NCBI GenBank assembly: GCA_027475525.1
Contig: JAMWFC010000051.1
Span: 3,146,616-3,210,615 of the forward strand
Reading direction: 5' to 3'
Origin: Macrolepiota albuminosa
Taxonomy: Eukaryota; Basidiomycota; Agaricomycetes; Agaricales; Agaricaceae
DNA: 64,000 bases
The first letter of the stretch is position 1. Every line of letters begins with the position of its first letter. Position numbers and translations under genes: made by a program. The notes under the pieces were generated by a model that saw nothing but the letters and a program-made list of their open reading frames with translations, made no database searches and had not been told where the DNA came from. Shown in pieces: positions 1 through 64,000 of this stretch.

Positions 1-640
1 GATCGAGCCAGTCGGCGCACTCGACCTGTGTCAAGGTTGTAAGTGAACTATTTGTTTGGGTACCGGTATTATCTCGGCGTGGCTTTGTTTACTGTGTGTC
101 CTGAACTTTCCTCTTGGTCTTCCTTCATGTCTTCAAAAGACATCCTCCATATATCGCAGCTTTGTGTCAAAGAAAGGCACCTGTTTACAATGTTGGACTG
201 ATTAACTCTTCAGCCACAATGGTGGATTGACCTCTGTAGGAATACGTTGTCCGAGTCGAATTCATTGCATAACAAACAGCTTGATCCTGTTGAATATGGC
301 ATGGGATTTAAAAGAGGCGAGACGAACAAATTCGTTGGCTCTAAAGCAAATAAATTAACTTGTAAGGTTACTTTACCACTCTACTACCCATTTTCAACCG
401 TACGAGCGCTTTATATAGTACAAAAGGATATGGCCAAAGCTTTCGATAATAAGAAGTGGACGCTTGTCCCTGAGGAAGAACATCCTTTGGTGGGATAATC
501 GTTATTCTTGTTCTCCAGATCAAAGGAAAAGGTATATTCCGGTAAGCGATTTTTTGTGCTCCTTGGTACGCTCTTCTGACATTCGTCTCAGCCAGAGAAA
601 GGTCTTCGTGTAACAAGATCTGGTCGCACTCTCTAAACAT
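1..640. other. Left edge, no supported gene
   Basis: Short open frames occur on both strands, but none starts with a convincing ATG context, shows a recognisable motif or is joined to others by clear splice sites. The stretch just before the UBP14-like fragment may hold decayed upstream exons of it, but I cannot show that. Confidence 0.4.
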
Positions 641-642
641 AC

Positions 643-1075
643 AATCTCTTTCGGGTTGAGTCTTTTCCTATCTATACTATCGATGGGACACTTACTCAGA
701 GTGGTATTACACGTGTCTGGTCATCTATCGCAGCAAACCGAGTTCATGCCCTTGAGCCGCTCTTCGGGCCCAGCCTCACTGGGTTGGCGAATCTAGGGAA
801 CAGGTTTGTCTTTATTTATCTCCACAGCATACGCGCCCATGCGCCCACCTCACAGTTGCTACATTGCCTCAGCGCTACAAGCCCTCTTCTCATTCTCCAG
901 GCGTGGTACGACCCCTTCCCGGCGAGAAGACCCCACGATGACAACTACGACCATGCGCTGATGTGCCCTGAACACCTCCCTGCATTGTGCATCGAGTGTC
1001 AGCTGCACAAGATGGCAAGCAGGCTGCTGAGCGGACAGTATGCGGTTCCGAGGAGCCAAAACATGTTGAGCATAA
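643..1075 (+). pseudogene. Fragment of UBP14/USP5-type ubiquitin carboxyl-terminal hydrolase
   Basis: An exon running to about 803 reads ...VHALEPLFGPSLTGLANLGN, joins across a GT..AG intron (about 804-855) to SCYIASALQALFSF and, one frame away, continues as QAWYDPFPA...CPEHLPALCIECQLHKMASRLLSGQYAVP. The first two pieces form the Cys box of the USP5/UBP14 (isopeptidase T) family, which disassembles unanchored polyubiquitin; the presumptive catalytic Cys is present. The later piece matches the family region after the Cys box (HALxCPExLPxxCIECQLHK). The frame change between LFSF and QAWYDP, the lack of a His box downstream and the lack of an N-terminus show that it is a fragment. After about 1080 the sequence is unrelated. 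Family assignment is by recognition; loss of function is inferred from the missing parts. Confidence 0.7.
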
Positions 1076-1611
1076 CAAAGGTTTGTGTTCGAGCCAACAG
1101 TGTATGTACAAAACCCTTTTCTTGTATTGCACACTAGTACGCCAATACAATGCAATACAATACACGTATCCACGGGTGCTTCCAGAGCCGCAAAGAAACG
1201 AACGAACGAAGAAACAAACAAGTGGCCGGCTATATATTCGATACAAAACCCTGTGGACGGTAATACAGCTGTCCCTCCTGCCTGTGTCCCTGTGACGGAG
1301 ACGAATATAAGTTTGAATGCGAGTTGCACCGCCGTGTCCTGTGGATAAAAATGTGCCTGGGCATAATCGGCGTATACCTGCGCCTGCTGCGGGTGCGCCT
1401 ACGCAGCGGCAGGAGTGTACGCGTCGTAGTCGTAACCATGTGCATACCCCGGCGTCATTCCGATACCAACGCCATGGCCAACTCCCTCATGCCATACGCC
1501 TCAGTGGACATTGGAGGCTGCGCAAAAGTACCGTGACTGCTCGAGTTGCTATAGACACCGCCGGGGCCCGTCGTAGCCGTCGTAGCCGTCATGCGTATCC
1601 AGGAAGGGGGC

Positions 1612-2189
1612 GCAGAGGTGTTGGCTGCTTCAAGGGTGGCCTCGTTGACTTGGCGGTCAAAATGGCTTGACGTCGTCAGCGGATGATGAATGTGACGAGA
1701 AAACTGGAGAGCGACTTGATGAGCACAGGTGATACGTATTCGCCTGCGCCGATTGCACCGACATTCGATACGGTGATCGTACCCCCACGACAAGGCATAT
1801 CTGCTGGAGTGAGTCCACATGGTACCTGTCGTCCTCTATGTGCGAAGGCCTGTATGGAGGAGGCAAGAATGTGTATGGAGTGTGTATCGGCCTGTACGAG
1901 GGTCGTGTAAAGACCTGTTGGCGTCGACAAGGCAACGTTGATGTCTGTGAGATTGAACTTGCGGACGACCTTAATGTGTTGCCCCAAACGTGGCACTAGA
2001 ATGGAAATAGGCGCGTCGAATGGTATCAGGGCGCCTAAAGAGGCGCAACAGCAGTCTCGTTATCACCCTCGACTCCACGTGGGGTGCAGAGGTGTTGGCG
2101 GCTTCAAGGGTGGCCTCGTTGACTTGGCGGTCAAAATGGCTTGACATTGTCGGCGGATAACAAATGTGACGAGAAAGATGAGGAGAGCG
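1612..2189. repeat. Pair of ~100-bp direct repeats flanking the E2 fragment
   Basis: 1612-1715 and 2086-2189 are closely similar, with an offset of 474 bp. Within them 1621-1671 and 2095-2145 differ at a single base. Both encode the same transmembrane/RR segment of the broken membrane-protein gene on the minus strand. The E2 fragment lies between the copies, so the insertion is bracketed by duplicated host sequence, either as a long target duplication or by unequal recombination. Confidence 0.8.
1690..1990 (-). pseudogene. Fragment of branched-chain 2-oxoacid dehydrogenase E2 (dihydrolipoamide acyltransferase)
   Basis: The minus-strand frame reads INVALSTPTGLYTT, then DTHSIHILASSIQAFAHRGR, CGLTPADMPCRGGTITVSN and VGAIGAGEYVSPVL. 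This is the inner-core catalytic domain pattern of 2-oxoacid dehydrogenase acyltransferases (xIALxTPxGL, then GGTxTVSNxGxIGxGxxxxPVL), closest to the branched-chain E2 (DBT) type. The fragment covers about 90 residues; the lipoyl domain, the peripheral-subunit-binding domain and the catalytic HxxxD region are all absent. At its 3' end the reading frame runs into the membrane-protein sequence (SSFLVTF), so the fragment was inserted into that gene. It cannot encode an active enzyme. Confidence 0.75.
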
Positions 2190-2610
2190 AGACCGACGAT
2201 GGTGTTTTGGAACAACCTGTTGTAAGGTCAGTGAGTTAGTTGGCTGTGCAACAATTCAAGTCAGAAGCCAAACATGGCTTACACAGATTGAACGTCACGA
2301 GGAAGATGAGAAGGACGAGATCGGCGACGCCAACCGCGGTAAATGTGCCTGCGACGGTGCCGGTGTTTTGAAAGAACCTATTGTCGGGTCAGTGAGTAGT
2401 AATTTGATATTTATGAAGATAAGATTAGATCTTGCAACCTCAATTTAAAATATATTTTTTATTTATTTTAAAAACTAGTTAGCATGGGAAAGTGACTGGA
2501 TGGGGAAAGAAGGTGATGCACCACTGATGCATAATGTGCCGTCAAGGGGGTCGTGTGCGACCATAACTTGACTTGTCGAATTTTGTGCACCTTCCTTTCT
2601 TCAACCAGCT

Positions 2611-4615
2611 ATGTCGTCCCCCTCTAAGAGCCAGCCCCACACCCCTGGGCCTTCCGTGCCCCGTCGGCGCCGTACGGCTAGCTTGCTGCCCCCCTCTCTA
2701 CCCCCGCGCATCGCCCGACCTGCCACTCCCCGAAAACTTCTCTCAGGCAAGGTCGTGCGTGCCACTGCCAAGGACCTCGCCGTGGAGTTGCCTACCCGTG
2801 CCTGGTGTCAGGCCAACATGCCGGTGCGTCCATTCCTGTATCTGTGTTTCTCCACTTACCCTCTGCCAGTGTGACTATTGTGCCCGAAAGGGCCAGACGT
2901 GCGTGTTCCCTGCCCAAAAGGCTGGCTCACGTCAAGGAGGCGCCACCTGCGAGGCCTGCTGACACAAACACTCGGTGTGCTCGTACTGGATGCTGTGGGC
3001 TGCTGCCCTGGTTTTGCGTGAGAACAGGTGGCCCTTTGGGTGGACCTATCAAACTCTGGGAGGATGGGGCAGAGTGGAGAGTGTTCGTGATGAGGATGCA
3101 TCGGAGGAGGAGGTCTGGTCGGAGTGGGAAGGGTTGGGGGAAGAGGGCGGCGACGACAGGAGTGAGGGACCGGACGGGGAGCTGCAGGCAGAGGAGGAGC
3201 TCATCGGCCCTACAGCCGATGAAGCAGTGATGGAGACGGTGATGGCGGGGGTCGAGTTGATGGGCATAGGGGAGGATATGAGGGAGGCCACAAGATCGTT
3301 GGAGGGGGATGCGGGACCGTTGGCCGTGGCGCTGGGGAAGCGGCACGCGACTATGGAGGACATAGAGGAAGGGAGCGCTCCCTCCAAGCGCCAGCAGGTG
3401 AGCACGCTCCCGCTACCCCTGGGTGGGTCGCTAATCTTCACCCAGGTCTTCTCGCCCTCGACGGGTCGTCTGGACGAGGCCACTACCCTGCGATTGAGGA
3501 ATGCGGAGTTGAAAGCAACAGTCGCAAGGCTGCAGCAAGACAGGACTCGGCAAGCCAACCAGTACCGTGCGATACTAAAGACCATTCAGCGGGACTAGGA
3601 GGAGGCACGGGTTGCACGCGACGCCTCCCTACACGTGCAGGTTGTGGTGCGGGAGATGGAGGAGGAGATCAGGGATTTAAGGAGACGTTTGGAGGGGGTT
3701 GACGGGCCCATCCGCCGCTACCTGATGGAGAGGCGAATCAGCCAGCTCCAGGAGGTGGCGGACTGGGGTGTGCAGTGGGACGAGAGTGAGGGTACCACGA
3801 TGGATGGGGGGATTAGGCGAGTGGAGCCGGGGGTTCAGGCATAGATAGAGGGGGGGCTCCCTATGCCAAGATTCGGGGAGTTCGTGGAGCGGGCGGTGCA
3901 CTGCGATAGGGGGGAGGAACCCGAGGAGAGGGAGAGGATGGTAGAGGTGGGGGTGCAGACTCAGGAGGGCGAGGAGGTGATGCTGCACGACGCCGGGGTC
4001 CAGGCCTTCGTGCAAGAGGAGGAGGGGGACTCAGAGGAGGGAGTTAATAGGCTACAGTGGAGTCTTGGGTTGCCGCCCCTGAAAACGCTGGATGGGTTGA
4101 GGCGGGTGCAGAATGTCGAGCGCCAGTGAACCTGGGCTTTTCCTCATCTGACGGCAACTTGGACATCGGAAATATGTGAGTACTGGTTCCCTGGGACCCT
4201 CCTCCACCTGACCTTCGAATCGAAGCATGGATACGCAACCACCGAGCCCTACTGGATGGACTGACCGCATTCCGGGGGTACCTAAGCGACGGTCTATATC
4301 AAGTTCGCCCGGAGTACCGTCTGCCCCTGGAGATTCAGACAGCCCAGCTTGAGATAGAGTCCCTTGAGACCCAGCACTGGCACCTGTCATTCTCCCTGGA
4401 TCGTCCACTGGACCGCATCGCCCGAAACACTGGAGAGCCGCTGCCAGATGCAACGGCAATCGTGTGCGAGGTTTGGGGAGACCTTACGAGGGACCTAGAG
4501 GATCCAGAGGTGATGAGGCCGCCAGAGGGGTCCGTGGACGTCACCCAGCCCATCGAGGAGGGTTCAGGGTCGGTGGATGTGCAGGTTGGGATCGTGCCAA
4601 GGGGTGTGGAGTAGG
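2611..4615 (+). pseudogene. Broken Zn2Cys6-like, coiled-coil protein gene (relative of the gypsy passenger gene)
   Basis: Exon 1 starts at ATG 2611 and encodes a Pro/Arg-rich N-terminus ending WCQANMP. A GT..AG intron (2823-2866) leads to CDYCARKGQTCVFPA...CEAC, an in-frame TGA, then HKHSVC. The spacing C-x2-C-x6-C-x15-C-x2-C-x6-C resembles the fungal Zn2Cys6 cluster. Acidic sequence follows, then a Leu/Arg heptad-like coiled coil (about 3490-3740), interrupted by stops at 3596 and 3842. Further open sequence continues to a stop at about 4615 (EIESLETQHWHLSFSLDRPL region). The gypsy-borne gene at 13536-15773 shares the intron placed directly before the first CxxC, the cysteine cluster, the acidic middle and the coiled-coil tail. 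At least three in-frame stops indicate decay. No retroelement parts are visible around this copy. Confidence 0.6.
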
Positions 4616-5326
4616 TCGGGGGTCGAGGATGAGCGGAACGGGAGGGGGGCAATCGACCTAGGGATAGTCGGGGATGGTCAGTGGAAGGGAGGGTTAGAGG
4701 GTAAACCGAAGAGTCAGGAGGGGAAGGGGGGGCTCATTTATGTATATAGTATATAGTAGAAAATGTATATACTAGTGAGTCGGAGAAGGGGTATGAAGTG
4801 AAAGTATCAGTCAACGGAAAGTAGGGGGTAGTGTCGATTAAGGGGAAGTATCAGTAAACGATAAGTAGGGGGTAGTGTCGATTTAGGGGAAGTATCAGTA
4901 AACGGTAAGTAGGGGATAGTGTTGATTTTGTCATTCCTATTATTATTATTATTATTATTATTATTGAGGTGTCCACGGGCTGCAGGAGCAATGGGGAACA
5001 GCGAGAGGAACGGAAAAAAGAAAGAAAAAAGATAAGAAAAGAAAATGGGAAGAAGAAACGGAAACGATGGAGCAGAGGGAGGGGGGGGCATACCGGGAGA
5101 ACCATTACGTCGTGTGGGGGTCCCAGAGCTTGCCAGGAAAGAGTCAATGGAAGGTTTGGAGGGCGTCCGGAGCACTGCAGAGGTTGTTGATGGGTTCCCA
5201 GGTGTCGTCTTTGGGGCCGTAACCTACCTAGTGGACTAGGTAGTGGACCCTTCCTCGGTGGAGGCAGGAGTCCGCAAACATGCCGACGTGAAACGACTAC
5301 CCACCCCGGACTGGCCCGTGGGATCC
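4616..5326. other. Noncoding stretch with simple repeats
   Basis: It contains the 44-bp minisatellite and TTA microsatellite (4802-4966), followed by a purine-rich A/G tract (about 4995-5085) and GC-rich sequence without a supported gene. Open frames here follow the low-complexity composition and show no domain. Confidence 0.5.
4802..4966. repeat. 44-bp minisatellite (3 copies) plus (TTA)n microsatellite
   Basis: Three near-identical units beginning AAGTATCAGT start at 4802, 4846 and 4890, a period of 44 bp. They are followed by an uninterrupted run of TTA trinucleotides from about 4938 to 4966. Confidence 0.9.
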
Positions 5327-6345
5327 CTAGTTTGACTGGATAGGAGAGGCCAGTTTATAAAGGCGTTGCATGTGTAGGAGATTGAACTGATGAAGGCATT
5401 CTCGCTGCAGGAAAATCTGATGTGCGAGAGCACTGTCTGTACTTGCAATAGCCTTCTCTCGCTCCAGTAGATACACTTCTTCATCATGAATATAGGTAAC
5501 AAGTCGTCGAATCTCGACGTTGACACGATCAATTTCCTCGTGCGCACGCTGGATCCTAAAATATTCATCCATCATAATACGAGCAGCAGGTGCTGCCCAA
5601 GGGCGCTCAGGGATCTCTTCACGTGTATCTGAAAGCAAGTCAAAGTCAGCAAGAAATGTTGAGACAAAGCGTGTCGCATCAGTCACACCGCGAGTGATCA
5701 TGATATTGATCATGCTCAGGCCAGTACTCAGGGTTGTCTCTTTGTATAAGTCGGACAAAGAGACAATGGACTGAAATTGTACATATATACGATACCTACC
5801 AACATCGAGCCCTCAGTCAATTGTACGAAAGACTGAGGGTGAGTCACTTAGTTATATTACACACTACAAACCATACTTACCTTGATTGTAGACTGAACGT
5901 ACTTACAATCTAGGGTTTACCTTCTAACAAGAAAGGCATATTCCACTACAAGTAACCATGAAAGTTGAGGACGTGGTGGGGACAGGGCTTGAGCAGCAAT
6001 GTTGTACTTGTCAAGAGCATTTTGTACTGCCTGTGACCGAGCCTTGAGGGCATTACCAATGTGCTTCTGTAACTTGTATCCTATTCCTCATTAATGTCAG
6101 TAATTATATTATAATTCATGATCGAATCAACTTGCCTATTTGTGACATGTTCATCTTTGTTAACTCGAACATCCTTGAAATAACCAAGCCCTCCAAATCA
6201 TCCAAGCATCGCTGGTAGCGGTGCTTTGCTGACATCTCTGCTGCAGCACTCCACTCAGGGCTTGTTTGAGTCCATCACGATGTCACACCGAGTTTTATTT
6301 TGAGGTCTTGGACAATGTTGAGGTCCTTTTCTTGGTTTTTGAGAG
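5327..6345 (-). pseudogene. KDZ (Kyakuja-Dileera-Zisupton) transposase, C-terminal relic
   Basis: Minus-strand reading gives, in order, ALKNQEKDLNIVQDLKIKLG, then AKHRYQRCLDDLEGLVISRM, FELTKMNMSQ, GYKLQKHIGNALKARSQAVQ, LSWLLVVEYAFL and, after an insertion, FLADFDLLSDTREEIPERPW, DEYFRIQRAHEEIDRVNVEI and RRLVTYIHDE. These are hallmark segments of the C-terminal part of KDZ transposases, which are abundant in Agaricomycetes. The N-terminal CxC zinc domain and the catalytic core are absent, frames change at about 6275 and 6075, and a 278-bp insertion splits the EYAFL/ADFDLL junction. It is a dead relic; family assignment is by sequence recognition. Confidence 0.75.
5657..5934. mobile_element. Small 278-bp insertion inside the KDZ relic with 6-bp direct repeats
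   Basis: AAGAAA occurs at 5651-5656 and 5929-5934, exactly where the conserved KDZ segment EYAFL-ADFDLL is split. The inserted DNA has no coding signal, contains small inverted repeats (for example CCCTCAGTC/GACTGAGGG near 5810) and lacks an AG acceptor at the right position for an intron. A MITE-like insertion with target duplication is the simplest reading; no terminal inverted repeats are obvious. Confidence 0.4.
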
Positions 6346-6784
6346 CATGTCAATGTTTTGTCTCTATAAACTGTGTATAGAGTCTGTGGACTTGCTCAAG
6401 GTGTCAAAGAGACGATGGTGTATGACAACGACGTGAGGCTTTCAATTTGTTCGGCCGCTGAGGACATGGACCCAGAGGCCTCTGCTTCCTCATCCTCCTC
6501 ATCCTCGACATCATGCAGTCTGCACTTCCATCTCTGCCATTATACGTGGAATAGAACGGGTTCAGACTCCGTCTGTATCACAAAAGTCGACAGACGCAGT
6601 TCGTCCGTTTGTGTGCTAAATGAAACGTGGATGATCCTAGGCTCAGATTCGGTCTGTGTGTGGTGCGTCGTGAAGGAATAGTGGGGATTGTATTGGCATG
6701 AGGGGCTATGAATGCGTAGATTGTGATGTCATCTCCATTTTTACATGCTCAGCCTGTCATGAACCATTACACTTAAATCCAAGT

Positions 6785-8779
6785 ATGTCGTTCATAACTG
6801 GACAGGGATTAGCAACCAAGAGATTTCTCGAGCTGGATAGTGACGGTGAGGATATTGAGAGCAGACCCAAGGTTAGCTCGCTCATCAGCTGATACACACG
6901 GAAAGGCTTATTCTTTGGCAGAAGCAAAGACAAGAAGAGGACGAGACAGACGAGGAAGAAGCCTATTCACGGTGCCATGCAGGGTATGATCTCAACAACG
7001 AGGATATTGTATGTTGTGACCCAGTCTGCATACCGTGCCCTATTTTAATGTCGCATAGTGGAAACCTCCAAAAGTTAATCCAGAGAAGATGGTATTTGAC
7101 ATCCCAGAAAACTGCCCTATTTTAATGTCGCATAGTGGAAACCTCCAAAAGTTAATCCAGAGAAGATGGTATTTGACATCCCAGAAAACCTGATGGGTTC
7201 ATATATTCTGTTCAGTTTCCATCCGAGTTCACGCGTCCTTACATGATGCATTATAGGTGACATCGACCCATATAACAGGGAGGGATCCATCATGGTGTGG
7301 AATGAGGAACCTGAAATGCTTCCAGGGCATTTCCACCTCAAAAGTATGCAAAGCGTCTCTGAGGCAGTGTCGTTACAGCCGTTCAAGAAATACTACACCG
7401 TAAATGACGTCAAGTTCGATCCATGCAGGTAAACTTCGTCTTCTTAAAGATTGCCCATCTCATCTCAACGTTCTGATCTGTTTAGTTCTTCCCTTGTATC
7501 TGCAGGGAATGACAAGACTGTGCATATATGGAGATTTGATGATGAAACAAATACTTACAAGAAGGATGACCGATTCTTGTGTAATCTTAACGTCTGTATA
7601 CCCACATAGTCTCCAGCTGAACCTTTGCACAGTCCCACATCAACCTATCAGTCTCGCGTTCCACCCAGATACATCTAGATCTGTCATTGCAGTTGCTGAA
7701 AAGTATGGTTAATCCTCTTTGTGATTGCTCAGGTCTAAGTTTGACGGGTTAGGTCTTTACACCTCTTCTTTAATATAACCAGTCGTCCAGTACAAATGCC
7801 GCCCCTCTCCCTTTCTGGTCGCAAAAAGAAAGATTTTTATGTTGGCGCCATGAGATGGGGCTGTAACCCCACAGCAAATCATCTTTTTGCTTCATCGGAG
7901 CCCATAGACTCTGCAAAATCTGTGGGATACCACAAAGCAATTGATGCGGAACAGTGGATACCACTATATGCCTTTGATGAGACCGGTGCCGGAGATGAAA
8001 TTGCAATCACAAATGATGGTACGTTCAATAATGCCTTTGCTAGTCAGCTCTGAAAGGAACTTTTAATAACCCTAGATACAAAGTTGGCTTTGATCACACG
8101 CAGAGAAGATCAAACCCACCCTGTATGTATATACGACATCAGATGCTCAGACCCCACAGCCACTACCTCTATAGAACTGCCTTCCTTCCCTTCGGGTATT
8201 GAAGGTGAAGTCACTAGTGCAGCCTTTAGTCCAGACAACGTCTATCTGGCACTCGGCCGTAATAACAACTGCACTCACGTCTACGATTCACGATTTTTTA
8301 ACAGACTCATGTTTGAATACAAGCATCACGGTACACCGCGGACTCATCCAGGTAACCATTCTCATGGTGTGGTGAAAGTTCAGTGGGTGGATGAGGATTT
8401 GGTACTGCCTTTTGGTCTTGTAACTGGCAGGAATAATAGTGAGCTAGTTGTGTTGAACTTTGTTCAAGTTTTTAACCACGTCATGATCTCATAGGATGTG
8501 TGTGCTTTTGGAATCCTTGGCAAGCTGACAGCAATCTCCGCAACGGTAGTATCCTTGCAGAGACTGATTTGGATGTGGCTACCTTTTCCATCGGGAACAG
8601 ATATGAAAGGGAACACCCAATTGTGGTGTACGTCGTCTTCGTCATTGCTAATGTATGCCCCCAGCGGTGATAGCTCTGGGGAAGTTAGAGTATTTGACTT
8701 TGCTCCTAAAGGCTACCATTCGGTATATCGACAGCTCGATCTTTTGCTCTGTCTAATTCTTTTCGCCATGTGCTATTGA
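6785..8779 (+). CDS. WD40-repeat protein, multi-exon, function unknown
   Basis: Starting at ATG 6785 (MSFITGQGLATKRFLELDSD), about nine exons with GT..AG introns can be followed. Recognisable pieces are KVNPEKMVFDIPEN, YYTVNDVKFDPC, AGNDKTVHIWRFDDETNTYK, PISLAFHPDTSRSVIAVAEK, GEVTSAAFSPDNVYLALGRN and SGEVRVFDFAPKG. These have the blade pattern of beta-propeller WD40 proteins (hydrophobic-x-FxPD...xVxIW/VFD). No other domain is visible and I do not recognise the subfamily. The exon near 7036-7189 is doubled by a 77-bp tandem duplication that disturbs exact exon assignment. Several exon boundaries, the final exon and the stop are approximate. The cellular role is unknown; WD40 proteins act as interaction scaffolds. 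Confidence 0.6.
7036..7189. repeat. 77-bp exact tandem duplication (dup 1)
   Basis: 7036-7112 is repeated without a mismatch as 7113-7189. It covers an intron end and the exon of the WD40 gene that encodes KVNPEKMVFD. The period of exactly 77 bp is shared by six other duplications in the window and suggests an assembly overlap left unmerged. Confidence 0.95.
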
Positions 8780-9369
8780 GCTTTGTTTTCCAATTTTGTC
8801 CGTTACATATATTTGGGCTGCAACGAGAATTGTGGGAGAAATTGACCAGGCCAACTGTTGAAGAATATGACGCTTAACTCCGGCTATTCGTTTATGACAT
8901 CATTATTTCATCATATACACGTATGTTTTCTTTTTATTTCATTACGGCGCGTTTATTATACTATCATGACATACACAATGTACATATATTCACGATTATA
9001 AATATCTTGTCGCACTGGAGTCATGTCATCTCTCGATATTGACTCCAGGTGGGTTGTATACTTACATTATTACAAACTTATACTTATAAATCTCTCCATA
9101 TTGACTTCAGTATTAAATATTGTCCACTACTGTACACGAATACACATACTGTTCCGCTATAATGCTGCATCACCAACATGTGTGAGATTTATCAATTATA
9201 TATGTAGTTAAATTCGGGCACATGATCAATGTGAGGCAGAATGCTTGTGACAAGTAAGAATAAGATATCGAGTGACTTCAGTCGGTCGTGGTGTTTTGCG
9301 TGAGCAATGATGTATTTCTGAGTCCGGAGTTTTCGAGCTGACCCCCAAAAAAAAGAGGCCGAGTACTCA
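8780..9369. other. AT-rich intergenic stretch
   Basis: No supported gene. It contains a short imperfect repeat (TCTCKATATTGACT near 9030; TCTCCATATTGACT near 9092) and A/T-rich sequence between the WD40 gene and the PAC1-like relic. Confidence 0.5.
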
Positions 9370-10179
9370 AGCCATGGCAGTGACCGGAGGTTCAAATGGG
9401 ATGACCTGAGGCCTTATTTGTTGCCTTCCGCTGCCTCGCAATCAAACAACACTTTCAGACTGCTTGTATAACGGAGATTGGATCAGGGACAATGAAGGTG
9501 GAGATGCGAGGTCATGATAATCATGTAGATAATGCCATATTTGTTCCGAAGGCTTCGATTCCTGCAGTCCGAGAACTTGTCACACATATATGATGCTTAC
9601 CCTATGTACCATAACCAGCTGATGTCTTCCTCTCAGCCGACATCCGTTTCGTCTGCAAAGGTGGACTTGCTTGCCATGTTGTTCGTAATGATGGCTTTGC
9701 GTGACAAAACTATCAAGCTTTGGGACTCTTTACGAGGTCTTTGCTTATGGACTTTCGTGAGTCAGCTCATTGTATGCCTATTTTTATCGGTATTTTGACA
9801 TATGTAGGTGGGACACAATGGGTGGATGCAAGCTTTGGCTTTCCATCCCTCAGGCCAACATATGTTGTCAGTCAGAAATGACCATACGATGCATATTTGG
9901 GACCTTAGGACTGGACGGTGTACTAAGAAAGGTAACAATGTGCGCAGCGATTACTTTATTCTCCTGAAGACATCATCCAGTTGAGGCTCACAAGCCTTTC
10001 ACGCAATGTTTGTCTTGGGGTCCTACATCCGTCACAGATGGAAAGTCTGACGACGCTGAGAAACGTGTCAACATAATTGCTACAGGAGGCACAGACCAGG
10101 TATAGCTGCTTTTGTTCATCTTCTTGTTCCCATGCTTACTATGTATGGCGCTTAGCTTGTCAAAATTTGGTGCCCTTGA
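9370..10179 (+). pseudogene. C-terminal half of a PAC1/LIS1 nuclear-distribution WD40 gene
   Basis: Exons joined by GT..AG introns read TMKVEMRGHDNHVDNAIFVP, ALRDKTIKLWDSLRGLCLWT, GHNGWMQALAFHPSGQ, NDHTMHIWDLRTGRCTKK, then EAHKPFTQCLSWGPTSVTDG, NIIATGGTDQ and LVKIWCP before a stop at 10177. This is the order and wording of LIS1/PAC1 WD repeats, which regulate dynein in nuclear migration. Upstream, PYLLPSAASQSNNTFRLL is recognisable but ends in a stop and a frame change. The LisH dimerisation motif, the coiled coil and the first repeats are not found. I therefore treat it as a truncated duplicate or a decayed gene. The catalogue copy is probably elsewhere in the genome. Confidence 0.65.
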
Positions 10180-10275
10180 GTTAAAGAGCATTGGGTTGTG
10201 TGTATTCTACTTCTGATCATTCATCTGCCAATTTGACGACCCATGATTGTGGTCTATCCCACTAGGGCCCATAAT

Positions 10276-10429
10276 GGATTCACATAGATTTCCATATTCA
10301 CCGTTCACCTTTCCTGTTGTTAGATGCCCATCTTAGACATCATATAATGCCCGGATTCACATAGATTTCCATATTCACCGTTCACCTTTCCTGTTGTTAG
10401 ATGCCCATCTTAGACATCATATAATGCCC
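10276..10429. repeat. 77-bp exact tandem duplication (dup 2)
   Basis: 10276-10352 is repeated exactly as 10353-10429, in noncoding DNA downstream of the PAC1 relic. Period 77 bp, as in the other six cases. Confidence 0.95.
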
Positions 10430-12409
10430 TCACATACCCCATATGCTGTCCGTTTCCTACTTTAGTTCTCTGAACAATGATATCCCATAATTGTTATATT
10501 GTAGTCATAGTATTTAGCTTATGAATTGGTTTGTACAGAGACATAGGCTCTTTGAAGAAGTTTAACGAAAAGAAAAGGAAAAGGTTTGCGAGAGGCACGT
10601 CCCACTGTGCGACTGACGACATGCCCTGGTGACTGGTCTCCGAAGACTAACTTGGCAAGCCCTGCAGATTGCGGAATTGCTTTGCTGGTCTGTCACGGGC
10701 AGATTATTCCAAGTCCAAACCACCCTTTACAAGGTGAAGGACTGTGGAAACCAAGTTTTCTGAAAGGGACAGTCTTGAACCATTGCACTGATAGGTTTAG
10801 CTGATGAGAATAACCACTCGCATTCCTGGGTCCCACCACTACAGCCGTTACACCACAGGGCATTACAGAGCTATATAGCATTATAAATTAAGTATCCTTC
10901 TTTTCAGCCTCGATTCTCCGATTTCTTCGTGCCTTTTTGCAGTTCTCTTCTCTTGCCTCCACCTAAGGCAGGACACTTCATGCTTCTTGATGGCACTTTA
11001 GGGGGGTTATCTGTGCTTACAGTAAGTACCCTAAGACGTCAGGAGGTTGTACGGTCATGCTTCTATTTACCAAAATAGCACCTCCCGAGATCTCCAATCT
11101 ACTGTTGACCTCACCTTCCATAGCTCCATACCTCCGTACCGCCATACCTTTAAACCTCCATACCTCTATACCCTCATACTTATCAACCTCCTCCCTGACA
11201 ATGAACATAGATATTCAATAGCCCTACCCAAGTACCCAACATGCAGCCCCAACTACTGCCTTAGGGGAACATTTCATGAGTCTGAGATTACTGTCATTGT
11301 ACTTTGGATTTCGTGTACTAATGACTGGCTTATTTCTATATTTATAAATTCAGTATATGTTACAAACTATTGGACTAGAAGACTTACTTATAGTAGCTTC
11401 TACAGCTTTTAGCATTTGCTGCAAGCCTCCTCTCTGTAATACAAAGTAAGTTTTAATGCCTCAGTCTTTGGAAAAAGAACTCTGTTTGACCTGTAATACG
11501 AAGTAAGTCTTAATGCTACAGATCAAATGTAAGTATGGGCTAGAGTAAGCGGGAGGTAAAGTAACGTACCCTTAGTCTTTGGTAAAAGAACTGAGGGCTA
11601 GTAAAAGGGGTCCCTCCCACTAAGGGAAGATAGTGGCTAAATAACTATATAGGACAATCGACCACGATCGTCCTAGAGAAGAATATAAGTAGGTAAAATA
11701 AAGAAAATAAAAACAAAAACTTGAGATGCCAGGAAGTAACCGACACGCTGCTGCCACAGTGATGAGTCTATTCCGACACTCTCTTCTTTGGTGTTGTAGA
11801 GGCACTGGCATCCCATACTTGAGGAAGCAAAACAGAAGTTGGTGGATCGAAGTTAAGCTCAAGTTGAAAGTATTTGCCAAATCCTATCTTACCTTTTCAA
11901 TTTTGTCTGATCTTTTTTGTTCGACGTAAACACGGGTTCCGAGGGTAAGGAGCGTTTTTGGAGGCCTCTGCATGGTCAACACTTTACGGATTGCCGAGTT
12001 TAGGGCCGTTTCCGACTCAGTGCCAGTGTTTGGCAGATGCTGGGCAGGGAACAGTAGGGTCCAGGGCTTCATTTATCAGCCAGTTCACATGCAACGGTCT
12101 TGCATTGTCCTCCATGCAACAATTTTGCAATTTCTTTTTCATGCAACGGTCTTGCATTCATACCACTACCATCGCCTCACAGGTGAGCGCAAGTCGCTTG
12201 TACCTCACAGTTGAGTAATTTGACACTCTTCGCAGAGCAGTGATAGCCTCCGTTGTCCGATTTTTGATTCTATTTGCATCACTGTTCCAAGAAGTAGGTC
12301 TATATTCAGTTGCCAGTCGATGAGTCTCTATCTCATTGTGCACCGCAGTTTAAAACGAATACGCTTTCAGAATTATCTTCTGAATAGCAAGTTCATTCAC
12401 AGTAAGCCT
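10430..12409. other. Repeat-rich intergenic stretch left of the gypsy element
   Basis: No supported gene. About 11090-11190 has a degenerate CCATACCTC-type tandem repeat. Near 11434/11490 and 11462/11574 short sequences recur (TAATACRAAGTAAGTYTTAA; AGTCTTTGGWAAAAGAACT). TGCAACGGTCTTGCATT occurs twice at about 12089 and 12142. A segment around 11944-11970 (GGAGCGTTTTTGGAGGCCTC) is nearly repeated at 51129. The gypsy element interrupts otherwise unremarkable sequence at 12413/23950. Confidence 0.5.
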
Positions 12410-12413
12410 ACGG

Positions 12414-13366
12414 TGATGACGCCCAAAGTTTGGTCAGTAACAAATGTAACTATTGTGTTACCGTACCAAGAGTGTGCGTTGGGCGCGCTAAAAGTAATTT
12501 GAGGAGTCCCGGGCAGGTCCCAGAGAACGCGTCGGTGAAAAAGGTGAAAAGTCGGTAACGGGTGTCGGCAAGTGTAAGCGCTAAGGTAAAGCGCCTAGGA
12601 AGAAGCGGTAAGTTAACACGGCAAAGGTGAGCGGCAAGAGCACGATAAGCTTAGCGAAGTTCTAAGCGTCGATAATGCCTGCCGTAGTTGCAAGGCGCGA
12701 ATGTGTCGAAAGTTGGCGAGCGTCTGCGACTGCCGATGAGTTTTGACGTTGCCGACCGTAGCGTGAATGAGCTCTTGATCGTAAGGGAGACTGAGGAAAG
12801 GGGAGTAAACTGTGGTCTATTGTTCTGATGTCTTCTATGTACAAATCGGTAAGTACTTTTATACTACAATGAGTTCGCCGTCGCCAGTGGCTAATGACGC
12901 CAGAGTGCGGTAAACTGGAAAATTTCAAAGGGGTAGCTCCAACGGTTTCAGATCCCTACCGTCCATTCAAGAGCCTTAGCGACGCCAGGCGACAGATCGC
13001 GAAGCTAAACCATCACTCCATCACCCTTCTGTCCGTCAGAGCACCTAAGCGATGTCGGGCGCCAAATCGAGACGCTAAGCGGTGTCAGACGCCAAGGTCA
13101 AACGCCAAGCTGTCCGTCAGTTTTTGATAGATCATCAGGCTTCTCGCTAAGCGCTGTCGTCAGTGACTGATGCCATCTGTCAGTTGTCATTCTGTCTGCC
13201 GATCGGCGCTATCATTGATTGGATCTGCTTCTTGCCGTGCGCGGCCGTCAGAAGTGGCTTAAAATAGGTAAAACGCGTGCGCTAAGTTCGGAACGAGTGC
13301 GGCAAGGTTTCCGGAGCCGGTGCCGAGCCTGCCGTTGATGCGCCTAACCTGTATAGGGTCCTATCA
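12414..13366 (-). repeat. 3' LTR of the gypsy element (953 bp)
   Basis: Starts TGATGACGCCC and ends GGGTCCTATCA on the plus strand, giving short TGAT/ATCA inverted ends. No difference from the copy at 22997-23949 was noticed in a by-eye comparison. It contains 22 copies of CGSYAA/TTRSCG. Confidence 0.95.
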
Positions 13367-13379
13367 TCTCCCCCCAACT
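13367..13379 (-). promoter_or_regulatory. Polypurine tract of the gypsy element
   Basis: On the element's sense strand the bases before the 3' LTR read AGTTGGGGGGAGA, a purine-rich primer site for plus-strand DNA synthesis, directly abutting TGATAGG. Its position confirms that the passenger gene lies inside the element. Confidence 0.85.
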
Positions 13380-13535
13380 GAAAAATTGACTGTCCTCAGT
13401 CACCAAATAAGGCTACCGTTACCGCTTTTGTGACAGGTGGTCCGTGCGTTCTTGAAATTTTGTTTATAGTCCTGGCGCGTGAATTTGGACTTCGTTTCTT
13501 CTCCCCATCTTTTTCTGGCGCTCAACAATAAAAAT

Positions 13536-15773
13536 ATGTCCTTCCGTATTCCAACTCCGCCCCCCGTCCCATCTCAAGCTGCTCAAGAAGCCGCATACGC
13601 CTACATCGCCAAGGCAAACCGTTTCATTCGGCATATTGAGGGCGTTGGCGCCGAGGCGTCTCAAAACTTGGTGGTTGGCGTGATGAAGTTGCTGGAAAGG
13701 TGGTATGAGGTGAGGGTCCTTGGCGTCGGGTGGGATCGCGAAATCGAGGTGCGGGAGTGGTGCCGCGCCCGGTATGTCGATAATCGTGGCGCTGAGTGGT
13801 TGGCGCCTTTCTCCCGCTTTGTAAGTTGTTGTTTTTGCCTGGCGTGTCGCTAAGCTGATTGCTCTCTAGGCGCCTCCCCCTGTCCCCACCATCGAAGATG
13901 AGCTGGAGGACATCCTTTCTGGCGCGTTGCCGATGACCGTAAGCGCATTGGCAACCGAGTGAGTATCTCCTGACCTTTCCTTCCTTAGCTATGGACTGAA
14001 CTATCCCCTCGTAGCAAACAAGAGGTGCTGGAACCCCTTGCTCGCTTGCAGATCGAGCAAGAGCAGGAGGAGGCTGCCGCTGCCGCTGCCGCGCACTCCT
14101 TGGCGGTGGCAAGGGCAGAGCTCGCCAAGGAGCAGAAGAAGGAGTCCGTTGCCGAGGGTTCCAGCAAGGGGTCTCGCGCCGGCAGTGTTCAGAGCCCCAC
14201 ACTGCCGGCAGGCACACAGGGTTCGCCTTCAAAGCCTGGAAAGGCTTTGAAGAAAAAGGTAAGTCTGCTGTCGTTGGCGCTTCTTCTTACCGGTGGTAAC
14301 TGTCGCTAGTCTCGCAAGGGGAAGGGTCCTCAATACGAGGTACGCCGTCGTGACACTTTGCCGACCTTCTACTGACTCTCTCCCAGCTCCCTAGTCAGAC
14401 TACTTTCGACGACAAGGAGTTGAAGGGTCTGCTCTTGCCGCGCCGGGAAGATGTAGTGATGGACGAGGGCATCGAGGGAGGAGTGGAGATTCCCGAGATG
14501 AAGAACAAGCGCACGGTTTCCCTGGCGACGCGCCAGGAGTTCAAAGATTCGCGTGGAGCGGTAAGTTGTCTTAGCCTTTTTGTATGATTTTTGTTCTCAA
14601 GCAAAGTAGTGTGACAAATGTTGGGCCGATAACGACCCAGAAAGTTGCTGGTTCCCCACTGGCGCCCAACCCTGTTACCGCTGCGGCACTCTCAAGCGTG
14701 CTTGCACAATTGACGGCGCCAAGAGTCGTGAGCGTGGTGGGGCGCCTGATGCCTTTGTCGAGAAGACCTTTTCCCGGGCGGTTTTGGTCAAGCGGGCTAG
14801 GGAGTTTGTCGAGGGGGAACGTAGGGAGGTTGCCGCTGGGAGAGCGGCGAAGATCAGCAAGTCCTCCTTGGCGCTGCCGACGCGCCAAGGAGATGAATCG
14901 GAATCGGTCGGACAACGCGGCGCTGGCGAGCGCCAAGAAAAGCGCAAGGCCTCCTCCCCAAGCAAGGGCAAGGGTAAGGCCAAGCGCGTACGTATCGAGT
15001 CGCCCTCCCCCTCTCCAATTGCTGAGGACACGGAGATGAGGGAGCTTGGAGAAGCTCTTGCCGCCAGCCGCCTTCCTCCCGTTAGCGGTGAGGCTGGCCC
15101 CAGCCGCCTACTGTCCCCTCTCTCTTTGCCTGAGGACGCGCCACACGATGTTTCGACTGCTGGCGCCCCAGGAGATGAGGGTGACGTGGTAATGGGGGAG
15201 CCCGCTGGCGCACAGGAGTTGGCCGGGGAGGAGGAGAAAAGGGAAGGGTCGCCAAGCCGCGAGGAGGAAGAGGGCGGCAATGAGGATGCTGAGGGGGAGT
15301 TGGAGGAGACTTTGCGGGACGGTCCTGGCGAGTCCCAGGAGTTGCCGACGGTGGAGCCTGCCGCCCCCTGGGTAAGTGAAGGCGACTTGGCGACACAGCT
15401 CTGGACGAGCTCGAGTGGGCCCTCGTCGTGGACCCCCCAGCCTCAGCCACGAGTCACTGGCGACTCTTACGAGTGGCTGGGGGAGGACTTGGTGTATCCC
15501 GTGGTGGCCCTTTACCCGCCTCAGGTTATAGAGCGGCTGGGGGTTCGTGCGGCAAGCATGCGTGCGGTTTTGGGTCGCGAGCGCGAACGCGTTCGTCAAC
15601 AGATCATGGCTTCCCGACTTCGGTACTCAAACTTGACCCGAAGCATGGAGACCCTGGAGGAATACCAAGCCGACTGCAACGAGGCGCTAGAGTGGCAAGT
15701 CCTCAATCAGGTCCAGGTTGGCGACCTTCTGCCATTCGACGACTCCTTGCCGCTTTCCGATCGTGAAGACTGA
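13536..15773 (+). CDS. Passenger gene in gypsy element: Zn2Cys6-like, acidic, coiled-coil protein (661 aa)
   Basis: Six exons: 13536-13820, 13870-13958, 14015-14258, 14310-14339, 14387-14560 and 14610-15773, totalling 1986 nt in one continuous frame with GT..AG introns. Residues 1-95 hold a small putative domain (MSFRIPTPP...; EVREWCRARYVDNRGAEW). Exon 3 is Glu/Ala-rich coiled coil then Lys-rich (KKK). Exon 6 opens with C-D-K-C and continues C-W-F-P...C-Y-R-C-G-T-L-K-R-A-C, a C-x2-C-x8-C-x8-C-x2-C-x6-C cluster close to the fungal Zn2Cys6 type but with a longer first loop. Then come a basic patch (GKGKAKRVRI), a long acidic Ser/Glu stretch and a C-terminal helical region (VLGRERERVRQQIM). A DNA-binding regulator is the inference. 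It is transcribed against gag-pol. The broken gene at 2611-4615 is a relative with the same pre-cysteine intron. Confidence 0.75.
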
Positions 15774-16196
15774 CGGACCTTAGGGTAGATAGGCCGTCGT
15801 GTATTTAGTTTTTGTTTTGTACGCGTAAATATATTTCTTGCCGCCTTCTTGCCGAGTGGAAGGACAAGTCCCATAATTTGAGTTAGCGCAGCCGCAGAGA
15901 GCAAGGAAAGTATAGCAAAGAGAAAGCAAGCGGTAAGTATTCTGAGGTAGGTATTAGCAAGAGGAGTAGTAGGTGAGGGACTTAGACAAATTTTTGAGAA
16001 AAGGGGAACGCTCAGTAAATCATCATGGCGAAAAACCCCTGGCGAGAGTTGCGCAATGCGCTAAGCGTTGGCGACACGCTAGCGCTGCGGCTTGACTATG
16101 TAAGAAAATGTCTGTTGAATATAGTATAGTAAGTATCGGCAAGCAAGATAAGTAAAGTAAGTAATAGAAAAAGGAGCTTATCAATAATATTCTTTT
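15774..16196. other. Spacer between passenger gene and pol in the gypsy element
   Basis: Convergent 3' ends meet here: the passenger gene stops at 15771-15773 (+) and pol stops at 16197 (-). No further gene is seen. It carries about seven CGSYAA/TTRSCG hexamers, for example at 15838, 15883 and 16058. Confidence 0.6.
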
Positions 16197-19100
16197 CTAA
16201 TCGTTTTCTTCTTCTTCAACTAAAGTCGGCAAGTCATCATCGTCCAATAGTTCGGTTTCCTCAAGTTCTCTTAACTTGGCGGTGTCGATATCTAGCGCTT
16301 CAAGCGGCAAGTCAATGTGTTCTCTAGCGAGGTACGGTAATAGGCGAAAGGCGGCAACAGGTCGGTGTAGGACTGAACCATCTAATTCACAGAGCACGTA
16401 AGCGCCTCCACGGTTAATAGGCGAAAGGCGGCAACAGGTCGGTGTAGGACTGAACCATCTAATTCACAGAGCACGTAAGCGCCTCCACGGTTACGGGAGA
16501 TAACTACCAAAGGTCCAAGATAGCGCGGGCGCATTTTCTTGTTGTAAGAGGTTTCGATTTTGGAGTTGCGCATAAGCACTAGCGCGCCTCTCGGGAAGTT
16601 GTAATCCTTGATAGTGGCGCTATGGTCGGTCTCGAATCGCAGGGCTGCTTGGCGACGTGCGCTAAAGACTACCTCGTGGAGTCGCTCTAAATCTTCTTTC
16701 CTTCGCTGGAGATCAATAGCTTGTCTGGCGATAAGATCGGTAGTCGCTAAGATGCTGTTGGGTCTAAATCTTCTTTCCTTCGCTGGAGATCAATAGCTTG
16801 TCTGGCGATAAGATCGGTAGTCGCTAAGATGCTGTTGGGAGCTGGCTGAAGGTAGGTCGCTTCTATGATGTCGGCAGGGAGTAAAGGATGGGTGCCAGTA
16901 GCCGCGTAATAGAGAGAGCAACCCATGCGCTTACGAATAGTAACTCTTTCCGACCAGAACACTGAATAGGTCGCTTCGCTCCAACGAGACTCGTCGCCAT
17001 CGACTGCCTTGAAGAGTGCTTGCCGAACGTCAAAGTGGGGTCTCTCTACCAGGCCATTGGCGCGCTTGTTGTAGCCAGATACTCGAATGTGGTGAATGTT
17101 GTATTTCTTGGCGAGGTATGTTAGCGCTTTGATGATGGGCGCACCGTTATCCGTGACGATTTCTCTTAGCGCTCCCCAACGGCAAATGACGTCCTCAAAT
17201 AGCCACTTGGCGACCGCGTTGGTATTTTCCCTCTGAAGCATTCGAAATTCCGGCCAGTGGATTAGCGAGCAGCAACCTTGAATGATGTACTTGTAGCGAC
17301 CAGATTTGGGCATGTGCATGGTATCGACGTAGATTTTGCTGAAGAGGGGAGCTGGCGTTGCAACGGTTGGCGGGATGAGCACTTGGCGTGTTTGTTGAAT
17401 TTGGCAGAGGTGGCAAGTCCTGATGTACCAGGCGATGTCGGCACTAGCGTGTGGCCACCAGAATCGTTCTAACAGAGAGGCTCGGGTAGCGTACAGACCT
17501 CTATGTCCTAGCTCGTCATGCATAGCGCGCAAGACTCGTAAGCGACTTTCTGGTTTGATGATCAGCTTGTGAGCGCCGTCTCGATTACGTCGCCAAAGTC
17601 GGTTGTCGGTAAAGAAGAAGTGGGTAGCATAGCGGATAAAGGTAGCGTATTGTTCGTCGGTAAGGTCTGGGGGTCGCTTAAGGTCTTGTAGCCATTGTTC
17701 AACTATTAGCAAGCGACTGTCCTCTGCTTTTGCTTGGTAAGACCTGGGGGTTGCTTAAGGTCTTGTAGCCATTGTTCAACTATTAGCAAGCGACTGTCCT
17801 CTGCTTTTGCCTTGGCGGATCGGGGGACGGCATCGTAGGTCAGGTTTCTGCTGTCTTCTCTTAGCGACTGGGGTTCCTGTACGACTTTTAGGCGGATCGG
17901 GGGACGGCATCGTAGGTCAGGTTTCTGCTGTCTTCTCTTAGCGACTGGGGTTCCTGTACGACTTTTATTGGTGACGAGTCTTGACTGAAAATGCTTGCCG
18001 TGTAGAAGGTGAGGGGTGCGCTAAAGGTCTCGGGGCGGTAAGGGACAATGGGATGTAGAAGGATGCTGGTAGGCTGTTGCCGTCGTAATAGGGTAATTGG
18101 CTGTTGTATGAGGTGCACGAAACCATGTAAGCGGTCGATCCAGTCCTCGAAATCGCTATCAGCCTGAGGGTCCACTGCCGGGTCGCCAGGCTGCCGTGGT
18201 CGCCTAGAGAGTCCATCTGGGCCGTGGAAAGTGCTCTTGACGTGTACCAGCTCAAAGTGAAACATGAGGATAGCGACTACCCACCGGTTCATGCTAGCGG
18301 ATGGCTGGATATCGGGATTCTGCAGCATGCCTTTAATGTACCTAGCGTCGACTTCAACAATAAGGTTCCGCACGCCAATCAAATACATCTTTAGCAACCG
18401 GAAGGCTTTGAAGAGTCCATAGAGCTCTAGCTTAGGCTGACTGTAGCGAGACTCTCTGTCGTTTAGCGTGATAGACCCAAAGCGGTTGTAGCGTCGCTGT
18501 TTTCGATTGTCGCTAAGGCATTGGCACAAGAAGTAGCCAACGGCAATGTACGAGGTGTCCACCGCCAAGATAACAGGGTCGGCAGAGGTATAATCGATGG
18601 GGACTAGGGGCTTGGCGTCCTGCAGAGCTTTTACCAAGTCTCGTTGAGCGGTAACCTGGTCTGGCCCAAATTCGAAGGGCTCGTTAGCGCGGGTGAGTCG
18701 GTTAAGGGCATGTGCGCGATGGGCAAAGTTCTTAACGAATATCCTAAGAACGCCAACGGTGCCAAGAAAGGCGCGAACTTCAGATAAGTCGCGGCAAGGA
18801 CCCCAGCGCTCCAAGAGTGCTAAGCGAGATTCGTCGGGAACACGACCGTCAGGAGTGCAGATGTGACCAAGTATTTTGAACCTTGGCGCGCAAAGGAGAA
18901 GTTTGTGACCGCTAAACGTACCACCGCTATACTTCATACGCTGGAGAACTCGATTGAGCAGCTGGAAAAAGTCCCATAGCGCTAAGCGAATGTTGGAGTT
19001 GTCGAGATGGGTTGCCGGTAAGCCGTTTACGAGTCGCCAGTCTTTGGGGCCTTTGACGCCAACGTCGTCGATGAAGCTAAGGACGTTATGCGGTATCTCG

Positions 19101-20254
19101 GGTTGGAGGATGAAAGTGATGTCGTCGTGGAATATAGGGACTGAGTTTGTCCAGCCCATCGGCAAGGTGACTAGGCGCAGTGCGCCAAACGGAGTTTGAA
19201 AGGTGGTGAGGTCACGGGAAGAGGGGTGGATTAAGCGTTCGTCGTAGCCGACGTAAAGGTCAAGGGTGGCGCCACAAATGCGCCCGGCAAAGGACTCGGC
19301 AACGTGATCAGGGAAAGGCGGTACGCCAGAGTGTCGTATTGTAACTCTATTCAGCGGCTCAAGACTGTGAACTATGCGTAGATTGCCGTTCTTCTTGAGG
19401 ACGCAGAACCAACGGGAGCGGTAAGAACTATTAGAGGGCTCATAGACGCCAGCCTGTATCTTGGTCCTAATGATTTGGCAGACCTCGGCTTCGATCCCAG
19501 GCGGTAACGGTCGGTTGTGCTCAGTCCACGGCACGTGAGGGATAGTCAGGATGACGACAGGCGGGAAGAAATCTGTGCGGAGGCTGCCGCGTTCTGAGTC
19601 CTCCCAAGCAAAAGCTTTGTCTTGCTTAGCGACGAGATCGGTAAGGACATTCAACTCATCTTTGGTCAAAAATCCTGTGTCGTGCTCCTTGGCGAACTGC
19701 TGCTGGCGTTCTGCGGTAAAACGTCCTGTGGGCTGAAAGGGTGGTGGATTCGGTGATAAGGTCGGCATGTCGGCAAGAGGGTCGCCAATGATCTGGCGTT
19801 CGATCCTAAACGTCTCGGGAGAGTGCGTAGCGACCGGTTTTGTCTTAAGCGCAACTGGCTTATATTTCTTTTTAACTTGAACCCCTTTCCTTTTGGGAGC
19901 GTTAGCTTGGTTATACACAGATGTGGAAAGGGGAACTGTAGCCTGAGGTGCGGCAAGTCCAAGAACGGCAGGAGACGAGGCTCCGGGAAGGGTAGTGAGA
20001 TACGTATCGGTAGACGCAATATTTTGAAATGATTCTGAAGCGGTAAGATATAAGTACGCTAGAGCTGAGTCGGTAATATCTGGGTTTTTCTGAGAAAGCT
20101 CAGCGTCGGTAACGGTAGAGGAAAGCAAAACTTCATCGTCAAGACAAGCGGTAGATATAATATTTACAAGACCAGTTGAATGGTCATATTCCAGCGTTAG
20201 CGCTACATCTCCGTGATCGTCGCCAATCACCTCCTCGATGGTCTGTGAAAACAC
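16197..20254 (-). CDS. Gypsy pol: reverse transcriptase, RNase H, integrase
   Basis: Minus-strand pieces 17888-20254, 16747-17712, 16382-16579 and 16197-16397 together form pol. RT motifs include FCVLKKNGNLRIVHSLEPLN, TPFGALRLVTLPMGWTN and the catalytic SFIDDVGVKG. RNase H begins at VILAVDTSYIAVGYFL. The integrase has a zinc HHCC region (HDELGHRG...TCHLCQ) and the DDE residues in YVDTMHMP, IVTDNGAP and GLVERPHFD. The C-terminal GPY/F-like module reads PRYLGPLVVISRNRGG. The tail is acidic (LLDDDDLPTLVEEEEND). The pieces are separated only by 77-bp tandem duplications (dups 3-6). Subtracting 77 bp for each puts all four in the same frame, so the true gene is probably one intact ORF. It is in the -1 frame relative to gag-protease and overlaps its end. 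Confidence 0.88.
16338..16493. repeat. 77-bp period tandem duplication (dup 3) in pol 3' end
   Basis: 16338-16416 matches 16415-16493, a period of exactly 77 bp with a 2-bp chance overlap. It splits the region after the integrase GPY/F-like module and causes a frameshift. Confidence 0.95.
16686..16840. repeat. 77-bp period tandem duplication (dup 4) in integrase
   Basis: The sequence from 16686 recurs from 16763, period 77 bp, truncating the integrase frame at 16747. Confidence 0.95.
17659..17812. repeat. 77-bp period tandem duplication (dup 5), three mismatches near its start
   Basis: 17659-17735 and 17736-17812 share period 77 bp but differ at a few bases (GGTAAGGTCTGGGGGTCGCTT against GGTAAGACCTGGGGGTTGCTT). 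It is the only one of the seven that is not exact, which fits the joining of two slightly different element copies. Confidence 0.9.
17814..17967. repeat. 77-bp period tandem duplication (dup 6) at the RNase H-integrase junction
   Basis: 17814-17890 recurs at 17891-17967. It truncates the RT/RNase H frame at 17888. Together with dup 5 it accounts for the break between the two largest pol pieces. Confidence 0.95.
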
Positions 20255-20369
20255 CGGTGTGGAGGCTCGTTGGCGTGTTGGTCGGTAAATTCATCGTCGC
20301 CAATCACCTCCTCGATGGTCTGTGAAAACACCGGTGTGGAGGCTCGTTGGCGTGTTGGTCGGTAAATTC
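20216..20369. repeat. 77-bp period tandem duplication (dup 7) at the gag-pol junction
   Basis: 20216-20292 and 20293-20369 are duplicates with period 77 bp. After removing one copy, gag-protease and pol overlap by a short stretch and stay in different frames (-1), so a real frameshift junction lies underneath the artefact. Confidence 0.95.
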
Positions 20370-22616
20370 CGGGGGCTTAGCGCGGGCGCCTTTTCGTTGT
20401 CCCCTAGGGAACGTTGGCACCGTTCGTCGGATTCCGGAGTTGGGGTCGCTAATTGTGAGGGTCGTTTCCTCGTCGGTAACTGTCTTGACGACTGATCGCG
20501 CCAAGACGTCGAAGGGTCTGCCAAGTAGTAGGTCGTAAGCTGGTGAACGTAAGATGTGGATCTGAAGATAAAACGTGATGTCGCCAAGGGTGCACGGCAC
20601 ATTCTTGGCGAGGCCTAGGGATCTGTCTACCGTTCCGTTAGCGCTCTGCATGTTTAGTATAACGGTAGGGTCGTAAATAAGGCCCAGGTCATTAGCGACT
20701 TCTGCTGCCATAGAAATAATCTGAGACCCGCTATCCACGATTGCCTCTACTTCGTGCTTGTTGTCTACGGTTAGCGCTACCGAGCGGATAGCGTGCGATT
20801 CTTGAGCGACGGTAAGAATGGCGGGGTCCTCTCCATGGTCTACAGACCTAAGGTAGGTCTCTACTGGGTCCACCGAGGTGGCGTTAGCGATGGAGTCGGC
20901 TGGAGAATCTTCAGCGTCGGGAGAGTCGATGGTAACAGAGAAACCAGGAAGCGCGTCGTCGAGTTCATCAACCTTGGCAACGGCTGTCGCCAAGGGTCGT
21001 CGAGGAGTGACTGCCGTCTTGACTTGGTTGCGGACGTCGGGAGCAATACTACAAAGCTCTTCTACTGATAAGGTAACATTGGTTTTCATGATGCGGTTAA
21101 AGACGTGGTTGGATTTCTCGATATCGAATATTGGCGCAGTAGGTCGGTAGCCACCCTCAGGACGTTTCTCGGGAGCGGCAAAGTTTCGTTGTGCGGGAGC
21201 ATGATAACGATCGGGAATCCCTGAATAGGGATGGAGAGGCGGCAAAGGCGGTTCGGGAGCGGTAGCGGACGACGATGGTTCTGAAGCAGGAGCAGGGGCA
21301 GTGGCAGGAGGTGCGGCAGGAGCAGGTGTCGGTAACTTGCTAGCGGGAGGCATTGGCTTATATCCTTTAAGAGGTTGTTTGGGCTGCTTAACTTCAACCC
21401 CATCAAAGACCTGGTTCTTTAGCGAATCTAATTCCTGCTGCAGCTTGGCGATACGCTCTTCCCGCGAGAAAGTAGGGTGGTCGCCAACGCTGTCGAAATG
21501 TAGGACCTCGTGAATCATCTGCTGTTGGGTCGCCTGTTCGGGGTCGGGGTTGGCATTGCCAGATAGCGTGCCGGTAACAATTTGTCCTGGGTTGCGCCTA
21601 TGCCATTCATCTACCCGCTCCTGGAAGGACTTCTTGTCGGGGTAGTTGGGGATGGTGGCGCCAGAGGTAAGAACTATCTTGCCGTCGATAGCCCTTCGAA
21701 TTCTACCTTGGCGAACGTAATTCTCGAGGGTAGCGCAGCGTCCTCTAGTCATGGTATGGCCAATTTCCCCACAGAAGTGGCAAGGGCCAGGTGCGGGTAC
21801 GTTAGCGGGTCGGTTAGCCGTGAGGTTGGTGGTGATCATGGTTTCAATACGCGTCATAGCGGAAGCGACAGCGGCGGTAATCGCAGCATTGAGCTCCTCC
21901 TTCTTAACGAAGTCGGCAGCGGGAGGCGGGATGGGAATGATACCGTTAGTTCGCTCAGGTGGTGGGCTCGTCCTAGCGCGCTGCAGTCCAACGCCAGTGT
22001 CCGTTCCTTTGAGAACCCATTTACCGGCTTCAAAGACGTCGGCAACGTTATAGGGCTCGTCAGGGTGATGGGCCTGGTGAACTATTTCTAGGCGACGAGC
22101 AATACGAGTCCAAAGCGAAGTCGGGATGCCTTGCTGGAACAGGCGACGCTCCTCGTTAATATAGAGCTTGCCGTTCTGCAGAAGCCACCTAGCGATTTTC
22201 TGGAACTCGCGGTAATACGTGGAGAATGCGCCAAGCGACGATGTGCCACTGTCGAAAGATTCCTGAACTAGTTTCTGGAGCTCGTTTACCGTGTATCGGG
22301 TAGCCTCCTCGGCGCCAGGATACAGCTGGATTACTGCCGTCTTCCAGTCCTCATACGAAGCGCCTTGGGCTGGAGCTGGCGGGGCGGCAGGGACAAAGAC
22401 TGCAAACTCGGTAAGACCTGTCCACGTCTCTGCCGTGTCATACGATACGTATCTTGCCGCGTACTCCTTCATCTGCGTGTGGTCGGTAATGTTACAATCT
22501 CTGAATAGATACTCCAACTCCTTAAAATACTGGGAGAGCTCCCGTGGCTTGGTCTCGTCCCATTTCGGTGCTGAGAAGTGGTTGCGTGGCGGCATGCGCT
22601 GGACTTGTTGTTCCAT
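20304..22616 (-). CDS. Gypsy gag-protease polyprotein (770 aa)
   Basis: ATG at 22616 (MEQQVQRMPPRNHFSAPKWD) opens a capsid-like region (PRELSQYFKELEYLF; GLTEFAVFVPAAP), typical of gypsy Gag with the retrotransposon-gag fold. Around residues 280-300 is a zinc knuckle, CHFCGEIGHTMTRGRC (C-x2-C-x4-H-x6-C here, slightly longer than CCHC). A Pro/Ala-rich linker follows. Near residue 630 is a pepsin-like retroviral protease, AIVDSGSQIISM with the active Asp in DSG and a later LLLGRPF flap/core. The frame ends at 20304 within dup 7. Gag packages element RNA; the protease matures the polyprotein. Confidence 0.9.
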   Translation of the reverse strand: MEQQVQRMPPRNHFSAPKWDETKPRELSQYFKELEYLFRDCNITDHTQMKEYAARYVSYDTAETWTGLTEFAVFVPAAPPAPAQGASYEDWKTAVIQLYPGAEEATRYTVNELQKLVQESFDSGTSSLGAFSTYYREFQKIARWLLQNGKLYINEERRLFQQGIPTSLWTRIARRLEIVHQAHHPDEPYNVADVFEAGKWVLKGTDTGVGLQRARTSPPPERTNGIIPIPPPAADFVKKEELNAAITAAVASAMTRIETMITTNLTANRPANVPAPGPCHFCGEIGHTMTRGRCATLENYVRQGRIRRAIDGKIVLTSGATIPNYPDKKSFQERVDEWHRRNPGQIVTGTLSGNANPDPEQATQQQMIHEVLHFDSVGDHPTFSREERIAKLQQELDSLKNQVFDGVEVKQPKQPLKGYKPMPPASKLPTPAPAAPPATAPAPASEPSSSATAPEPPLPPLHPYSGIPDRYHAPAQRNFAAPEKRPEGGYRPTAPIFDIEKSNHVFNRIMKTNVTLSVEELCSIAPDVRNQVKTAVTPRRPLATAVAKVDELDDALPGFSVTIDSPDAEDSPADSIANATSVDPVETYLRSVDHGEDPAILTVAQESHAIRSVALTVDNKHEVEAIVDSGSQIISMAAEVANDLGLIYDPTVILNMQSANGTVDRSLGLAKNVPCTLGDITFYLQIHILRSPAYDLLLGRPFDVLARSVVKTVTDEETTLTISDPNSGIRRTVPTFPRGQRKGARAKPPEFTDQHANEPPHRCFHRPSRR

Positions 22617-22996
22617 GGCGACGGTGGTAACGAGTTCGGTTAGCGGTAGTGGGGAAGGAGTTCTGGAGATTGGCGACGGGGTAAGCGAAATGAGTTGAGA
22701 AAGAGGCGTTAGCGGAGTAATGGGAGTGATTGACTGTGGTACGGTAAAGGGCGACGCTAAGGGGTCGTCGGCACTATAATCGAGGGAATGCGGGAAGAGA
22801 TCAGGAAAGGCGTCTACAGTGGCGTTCTGTAGTTCCTGGGCTAGAGAGAGACCCGGTAAGGCACCAGGTGGTTGTGGAGTTGATGGGTGGGAAGGAGCTA
22901 TGCCTTCTGCCGACTGGTCTAGCAGGCGGCGCCTACGTTGGAGACGGGTTTCTGGCGGAATTCTGCCCTAGAGATCCCTCGCGGTGGGCTCCAATT
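22617..22996 (-). other. Gypsy leader between 5' LTR and gag
   Basis: An untranslated leader of about 380 bases on the sense strand, Pro/Ser-rich if read through. It carries several CGSYAA/TTRSCG hexamers. No upstream ATG-led gene is supported. Confidence 0.6.
22977..22993 (-). promoter_or_regulatory. Putative primer-binding site of the gypsy element
   Basis: Three bases after the sense-strand LTR end, the sequence reads TGGAGCCCACCGCGAGG. It begins with TGG as expected for pairing to a tRNA CCA end. I could not assign the tRNA. Confidence 0.5.
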
Positions 22997-23949
22997 TGAT
23001 GACGCCCAAAGTTTGGTCAGTAACAAATGTAACTATTGTGTTACCGTACCAAGAGTGTGCGTTGGGCGCGCTAAAAGTAATTTGAGGAGTCCCGGGCAGG
23101 TCCCAGAGAACGCGTCGGTGAAAAAGGTGAAAAGTCGGTAACGGGTGTCGGCAAGTGTAAGCGCTAAGGTAAAGCGCCTAGGAAGAAGCGGTAAGTTAAC
23201 ACGGCAAAGGTGAGCGGCAAGAGCACGATAAGCTTAGCGAAGTTCTAAGCGTCGATAATGCCTGCCGTAGTTGCAAGGCGCGAATGTGTCGAAAGTTGGC
23301 GAGCGTCTGCGACTGCCGATGAGTTTTGACGTTGCCGACCGTAGCGTGAATGAGCTCTTGATCGTAAGGGAGACTGAGGAAAGGGGAGTAAACTGTGGTC
23401 TATTGTTCTGATGTCTTCTATGTACAAATCGGTAAGTACTTTTATACTACAATGAGTTCGCCGTCGCCAGTGGCTAATGACGCCAGAGTGCGGTAAACTG
23501 GAAAATTTCAAAGGGGTAGCTCCAACGGTTTCAGATCCCTACCGTCCATTCAAGAGCCTTAGCGACGCCAGGCGACAGATCGCGAAGCTAAACCATCACT
23601 CCATCACCCTTCTGTCCGTCAGAGCACCTAAGCGATGTCGGGCGCCAAATCGAGACGCTAAGCGGTGTCAGACGCCAAGGTCAAACGCCAAGCTGTCCGT
23701 CAGTTTTTGATAGATCATCAGGCTTCTCGCTAAGCGCTGTCGTCAGTGACTGATGCCATCTGTCAGTTGTCATTCTGTCTGCCGATCGGCGCTATCATTG
23801 ATTGGATCTGCTTCTTGCCGTGCGCGGCCGTCAGAAGTGGCTTAAAATAGGTAAAACGCGTGCGCTAAGTTCGGAACGAGTGCGGCAAGGTTTCCGGAGC
23901 CGGTGCCGAGCCTGCCGTTGATGCGCCTAACCTGTATAGGGTCCTATCA
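22997..23949 (-). repeat. 5' LTR of the gypsy element (953 bp)
   Basis: Apparently identical copy of 12414-13366; on the sense strand it begins TGATAGGACCC and ends GGGCGTCATCA. It is followed on the plus strand by ACGG, the target duplication. The ORFs inside it are LTR shadows, not genes. Confidence 0.95.
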
Positions 23950-24126
23950 ACGGCTAGTACAGTTGACTATGAGCTTATGCATACGCTTTCAATATCTATT
24001 CCCTAGTCGTACTTTTCTTGCGCACCCTCCTACCTCTCCTTCGTTATCCTTTTCTTGGACTCTGTTTTTTGACAAATCTTCTTTCTTGTTCTCATTATTC
24101 TAGTACATAGTGTACATACAAAGTGC

Positions 24127-24390
24127 TTAGCCATAGCTACGTCGCCACTTCAAGAAATCGAAAATAAAGGGGTTGCTTTGGCAGCCAATTTCCGCTAAAC
24201 TGTTTTCCATCAATAAGAATCGTGTGGTGCAACGAACTGCAGAGGCCTGGTACCATTTTGCTTTTCCACAACATGTGCCCACCACCACCACCCCAGAGCT
24301 GTGGAGCATACGATGCAAGTTCTTCACATGTGCCATATGCTGGTGAACTATTCTGGGGTCTGTTGGACTGGTATACATGAGAGGACAATG
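24127..24390 (-). pseudogene. C-terminal part of an unrecognised gene, cut by the copia insertion
   Basis: The minus frame gives SNPFIFDFLKWRRSYG followed by TAA at 24127-24129, preceded by MAHVKNLHRMLHSSGVVVVG and WYQASAVRCTTRFLLMENSL. The composition looks like real coding sequence, but I do not recognise the family. Upstream (towards higher coordinates) the frame is interrupted by the copia element at 24391-29343. Host sequence resumes at 29349, where continuing coding sequence is uncertain (a stop occurs soon). It may be a disrupted transposon or host gene. Confidence 0.35.
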
Positions 24391-24699
24391 TGTCGCAGCA
24401 TAATGCAGAATAAATATATATTTCACGTATATAGTACACTGAAGTTCGAAATCAAGGACGATTCAATAAGTAAACTGCCAAGTTACGTACCTGAAGTTCG
24501 AAATCAAGGACGATTCGAACTTCAGGTATAAGTACGTATTTTATACCTAAATATGAGACATTTAGAATTTCGTAGAATTTTATCATGATGTAACGAGATA
24601 AAGTAAAATGAATAGAGAATAAAACATACGTCATGAGCACGTCATGTATGATGTGAGATTGAGGTAACACTCCGTAGTCATTCGTCATTCACTTTGACA
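24391..24699 (-). repeat. 3' LTR of the copia element (309 bp)
   Basis: It contains a 26-bp direct repeat (24440 and 24491) and a palindrome CCTGAAGTTCGA...TCGAACTTCAGG that could form a hairpin. It differs from the other LTR at about 24432, 24631, 24686 and 24694. Confidence 0.95.
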
Positions 24700-24869
24700 C
24701 TCCCACTTGACGAGGACGGAGGAGGAGGTACCACTCGGAGTTTGTCTCGGTACTTAATGAAGGTTTTGCAAGGTAACGCCTTCGTAAGTGTGTCTGCTAT
24801 CATATCGTGTGTCAAGACGTATCGTAACTTTATGTTTTCTCTTTTTATCTGATCTCGAATAAAGTGATA

Positions 24870-27530
24870 TCATATATCAATATGTTTGGCTCGTGAATGT
24901 CCGACCGGGTTGTTGGAAAGGGCGATGCTTCCAGCGCTATCTGTATAGATCGTGGTTGCCGTTGCCTGCTCAAAATCGAGGTCGTTTAATAGGCATCGCA
25001 GCCAAATCACCTCTCTGGTGGCATTTGCGGATGCGATATATTCCGCTTCGACTGTTGACGTTGCTACCCCTAGTTGCTTTTTCAAGGACCAAGAGACAAT
25101 ACTGCCATTGAGCTCATAGCACCATCCGCTGATTGATTTTCGGTCGTAATGGTCTTGTGCCCAATTGGCGTCGCTCCATCCAATAAGTTTTAACTCGTTG
25201 TTTAGTTGTCCTCCCAACATCAGACCATAGGATTTAGTCCCTTTGAGATATCGGAGTATTCGTTTGCATGCAGTCAAATGGGCTATGCCTGGATTATTAG
25301 CAAACTGAGCTACCAGACTTACTGCAAACTGAATATCTGGACGAGTTTGGATAGCGTAGAGAAGCGATCCGACCATCGATAAGTAATTGACTCCGTTTGC
25401 GAACTTGTTGTAGGAATCAACCTCTCCTGGAGTTTTGGGAGACTGCAACAGCGAAAGATTGTGATTCGTTGCCAGGGGAGTCGCCATTTCGTGACAATCC
25501 TTCATTCCGAAGCGATCTAAAATGGATTCGACATATGCGGACTGATCAAGTCGAATGATTCGTCTTTCCCTGTCTCGACTAATCTGTAGTCCTAACATAT
25601 AGTATATTTTGCCAAGGTCGGTTATGTCAAAATGTTTATTCATGTCATTTTTAAATGAGATAATTCGAGCGAGACGTTCCCCGGCAACAGCCATATCATC
25701 AACATAGACTAAAACGATGAGTACAATCTTTCCATGAGAACGCAGAATATACAAGCAGTCGTCTGCTTTGGATTGGCTGAAACCGAGGCACATGAGCACA
25801 TCATGTAATCGTTCCTTCCATTTGCGGCCAGCTTGTTTGAGCCCGTATATCGCTTTGCGCAACTTCCAGTATCGTGCTTTTCCGATTCCGTTAGGAGCTC
25901 TCATGTAGATCTCTTCGTCTATATTGGCCTCAAGGTACGCTCCAACCACGTCTATTTGATGTACTTCAAGGTCTAGCATGGCCGCCAGAGTGAGGAACAC
26001 CCGCAGAGTAGTGAATTTTGCGACCAATGAAAACGTGTCGTGATAATCGATTTCAGGTACCTGGGAGAAACCCTGAGCTACGATTCGGGCTTTATACTTG
26101 ATTCGATTTCCTTGGCCATCGAGTTTTTCTTTCAAGACAACTTTACTTCCCACGGCTCTTTTACCGGGAGGTAATTCGTTTACTTCCTCAAATACATTCT
26201 TTTTGACTAATTGGTTGTATTCGTCTTGAATGGCTTGCTGCCATCTATCTGTGTCGCGCGTTTGCATGGCCTCGTGAACAGGCGGTCCTGATACTGCCAC
26301 GTATGCTGCATGAACTTCAGGATTTTCATCATCGTTATCTCGGTACCTCATCGGAATACGTCGAGACCTGGTGGAAACTTCACATTTTGGCAAGTTCTCC
26401 CACCTGGCCTTCTTCCTTGGAGCGGCAGGAGTTACAGTGTCAGTGGGGTCCTGCTCAGGAGTACGAGGTCGAGAGGGAGATGGATACTGAAGCTCACCAC
26501 CGCTGATTTCTCCTTCTGAGGCACTGGCATATGCATCGTCTCCTTCTGTTAGTTGACTAAGATCGGATAGGTGAATGGATACGCGAATTTTTCGAGGTAC
26601 GTCTTCTTCAGGATATGGAGCAAGGTCGATGAGGTCATCAACAGGCCTATTAATTTCTCCATCGGAAGTGGGTTTCACTTGTGCCAATTCACTAGGTACG
26701 TTGTCTTCATGGAATTGAACATCACAGGAAGTGATCAGCTTTCCGTTTTCGAGGTCCTCCAGTCTGTAACCTTTAGTTTCTCCCGCCCACCATCCAAGCA
26801 TTCGTACTCGTACTGCACGCGACTCAAGCTTGCCGCGCCTTACTTCTTTGGGCACATGAGCCCATCCAAGTGAGCCAAAGATACGAAGGTGCGACAAGTC
26901 AGGTTTTTCATGGGAGTTACTCCATTCTGTAAACGGTATTTTGCCACCAAGGGCTGACGTTGGAGTGATAGAACGAATGTAAGTGGCATACATGAAGGCC
27001 TCGCCCCAGTATCTCAAATCCATGTTTGCAGCGTGGAGCATACATCTCGTCATCTCCATTAAAACGGCTATCGTTCGCTCAGCTATTCCATTCTGCTCAG
27101 GTCTGTAGGGATTGGTAGTTTCATGAGTTATTCCATTAAGCTTACAAAACCTTTCTACAGTCGAATTCACGAATTCGGTGCCGTTATCGGTTTGAATTAT
27201 TTTGACTAGCTGCCCCGACTGACGTTTGAGCTTTGCAACAGTACCGCGCATTTTGTCGGCTGTCTCCTCTTTCTTCTCGAGCAGAGAACTGTTTGGCAGA
27301 CGACGACTGACTTCAACGATCACTAGGGCATACCGTTTTCCATCCCATGTGGGTACATTCATAGGTCCAATCAAGTCCATGACAAGCAACTCGTTTTTGT
27401 CATAGATCTTTGTGCTGGCTGCCGGCAGAGGGGGTCTAGTGGATTTTCCTTGAATACACCCACTGCACAGGCGATCGAACTCGCGAGGCAATTTGATCTT
27501 TAATCCTGTTACGATGTTCGTATCTGCCAT
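24870..27530 (-). CDS. Copia pol: integrase, reverse transcriptase, RNase H (ends at premature TGA)
   Basis: Same frame as gag, separated from it by one TGA. Integrase zinc residues CSGCIQGKSTRPPL are followed by the DDE triad in VMDLIGPMN, IQTDNGTEF and RPEQNGIAER. RT shows YKARIVAQGFSQVPEIDYHD, IYGLKQAGRKWKERL and the catalytic YVDDM. RNase H shows GWSDANWAQDHYDRKSISGW and AEYIASANATREVIWLR, ending SRAKHIDI before TGA at 24870. Beyond that TGA the frame stays open into the LTR with the usual copia C-terminal sequence, so this stop is a recent mutation of an Arg codon position. The product would lack only the last few dozen residues. Confidence 0.93.
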   Translation of the reverse strand: MADTNIVTGLKIKLPREFDRLCSGCIQGKSTRPPLPAASTKIYDKNELLVMDLIGPMNVPTWDGKRYALVIVEVSRRLPNSSLLEKKEETADKMRGTVAKLKRQSGQLVKIIQTDNGTEFVNSTVERFCKLNGITHETTNPYRPEQNGIAERTIAVLMEMTRCMLHAANMDLRYWGEAFMYATYIRSITPTSALGGKIPFTEWSNSHEKPDLSHLRIFGSLGWAHVPKEVRRGKLESRAVRVRMLGWWAGETKGYRLEDLENGKLITSCDVQFHEDNVPSELAQVKPTSDGEINRPVDDLIDLAPYPEEDVPRKIRVSIHLSDLSQLTEGDDAYASASEGEISGGELQYPSPSRPRTPEQDPTDTVTPAAPRKKARWENLPKCEVSTRSRRIPMRYRDNDDENPEVHAAYVAVSGPPVHEAMQTRDTDRWQQAIQDEYNQLVKKNVFEEVNELPPGKRAVGSKVVLKEKLDGQGNRIKYKARIVAQGFSQVPEIDYHDTFSLVAKFTTLRVFLTLAAMLDLEVHQIDVVGAYLEANIDEEIYMRAPNGIGKARYWKLRKAIYGLKQAGRKWKERLHDVLMCLGFSQSKADDCLYILRSHGKIVLIVLVYVDDMAVAGERLARIISFKNDMNKHFDITDLGKIYYMLGLQISRDRERRIIRLDQSAYVESILDRFGMKDCHEMATPLATNHNLSLLQSPKTPGEVDSYNKFANGVNYLSMVGSLLYAIQTRPDIQFAVSLVAQFANNPGIAHLTACKRILRYLKGTKSYGLMLGGQLNNELKLIGWSDANWAQDHYDRKSISGWCYELNGSIVSWSLKKQLGVATSTVEAEYIASANATREVIWLRCLLNDLDFEQATATTIYTDSAGSIALSNNPVGHSRAKHIDI

Positions 27531-27566
27531 GTTCTTAATGGTTCTAGGACTGATATGACCTTGACA

Positions 27567-29045
27567 TCAGTGCCATAATCGCATCGTTGACTCGCTAGCA
27601 ATATATGCAATGCGATTGTCTTGTACCCCCACGTTCATGCACTCGATTCGATACATGGTTCCCTGGTCTCCCATGAGCTTGGCACGCATGAACTCCTTGC
27701 CATTAAAGGCTAAGCTGATGCCATAGGGAAATCCGGTAAGGATGGCGCCTGCACGCTGCAGTAATCCCAAGCTGATGAGATTTGCTCCTAGTTCGGGCAC
27801 ATATAATACTTCGTCAAACTGAACGTCATTTGTTCCGTCGAGAACGTTCATACGCAGGAAGATCGAGCCAACTCCTTTTACGTTCAAACGATTGTTCCCT
27901 CCGACGGAAATGTATTGATTTTTGACTGTTTCAATTTTGTAAAACCAATTTTTGTCAGCCAACATATGGCATGACGCTGCGCTGTCAAGAAGGAGTCCAG
28001 AAGGCATGCCCTCGTTTGTCGCCATCAGCAGTTTCCCCACTTTGCGGGCAGGTGCAACCGGTTCGCTGATCAACAGATTAGCATTTCCTACCTGCTTAGG
28101 CTTTTTCGGTTTGGGGCACTTCGGGCTCCAGTGACCTTTTTTGCCACAGTTGTGGCAGATGTCATCCGCTTTAGGTTCGCGCTTGGGTTTAGTCTTCTTT
28201 TTGATGGTCTTTCCTTCCGGTTTACTCCCACTGGATAGAGTTCCCGGTTTGGATATGAAAGCCAGTGATTTATTCGAGGCGATTTCTTCGTGCATCAATC
28301 GGTCATACACAGAAATTAATTCTGTGGACAAGCTTTCTAAAGTGAGAGAACTTCCTCGATATAATAGGTTTTGTTTCATGACTTCCCAGGCCGCGGTATT
28401 TGGCAACGATAGAAGAACGGCATTTATGACCGTATTATCGTCGACCTTGTGACCAGCATCGGCAATACGACGGCGTATGTCAAGGTAGAAACCTATGTGA
28501 GTCGTCATAGGTGTACGACCGTCCCACTTTTTTGCGTATAACTGCTGATAGTAGTAGTGCACATTTGTGCCACTTTGTTGGTCGACATAAGTTTTATGGA
28601 GGTGATCCCATATGCTTTTCGCACTTCGAAGGTCGATAATAGAGTCCCGCTGCGTGTATTTGATGGAGCTACGAATTAAGCCGATAGCCGCATCATTTTT
28701 GCTTAACCATCGCTCATATTTTTCATGAGCTTGCTCCCATACGAGGTAGGGCTTGGATAAGATTTTGTCCCAAGGATCTTGGGCTTCCTCCTCCTTTTTG
28801 ACGGTGGGAACTGAGCCATCATTGGTAGGATTAGGGTGGGAGGTAGTTGTCATACCCGGGAACTGGTCAGGGGGTTTTGGTGGGCATTTATCACGTCCAC
28901 TAGTAATACCCCAAAGTGACTTTGATTGCAGCGCAGCCTTCATGTTATCAGACCATACGTGATAATTATTTCCGTTGAGCTTCACGAACTGTAGAGTATT
29001 GGAAGTCGGTTCGCTGACGTCGGGGCCCATAACCTGTCGCAGCAT
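27567..29045 (-). CDS. Copia gag-protease (start of gag-pol), ends at premature TGA
   Basis: The best start is the ATG at 29030 (MGPDVSEP), which lies inside the primer-binding site; an in-frame ATG at 29045 lies in the LTR itself. Gag reads NTLQFVKLNGNNYHVWSDNM, the usual copia UBN2-type N-terminus. The CCHC knuckle is CHNCGKKGHWSPKC. The protease has LLLDSAASCHMLADKNWF with the active DS(A/G)A. The frame ends in STMRLWH then TGA (27567-27569), in the pre-integrase zinc region where family members have WHRxxGH. Downstream sequence continues in the same frame as GHISPRTIKN, so a single nonsense codon divides gag from pol. Confidence 0.92.
   Translation of the reverse strand: MLRQVMGPDVSEPTSNTLQFVKLNGNNYHVWSDNMKAALQSKSLWGITSGRDKCPPKPPDQFPGMTTTSHPNPTNDGSVPTVKKEEEAQDPWDKILSKPYLVWEQAHEKYERWLSKNDAAIGLIRSSIKYTQRDSIIDLRSAKSIWDHLHKTYVDQQSGTNVHYYYQQLYAKKWDGRTPMTTHIGFYLDIRRRIADAGHKVDDNTVINAVLLSLPNTAAWEVMKQNLLYRGSSLTLESLSTELISVYDRLMHEEIASNKSLAFISKPGTLSSGSKPEGKTIKKKTKPKREPKADDICHNCGKKGHWSPKCPKPKKPKQVGNANLLISEPVAPARKVGKLLMATNEGMPSGLLLDSAASCHMLADKNWFYKIETVKNQYISVGGNNRLNVKGVGSIFLRMNVLDGTNDVQFDEVLYVPELGANLISLGLLQRAGAILTGFPYGISLAFNGKEFMRAKLMGDQGTMYRIECMNVGVQDNRIAYIASESTMRLWH
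29023..29034 (-). promoter_or_regulatory. Copia primer-binding site, half-tRNA-iMet type
   Basis: Directly after the LTR the sense strand reads GGTTATGGGCCC. It is complementary to the anticodon arm of initiator tRNA-Met, the site used by Drosophila copia, which primes from a cleaved half-tRNA. The gag ATG lies within it. Confidence 0.8.
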
Positions 29046-29343
29046 AATGCAGAATAAATATATATTTCATGTATATAGTACACTGAAGTTCGAAATCAAG
29101 GACGATTCAATAAGTAAACTGCCAAGTTACGTACCTGAAGTTCGAAATCAAGGACGATTCGAACTTCAGGTATAAGTACGTATTTTATACCTAAATATGA
29201 GACATTTAGAATTTCGTAGAATTTTATCATGATGTAACGAGATAAAGTAAAATGAATAGAGAATAAAACATACGTCATGAGCGCGTCATGTATGATGTGA
29301 GATTGAGGTAACACTCCGTAGTCATTCGTTATTCACTTCGACA
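29035..29343 (-). repeat. 5' LTR of the copia element (309 bp)
   Basis: Begins TGTCGAAGTGAATAACG on the sense strand. It carries the same internal direct repeat and palindrome as the other LTR. Confidence 0.95.
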
Positions 29344-29348
29344 CAATG

Positions 29349-30085
29349 ACATAGACCCAGACATGCTTAGTTGAAGTCAACATTTCTTGTAGCTTCCTGA
29401 TCATAGCTGAGTTTTTTTTATAATGTTTCATGTAACTACAAATGTTATTCTTTTCTTGGCATCACACACTAATTTTCCATGAAAACAAACTAATTCAACA
29501 GATAAATGTCTGATATTCCATGAAAACAAATGAATTTGATAGTCCACAAAAACCTACTAATTCAACGGTCATCCAAAATATTCATGGAATTCTGGTCTGG
29601 TCAAGAAGTTCGAGACCTCATAACCTCCAAACCTCTCCTGGAACCTCCCGACCTCTCCACCCCACCATACATCTGGCTGGTTGTTTCTGCTGTTTTCTTG
29701 AGCATCAATATCGTTCTATTCCGGCAGCTCTTTGTTCGCAAAAATGGAGAATTTTTGTTGTCGATGACATGGCAAGGTCCCCATATCCGCGTCTTTTTAT
29801 TCCTAACCAGGCACAGCCCAATAGGCCGCATCCTTATATCAAGGAAATGGGACAGGTCCAACCACAGGATGATTGATAGTGTTAAATAATGATGAGGCCG
29901 CCACAATCTGCGACGAAAGTTTCTCATGGCAACTTGACTCTACCCTGGACGTGGTCTCAACCAATCTCAATGGCAGTGGTTCAGATGCAACAGGCTTTAT
30001 AACATCATTATATGGAGAGTGGGCTTACAGGCTCTATAAAGTGTACTCTGCAATTTCTTGTGCTTCGTTTACTCCAACGACGACT
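29349..30085. other. Intergenic stretch between copia element and solo LTR
   Basis: Contains short repeats (TTCCATGAAAACAAA at about 29476 and 29516) and overlapping open frames at 29520-29889 (for example PRLFIPNQAQPNRPHPYIKE), which look like decayed coding sequence that I do not recognise. No supported gene. Confidence 0.4.
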
Positions 30086-30394
30086 TGTCGAAGTGAATGA
30101 CGAATGACTACGGAGTGTTACCTCAATCTCACATCATACATGACGCGCTCATGACGTATGTTTTATTCTCTATTCATTTTACTTTATCTCGTTACATCAT
30201 GATAAAATTCTACGAAATTCTAAATGTCTCATATTTAGGTATAAAATACGTACTTATACCTGAAGTTCGAATCGTCCTTGATTTCGAACTTCAGGTACGT
30301 AACTTGGCAGTTTACTTATTGAATCGTCCTTGATTTCGAACTTCAGTGTACTATATACGTGAAATATATATTTATTCTGCATTATGCTGCGACA
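30086..30394 (+). mobile_element. Solo LTR of the same copia family with CGACT target duplication
   Basis: A 309-bp sequence in inverted orientation to the copia element, nearly identical to its LTRs, with TGTCG...GACA ends. It is flanked by CGACT at 30081-30085 and 30395-30399. No internal element sequence is present, so it arose by LTR-LTR recombination after insertion. It keeps CpG dinucleotides at sites that are mutated in the paired LTRs. Confidence 0.95.
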
Positions 30395-30399
30395 CGACT

Positions 30400-31065
30400 C
30401 AGAGCCTTTGATTTAAAACCACGTTTCCTCTTCACGTCCATGGTCGCCCGGAATGCTGCGCTTTCTATATGAGCAGTCCCCAGACAGAGGTATCGCAAAG
30501 ATGAACTGGCGAGGGTGCAGTGAGAGCTTGCAACAATGCTTATATGCAGTTGGATGTGAAAGTTAGTTGTCTACAGGTGCTCAATTCTCAATGCTCTGTA
30601 GTGCTCTCATTTTCATGGTGTTGAAGGGTTCCAATTTCGGAGGAGATGAGCCCCCAGTATATGCAAGTTTTCTTTCATTTTATCTATGTCAGCACTGACC
30701 ATGATCCAGATACTTCTGAATTCAATCCAAACTTCAAATACATCATTGCACCTTCACATCATTCTTCACAGCTGCAAGCCCATTGAGCTTGTAGAGGCAT
30801 GCCAGAAGCTGGGAGTGGATGTAGGTGATGCATATTGCCGAGCTCTCTGGAGAAAACGCTTGAGGAGGAAGGGGAGGATTGTGATACTTGTAAGGATTGT
30901 CTTGAGTGCTGAGCATGCTAAGGTTTTGCAAATTTCTTTTTCCCAGGTTTTCTGGTACACATGGCTTTGAACGGAAGACAAAGAGAAGATGTTTACAAGT
31001 AATTTGACTACGTAGGAACTAAGGTGTCTTCAGGGATCGACCTCGAACACCCATAACTCGGGGAA
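30400..31065. other. Intergenic stretch, unrecognised open frame
   Basis: A 94-codon plus-strand frame (30686-30970; CKPIELVEACQKLGVDVGDA) is open and partly protein-like but has no recognisable family. Nothing else is supported. Confidence 0.35.
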
Positions 31066-31475
31066 CAACTGGGATGCATGCTGATAAACAGAAAAGGAAA
31101 TTCTGACGGAGACTCCCTGGGTGCCAAACGTTTCTCAGCAATAGTAGTGTCGGAAACCGCGCACGTAATATGGAATGCCAGATGTGAATGGTGTATAAGA
31201 TACGAGTCGGACCCGGAAAGGGTACCGTCCGATAGAGAGATCACAAATAAGGCAAAGGCTGCGGTCGCACGTAGAATAGACTAGATTGCCTCGCAACTGA
31301 CGCAAGTCGTTTCGGCAAGAAAGCGTTGGAGAACAGGCTAGTAAAGAATACATGGAGGCACTTTTGCCCGAAGATCGAAGTCCGAAAAAGTCGTGGATAT
31401 TGCAACCGAGGTTTCGGTGGGTATTGGCTAATGGTTTGGGCCCCACACTTAGTGCGTAAAGGCATTTCCTCCGGC
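31066..31475 (+). pseudogene. LINE (non-LTR retrotransposon) ORF2 C-terminal fragment
   Basis: The plus strand reads FSAIVVSETAHVIWNARCEW, EITNKAKAAVARRID and then, after a stop and frame change at about 31282, LATDASRFGKKALENRLVKN. This follows the ISESAxLIWxLRCER...EIxNRW...RFGKKAL pattern seen at the C-terminus of basidiomycete Tad-like LINE reverse transcriptase/RNase H proteins. RT and endonuclease domains are absent. It is a typical 5'-truncated dead copy, about 290 bp from a tRNA gene. Confidence 0.6.
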
Positions 31476-31761
31476 GTGGCTCCCGACTCATACCAGATTT
31501 ACTGTACGAAGTGAGACTCTCACATACCCTTGCTTGCAGATATTGACAACGCGTGGATTGTCTGCAACCGGTAGTGGTACCACGGAAAAAAAAAGGTGTC
31601 ATCTTCAGTTTTGAGCATCCAGCTTGCCTTCATGATGCGGTGGAATGATGCTTCTCTGAACACGACCATTCCGAAAGCAGTGAGTTGAAAACGCGCACAA
31701 TCGCTGGCATGATTTGGATAGGAATACTTTTCTTGGTAGCAAAAGGTCAATACATGCACAT

Positions 31762-31845
31762 GGCTACCTGGCGCAATGGTAGCGCGTTTGGCTTCGATTG
31801 CTAAGCGGCACCAAAAGGTTGCAGGTTCGAGTCCTGCGGTGGTCA
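31762..31845 (+). tRNA. tRNA-Arg (anticodon TCG) with 12-nt intron
   Basis: The acceptor stem GGCTACC pairs with GGTGGTC. The D arm is GCGC-AATGGTA-GCGC, the anticodon stem TTTGG/CCAAA, the loop CT-TCG-A-[intron]-A and the T arm GCAGG-TTCGAGT-CCTGC, with discriminator A. The intron TTGCTAAGCGGC sits after position 37, the canonical eukaryotic site. Boxes A and B (TGGCGCAATGG; GGTTCGAGTCC) are intact. It reads CGA codons. Confidence 0.92.
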
Positions 31846-31849
31846 ATCC

Positions 31850-32218
31850 TTCTTCAAGTGTTGATGTTTTTGATACTACCAATGACTGACCCAGCGGCAG
31901 CTTTACCGATGATTTGTCCGGGGCCGCCTGATGCAGTAAGTGGGCTCACCTAGAGGGAGATCGTCGAACTGGAAGTTCCCCGAGGAACACGTTCCGCTCG
32001 CTCTAGGCACACACGTGACGGTCGCGACTTCAGGCTCTTTCATTGGTTGTGTAAAAACTTGGTAAAAACACTTTGTTTTGATTTAATCAAACAATCCAAA
32101 TGGATGTCCAACTCCACAATGTTCTTGGAACTCCTTGCCCCCTTCCTCCCCTTTTCCCACCCATTCTCAAGAGGAATTATATCAATACAACAACTAAAAT
32201 ACAGAAAAAAAAGACAAA
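31850..32218. other. Intergenic stretch between tRNA-Arg and CDC7
   Basis: No gene seen. It contains the 3' flank of the convergent CDC7 gene, ending A-rich near 32190-32220. Confidence 0.5.
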
Positions 32219-34573
32219 CTAATAAACCTCCATATCCTGATGGAACTCACAAGGCTGCCTCCCAATTGCAAGTCCCTGCCCAGCCTCGACAAGCACAACC
32301 TCCTCAAGCACATCCTCACACCCTTCTGCACACTCACACCTCACCTGCACCTTGACAGCCGGACGCCCTGTCTCGTCATAAAAATGCCACTGTCCACACA
32401 CGCCCTCTCCAAACAAATGCGGCACGAACTCGTCGTCGTCCGCCGCCTCGTCAAAGTCACCTTCGTCCCCACGCAGGAACGGGTGCGCGAGTGCCTGTTT
32501 AGGCGTTATACGTCGCGTCGAGAAAGGGTTCATGAGTTGCTCCGCGAGATCGATGGCTAATTCCACCTCGCGCGTGTGAGACGCGGCTGATTGGGGGCGT
32601 GATATGTCCGGTATGCTGGGATCGCCACTGTGCATGGGCGGGGAGGAGGAGCGGGGGAAATAGAGGGATGGTGGAGAAGATGTTGTTGATGAGGATGGAG
32701 GGACAGAGTGGCTTTGTTCGAGTTCGCGCGCAATGTGTGCTTGGTAAGAGGGTTGGTTGTAGGGATAGAATCGGAGGTCGGGCTCTGGGGGGTCATAGAG
32801 CGTTGGATTTTGCTTCTCGATGAATTCGCGCCATGGCATGGGCTTACCCACACTGGGCACATTTGTACAAAATGTACGGCCTGCGAGTGCATGATTAGGC
32901 ACGAATACGGAGCGAGAAGTGTGCAAAAAACTGACTGTGAAGAGTGGCGACGTCAGCCATCTCTCTGTATCCAATGATAGCGGCGATTTCCATGAGAGCC
33001 TCTGTGTCGTCATTTGACTGAAAGAGAGGGAACTTGCCCGTGAGGAAAAAGAGCAATATGATGCCGGCAGCCCACACGTCAATAGCTGATTTATTGAATT
33101 AGCAGCAGCGCGGCGGCACAGGGAGAGACCATACCGCCTGTCTGTTGTAGACATTTAAGCAAAACTTCGGGCGCGCGGAAACCTCTTGTACCCGCTCGAT
33201 TGGCCTTGTTCACTGGCCTTGAGTGCATGTGTCAGTATTTGATACAACATCCGAAATATCGAGTCCACCTGGTATCTTGTAAAGGGTATCCAACCTTTTC
33301 TGATGATAGTTTACACCGCTCCTTTGCAGCTTGTTGCTTCTGCCGTATGATACTCCCCGCAATGTTACGGTGTATTTGCCCATGTGGATATTCTACTGAC
33401 GGTCCGGTATGAAAGCAAGCTCCAAGCGATGGCGCGCCAGTGTCCATGCGCTAATTAAAGGAATTAAGTTCGAGAAAGAGTAGAGAGGGAAGTACTAACT
33501 GATGCAAGACCAAAATCACAAAGTGTACCAATGCCAGTACGCGGGTCGAAAAGAAAATTCGCAGGTTTCACATCGCGATGAATGATGTCTCGATGGTGGA
33601 CATCGCGTAGGGCGCGAAACATACAGCGGAAGTACGCTTTGATTCCATGCATCGGGAGCACGCGATAGTAATCCTATAAATACCTCAGCGTCGTTTACGA
33701 CAATTAAAGAAGTGAGCCGAAGCTAACTCGAAAATCCTCGTTGCGGTGGTATGGCATTATTGCAACGACCTGATCATTCACGCGAAAAGCTGTGATGAGT
33801 TGGGATATATGTCGACATCCTCTGCAGTCCTCCATGATCGATATCTCGTTTCTGATACGTTCTGGGCTGCTGGTCACATATATCCGTTTAATAGCGACAA
33901 ATACTTTCGAATTTTTATGCCTGGGTATGGACTGATAGTATGCTGAAGAAGATGGTGGATGGTGTCCGTGCCACGGGTCGTTGTCCCATTTCGTATGGTA
34001 TCCAAGATCAATGGCCTTATAGACAGACGAAAAGGTGCCTGTTCCTAGACGGTCTACAATCTTGTAATCGTTAGCAAGCTCAGGCATCCTGTTCTCCAAG
34101 TCGGCAATCTCCTCCATAATTTCCAGACGTTCCTCGCGTGACTTTAGTGAAATTGTAGTCTCTTCGTCGACATCTTCTGGTTCGAGGGGGCTGTGTTCAT
34201 CTTCGGGAGCGTCATCGGCGTCTTCTTCTACCTCTTCAACATGACGTGTCTCCAGCGCGGGCGGTGGTGCTGGATTCGGAGGCAGTATGATCAAGTCGTC
34301 GCTTTCGTTCATCTCGACGTCGACATCGATGTAGGCGGGCTCAGGTTTCTTTGCGGACAATGCAGGAACTACTTCGGCGAGATGAGTATGGTACTCCTTC
34401 ATGTCGTACCCATTTATTGGGTCGTCAGAGGAGGAGAGGGGGCTGAGGCTGCTTGAGAAGTGGCCTTGACGGCGTGCGCGCTGGACGGCGTTGTGGTAGT
34501 CCCTGTTCCTGACGTCGGAGGAGCCGACCTCGAGGGGGTTGGATGAGTGTTGGGACAGAAAAGCCGCCGCCAT
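32219..34573 (-). CDS. CDC7: CDC7-type cell-cycle protein kinase (DDK catalytic subunit)
   Basis: Starts at ATG 34573; several exons. The long acidic N-terminus precedes the kinase core: P-loop LGTGTFSSVYKAID, Lys in VFVAIKRIYV, C-helix region RNEISIMEDCRGCRHISQL, then AYFRCMFRALRDVHHRDIIH with the HRDVKPANF loop, CDFGLAS, and after introns AGTRGFRAPEVLLKCLQQTG and DVWAAGIILLFFLTGKFPLF. The late exon (32219 to about 32890) carries a Ser-rich insert and LAHPFL near the end, with an extra acidic C-terminus. GTRGFRAPEVL and the long activation-segment insert are typical of Cdc7. With Dbf4 it phosphorylates MCM proteins at replication origins in the nucleus. All catalytic motifs are intact. A tRNA-Arg lies about 96 bp upstream. 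Confidence 0.88.
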
Positions 34574-34668
34574 TGCGACAAACGCGAGAACCCAAGTTGG
34601 CTGTCAGGTTGGACGCGTCTTGAAACTAAGTCACGTGAGGCTGTCGTGACAAAATAATTAAAAAGAAA

Positions 34669-34752
34669 TGACCACCGCAGGACTCGAACCTGCAACCTTT
34701 TGGTACCGTTTAGCAATCGAAGCCAAACGCGCTACCATTGCGCCAGGTAGCC
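34669..34752 (-). tRNA. tRNA-Arg (anticodon TCG) with 12-nt intron, second copy
   Basis: Same mature sequence as the tRNA at 31762-31845 and inverted relative to it. The intron differs at two bases (TTGCTAAACGGT). The 5' flank is also similar (GGTCAATACAT..GCA.TGGCTACC). The 3' side has TTTCTTTTT, a good Pol III terminator. Confidence 0.93.
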
Positions 34753-34840
34753 ATGCTTATGTATTGACCGATCTGCATCACTCGCAGTTGCGCGGCGACG
34801 ACAGGAGTCTTTGCAACTCTGTCCCCTCGCCACGAACCAC

Positions 34841-37441
34841 ATGCGCCTTTCCGACGAGCTGCGAGTCTGGTATATTGAGTTCGCATCCACCGACGCATTC
34901 CAGCAGATCGTGCCCCTCGTCGTCCTCGTGCTCATCCCCACTATCGTCTTCCTCATTGCCACAAATCTCGGCGCCCTCTTTGTCGACCTCAGGATGGGCC
35001 TCGACTCGTATCTCCCATGGAACTGGGCTGCGGGTGGCTCTGTGTCCTCTAGAGAATCTACAAGGAGCACCGAAAAGAAGAAATCACGCAAAGCTGTGCG
35101 TACTAGAGCGGAACAGATACCAATGAATGGCATTTCTAGCCATTGTGCGTCTGGTTTTCCTGTCTACACCAAGCTTATGTTCAAACTGTAGTGCTACAGC
35201 TTCCGAGACTGGCTCAGACGACGGCTACTATCCCGGGCTGGTGAATATATCTGGCACTTATTGTTTCATGAATTCAACTCTACAAGTTGGTTTGCCTCAT
35301 TACTATATACGTCACTATTTTTTACCATTTGTTATAGGCATTGGCCTCTTTATCCTACCTCCAACCCCATATCGACACAATACATGCCAAGGCTGAATTC
35401 TTGGACGTACCCACACCAGTAATTGATGCCCTGCAAAAACTTTTCCGACGTAAACCACTCGAACATCTTTCTTGGCACTGCCTTACTCATGATACTTTGT
35501 AGGATTGAACGAACCGAAAGCATCATACCATTCTATACGGCCAATAGAGCTTATCGAAGTCCTCAGCAGACAAAACGAGGGTCGCCCAGGCTCACTATTC
35601 AATTCGCGGGAACACCAGGACGCGCAAGAGCTCTTCCAGTTGCTCTCGGAATGCATCAAGAATGAGATTGCTGCAGTTGATAAGGAGGGCTACCGAGATA
35701 GAGGTCTGGGAGGTCTCTCGCAGGTGTCAGAGGCAACCAAGGAGATTGGGAAGAGTGTCTTTGACGGGCTCACTGCGAATCGTCGGAGTTGTGTGGTCTG
35801 CGGATACACCGAGGCCGTAATGCACTTTGCCTTGGACAATTGGCAGCTCGCCGTTCCGAGGCTATCAGTGAGTTCGGCCCGCTTCTCAAAATCTATTGAC
35901 TCACAACCATGTACAGGCTAGCTGCCGCCTTGAGGACTGTCTAGAAGAGTACACGACGCTCGAGATACTCAGGGATTGCATATGTCGAAAATGCTCTCTA
36001 ATCGCCACACACAAAAGGCTTCTCAGCGACCTGCACACGCTGGAAGAAGCTACTCGTCCTGAAGCAAGTCCGTCCCCATCCAAGAAGAGGCGGCTAAAGG
36101 AAGTGAAAAGAATGGAGAAGCGCGTTCAAACGGCGTTGGAAGAAGGCCGAATAGAGGACAACCTACATGACGTCCGCATAGAAAAAGTCTTCAGCAAAGC
36201 CTCGACCAAGCAAGCCATGATAGCTCGAGTGTGTGCCTCTCATAACTTCCTCTTCTCTTCTTCTATTAACAATCGCCATCCAGCCACCACAAGTCCTAGC
36301 GCTACACATAAACCGTTCCGTCCACTACGGCCAATACGCCGCAAAAAACACCGTCCGTGTGATCTTCCCCGAAGTCCTCGACCTAACACCCTACACGACT
36401 TCAGGAAGCCTCTCGATCATTCCCACCTCCGCCATCTCAACCCCCCCACCGCCCATACGCCGCTCAACAACGCCCACGCCTGCAACTTACGCCCACCCAC
36501 GGACACTCTACCGCCTCTCCGCCGTAGTGTGCCACTACGGACAACATTCATTCGGCCACTACATCTGCTACCGCCGCCGCCCACGGAGCGCCGACCTCCC
36601 GCCCCAAAAACGCTGGGCGCCTCCGCGCCTCGTCGACCCGCTGCACTCCGCCGACGACGCCGTCGAACGGCGCTACATCTGGGAAACCGAAGACGGAGAG
36701 CGCGAGCCCCCTGCTCGAACCGGGCACGGCTGGCTGCGGATAAGCGACGATGCGGTACGGGAATGCGGGATTGAGGCGGTGTTAGCGGAGGGCGCGGGGG
36801 CGTTTATGCTTTATTATGAGAGGGTGGTGATTGTGCAGCCTGCTGGCACGATCTATGCGAATGGCGAGGAGGGGAATGTGTCGGAGGAGACGTTGAAGCC
36901 TGAGATGAGGGCTGTGGATCTGAATGGGAGCGTGGGGTCTTTGATCACGGAGGTAGGGATTGGTGTTCGGATTGGGTCAGAGGTGCCGGTGACGAATGGG
37001 ACCGCGAGTGTGGTGGTCGTGGGCTCGGTGCCTGAACCGAGGATCGTGAGGAGTGTGGCGGCGGGGAGGAAGAGGAGCTCGAGTGTTGTGCCTTCAGATC
37101 GGGAGTTGAGTGCAATGTCGGCGGTGAAGGCTGCGAAGGCGCCACCGTTAATGAACGGCGAGGTTCACGCGGTTGGGAATGGGAGTGCCACAACGAAAGT
37201 TTCTGCGCCATCGTTACTCTCCCTCCAGAAGCCTTTACCATCATTACCACCATCACCCGTTGTTCCCTCTGCCCCGCTTCCGACTACACCTACTACACCT
37301 ACACCCTCGCCAAAGTCCGCTCCAGTGCCAAAAGCAACTCCATCATCGAAACACCCAAAACCGTCACCTAACCGGAGAGACGCTCCGACTTCACACAAAG
37401 CGATCCCGATTCCTTCGCCAGTCGTCGATCTCAAAGCATAG
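34841..37441 (+). CDS. UBP1: Membrane-anchored ubiquitin-specific protease (UBP1/USP family C19)
   Basis: ATG 34841; about six exons. The N-terminus has a transmembrane helix (IVPLVVLVLIPTIVFLIATN, residues about 23-42), as in yeast Ubp1. The Cys box reads GLVNISGTYCFMNSTLQ, joined by an intron (35287-35338) to ALASLSYLQPH. Further USP segments are NSREHQDAQELFQLLSECIK, a Cys-x2-Cys pair (RRSCVVCGY; CICRKCSLIATHKR) and the His box SAVVCHYGQHSFGHYICYRR. GWLRISDDAVRECGIEAVL supplies the last part of the fold and FMLYYER the conserved end. The C-terminus is a long Pro/Ser-rich tail. It removes ubiquitin from substrates, probably at an internal membrane. The catalytic Cys and His are present. Confidence 0.85.
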
Positions 37442-37917
37442 AAAACCATCCTCTTTATCTCGCTTTAACTTTGTATCATTAGGCTAATCTAGGTTTATTC
37501 ATTTCATGTTCTTCATTGCAAATTCGCTTTGTTTGTCACCATGTTCGACTTCGTGTACCAAAGTACTCTGGAAATGTTTGCTCATCGCATCATGCCTTTT
37601 TTTTTGTCCATGAGCAGAAAAGAATCATATAGGAATAATACAATCGATCAGGCTCAGGCGAGTAGATAGGATCATACGTCATCAGTAATAGTTATGTATA
37701 AACTGAATGAAGGAAAAGTTGTACTGAATTTTTCTTCATTCATGTCTAGCGCTTGTTCTCCTCCGAGCATTTAACGTTTAGATGCAAGTTCCACGCCCCC
37801 GAGTGAATAGATGAAGACGGATGTCGTCCAAGATACGAAAAATGAAAAAGAATGTGTGAATATGTATGAATGATGAATATCAGTGATTCCTAACATTCCG
37901 AGGACATGTATGATCGA
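37442..37917. other. Intergenic stretch between convergent genes
   Basis: 3' flanks of UBP1 and of the small minus-strand gene; A/T-rich, no further gene seen. Confidence 0.5.
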
Positions 37918-38305
37918 TCACCAAAGCACGCGACGCTCGACGGTTCGGACCCTGTGAGGCGCAGAGAGACTCGGATGAGAATACGAGATTGTTCTTCTCA
38001 GCCGTGTAACATATGGGTGGTAGACATGGTACACTTCAGTGCTATCGAGCTGTACCTCGATGACTTGGCGGCCCTAGAGGGAGAAAGAACCCATCATTGA
38101 GGGATGCGGAGGTCTGCAGAAGGGCGAAGCGAGACGTACCAAGTGGTCGATGTGGGAACCGATGACGAGGCCCTCCTGTCTGCCTTTCAGGCCATGTCGG
38201 ACGGCGACGATGTCACCGGGCTAGAGAGCACGAGCAATTCAACGACTGTGCAATGGGAGCAGGCGATATACGTACGATAATTTCGTCGTCGGTGTAGGAA
38301 GACAT
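37918..38305 (-). CDS. Small conserved-looking protein, 88 aa, three exons (SH3/KOW-like barrel suspected)
   Basis: The single-exon pieces are too short to stand out, but splicing gives a clean gene: exon 1 38276-38305 (MSSYTDDEII), exon 2 38140-38220 (PGDIVAVRHGLKGRQEGLVI...), exon 3 37918-38073 (GRQVIEVQLDSTEVYHVYHP...) ending in TGA. Both introns are 55-66 bp with GT..AG and both junctions fall between codons. The pattern GDIVxVRxGxxGRxEGxVIG, then VxVxLDxxxxYxVYxPxVxRL, resembles a small beta-barrel of the KOW/SH3 type, but I do not recognise a named family. Function unknown. Confidence 0.65.
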
Positions 38306-39126
38306 GGGTTGGATTCAGCCGTGAGAGGGACGAGTAGAAATATGATGGGATGAAGAAGCGAATAACCTAAGTCGGAACTATTGTACTTAGCCGGCATTTA
38401 AGAATAAGATAGCGCTTAGGGACATCAGAAGACATCTGGACAACGTGAGGCATGCCTCGAGGTGGCGTCTAATCGTTAATTACTCGCGCGACAATTTTCT
38501 TGGATAACTATGTTCGACTTCAATGGACATACTGACTCAACTTGCAATCGACAATCGGCTAGCTTGTATCTACTACCCTAAGGACATGGACGTGGACAAT
38601 GCTCAATACACTCCATACGTAATTCCGGCGGCCAAGTCCTCGTGCGAACCTCGAGGTGCTGCACTGAATCGAGACGTCCGGTCATATCCCAGGAGCGCAA
38701 CCCACATGACCGGTTATCGAGTCAGTCATCTAAGGTTTCGCAATTTGTGCACCCATTGTAGTGCACGATGATAATCATGCGTCGCACGTTCACGTTACGG
38801 TATGGACGATAATCAGGACAACAATTGACACGCTATTTGGCTTGGCTGGGCTGGACGCAAGGTGCGTGGTCTAGTTCTCACTCGACGAAGCATGTAGGGG
38901 TGGAATGCAAGGACCAAAAGCATAGATCAGATTCCTTGGCCGGGCAGAAATGGTTGCCCATCGGAGCAATCCGACAGACACCTTGTCATTCGATGGAATG
39001 TTGAGCCGATCCTTGGAATCTTCGTCCATCCAAATTGTCTGCAAGGAGGAACCGCGGGTCTGTGAAATGGACTTATCATTAACATGCCAAGGAATGTCCC
39101 GAATCAGCTAGACTGTGGCAGGCAGT
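38306..39126. other. Intergenic stretch
   Basis: Probable promoter of the small minus-strand gene followed by sequence without a supported gene (short frames only). Confidence 0.45.
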
Positions 39127-40618
39127 TCAAATTCTCCGCTGGCGTCTCCAAAGCTTCGACAGTATAAATTCCAACCAGCCTTTAAATACGTCCCGCAAGC
39201 TCCATATTTGAATGCCGTCGCCTTCTATACCAACAACGGAGGATTCGGCACCAGCTCTCGTGGCACTCAGCAAGTTCTTGGCGTCAATGGCATGAATTCT
39301 CTCCTTCGACGCCGAAAGTATGCTCTCCGCGGAGTCCTCAAAGAGCCTTTCCATCTCAACGTGGTAGATATAATACGGCCGTCGCACTGCGTATGGGGCC
39401 ATCCCATTGTATTTTCGTATCATGGCATTGAGCTCTTCCAAAGCAATGTGATGGTATGAGCGTTCACGTTGCTCCCATTCTGGGTCACGGAAGGCTTTGA
39501 TATCGTTTAGGGTAAAAGTATGTAGAAGGGCAGGGGGCGTGGTTGAGGTTATCATGTTGACAACGCGACGGACCCATGACTGACGGAGGATTTCACGGAA
39601 GGTGGTAACTGCGTTGTCGAGTTCTTCCTCGGAAACCATAAGATCGGGAAGAGCACTAAAAGTTGGCGACTTACCGCCTTGTACTTCGACCCACGGAGGC
39701 ACAGCTCCATTTCGTTGCACAATACGATTCATGAGAAACTCTTCTCGCGCAATGAATGGGTTAGATTCGTCCGCAGACGCAATCAAAGGTTTCCCTCTAC
39801 CCTTGATATTTTGAAATAAGCCAGCCTTGCGAGCTTTCTAATGGATAGTCAGTCAATGTTTCCAAAGTAGCATTATTGAGAATGCGCACCTCAATTCTGT
39901 CCTCCACAAGGCTCGTCCACCCTTTAAAGCTTACTGGAGTCATCTGTCCTCCAGAACCCCCTCCAGATCCTCTGACTCCCATACGATAATCTAGTGTCGC
40001 TTCCTTTGCCTTGCCAAGCCTGATACCTTGTTGCATCCTCTTCCTCTCCTCTCTCTCCTTCCTCTTAGCCTTCTCATCGACAGGCATGGATTTTGGTACT
40101 GTTGGCTGAGCAGGAAGCGGAGGCAATGAAGCGTACTTGATTGACGAGGTCGCATGGTCTGGCACCTTGAAGGTAGTATGCCACGGCTGGTGACCCTCCT
40201 TCGACGGCAGCAGCGGTTCAGTAGCCCACGAGCCCGTAGACGGTGTCATCGGCTTTATTATCACCTGGCTCCTCGGACGTACTCCAGGGGGTGAAACCTT
40301 GAGTTTCTGGTCCGCGGATTGTATGGCCCCAGTGCGCAAGGGCTTGTACTTGTCGACGAGCATGCGGAGGACAGTGTCTTGTATACGCTCGTCCCCATCC
40401 CAATTCTCATGTTCGTTCTCTAGAGCGGTGATGCGAGAGGACTGTTTAGCTCGATCTTGTTCTTCGGCTTCCTCACGCGCTGCATCTGCGAAAAGCTTGT
40501 CGCTGGCTGAACTGTGAGAATAACGATATGAGCAGCTGCATAGCTGTGACCGATGTGGATGTAAATGAGGAACACTAATGAAACGTCGGATTGTAGAGAA
40601 CGAAAGTCGCGATTCCAT
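39127..40618 (-). CDS. DUF1992 / DNAJC28-like mitochondrial protein (479 aa)
   Basis: Two exons: 39890-40618 and 39127-39837. ATG 40618 gives a basic, Ser/Arg-rich N-terminus (MESRLSFSTIRRFISV) like a mitochondrial presequence. The DUF1992 core spans the intron: SLVEDRIE | KARKAGLFQNIKGRGKPL, then NPFIAREEFLMNRIVQRNGA, PPWVEVQ. This is the conserved DnaJ-homologue-C28 domain (xEExIxxAxxxGxFxxLxGxGKPL...NP). The family lacks a J domain in fungi. Its role is not well defined; a mitochondrial function is assumed from the targeting signal. Intact. Confidence 0.8.
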
Positions 40619-41293
40619 GCAAAGATCTCGCAAATTTGTCTTTGTCAAGTAGTTGTCCCTCCGGACCGTCGGCGGCCCGACATCGTGGCGTCATTCTCTT
40701 GGGCTGAAGTATCGTGGCGCTGACAATAAAACTAGCAACATCGTGGGGTATGCCATTTGAACGGACAACAAGTCGGTGGCACGGTTGTTTTTGAGTGAGC
40801 AAAGATTGCTTTTTAACTAATAGTCAAAACTTTTAAGACGATCAACGCTGCTGACCATTCGACAAATTTACTCAGAGGGTACTTATTGTGTCTGGGAATA
40901 CTTTGAACGAGTTGACCATCACACCGAAGAACGTTCAGGAGGTATTAGTGGGAGCTCCCCTAGCAAGTAGCAGGACAAGGGCCTTGGGGCCACGGTACGA
41001 AACCAGGAAGCAAGACAACTTGCTAACTCAATACTAGCCTCATGTGATAGAACGAGATAAAGGAAATTCATCGGGTAAAAGGTACACATATCTGCATGGG
41101 TTTTTCAGTATGCTCTTCCGGGTCTTGGCACTGGGTCACGGGTTTATTCCGAAATGATCATGACGACCACATTGTCAGATACTTCGAGGTAATCTTCAAT
41201 TCTTCATTGATGAAGTGTGAAGCAAGTCGAGTCATATATTACGTCGTCGAAAGTACAATGCACGATATGGGATTACTCTGCCGTACTCGCCGT
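40619..41293. other. Intergenic stretch
   Basis: Upstream region of the DUF1992 gene and 3' flank of the AA9 gene; no gene seen. Confidence 0.5.
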
Positions 41294-42396
41294 TCACCCA
41301 GACCAGACAGCAGGGCCAGGAGCAGTGTAGCTCTGGAGATTGTTGTAGATGTTAATCTGCGAAAAGTACTGCGTCAGAGGACTACAACGCCGGCTTTGAA
41401 AGTTTGTGACGTACCGTGATACCAGGGTCGCTTCCATGGTAAGCACCGGGCAGGGCAACCTTGGGAGGGTTTGCACTTCCACCGCTCGTGATACTAACCT
41501 GAGCACATCCTTTTGATATAACTGACTCAGCCAGTAGCTCAATAGGTATTGGGGATAAAAGGACGTACCAACGTAGAATTGAGCTCCTGGGTAGGTTTGT
41601 GCCACATGCAATGCAATCTATGGAGGAGTCAGGTTTTACCATTGTCAATAACAATGCCAAGACTGCCTTACTATTTCGGCACGAAGCAAGTATTGGCCAG
41701 CAGGAAGAGAAGAAGGGATGACGACGCTGTGTTTTCCTACCACGTAGGAATAAGACACGATCCAAGTGCATAAGGGAATACGATACAGAATCACCTACCG
41801 TTATTTGAGTTCACGACATCAGTCGCCCACAATTGAGGGTTCACGGTCAAAAGACCCGAGGAATAAATCTTGGTCCAGACTGCACCCTGGCCGTCGAATG
41901 ACGATACGTCTCCAGAGGCCTTTGCAATGTAAACTTGCACTGCGCCTTTGTGTCCCCCAGAAATGGCATCCTCTCCAGTGCGCTGGGCGTGTTGATGCCA
42001 TTCAAATCTGAGGAAAGATTAGACGTGTGACCTCAGGCATTGAAAAAGTATGCCATACGTGATATTAGTGCCTGCAGCGATAGAAAGCGTCGAGACACCC
42101 GCACCGCTGAGCCCGTTCACGTTGCAGGTAAGATCAGTCGAGGTAACGTCCGTTACAGGGTTATTACTCGGTGGGACGCGAATATAGTTGTTTTGCCCTT
42201 CATCGACCTACGAGAACTGCATAAAATATGGAACTTATATCAAATGTAGATACTCACCCCGTTATCCCAAATATATTGCATGGTGACTAATTACGTAGCC
42301 GTTATAGTAGAAACAACAAAGACTCTGAGAATAAAAGAACATACAATGAGCATTGGCGAAAGCCGCCGTTGCGAGCAGGGAAAGAGCGAACTTCAT
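41294..42396 (-). CDS. AA9 lytic polysaccharide monooxygenase (secreted, copper-dependent)
   Basis: ATG 42396 encodes a signal peptide, MKFALSLLATAAFANA, followed directly by His: the N-terminal His of the copper His-brace. The intron after that His codon leads to FTMQYIWDNG. Further exons encode NNYIRVPPSNNPVTDVTSTD, LTCNVNG, then FEWHQHAQRT, SGGHKGAVQVYIAKA with the second His ligand, then QYLLRAEI, ALHVAQTYPGAQFY with the axial Tyr, CAQVSITSGGSA, VALPGAYHGSDPGI and YFSQINIYNNLQSYTAPGP. About eight short introns. The enzyme oxidatively cleaves cellulose or related glucans outside the cell. No CBM1 domain. All copper-ligand residues are visible, so it is probably active. It marks a plant-biomass-degrading fungus. 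Confidence 0.9.
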
Positions 42397-43275
42397 GATA
42401 GCGTATTGATATGATAGTCTGTAGAGGAAGGCTTATTTATATAGTCACACGTATACATAACTTCCATTCTTGTAAGGGATGCGTGGGAGCTCGTTCCAGA
42501 GGGTCACAAACACCTTTGAGTCCCAAGACGCGAAAATGACGGGACAGACGATAAGCAAGCACCATAAATTAATCCACAGCAATCAGTAAGCATACCACGA
42601 GGATTTCCATGCGGGGTATCATAGACATACAAGTCAGCAACAGATTAGGGTCACGATGGCCATTGTGTCAAGTACTGCTGTCCGAGATTGAGGCGGGGGG
42701 CTTTATTTCGGAAAATGATTGAACGTCATGGCGTCAGTGTGCCACGGCTTGAGAAGTTTAGTGGAGCCAAATGAGGATCCTGAAGAACTTCGGAAATCTA
42801 GAATATGCGACACCGAAAGTAAAAGGCTTAAAAGTGAATTGAAAGAAGTTTGGCAGTTGTTGCCAATCTCGGAAAGGTGATGAAAGTTTTCACAGTTTCG
42901 TTATCGCTGCTAGATCACCGTGCGTATTATCGCGACCATGATGAAGGTAAGACACCTCCTTGAGGGTCAAAGATTGACAAAGACATCCATACAGCACTTA
43001 GTCTGCTAAGTTCCATCGTAGACTCGTGCTTTCAATGTTAAGTCTCGAAAAGGATTTGGAGGACGGCTAGCGCGCTGACACGATGATAGAGAACGAAGAC
43101 TCCGAATTTCGCGCGTCACCTGTTCCAGTCGGTCTGAGATCACAGGCACGTGTACATCGCCAAACGCGACCTCGAGTTTATTGGCATTTCCCAACGACAA
43201 TCATGAGTATATCGTACACAAATTGATATAGGCAAAAGCGTTTGCGTTGACATGAAGGAATAATCATAGCCCAAT
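42397..43275. other. Intergenic stretch upstream of AA9
   Basis: Holds the AA9 promoter and the 3' flank of the MDR oxidoreductase gene. Short frames only; nothing further supported. Confidence 0.5.
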
Positions 43276-44520
43276 TTATGTGCCAACCTTAACGACCACC
43301 TTTTCCCCGCTGACTTTGTTGTTCCTCAAAAGATCTAGACCCTCAACTACTCGTTCCTTGAAAGATCCATGAGCAATCAAGCGTAATTTGTTTGGTTTGA
43401 TAATTCCGGTCTCAAGCAGGGAAGGTATGATCTTTGGCGCCAAGTTGTCTCTCAAGAAGGGGTCCTTACGCAGATTGTTCAGCCTGTGCAACACAGGAAG
43501 ATTCACTTTACCTGGAAGACCGTGAAAGCCCTTACATCGTAAAGCTTAACAGTACTGGCGAAAGGTGCGTTATCTTCGGGCAAGTCAGAAAAGTCACTGA
43601 CTTCCTTGACGGTAAGCGTGTTCGATTTCTTGATCGGCATAAGGATTGCAGCTTTACCAGTCGGACTAACGATGCCCGCGAGGGCTTTCAGAGACGAATC
43701 CGCGGCAATGCAATCCACGACTATCGGAACTTTTCCATCGCCACCAACTGCCTTTGCTACGTCAGCTACCAGATTTGGGCCCTTGTAATCAAAAACGTCT
43801 GTCGCGCCAATCGATTTGAGATAGTCATGATGTCTGGGCGAGGCCGTGGCGAGGACCTTGGTATAACCTGCTGCTCTCAGAAGTTGAATCATGTACTGCC
43901 CTGAAGTCGAACCAGCCCCATACACAAGGAAAGGAGTAGAGGCAAGCGGAGGTGGCTCTTTTGCAGGGAAAGAAGGGGGGATAGGTAGATCAAGTTGATT
44001 AAACAAAGTGAAGAAAGCAGAAATCAAGTTATCCGGGATTGTTGCCGCGTCTTCGAGAGAAATTGTGTCCGGAAGCTGCATTCAACTTGAGAATAAGCAT
44101 TCCTATACTCCCAACCTTGTTTGCCTACTTTAGAAACACTGATACGCGATTGTACAGTGTATTCCTGCGCCCCCTTGGAATAGAACGAACCAAAGCATAC
44201 TGCAACGACCTAAACAGAAGGCTTGTCATGGATTTTCAAAGGCAGAGTTGATTGTCAATACGTACTCTATCTCCAACAGCGAGGTCAGTGACGTCCTGTC
44301 CGAGTTTTGCGACTGTACCCGAAGCGTTAAAACCAGGAATGACAGGATAGTTTTCGACGAAGTAGCCCAAATCGATCATATATGTGTCAAACACAATCAA
44401 CGACGTGTAGTCAACTTTGATTAAGATCTCGCCAGCACCAGGAGCGGGAGTTGGCACCTGTATCGTATCAATGGTCCCAGGTTTAGTGATGGCAACGGCA
44501 CTGTGGGTAGACATGACCAT
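43276..44520 (-). CDS. MDR-superfamily oxidoreductase (quinone/enoyl reductase type)
   Basis: Start at ATG 44520 or, two codons in, 44514. Exons read STHSAVAITKPGTIDTIQVP, ILIKVDYTSLIVFDTYMIDL, YPVIPGFNASGTVAKLGQDV, then VAVCFGSFYSKGAQEYTVQ, LPDTISLEDAATIPDNLISA and the nucleotide-binding loop VYGAGSTSGQYMIQLLRAAG. They continue with IGATDVFDYK and, after a 47-bp intron, DPFLRDNLAPKIIPSLLETG. The C-terminus is NNKVSGEKVVVKVGT. The catalytic zinc ligands of classical ADHs are missing, so a zinc-free NAD(P)H-dependent quinone or enoyl reductase is likely. The substrate is unknown. No neighbouring biosynthetic genes are evident. Confidence 0.82.
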
Positions 44521-45249
44521 AAAATGCGGGACCTCAAAGTTGCTTAGTATATATATAGTGGACGAGGAGTATGATTGTTAAGCACTGTGTCCAAAGATAG
44601 ATTGACGCGTTCAGTGTTGCTGATTCGTCAGCCTATGTCAGCTTCACCCCACCGCAAGTGATAGATATCGGCGAACGAGGAACATTTGCATCTCCGTCCG
44701 TGGCCAAGGTCTTCCTAACATGGAAAGCACGCCGACATCTTTTCCAAATTTCAGTTATATGTGGAAGTTTCTCTCCACGAACAAATCAATGTACATAAAC
44801 ACCGTCCTGGTGCTGGTAATCGTCGATTATGGCCTGATATACCGAAGGATGATTACTGAGTTGCAACCCTTGTGCACTGGTGGCTAATGTCGAACCACGA
44901 CGTTTCTGCAACATAAAAAGAACTTTTCTGTCTCACTCATTATTAAGATAACATATGAGGATTCTTCTACTCACAAGCTGATAGAAAAAATGTTCTGTCA
45001 AGAATGGGGCAAGTGTTGGGCTGGTTATCAATCAGAAGAAAAAGCATTTAGAGCATCTCCCTTGTTTTTGAAGGTCTTCCAGCAGCTTCAGGCTTGCATT
45101 TCGCCAATTTTCTCGACCTTTGGTGTACGTTACCAGGTCGAGTTTACGGTACTTTCGGGCCGTCGAAGCCGCGCGTCCAATATTGTTTATGTTGGTTTGT
45201 CAAGGACAACGTTCTCACCCAAGAGCTGAAGCTTGAAACGCATGATTCT
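44521..45249. other. Divergent intergenic stretch
   Basis: Lies between the MDR gene (-) and the PPIL4-like gene (+), probably holding both promoters. The open frame at 44990-45229 has no motif. Confidence 0.45.
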
Positions 45250-46759
45250 ATGTCTGTTCTTCTAGAAACGTCTCTTGGTGATCTGGTGATTGACTTGGAG
45301 GTCGATGCATGCCCAAAGACTTGTGAAAATTTCCTTAAACTATGCAAAGTTTACTATTTCAATCTCAATGCCTTTTTCAATGGTGCGTTCTAATAAAATT
45401 CTGTTGTACACTGGTTGATAGGTTTTCGGCCATAGTATCAAAAGATTTTCTAGCGCAAACAGGAGACCCCACTGCGACAGGGACTGGTGGTGAATCAATA
45501 TGGTCGTACATCGCATCACAGTCCCCATCCAATACTGAGTCCGCTGTGTCTCGATACTTTGAGCCAGAGATACGTCCAAAGCTCAAGCACACGACGAAAG
45601 GAACGGTTTCAATGGCCGTTGCCCCAGCGCTTGAGGGTTACAAGGGTGGATGTGGTAGCCAATTCTTTGTCACTTTGGCTGACAATATTGATTACTTGGA
45701 TGGCAAGCACGCGGTCTTTGGGCACGTCGTTGAGGGTCTTGAAACTCTGGACAAGATCAACGAGGTATATGTAGACCAGGACGGTCGGCCGTTCAAAGAC
45801 ATACGAATTCGCCATGTGGTGATATTAGGTCTGAAGCTTCTTTTGATGGCATACAACTTTTCTATTGACTGTCTCCGGTCCAGATGACCCATTCCCGGAC
45901 CCTCCGGGCTTGATTCAACCACCGTCATCACCTACGCGCCCACCAGACAATTCAACACGGATAGCAGAAGACGAAGACCCCCTGGCGACCTTACCCGAGG
46001 AAGAGGAAGAAAAAATACGGCGTGAAAAAGCCGCCGCAGCGTCAGCACTTACTTTAGAAATGGTCGGTGACTTGCCATTCGCGAACGTCAGGCCACCTGA
46101 AAACGTTCTATTCGTGTGCAAATTGAATCCTGTCACCTGCGATGAGGACTTAGAACTTATTTTCTCGCGCTTCGGAGTTATCATGAGCTGTCAAGTCATC
46201 CGAGACAAGCGGACAGGCGATTCGTTGCAATATGCGTTTATCGAATTCGATAAGCGTGAGGATGCTGAACAGGTAAAACCAGCATCATTTCGTTTCATAA
46301 GCTTTTGATGAATTTTGCATAGGCATATTTCAAGATGCAAAATGTGTTGGTTGATGATCGCAGGATATGGGTTGATTTGTATGTCAGCTTTACGTCAGAG
46401 AAGTGCAGCAGCATCTGACTCAATCTCCTTGTAGCTCGCAATCAGTAGCAAAGCTCAATACACACTGGTCAAATGACATTAGGCGCGATACCAAGCTCCC
46501 TAAACGATCCAATGGGTTTGGTGGACGCCATGACCTTGAGAAGACCCGCCGATACCGAGACGAAGACGAGACTTCACGAAGACATGGTGGTCACTATGAT
46601 ATGGTGTTTGATGTTAGTGGATCACATGGCCACGGGAGGAAGCGCAGCCGGAGCCGTGACAGATTTGAAGACGGAGAGGGTCGTAGAAGGCGTTCTAAGT
46701 CGCCTCGCAGGAATCGTGACTACTCCAGAAGGAGCCACAGCAGAGAGAGAAGACGATAA
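45250..46759 (+). CDS. PPIL4-like cyclophilin with RRM (nuclear peptidyl-prolyl isomerase)
   Basis: ATG 45250 ([20 protein letters not shown]). The cyclophilin-like domain reads [20 protein letters not shown], then [59 protein letters not shown] and [15 protein letters not shown]. After an intron comes an acidic linker and an [43 protein letters not shown] and [13 protein letters not shown] with the RNP motifs. The C-terminus is Arg/Ser/Asp-rich ([19 protein letters not shown]). The cyclophilin-RRM-RS order is that of PPIL4, found with spliceosomes. Introns at about 45384-45436, 45830-45882, 46274-46323 and 46378-46434. Probably active in the nucleus. Confidence 0.88.
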
Positions 46760-46986
46760 TATTGTGTTTGTGTGTGTTGTTCAAGGCAGATGGTAAGAGG
46801 ACTCCTTTGCCGGGTACCTCGGACATTCCAATTAGGCGCGCCTCTACCCCACAGCATCTATCACCATGACGGTGCCATTTGGGCGATCGGGCTCACGTTC
46901 CTGTTCCATAGCCCGGACTCTGCCTTGTCTGCCGCTACATATATATATATGTACGCCATATTGATCCAGTTTTGTTTCATCTTCCA

Positions 46987-47817
46987 ATGAGCGCTCAAGG
47001 TCATCCCTTTGACTCTCCTGACGCTGATATCATTCTTCAGTCTAGCGAACATGAAGAAGAACCTGCCCAGTTCCATGTACATCGATGCATACTCGCTGCT
47101 GCATCCTCCTTCTTCCATGATATGTTCTCCTTACCCCAAAATCCTGTTGTCACCCACAAAGTTCCAGCCATCCCTATGTCTGAGACAAAGAACACACTCG
47201 GTACTCTACTCGAGTTTGTCTATCCAGTTGAAGACCCCAACATCGAATCGCTCGCTAAACTCACCTCTGTCCTCGGTGCCGCAGTCAAATATGATTTTCT
47301 GGGGGTTATAGCCACACTACGAAAGCTCCTGGTGGCACCAGCCTTTGTCGAAGCGGATCCCACTCGGGTTTACGCTATTGCATCCCGCTTTGAACTTGAA
47401 GAGGAGGCCCGCATCGCGTCGAAGTATACGCTCAGTATTCAAATCCTGGATGCACCTCTCTCTGAAGATCTCAAGTACATCACAGCATATTCATACCATC
47501 AGCTCCTTAATCTCCATCGACGCCGCGCGAATGCCGCCATCGCTCTGCTCAAAGCCTCGCCCGATATCAAATGCATGCAATGCAACGGGTCGACGTTCTC
47601 TCTCTATAATATACCGAAGTGGTGGTACCAGTTTGAGAAGATGGCGAAGGAGGAGTTGAGCGTGCGTCCGACGAGTGATGTGATTTTCGGCATTGGGTTT
47701 TTGGCACAGGTGGCCATGGGATCGGAGTGCCAACGCTGCGCAGGCAGCATCTTAGATTCGTGGAAGTTCTTGCAGAGCTTGAAAGAGGCGATTGACAAGC
47801 TTCCTGCGACAATCTGA
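46987..47817 (+). CDS. BTB/POZ-domain protein (276 aa)
   Basis: Single exon from ATG 46987 to TGA at 47815. The BTB fold is visible in SPDADIILQSSEHEEEPAQF, HVHRCILAAASSFFHDMFSL and TLLEFVYPVEDPNIESLAKL, VLGAAVKYDFLG. The rest is helical (VYAIASRFELEEEARIASKY) with a Cys-x2-Cys (IKCMQCNGS) and another (SECQRCAGS). Such single-BTB proteins are numerous in Agaricomycetes. Their partners are mostly unknown; some are Cul3 adaptors. Confidence 0.85.
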   Translation: MSAQGHPFDSPDADIILQSSEHEEEPAQFHVHRCILAAASSFFHDMFSLPQNPVVTHKVPAIPMSETKNTLGTLLEFVYPVEDPNIESLAKLTSVLGAAVKYDFLGVIATLRKLLVAPAFVEADPTRVYAIASRFELEEEARIASKYTLSIQILDAPLSEDLKYITAYSYHQLLNLHRRRANAAIALLKASPDIKCMQCNGSTFSLYNIPKWWYQFEKMAKEELSVRPTSDVIFGIGFLAQVAMGSECQRCAGSILDSWKFLQSLKEAIDKLPATI

Positions 47818-47975
47818 TCTCGGAGTCAGTTGTTTTTTTCCCCTTGTCCATTGGTATTTGTGACAGATCGCACAAACAATATAGTTAACGGCATTCCTAA
47901 TATCCTATAATGAAGACTTCCAATCATATGCCTTTTACATCTACTACGGGCAACTTAAGAGCTCCGCATTGCTAC
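47818..47975. other. 3' flank of BTB gene
   Basis: No gene seen. Confidence 0.4.
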
Positions 47976-48330
47976 TAATACACTTGGGTAGGGGCACCTT
48001 TTTCTGGCATCTCCTTGTCATCGTTCGCTTTGGCTAAAAACCGGATCGTAGTATACCCCGAGAACTGCTACATACAAGTATTCCCTTTTACGTCGTACAC
48101 ATAAACATAACCCACGGATGATTCCATTTCCTTTTGATCAATCTTCCAAGCGTAATTGATCATGTGGAATAGCTCAACATTCAGCCAACCTTCAGCAGGT
48201 CTGAGTCCACAGTCTCCTGATGGCGATAAAACGTACAAGAGGCTGTGACATTACCTGAAGTAGTAGGTCCAATGTATCGAGGTACATACAATCTTCTGGG
48301 AAACATCGCTATGTCGTTACGGTTGGGAAA
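47976..48330 (-). pseudogene. Unrecognised gene piece with an in-frame TAG
   Basis: The minus strand reads MFPRRLYVPRYIGPTTS, a GT..AG intron (about 48213-48252), then GLRPAEGWLNVELFHMINYA, QKEMESSVGYVYVYDVKGNT, CM, TAG, QFSGYTTIRFLAKANDDKEM, PEKGAPTQVY and a stop. The continuity of a protein-like frame before and after a single TAG (likely once CAG) suggests a recently broken gene or a fragment of one. I do not recognise the family; there is no start context beyond the first Met. Confidence 0.45.
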
Positions 48331-48740
48331 TAGATCTGTCAACTGAGTTATCAAACTCTAAACCTTTTGGTACATGGAAAATTGCGAGTGGCGCTTCAAC
48401 GCCATCTTCTCACAGGTGGCAATCTGCCAAAACCCCATTGCAGTGAATCATGTGGTATAACGCGTTTCGAACTCTCGAAATACAGTATGTCGAAGTGTGA
48501 GGGCTTGATTATTCGGTTTGGAAGCCACCATGTGCTTAGATGCCAAGTATAAGTTTATCATCATCAGTCAGCGATGCTCGTCTTTTTGATTAGTACTTAT
48601 CTTCGCAAAATCAGGGTCACGTGGAGGAAACAGCTCGATCACGTGGAAAATTTAAAGAACCCAAGTCTGTTGAACCGCACGGTTAGGCCTGGTTAGCGTT
48701 TGGTTAGCATTAGCGTTACAGTTGGGCTAGGGTTGGGTTG
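48331..48740. other. Intergenic stretch with degenerate GGTTAG-like repeats
   Basis: GGTTAG-like words recur around 48684-48735 (GGTTAGGCCTGGTTAGCG, GGGCTAGGGTTGGG). No gene supported. Confidence 0.4.
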
Positions 48741-50620
48741 TGTCAGACGTTTACCGTTGTCCTCCAGGGTCAGGTCTGTTTTAGGAAGGTGAAATCAGGA
48801 ATTGATGTGTGTCCGAGGTCCTGGCACCGCGTGACAGTGTATAGTGTTTACTATACGTTAGAAATGATAGGTCAGTCAGTCACACTATGTAGCGTCTTGA
48901 CACAATATCGACGACTGATAGTCATAACAGTTGTGAAGTGGCAGCATATGTACACTGCTTTTCAGGGATCAACTCTGAAGACTTTTTGACTGACCATTCA
49001 CTTGACCTGGAAGGTGATACCTTATACTACATCATCTAGCTGTATCAGGATCCGACGTAAACTTTGCTAATAAACTTGTAATTGACATTTGCTGCACATT
49101 GCCTGATATGACAACAGTCTTCCTGTTCAACCTAGCTTTGAAGATGTCGGGCACAAAGCATTTAACAGGGTTGGCACAAAACAAGGCAATTGATTGTGGC
49201 ATATTCACAAACAAGGACTTGAAGTATCAAATGCCATGTAAAATACAGGGAAATGGGGATGGCCCACAAAGAAAATTCATTTTAAAAGTCTGCCAAGAAA
49301 CTAGATAGATAAAAGAACAGAGTCAATGTATGCAATCATAGTGTATATAAGCCAACTGGCCAGGGAGCAGCTTAATACCTGAGGACTATTTATGGTGTAG
49401 TGGACCATGGCGCAAAACGTAGCGAGGTGAGAGATGTGCAGGGGCAGCTGTGCATAATGCTCAGACAGATAGCTAGTAGGGCTCGGTGAATAATTCCCCG
49501 AGAGATAGTTACACCTGTAACTAAACGTAACTATCTCTCTGGCCTTCGAGACCATTATTCACACGAGTTAATAACATTAGTCACTTTTTTGTTAATAACT
49601 GAGTTATTTACAGATGTGAATAATGTTTTCAACGTAAATAATGTAAAGAATTGCCTAGGGCACCGTGAGAAGTCTCATACGTCTACAACTTGAGCCTTGT
49701 CATATTTGGATTCGTGATCTCGGCAAGGGTAGCTGTATAGGCAGATGTTTCAAGAGATGCTGTAATCTTTTCAAGACTTGTTCTAGGTCCTGTGGGGAGA
49801 TTGATTCCGGTGCCGGGTAGGGCATTGTCGATGGGAGAGAGCAATGGAAAAGAGTTGATAGCAAATTTTCTTGAGCGAGGTGCATCGCACAGGGCAACAC
49901 AATTGACGACATGCTAGACCCTGATTGATTGTGGTTCTTGATCCATTTAATGTGCCTGAGAGGCTCTCATACACTGAAAAAACATCAGAGATATATTCAC
50001 AATATTTACATGGGGTATAGGGCCTAGATGGGGAGGGGATGTTAATAACAGTTATTAACATGTTATTAACACTGTATATATACATGTGTAAATAAAGGAC
50101 CACTTATTCACCGAGCCATAATAGCTAGATCAAGAAAGCAGAAGAGAAGATTCACAATGACGGCATATTCCATGTCCTGTACAGGTTGAAAATAAGGCAT
50201 ATAGGCCCAGCGAGATACTTCAAAAAGATGTCATGAAAGACCAACTCTCTATATAACCACTCCTGGAATCCGGCATATTCAGAGCGTGGAGATCAAAGGG
50301 ATGGTCGTGCTTGGTGGGCAGGAGTCAATACCCCGCCTTCAGCAGCGAGTCTTCCTACGTGGCGGGCAGGCTGTGAGCCGCCACGGCCTTCAACGCAGGG
50401 GAAGGGAGAGTGGTAATCAAGAAGAGACTGAGTCTTGACGAGTGGGGGTTGACTTATTCACGATGGGAACGAGGTGACAATCTCTACGTCACGTCGAGGA
50501 CACCAAAAATGGCTGACTAGGACCCCATCAACATGAAATGAACGGGCCAAACATGCAATCTACTATTTGTTGACTTAAAACAGACCTGACCCTGCAGGAC
50601 AACGGTAGACGTTCTGTCAA
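48741..50620. repeat. 47-bp inverted repeat pair enclosing 1.8 kb
   Basis: 48741-48788 (TGTCAGACGTTTACCGTTGT...) and the reverse complement of 50575-50620 (ACAGAACGTCTACCGTTGTC...) match at about nine of ten bases. The MITE-like element (49470-50127) lies inside. The flanks outside the arms are not similar. Confidence 0.6.
49470..50127. mobile_element. MITE-like element with 24-bp imperfect terminal inverted repeats
   Basis: The left end TAGCTAGTAGGGCTCGGTGA... (49470-49493) and the right end, as reverse complement TAGCTATTATGGCTCGGTGA... (50104-50127), match at 22 of 24 positions, including the perfect core GGCTCGGTGAATAA. Inside are further short palindromes: AGAGATAGTTAC..GTAACTATCTCT near 49501 and GTTAATAACAGTTATTAAC near 50041. 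There is no transposase gene. A target duplication was not clearly identified. Confidence 0.6.
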
Positions 50621-51840
50621 GGTTTTTGTTGACAGCTTTGGGTTCCAAGGATATTTTATCAAGGGGACCTTGCTCCCCGTACCGTGGTAACTCTGCAAGT
50701 ATCGCAAGGCCGTAAGTATAGCGTGGAGTTTATTGTCGCCATTGTCCATATTTTGTACCTGGAGGTGATGGTTCAATATTTCAATTCCGCCATCGGCAGG
50801 AAACCTTAGCCACTATGGCTGTATACCGTGGCCCTCGGTCCGTTGTGTGACAAGTACAAGACTCAAATTGGAATATAACACGGCTCCAAGGTGTTTGATA
50901 TCAAAGGTCAGAGTCCTTAAAGTCACTTGAGGTGTGATGAGTTCAAATGCCATGAGCTTTATTTGTGTTTGGATATCGACAACATCACCCTCAATCTTGT
51001 ATCACTGTAATACATTACGCCCTGACCATCTTATTGTTCTTTTTTTCGTTTATACCATGTTGACACCGTACCTTCTTAGAATACTCATCATATTGTAGGC
51101 ATCAGCGTAAAGGCGACTACCGTAGGTGAGGAGCGTTTTCGGAGGCCCCTGCGTGCCAAGAAGTCCTCCGATCGTCCCCTCATCCCGTATCACTGTAATA
51201 CATTACGCCCTGACCATCTTATTATTCTTTTTTTTCGCACTGGACTCCTTAATCCCTATATTCACGCATGAGAAGCTTGCAGTCACTTATACTGAGGTTG
51301 AGTAAAGCTACATATTTGACTTATTCCTCATGTTGACACCGTACCTTCTTAGAATACATATTGTAGCCACGGGAGATCAATACTGAACTGAAGAAATACT
51401 CATCCATACTGTATTACGGTTCTAACAAGCTTCTCATCAAGTGCTAAAGAATGGATCCTTCAAACACACCATTCATACGCCTCGTGCAAGATGATTTGAA
51501 TGATTTGACGAGTCTCAGGGTCAAAATGACGGCCTTTGAGCGCTCGGAACCTTGGGGAACGTGCCACACCCCACTCTTTCCTCTCTCTTTTAAGATAAAC
51601 GTTGTCTCAGTGCGTAGAGGTATCAATGCAGTGGTAAATTAGATGTTGAGACGCTCGGAAAACGGATGCATAGGTAGAAATATGCTCATACTTTTTATCG
51701 ATGTGGATCCTTCCGGAGTATGAACTCAGAAGCGCGACCTACTTTATCTTATCGCCATGAGTACATAATACTCCCATTCGCGATGCTTAAATAGCGCATC
51801 ACTAACCTTCCTAGTCCCCTTCGAAATTTCACCACCTATC
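50128..51840. other. Intergenic stretch with interleaved repeats
   Basis: TAATACATTACGCCCTGACC occurs near 51009 and 51197; CATGTTGACACCGTACCTTC near 51056 and 51329. The open frame at 51451-51642 and that at 50528-50776 lack motifs. 51129-51152 resembles 11944-11970. No gene supported before P5C dehydrogenase. Confidence 0.45.
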
Positions 51841-54024
<2,184 letters not shown>

Positions 54025-54766
54025 TATGGACAGACCAAAAAGTCAAAAAATTACAACCATTGTAACAGTAGTAAGCCTTTGATTGTAAAGTGTAGCAAAG
54101 ACATTGTGTATCAAAACCCAATTATTATGGGCTGAAACTACTTATGAAGTTAGATCGAAACTATTCAACAGGGTCTGGCCAGATCGTACGTGACGACGTA
54201 GATCACGGGGACTTGAAATCGTGAGGGGTGGCTGGTTGTGCGTGCAGTCAGAAGAAAGGCTTGCCATCAGACGAGACTCTGAACTGAGCATTACCGGTAC
54301 CTGTCATGGATCACGAAGATTGATGATAGCTGACAATTCATTATTTAAACAAGTCACTATTGGAATGAACGCGTCAGTCTGACGCGTTCCTATCACGTGT
54401 GTTCGTCTTTGTAGCCTTCAAATATACTTACCTGTTCGTTGCATCACCGTGCACGATACTGAGGTATGTAGGTTTACAATTTTATCTTGACTTGATATCT
54501 TACTTATATTGACGCCTACCTATTACACACTTACGGTGTCCAGGTAATAATTATTAGTTCGTTCTGCAACACCGTGCACGATACTGAGGATACATGTACT
54601 GTGTCTAGGCACGTTGATCTATGATAGGTTATGGACCCCGTAGCCCGATACTGATCAAGATTAAACGAACTCACCGGAACCCAAAGTTATAACTTGTATT
54701 CTGTCTGCAAGAACAAAAACTTCCAAACTCCCCGAAATAATCCGAATCACCGAGGACTCACTATTC

Positions 54767-55618
54767 ATGTCGAACGCGGAATCGACCACCTGCCCTGTCC
54801 TCACAGGGCTTGACAATTTTCATATCTGGAAAATTCGAATCACCGCAAAACTGCAACAAGAGGAAGTATGGGACGTTGTTACTACATCACCCAGTTCTCC
54901 TGAAACATCATCCGAAGCATTGACCACCTACCCAAGCACGACAACCCAACACACTGACAGCTGGTCGGTCCGTGACTGGAAGGCAGCAGGCATCATTATC
55001 GCGTACGTTTCGGATAGACTCGCGATTGAAGTCGGCAACTTAGAACATGCAAAGGAAATGTTCGAAAAATTAGTCAAAATCCACGAGGACACCAACGTCA
55101 CCGTCAGCGCCTTCTACACATTCACCTCCATGTTACATCGAAAATGGGATGGATCACCCTCGACCCTCAGTGACCACATTGCTGCAATCTCTGCAGCCGA
55201 CGCGAAACTTACAGCTATGAAGAAGCAGATCGATCGTGAGTTCCTCGCATACATTTTGCTCCAAACACTGCCAGAAGACAACAAATGGGAGTCGTTCCGT
55301 GCCACAGTCCTGAATTCTCTTGCCCCGGGAGAGTCCCTGTCCTTCTCTCAAGTCGTGGACTATCTTACCTTTACGGCCGCTGCTCAGCGAGGTACATCAT
55401 CCAATGCCGCACTCAAAGCAAATACCAGCTCGAAACACAAGTCCAAAACCAAATCCGATAAATGGTGTGAACATCACAAGTCAATCACCCATAATACGAG
55501 TGAGTGCTGGTCACTGAAGGAAAAAAAGGACAGAAAGGAGAAGGTGAAGAAAAAGGATAATAAATCAAAGGCAAAGGCAAATTGTGCTAGTTACGATTCA
55601 AGCTCAGATGGAAAGTGA
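54767..55618 (+). CDS. Copia-type Gag (283 aa)
   Basis: MSNAESTTCPVLTGLDNFHI opens the UBN2-like capsid region. SWSVRDWKAAGIIIAYVSDR, HEDTNVTVSAFYTFTSMLHR and LLQTLPEDNKWESFRATVLN follow the usual copia Gag order. The C-terminus has the fungal knuckle WCEHHKSITHNTSECWSLK then a Lys-rich tail and a stop at 55616. In complete relatives the frame would continue into protease-integrase. This element belongs to a different copia lineage from that at 24391-29343. Confidence 0.8.
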   Translation: MSNAESTTCPVLTGLDNFHIWKIRITAKLQQEEVWDVVTTSPSSPETSSEALTTYPSTTTQHTDSWSVRDWKAAGIIIAYVSDRLAIEVGNLEHAKEMFEKLVKIHEDTNVTVSAFYTFTSMLHRKWDGSPSTLSDHIAAISAADAKLTAMKKQIDREFLAYILLQTLPEDNKWESFRATVLNSLAPGESLSFSQVVDYLTFTAAAQRGTSSNAALKANTSSKHKSKTKSDKWCEHHKSITHNTSECWSLKEKKDRKEKVKKKDNKSKAKANCASYDSSSDGK

Positions 55619-55930
55619 CAGGATATTCAGATACTAAGCCTGCTTGTGTCTTTAAGGCTTTAATGTCATGCATTTTGGCTTTTGTCAGGAGTGCGTCAAA
55701 AAAAATCTCCTGCTCAAGTATGATAGCAGATTTTGGCGCCTCAGCCCACATGACACCACATCGTGATTGGTTCAAATGTTTATTCATCTATATTGAACGC
55801 AGACATCCAGTTGTTATACCTGGATCGCATAAGTCTCTTCAGTGCTCTCAGTCTCTGACTTTTAGTGCATTCGACTACAACAACCTTCAACAGATGAAAG
55901 GTAGTCCTTACAGGAACTCACAAAGGAGAC
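55618..55930 (+). pseudogene. Copia protease remnant
   Basis: IADFGASAHMTPHRDWFK (about 55726-55779) is the copia protease active-site region, but the catalytic DSG is changed to DFG. Frames on both sides are broken, and the integrase and RT expected next are deleted. Confidence 0.6.
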
Positions 55931-56050
55931 CTGATTGTAAGTGTAGCAACACCATCAGTGATCATAAGGGTTGAAACTAACATGACTTGTGTAGCTCTGG
56001 CCAGAGTACGTGAGGTAGATCACGAGATCTGCAATTGCGCCTGTCAAATG

Positions 56051-56361
56051 CCACCACCGAGACCTGCAGTCTCTTTACGATAACGTTGTAGTCGAGAAAC
56101 CAATGACCCAAGACGGCAATAATCTTTGTTTGACTGCCAACAACCAACCGGACAGAGAAAGAATGCGTCTTCCGCTTGCAATCTCCCGATATTACTTTAT
56201 CCTTCGTCACTCATCTGATTATGTATCCTAGATGTGCATTTGTAGGCATGGCCACTCATATTTTAAGTCAACACAACCTTTGATACACTGCATGCGACGG
56301 TTATAAATCTTATAAATCGTTACTAGGCGCATATAACAAACTCGTGGTTCTGGTCTTGAAA
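56051..56361. other. Stretch between copia remnant and MYND gene
   Basis: No gene seen; 3' flank of the MYND gene. Confidence 0.4.
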
Positions 56362-59300
56362 CTACGAATCTGATGAGGATGTTTTGTTAGACGTTTTACA
56401 CACAACTTTATGAACTTTCCAGTCTTTCTTTTGACACTCCTTGGAGCAGTATTTTGCTCGTCCACAAACACTGCATCGCATCAAGCGGGGCTGACCTGCT
56501 TTCCCGCACGAATCACACACTCCAAGAGCCACCGAATCACTACTCATAGTCTCACCCAGCCACTTGCGCAAGTTGCTTGAAACCGATTCTAAGTAAGTTA
56601 CGGGGAATAAGGGCCCAAATGCTACCCGGGTCGCAAAAGGCGCCAGATTCTTGTACTCGCCCATTAGGAACGAAGGAGGGAGAGCCTTTCCCCGGCCACA
56701 TTCACAGAGGGGGCTGATGTTTAGGTCTGGTATATCGTTCGACATGCCAGCATTTCTGAATTTGCAACCGGTAGTATGAGACCATGTTCTACATCGTTCA
56801 GCCAGGACGGGAAGGAGTTGCCACCAGGCTTGAAATTCACGCGATGGCATCTGGATTTCCGTCACGCCGCGTTGGGACCTACGCATGTATCCTGAAACCA
56901 TTTCCGGGCTAGGATCGGACAACGAGGTTACAGGGACAGCGCATGCGTCGGCAATGATCGTGTGCGAAGGGAGATCGAGCCGTACACAATTAAGGAAAAT
57001 CAGGATTTCTGCAGCAACTCCCTCGCTTTTGGTGTCATGCATGACTATTGCTTGATGCCGGTTTCCGTATTTACCAGTAACGGAGAATACATCTCTAATT
57101 GTGCGTTTGATTTCTTGGATTAACTCTCCTTCTCGTGACAGTGGAATGTTCCCAGATGGCTCGTCGTCGCAGAAAGTAATAAATGGATGGTGCGCTAACC
57201 ATTTACACTTGGGGGAAGCGATGTCCACTTCAGACAGTCTTGCGAGGTTGACATGGTGAAGATTCCAAGGGATGAATTTTGAGTTTCGTCGGACCATAGG
57301 GAAAGGATTGATCATGAGGCCATCTTGATGAGAGTTTGGTTCGTGAAGTTCCACGTCGACCTAGGAGGGAAGCTTCATATTTCATCTTGCGAAATGCCGA
57401 TTGAGGACACTTACTTCGATGTACGATGACTTTCGGGCGAGCCTAGTTTTAGGATTGCTTCCGTCTATGGGATAGAGAAATGATAAAATCTCTCGATGAG
57501 CCTTACCGATCGATATAAGCATCGAGAATGGAGAAGCCTGTTTGACCGTGATGTCGGACAAGGGACATACACCGAAAATGGCTTGCAGACTTGGATTATT
57601 GATATTAAACCTTCCTGTGAGCCCATTAACCTTCACGGAGTCTTTATCAGTGAGCATTGTCACAAGTTGTGCTCGTGAATCGAGGATGTTACTAAGTCCT
57701 TGGAGCTTGACATGCTCTCGAGGATTGCCAGGTCGTCCACGTACGACCTGGACGTGACTTGTATCCAACAGGTCCACCGAGAAAATACAGAGTCGTGGAC
57801 CGAGAACGGAGTAAATCACAGGACTTGAGATGGATTTGGGATGGATGCTCAATCGGACCCCTGTTTGAGGAGCCAATGTGGCCAGAAGGAAAGAGGGCAC
57901 GTAGAACGAGACTATCAAAGGAGAATCTCCGCGCCAACGGGTGGTATCTTCGTTGGCGATTAGCAGATCAGGTCCCGAGCCGGAAGATGTTGTGCCAAAG
58001 AAGAAGTGAGTCGCAGAGAAAACGTTGCGGTGGAATAGGCTTTCGATCTCACACTGAAAGATAGGGGTACCGATTTTATCCGCACTGAGGTCTTCCAGTT
58101 TTTTGAGGTATTCCCGGGGCACTTTAAGGACAACACAGACGACAGGCGGTATGCTATCCCAACCATCAAACACACGACTTGTATGGTCTCTTAAATCTGG
58201 AACAGTTATAGCGCTGGCTGTATAGACCTCATGAATATGGAATTGGCAATACAAGTCCTGAAGGTGATCCAAACCAGTCAACAAAGTTCTGTCTCGCTGG
58301 ATCAAGGATATCATGTAGCCCATGGCCTGCGTCCAGTCACTATGCACTCTTTGCTTGACAAGAGCAAGGAAAATAGCAAAGCTTGAGCGGTTGTAGCGGA
58401 TAAACTCGTTAGGCTGGGACTCGACATCGAAAAGGCGCGAAACATTATCGTCGTTGAACATTTGGAGGTAGATATTGAACAAGATGCTCCCAAGCGGTTC
58501 GGCAGCGATTCGCAGAAGACCTGACACATTGTCGGTCGGGGATCTCTTCCACGGAACTGTCTCTTGACATGATTTTACAGTGCCAGATACGGAAGTACAC
58601 ACGTCATGCATGTTCGTCTGAGTAACAAAGCCTGAGACGTATGATGCAGGTATGATACCAAGAAGGAGTGAAAGGGTGGCGATTTCAGTACATGCACGAC
58701 TTGCAAACTTCCCACCGGCTCCGTCAAAGTTTAAGAGAGAATTCGTATACAAGGTTGCCGCAGGATGATCCTGTAGAAGTGGGACAGTGGCGGCAAGGGT
58801 ATTGATAAGGCCTAGGTGATCCATGAGGTTGGATGTGTCAATTGTGTCAAATTTAAGAGGTGCTTTATTTTGCGTGATCCCGCTGTAGTCCCGACCATCG
58901 ATAGTGATCGGAGTTGCCTCCCAGGCAGACGGGTACACCCCAGTGTCCGGAGAATTGGTGCTAGCAAAGACGAGAAGGGCTCTGGAGAAGGCAAGCGCAT
59001 CGCCAGCCCACAAACGAATGATAATGTTGGATGGTCCACCTTCAATCCTCTTTTTGAAGGCCAAACACCAGTCTTTAAACTGTTCCTTGGCTATACAAAC
59101 AAGTTCTGAGATTGACGGATTACGCTTTGTAAATTGAGGAAGCGTTGTAACCATTCCTAGATGAAATGCAAGAATGGGATCTGTACCATAATGCACGTTG
59201 AAATCTTCCCCTGAGGAATCATAGGCGAAGGCTGGATTGACAAACTTCGCCATGGATATCTGAGCGGCACCATCAAAAGTGACACCAGTTTTCCAATATC

Positions 59301-60052
59301 GTCGATAATGCTCTTCTCCTGGTTGGAGAACGGAAATCCATGCTGGACCCGCAGACCTTCCAGCAGTGTAGATGCAATAGTCAGCATACCTGTTCCTCAC
59401 TTCCTGCATTCCCTTTTGAAAAGCATGTCGTAAAGATGGTTTCTTTGTATTGTCATCGGGCATGGCGTATAAACACCACTGACGGCGCAGTTCTATAAGC
59501 GTGTGTGTTGAACAAAACCGCAGAAATTTCGAGTATTTTCCCTTCTCCCAAGATTCGAAGGAGATCGAGAGATCAGCAAGCTTTTGGCATTGCTCTCGTA
59601 GACGGACGAGTGAGCTTTTGTCCAAAAATAAATGGAAAAACATATTCCAGATAACGCCTTTGATCTGATTCTCGTTCCAATCTTCGTCAAGAATGATAGT
59701 CAGAAGAAGAACATTCCGGGCTAAGTAATACTATTTGTGAGCAGATAAATCTCTTTATCATAACGGGTGAAGATCTACCCAGAATTGCTGGCTCTGCATC
59801 GCAACATGTGAAGTCTAGGCTACGGCCTTTAGAGGAAAGTTACCATCAAGGTAGAGAGGATAAAAAAAATGGAGACATACTGGCAGTGGGCTCGGAATAG
59901 ATGGTATATAAAATGCTGCGAGGGTCACCACATCCTAAAAGAAGAATGGCAGCTGGAGTTTCGGCGTCCAAATCAGAGGTGAAAGACGACGGCGGGGTGT
60001 TCCCGACGGGATAGAAGAACCGTTTCTTTGCCCAGGTAATGGGGTGAGCCAT
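56362..60052 (-). CDS. DUF4470-type protein with C-terminal MYND zinc finger
   Basis: One gene of four exons. Exon 1 from ATG 60052 (MAHPITWAKKRFFYPVGNTP, ILLLGCGDPRSILYTIYSE), then FTCCDAEPAIL, then the long exon 57382-59708 (ARNVLLLTIILDEDW..., NMFFHLFLDKSSLVRLREQC), spliced from SSYIE across a GT..AG intron to VDVELHEPNSHQDGLMINPF in the last exon. The N-terminus matches the DUF4470 pattern (FFYPxGNT...LLLGCGDPRxILYTxY...TCCDxEPAxLARNxLL). The C-terminus (about 56400-56520) is a MYND finger, CDSCGKAGQPRLMRCSVCGR with AKYCSKECQKKDWKVHK and a final Cys. MYND fingers bind proline-rich partners. About 1180 aa; function otherwise unknown. Confidence 0.85.
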
Positions 60053-60411
60053 GATTTACCAAGGCGCCAAAAATCTCAGGAAGAGCCCGAAAAGAACCAG
60101 AATCAAACTTAACGCCTCGTGGGTGCATTGAATGCCAGAAACTCGGCGGTACGGCATGAGAAAGGCATGATACAGAAAGATACCTTCTCAGGAAAGAGTT
60201 AGGCCTGTTAAGTCCTGCGCTAGAGCTGGCTAAATACTACTTGTCATTAGTCAAGTATGAAGCAACCATTTGTAGTGAAACTCCTCCAGAGCTTTGGCTC
60301 ACGTGCCCGTCCAGGCAGAACCAACCTTGAAGGTGGTGGCGGTGCTCGTTCCAACGCGTCCATTATCCACGAGTCATCTTGGCCGTTTCTTTCTTATAAT
60401 CAGACTAACCC
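60053..60411. other. Divergent promoter region of MYND gene and cullin
   Basis: No gene supported apart from possible 5' UTR of the cullin gene; an upstream in-frame ATG at 60257 would add about 52 unconserved residues, which I do not favour. Confidence 0.45.
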
Positions 60412-63118
60412 AATGGCGTCAACGTCGACCATCGGCTCAATGCCCTCCAAGACTGCTGATCTGGAGGAGACCTGGGCCTATCTAAGCAACGGTGTTGACC
60501 TCATTATGAACAGACTTGAGACAGGTCTCTCATTTCCAGACTATTCAAGTCTTTACTCGACGGTTTACAACTACTGCACGTCAACTAAACTGGCAGGAAG
60601 ACAGGATGGAAACCGAAGTCGGTGATTTTCTCCGAGTTTAGTGTGGCAATCGTTAACTGTTTGCAGCCGGCGCTAACCTTGTAGGCTCCGATCTGTACAG
60701 CAAGTTGCATGCATACTTCGTGGATCATTTCAAACCTATGGTTGACGTTCGTATCTAAATAAATGGTATATCGGGCTGCACTGATCAGTATCTTGTCACC
60801 AGACATGTGAAACGCTACAAGAGGTTGAATTGTTGAGATACTACGCAGCACAGTGGGATCGTTACACCACAGGAGCAAACTTCTTGAATCGTCTGTTTAC
60901 ATATCTCAACCGTTATTGGGTTAAGCGTGAACGAGACGAAGGCAAGAAGACAGTCTACCCAGTTTACACAGTGAGCAAGCAACTCGGATTTTGAGTCACT
61001 TTTTTATGCTGCATTAGCTTGCTCTTTCACAGTGGAAAGACGTTTTCTTTAAGCAGGTCCAAAAAGATAATCGAAAATTGACATCTGCCATGCTTCGTCT
61101 TATCACGCAACAAAGGAATGGCGAGACCATCGATCAGGGTCTTGTGAAAAAAGTTGTCGAATCCTTTGTTTCTCTAGGCCTTGATAATGGCGATCTGAAC
61201 AAGGAGTGTCTTGATGTATACAAAGATCACTTTGAGGGGCCGTTCCTTGAGGCGACAGAGGAGTACTACAAAAAGGAGTCCGAGTCATTCTTGGCGGGAA
61301 ACAGCGTTTCTGATTATCTGAAAAAGGTTGAGGATCGTCTGCGGGAAGAAGAAGATCGCGTTGAGAGATACCTGCACAACAAGACTCGCAAAGAGCTCAT
61401 TGCTAAATGCGACGACGTTCTTATCCGTCAACACTCCGATTTGATGTGGGAGAGTTTCCAGAGCCTGCTCGACTTCGACAAAGATGAGGATTTGCAACGT
61501 ATGTATGCTCTCCTTGCACGTATCGCAGAAGGCCTGGAGCCTCTTCGCAAGAAGTTCGAGCAACATGTCAAGACAGCGGGCTTGAGCGCTGTTTCGAAGT
61601 TAATTGAGGCTGGAGATGTCGGTGATGTTGATCCCAAGGCATACGTTGATGCGCTCTTGGAAGTCCATCGCAAGAATTCAGAGACCGTTACGAGAAGCTT
61701 CAAGAGCGAAGCTGGATTCGCAGCTAGCTTGGATAAGGCTTGCAGAGAATTCGTCAACCGTAACGTCGCCACCGGGACTTCGTCCACAAAATCGCCCGAG
61801 CTTATTGCCAAGCATGCAGATATGCTTTTGCGTAAGAGTAACAAGATGGCAGAGGAAGAGGACCTTGAAGGAGCGCTCAACCGTGTCGTGCGTGCCTCCT
61901 GCTCTGTCCTATCCCTTTATTTGCTAACAAAATTCAAGATGATTCTTTTCAAATACCTTGAGGACAAGGATGTCTTCCAAACGTTTTACACAACGAAACT
62001 TTCGAAGCGTCTGATTCATGGTGTCTCCGCGTCCGATGAAAGCGAGGCCAGCATGATCTCCAAGTTGAAGGAAGCTTGCGGTTTCGAGTACACCAACAAG
62101 CTCCAGCGGATGTTTACTGGTGCGTACATTCCATCCTGTCGTTATGAGAGATCACCGACTTATTAACGCATCTATAGACATGAGTCTCAGCAAAGATCTT
62201 ACAGACTCGTTCAAGGAACGTATGGCACAGAACCACGACGATATGGACATTACCTTTAGCATTATGGTACTTGGTACCAACTTCTGGCCCCTCAACCCGC
62301 CCCCGCATGAGTTCGTCATCCCACAGGAGATTCTGCCGACCTACGATCGCTTCTCAAAATACTACCAGACTAAGCATTCTGGACGTAAACTCACCTGGTT
62401 GTGGAATTACTCGAAAAACGAGCTGCGGACGAATTATCTGAACCAGAAGTACTTCCTCATGACCAGCTCGTACCAGATGGCTGTTTTGCTGCAGTATAAT
62501 AGAAACGATACCATGTCGCTTGATGAACTTGTTACGGCGACGTCTATCTCGAAGGACATCATGTCTCAGGTTCTGGCGCTGCTGGTGAAGGCCAAGATTC
62601 TCATCAACGAAGAGAAGGATCAGTACGACCTCAACCCTAGTATGTGATGTTCTTTTTGAAGAGCAATGTGTCCCTTTTACTAAATTTCGTGTCTCAGACT
62701 TCAAGTCGAAGAAGATACGTGTCAACCTCAACTTGCCTATCAAGGCTGACGTGAAGGCCGAGTCCGCCGACGTTCTCAAGGCTGTTGATGAGGACAGGAA
62801 GTATGTCATCCAGGCGACGATTGTCCGGTATGCTACGTTACCTTGTGCACTCTACATCTGCTGAGATATGGGGACACAGCATAATGAAGGCTCGCAAAAC
62901 CATGAAGAACCAGAGCCTTATTCAGGAGGTCATTTCGCAGATCTCTCAACGCTTCGCGCCCAAAATCCCTGACATCAAGAAGGTACGTACGATCTCAACT
63001 CCTGACTTCTTTCTGGGGTGACTGATGCCACTTTTCCCAGGCAATTGAGACCCTCCTTGAGAAGGAATACATCGAGCGTGTGGATGGCTCGAAAGACACT
63101 TTTGCTTATGTAGCTTAA
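60412..63118 (+). CDS. CUL1: Cullin-1 (SCF ubiquitin-ligase scaffold)
   Basis: The preferred start is ATG 60412, giving MPSKTADLEETWAYLSNGVD after a short Ser/Thr stretch. Cullin repeats follow: LPxxDYSSLYSTVYNYCTST type, ANLVGSDLYSKLHAYFVDHF, LLRYYAAQWDRYTTGANFLN, RHWVKRERDEGKK type, then AMLRLITQQRNGETIDQGLV, KKVVESFVSLGL and VSDYLKKVEDRLREEEDRVE. The cullin-homology part reads VFQTFYTTKLSKRLIHGVSA, FEYTNKLQRMFT, DMSLSKDLTDSFKERM and WNYSKNELRTNYLNQKYFLM. The C-terminal winged helix holds the neddylation site IVRIMKARKTMKNQSLIQEV, and the protein ends in DTFAYVA. Introns at about 61891-61938, 62116-62178 and three later. It bridges Skp1/F-box proteins and Rbx1. Confidence 0.93.
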
Positions 63119-63399
63119 CTCGCTTACCTGCTTACGTTGCCGTTTCTCGCACTCTCCCCCTGTACACATTGCTTTGTTGCATCTCTCTTACCCCATTCCC
63201 GCTCATAATTACAATCAGGGCGCCTGTCTATCCCAATCATACATCCTCATCTACCATATCTCGCACTGTATACCTTAGAAAATCTCTGCGACAAATAAAT
63301 CTGCATGAACACTGGATGTCCTGGATCTTTTCAGGTGATCAATTGTTCACGGTGTAACGGGAAAACTTCAGGATAAGGATACATAGAGCACAAGACCAA
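63119..63399. other. Intergenic stretch between convergent cullin and WD40 genes
   Basis: 3' flanks only; no gene seen. Confidence 0.5.
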
Positions 63400-64000
63400 T
63401 TATATCGCCATCCCTGCCTCTATCTCACCCAATAGCATGGTTCCATCCTTGCTACCAGTGAGGACTACACAGAAGAGACGTCAGGAAAGAGAAGGATGGG
63501 AGAGGCACACGAACGTACTGATAGGTTCCTTGGGGTGGAAGTCAACGGCTGTGACTGTGCCTTTGTGGCCAGGAAGCTATAACAGGAGAGAATGAGAAAG
63601 TCTTGGACATGGAACGAAATTAAACCGACCTTATACAAGATCTTGCCGCTCTCTACCTCCCATATCGTCACTGTCCTATCTGCGCCTCCAACGGCCACAC
63701 GTTGTCCCCCGTCGTCCCTACTCCATGCTCCCTTGAGCAATGTGTTCTCAAAGCCGGCGGGTGCACCCTGAAGAACGCGATGTATCCGGGTTGGTGATGG
63801 CGAGAAGGGACGGATATCGTGGATAAGAGTTTGGGATGAGAGGGATGGGGAAAGAAGGTAGGAGCCATCCGGGGAGAGGCACAGAGAGGTTGGGGTGTCG
63901 GTATGACCCTTGAGTGTGTATACTTGTTCGTTTTTGCGGATGTCAAATACCTAGCGGGAGACAAAACATGAATATTTGGATGTCAAATGAATGGACGACA
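63400..64000 (-). CDS. U5 snRNP 40-kDa-like WD40 protein, C-terminal part (cut by window edge)
   Basis: Stop TAA at 63400-63402. Minus-strand exons read FDIRKNEQVYTLKGHTDTPT, SLCLSPDGSYLLSPSLSSQT, LIHDIRPFSPSPTRIHRVLQ, GAPAGFENTLLKGAWSRDDG, VAVGGADRTVTIWEVESGKI, LPGHKGTVTAVDFHPKEPII and LTGSKDGTMLLGEIEAGMAI. The GHTDTxTSLxLSPDGxYLLS, RIxRxxQGxxxxFExNLLxxxWS and HPxEPIILxGSxDxxxxLGEI signatures are those of SNRNP40 (U5-40K, a Prp8-binding splicing factor). Introns at about 63472-63518, 63580-63630 and 63954 onward. The N-terminal blades lie beyond 64000. Probably an intact nuclear splicing gene. Confidence 0.85.

What the first reader, a model, noticed from the sequence alone, without database searches (positions are those of the whole stretch)
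12414..23949. Gypsy retrotransposon saturated with CGSYAA/TTRSCG hexamers
By hand I counted 22 hexamers of the set CGCTAA, CGGTAA, CGGCAA, CGCCAA (either strand) in the 953-bp LTR, 12 in 18361-18960 (pol), 8 in 21001-21600 (gag) and 8 in 14641-15240 (passenger gene). Uniform expectation is about 1 per 512 bp, and a host gene control (35941-36540) had none. All four variants are used about equally in the LTR (7, 5, 6, 4), so the degenerate consensus itself seems selected, even through coding sequence in several frames. This is not explained by codon use or by known retroelement signals and looks like a dispersed recognition site.
Basis: seen in the sequence. Interest (0 to 1): 0.9.

Follow-up and report, generated by a model that had tools for sequence, protein, structure and literature searches.

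The report
Retrotransposons carrying their own recognition code
A jumping element in a fungus is packed, genes included, with a short DNA word kept by selection, and a sister element carrying a changed version of the same extra protein is packed with a different word, which suggests that each element's protein recognises its own DNA.

Summary
CGSYAA tops an unbiased degenerate-hexamer scan of the element (169 sites vs 23.9 expected). The enrichment stops at the LTR edges and is not codon use: synonymous shuffles give 7-9 in gag or pol against 35-40 observed. Sites are held by selection: ten diverged copies keep 369 sites where neutral simulation gives 168.
The element is a Gypsy LTR retrotransposon. 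Between pol and the 3' LTR it has a six-exon antisense gene for a 661-aa protein with a conserved six-cysteine cluster under strong purifying selection.
The key result is a sister Gypsy family in the same genome (pol 77-84% aa identical). It carries a homologous antisense gene with a changed cluster (28 of 44 residues identical), has little or no CGSYAA enrichment, and is enriched for RGCGCY/GCGCYW instead.
Best reading: each family's protein binds its own dispersed word on double-stranded DNA, a self-recognition system that works like VANDAL/VANC anti-silencing of Arabidopsis, but in a fungal retrotransposon with an unrelated protein. Binding and anti-silencing are inferred, not shown.

The parts
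12414..23949 (-). Gypsy LTR retrotransposon (gag-pol on minus strand), CGSYAA-saturated from edge to edge
   Evidence: 191 sites; density change at both edges; LTR pair; 13-23 sites per kb in each part
12414..13366 (-). 3' LTR (TG...CA), 953 bp, 22 CGSYAA
   Evidence: identical to the other LTR at 953 of 953 positions
22997..23949 (-). 5' LTR, 953 bp, 22 CGSYAA
12410..12413 (.). target-site duplication ACGG (left copy)
   Evidence: ACGG on both sides
23950..23953 (.). target-site duplication ACGG (right copy)
22976..22993 (-). candidate primer binding site TGGAGCCC..., three bases after the 5' LTR
   Evidence: read from sequence; tRNA not matched
13367..13375 (-). polypurine tract GGGGGGAGA next to the 3' LTR
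   Evidence: read from sequence
20304..22616 (-). gag with aspartyl protease; 35 CGSYAA vs 8.8 in synonymous shuffles
   Evidence: PF13975 33.4 bits, cutoff 28.2
17888..20254 (-). pol: reverse transcriptase-RNase H; 40 CGSYAA vs 7.2
   Evidence: PF17917 45.5 bits, cutoff 24.8
16747..17712 (-). integrase part of pol (frame broken near the 77-bp duplications); 14 CGSYAA vs 2.7
   Evidence: (PF17921 60.2 bits, cutoff 25.5)
13536..13820 (+). passenger gene exon 1 (antisense to gag-pol)
   Evidence: GT-AG splice model giving one open 661-aa frame; no RNA evidence
13870..13958 (+). passenger exon 2
14015..14258 (+). passenger exon 3
14310..14339 (+). passenger exon 4
14387..14560 (+). passenger exon 5; its donor in the model is itself a CGGTAA site at 14559
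14610..15773 (+). passenger exon 6 (cysteine cluster, basic tail, low-confidence middle, C-terminal long helix)
14610..14741 (+). putative DNA-binding C6 cluster C-x2-C-x8-C-x8-C-x2-C-x6-C plus basic tail
   Evidence: amino-acid change rare while synonymous sites change much

Best explanation
This is a fungal Gypsy retrotransposon with a built-in self-recognition system. An intron-bearing gene between pol and the 3' LTR, antisense to gag-pol, makes a six-cysteine-cluster protein with a C-terminal coiled coil. The protein (inferred) binds the short word CGSYAR on double-stranded DNA, which selection has written about every 60 bp along LTRs, gag, pol and its own gene, so that it coats or marks copies of its own family. 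The likeliest use (inferred) is to keep chromatin of its own copies open or unmethylated, as VANC proteins do for VANDAL transposons. A sister family has the same gene with a changed cluster and has replaced the word by RGCGCY/GCGCYW. Shown: the words, their selection, the gene (as a splice model), the parallel difference of protein and word. Inferred: binding, and anti-silencing as purpose.
For: CGSYAA is the best degenerate hexamer of the element, z 29.6, against Markov and synonymous controls, with sharp LTR edges. Density is maintained in diverged copies: 17 blocks of 10 loci below 84% identity, 376 sites in the window, 369 in the copies, 168 expected neutrally, max 194 of 200 runs (one search gave 409, 403 and 184 with one copy counted twice). 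Below 72% identity 9 of 20 sites are unchanged against 2 of 23 and 24 of 177 control hexamers; at 72-78% 92 of 170 against 45 of 203 and 307 of 1247. Both strands are used and CGGTAA(G), a 5' splice-site consensus (recalled), is avoided only on the gag-pol sense strand (CGGTAA 2 sense, 22 antisense; GGTAAG 0 and 10; CGCTAA 16 and 6; Fisher p 1e-5), which fits a word read in DNA and constrained in RNA. The passenger evolves with dN/dS 0-0.23 in 39 comparisons, cluster dN at most 0.07. Sister family L071 pol: CGSYAA 5 vs 5.1 shuffled, RGCGCY 15 vs 3.9, GCGCYW 27 vs 8.6; window pol RGCGCY 4 vs 4.2. In the L071 alignment 0 of 29 window sites are still CGSYAA (controls 32 of 180), in all four sister alignments 3 of 92 site comparisons, whereas within the family 10 of 20 to 109 of 170 sites stay in class at similar identity, there mostly in passenger and LTR sequence. 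Homologous passenger in the same place and orientation, linked to pol in 15 of 19 hand-picked elements.
Against: No binding, expression or methylation data. Only two families, hence one switch of word, could be read; sister DNA in hand is about 12 kb from three elements (L071 with L075, L072, L074). L074 has the sister word but no passenger was seen near it in the capped list. CGSYAA is mildly high in two sister pieces (L074 7 vs 2.7, L075 integrase 8 vs 3.4) and RGCGCY in one window-family piece (L073 5 vs 2.1). In the sister the word thins out in the spacer-passenger half (0-3 per 500 bp against 3-6) and its passenger exon alone shows 3 vs 1.0 (27 of 400 shuffles reach it). CpG in the element is not depleted (o/e 1.03), so methylation pressure on it is not evident. 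Gypsy families without such a gene were not found and so not tested as controls.
Confidence: 0.6

Rival explanations
1. The passenger protein binds the word but is a transcription activator (like Tat or Tas of retroviruses) or regulator of LTR and antisense promoters, not an anti-silencer.
For: The LTR has the highest density of the parts, 23.1 per kb against 15.3 internally; regulatory roles have been proposed for antisense ORFs of plant elements (passages).
Against: Promoter control does not need sites throughout gag and pol, yet coding regions are saturated against synonymous shuffles and density is held in diverged copies.
Confidence: 0.15
2. The passenger coats the element's DNA for another step: protecting cDNA, nuclear import, pairing of copies, or keeping new insertions out of or guiding them to its own copies.
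For: Needs sites along the whole element, as observed; the long C-terminal helix would allow oligomers.
Against: No test here distinguishes it from anti-silencing; the insertion spectrum was not examined.
Confidence: 0.15
3. A host protein, not the passenger, reads the word, and passenger and word differ together only because they travel together.
For: Only two words for two families; binding is untested; L074 has the word with no passenger seen in the capped list.
Against: A host factor would have to differ for two sister families in one genome; the cluster is the most conserved part of the passenger's last exon in the most diverged copies.
Confidence: 0.08
4. Mutation or composition bias (CpG methylation, RIP-like decay, codon use).
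For: The word contains CpG, and CpG in words mutates less than other CpG (CG kept 0.907 vs 0.778 at 84-97% identity).
Against: Whole-word conservation including the A and S/Y positions; synonymous shuffles; LTRs identical, CpG o/e 1.03; the sister family in the same genome has a different word.
Confidence: 0.02

Closest known systems
VANDAL transposons and VANC anti-silencing proteins of Arabidopsis (Hosaka 2017, PMC5735166; Sasaki 2023, PMC10398659)
   Same: A mobile-element protein and short words accumulated in that element; related families with related proteins and different targets (PMC5735166: abstract, section 5 part 1, sections 9 and 11; PMC10398659: abstract and outline).
   Different: VANDALs are MuDR-type DNA transposons of plants, VANC has DUF1985/DUF287 and targets non-coding, often tandem-repeated stretches; here a fungal LTR retrotransposon, an unrelated C6-cluster protein, and words spread through coding regions as well. 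Binding and hypomethylation were shown there, not here.
Antisense additional ORFs between pol and 3' LTR (Grande gene23, RIRE2, Retand TRP28; Boty brtn)
   Same: Same position and orientation; some predicted to bind DNA; function unknown (passages of PMC7264820 and PMC11963269; brtn seen only as a reference title and in search listings).
   Different: In the passages read no element-wide word or matched change of protein and word is reported; no TRP28 match in this protein.
Zn2Cys6 (Gal4-type) fungal binuclear cluster
   Same: Six cysteines in two C-x2-C halves followed by a basic stretch; CGG-type recognition is recalled for Gal4-type clusters.
   Different: Spacing C-x2-C-x8-C-x8-C-x2-C-x6-C; no PF00172 match.
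Fungal DNA transposons with TET/JBP genes (PMC12730594)
   Same: Fungal elements thought to counteract silencing (passages).
   Different: Enzymes in DNA transposons; that paper notes no retrotransposon with TET.

Membership tests
Ty3/Gypsy LTR retrotransposon | Two LTRs with TG..CA ends and target-site duplication | tested here: met
   953/953 identical LTRs, ACGG duplication
Ty3/Gypsy LTR retrotransposon | gag-protease, RT-RNase H then integrase order | tested here: met
   PF13975, PF17917, PF17921 above cutoffs in that order on the minus strand; the RT domain itself gave no Pfam hit at E 1 in the window but is annotated (PF00078) in some homologs
VANC/VANDAL anti-silencing | VANC domains (DUF1985/DUF287) and MuDR-type transposon | tested here: not met
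   No Pfam match in the passenger; the element is Gypsy
VANC/VANDAL anti-silencing | Short words accumulated in the element, different in related families | tested here: met
   (two families)
VANC/VANDAL anti-silencing | Encoded protein binds the word | not testable with these tools
   needs DAP-seq or EMSA
VANC/VANDAL anti-silencing | Expression removes silent marks from own copies | not testable with these tools
   needs methylome or ChIP
Zn2Cys6 cluster (PF00172) | Match to the family model | tested here: not met
   not listed
Zn2Cys6 cluster (PF00172) | Six cysteines binding two zinc ions | tested here: inconclusive
   Six cysteines present, first half longer than canonical (canonical spacing recalled); model confidence low
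Antisense aORF between pol and 3' LTR | Position and antisense orientation | tested here: met
   window and sister family; 15 of 19 hand-picked elements
Antisense aORF between pol and 3' LTR | Kept in all or most copies of the family | tested here: inconclusive
   many copies carry it, but the lists are capped, so the fraction is unknown

The most novel reading that the evidence does not exclude
Antisense genes of LTR retrotransposons are in general self-recognition systems: each family writes its own short word throughout its sequence, coding regions included, and its protein reads that word to mark self against silencing, with protein and word switching together as families split. The unexplained antisense ORFs of plant elements would then be parallel cases.
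Probability: 0.3. Interest if true: 0.95.

Novelty: new variant of a known kind. Interest (0 to 1): 0.9.

Why it matters
The function of antisense ORFs in LTR retrotransposons is described as unknown in the passages read (PMC7264820, PMC11963269). Here two sister families in one genome differ in protein and saturating word together, which turns that question into a direct binding test and gives natural pairs for reading out how a small cysteine cluster sets DNA specificity. It would carry VANC-like self-recognition to another kingdom, another element class and an unrelated protein, and it indicates that a selfish element can overwrite its own synonymous sites with a recognition code.

Tried and rejected
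Chance and composition: rejected by Markov and synonymous controls. CpG or RIP effects: rejected as main cause. RNA-level word: disfavoured by use of both strands. A Zn2Cys6 label: not supported by Pfam. Structure route: AlphaFold models of the last exon (mean pLDDT 55) and of Termitomyces P0002 (45) do not resolve the cluster; Foldseek on the first gave one match at E 3.9. DNA of relatives outside this genome: a pol alignment found none confirmed in viral or prokaryote contigs. Protein relatives of the passenger came only from Termitomyces (8, 16, each scoring the 7991 candidates sharing most words), while pol gave 1427 relatives, 120 listed. Third family: L073 (C101) and L076 (C115) proved to be the window's family. 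Regular spacing of sites (excess at 13, 30, 45, 48 bp and some others) was not pursued. Searches had counted some genomic places twice (overlapping loci; L061/L062 alike; L067 inside L069); one search repeats them without these and is the one to use; the conclusions stand.

Full report
Check of the observation. The hand counts are exact. The element at 12414-23949 carries 191 CGSYAA words on both strands; the other 52,464 bases carry 72. Over the element with one LTR (10,583 bp) 169 words stand against 23.8, 28.4 and 58.0 in Markov simulations of order 1, 2 and 3, and 141.5 of order 4, which already contains the word's pentamers. The four variants are ranks 1 to 4 of all hexamers there, and a scan of degenerate hexamers with at most two two-fold positions, seeded from the 60 best hexamers, puts CGSYAA first, z 29.6. 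Codon use does not explain it: shuffling synonymous codons gives 8.8 for gag (35 observed), 7.2 for pol (40), 2.7 for integrase (14), 6.3 for the passenger (25), while a neighbouring Copia ORF shows 5 against 4.7. One-mismatch neighbours lie between 0.4 and 1.8 of expectation except CGSYAG, 3.1-fold, so the class is sharply bounded. By part the density is 23.1 per kb in the LTR, 13.4 in the passenger gene, 15.4 in the spacer, 16.0 in gag-pol.

Anatomy. Identical 953-bp LTRs (0 differences) and an ACGG duplication mark a recent Gypsy insertion with gag-pol on the minus strand. Between pol and the 3' LTR a gene runs the other way (13536-15773, plus strand): six exons with GT-AG borders joined into one 661-aa frame (splice model, no RNA evidence). 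Being antisense to the genomic RNA, its introns can survive retrotransposition (inference). The protein has a cluster CDKCWADNDPESCWFPTGAQPCYRCGTLKRAC, a basic tail and a long C-terminal helix, residues 304-365 of the last exon, predicted at high confidence while the cluster is not. It matches no Pfam model above its cutoff.

Selection on the word. A search of the own genome scored 67 of 2637 first-look candidates for the passenger and gave 148 matching stretches. Some copies keep LTR, and where read pol, at 94-98% identity but have passengers at 66-80% (for example L041, L043, L067, L069), so modules recombine. With places counted once, 17 blocks of 10 loci below 84% identity hold 369 words where the window holds 376; substituting the window at the same rates without selection leaves 168 on average, never more than 194 in 200 runs. 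Below 72% identity 9 of 20 sites are unchanged against 2 of 23 permuted controls and 24 of 177 other CG hexamers; at 72-78% 92 of 170 against 45 of 203 and 307 of 1247. At the S position C>G is 11 and C>T 4, G>A 3 and G>C 0; at Y all 21 changes are C<>T (hexamers with at most one mismatch only; loci share ancestry). In 40 distinct last exons 520 words stand against 147.7 in shuffles; in 36 of 40 none of 300 shuffles reaches the observed value. Genome-wide CGSYAAG occurs 68,709 times against 32,699 for the reversed pattern.

Read in DNA, constrained in RNA. Words lie on both strands. CGGTAA(G) doubles as a 5' splice-site consensus (recalled), and inside gag-pol it is almost only antisense: CGGTAA 2 sense and 22 antisense, GGTAAG 0 and 10, whereas CGCTAA is 16 and 6 (Fisher p 1e-5). 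The one plus-strand CGGTAA in the passenger gene is the donor of exon 5 in the splice model.

The passenger is a conserved gene. In 39 comparisons of last exons dN/dS is 0 to 0.23; the 48-residue cluster region has dN of at most 0.07 although its synonymous sites reach saturation in several copies.

Co-variation. Searching the genome with a Rhodonia pol led to a sister Gypsy family: L071, L072, L074, pol 70-72% nucleotide and 77-84% amino-acid identical to the window. Its CGSYAA density is 2.8-4.0 per kb against 16.9 in the window's pol. Its own best word is RGCGCY (z 21.3; this palindrome is counted on both strands) or GCGCYW, 126 vs 28.4. Synonymous shuffles, 400 each: window pol CGSYAA 40 vs 7.4 and RGCGCY 4 vs 4.2; sister L071 pol CGSYAA 5 vs 5.1 and RGCGCY 15 vs 3.9; L072 6 vs 1.4, L074 10 vs 2.3, L075 integrase 14 vs 3.6 for RGCGCY. 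Exceptions to tell: CGSYAA is mildly high in L074 (7 vs 2.7, 8 of 400 shuffles) and L075 integrase (8 vs 3.4, 5 of 400); RGCGCY is mildly high in L073 of the window's family (5 vs 2.1, 16 of 400); and GCGCYA and GCGCYW are high in the window's family, GCGCYAA being a subset of its word. Downstream of the sister's pol, same place and orientation, lies a homologous antisense gene (L075) whose cluster is CDKCWSENDPEGCWFPTASLPCYRCDALKRGC, 28 of 44 residues identical over cluster and tail. The search with it scored 150 of 860 candidates, all 150 matching at 83-100% identity. Pairing by coordinates, 15 of 19 pol hits that I picked by hand from the 36 main hits have such a gene about 5-8 kb downstream in the expected orientation; of the four without, C101 (L073) belongs to the window's family, C88 (L074) has the sister word but no gene in the capped list, C83 and C111 were not read. 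In the L071 alignment 0 of 29 window CGSYAA sites are kept against 32 of 180 controls (p 0.01); over all four sister alignments 3 of 92 comparisons, the same window sites being met more than once, against 68 of 594. Within the window's family 10 of 20 to 109 of 170 sites stay in class at similar identity, there mostly passenger and LTR sequence. So the word was replaced along pol while the pol proteins stayed alike. In the sister the word is thinner in the spacer and passenger half.

Mechanism. Saturation of coding sequence argues for a role along the whole element, such as keeping it free of silencing, more than for promoter control. VANC proteins of Arabidopsis are the precedent: they bind short words of their own transposons and remove methylation, and related families use different targets (PMC5735166, sections named under Closest known systems). 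A 2026 meeting report mentions unpublished VANC-DNA coevolution (PMC12859917, passages), and a 2026 sunflower paper discusses VANC as a model for retrotransposons without such a case (PMC12844716, passages). Antisense ORFs of plant elements share place and orientation with function unknown (PMC7264820, PMC11963269, passages).

Novelty. Literature searches (open-access library only) listed no paper whose title or abstract start reports a retrotransposon saturated with its own word or such a system in fungi; I read listings and the passages named, not all the papers.

Noticed in passing
window 7036, 10276, 16338, 16686, 17814, 20216: Six exact 77-bp tandem duplications, inside and outside the element. 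Overlapping BLAST blocks show the four in-element ones to be single in L069. Looks like k=77 assembly joints; pol and integrase frames break near them.
   Followed up: partly
window 12414-22996 and L041, L043, L044, L052, L061, L065, L069, L005: Excess of CGSYAA pairs at 13, 30, 45 and 48 bp (and 17, 29, 41, 49 in the pooled set) over jittered positions; loci share ancestry; cause unknown.
   Followed up: partly
L041, L043, L063, L067, L069: Mosaic copies: LTR 95-99% identical to the window but much of the passenger region 66-80%, pointing to module exchange.
   Followed up: partly
L042, L064, L003: Copies with lower word density, 7.9-9.3 per kb, possibly older or decayed.
   Followed up: no
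L075:1787-3331: Sister family has extra minus-strand open stretches in the pol-passenger spacer, unidentified.
   Followed up: no
window 24870-27530: Copia-type pol ORF on the minus strand next to the element (read from its protein); used as control, no CGSYAA excess.
   Followed up: partly
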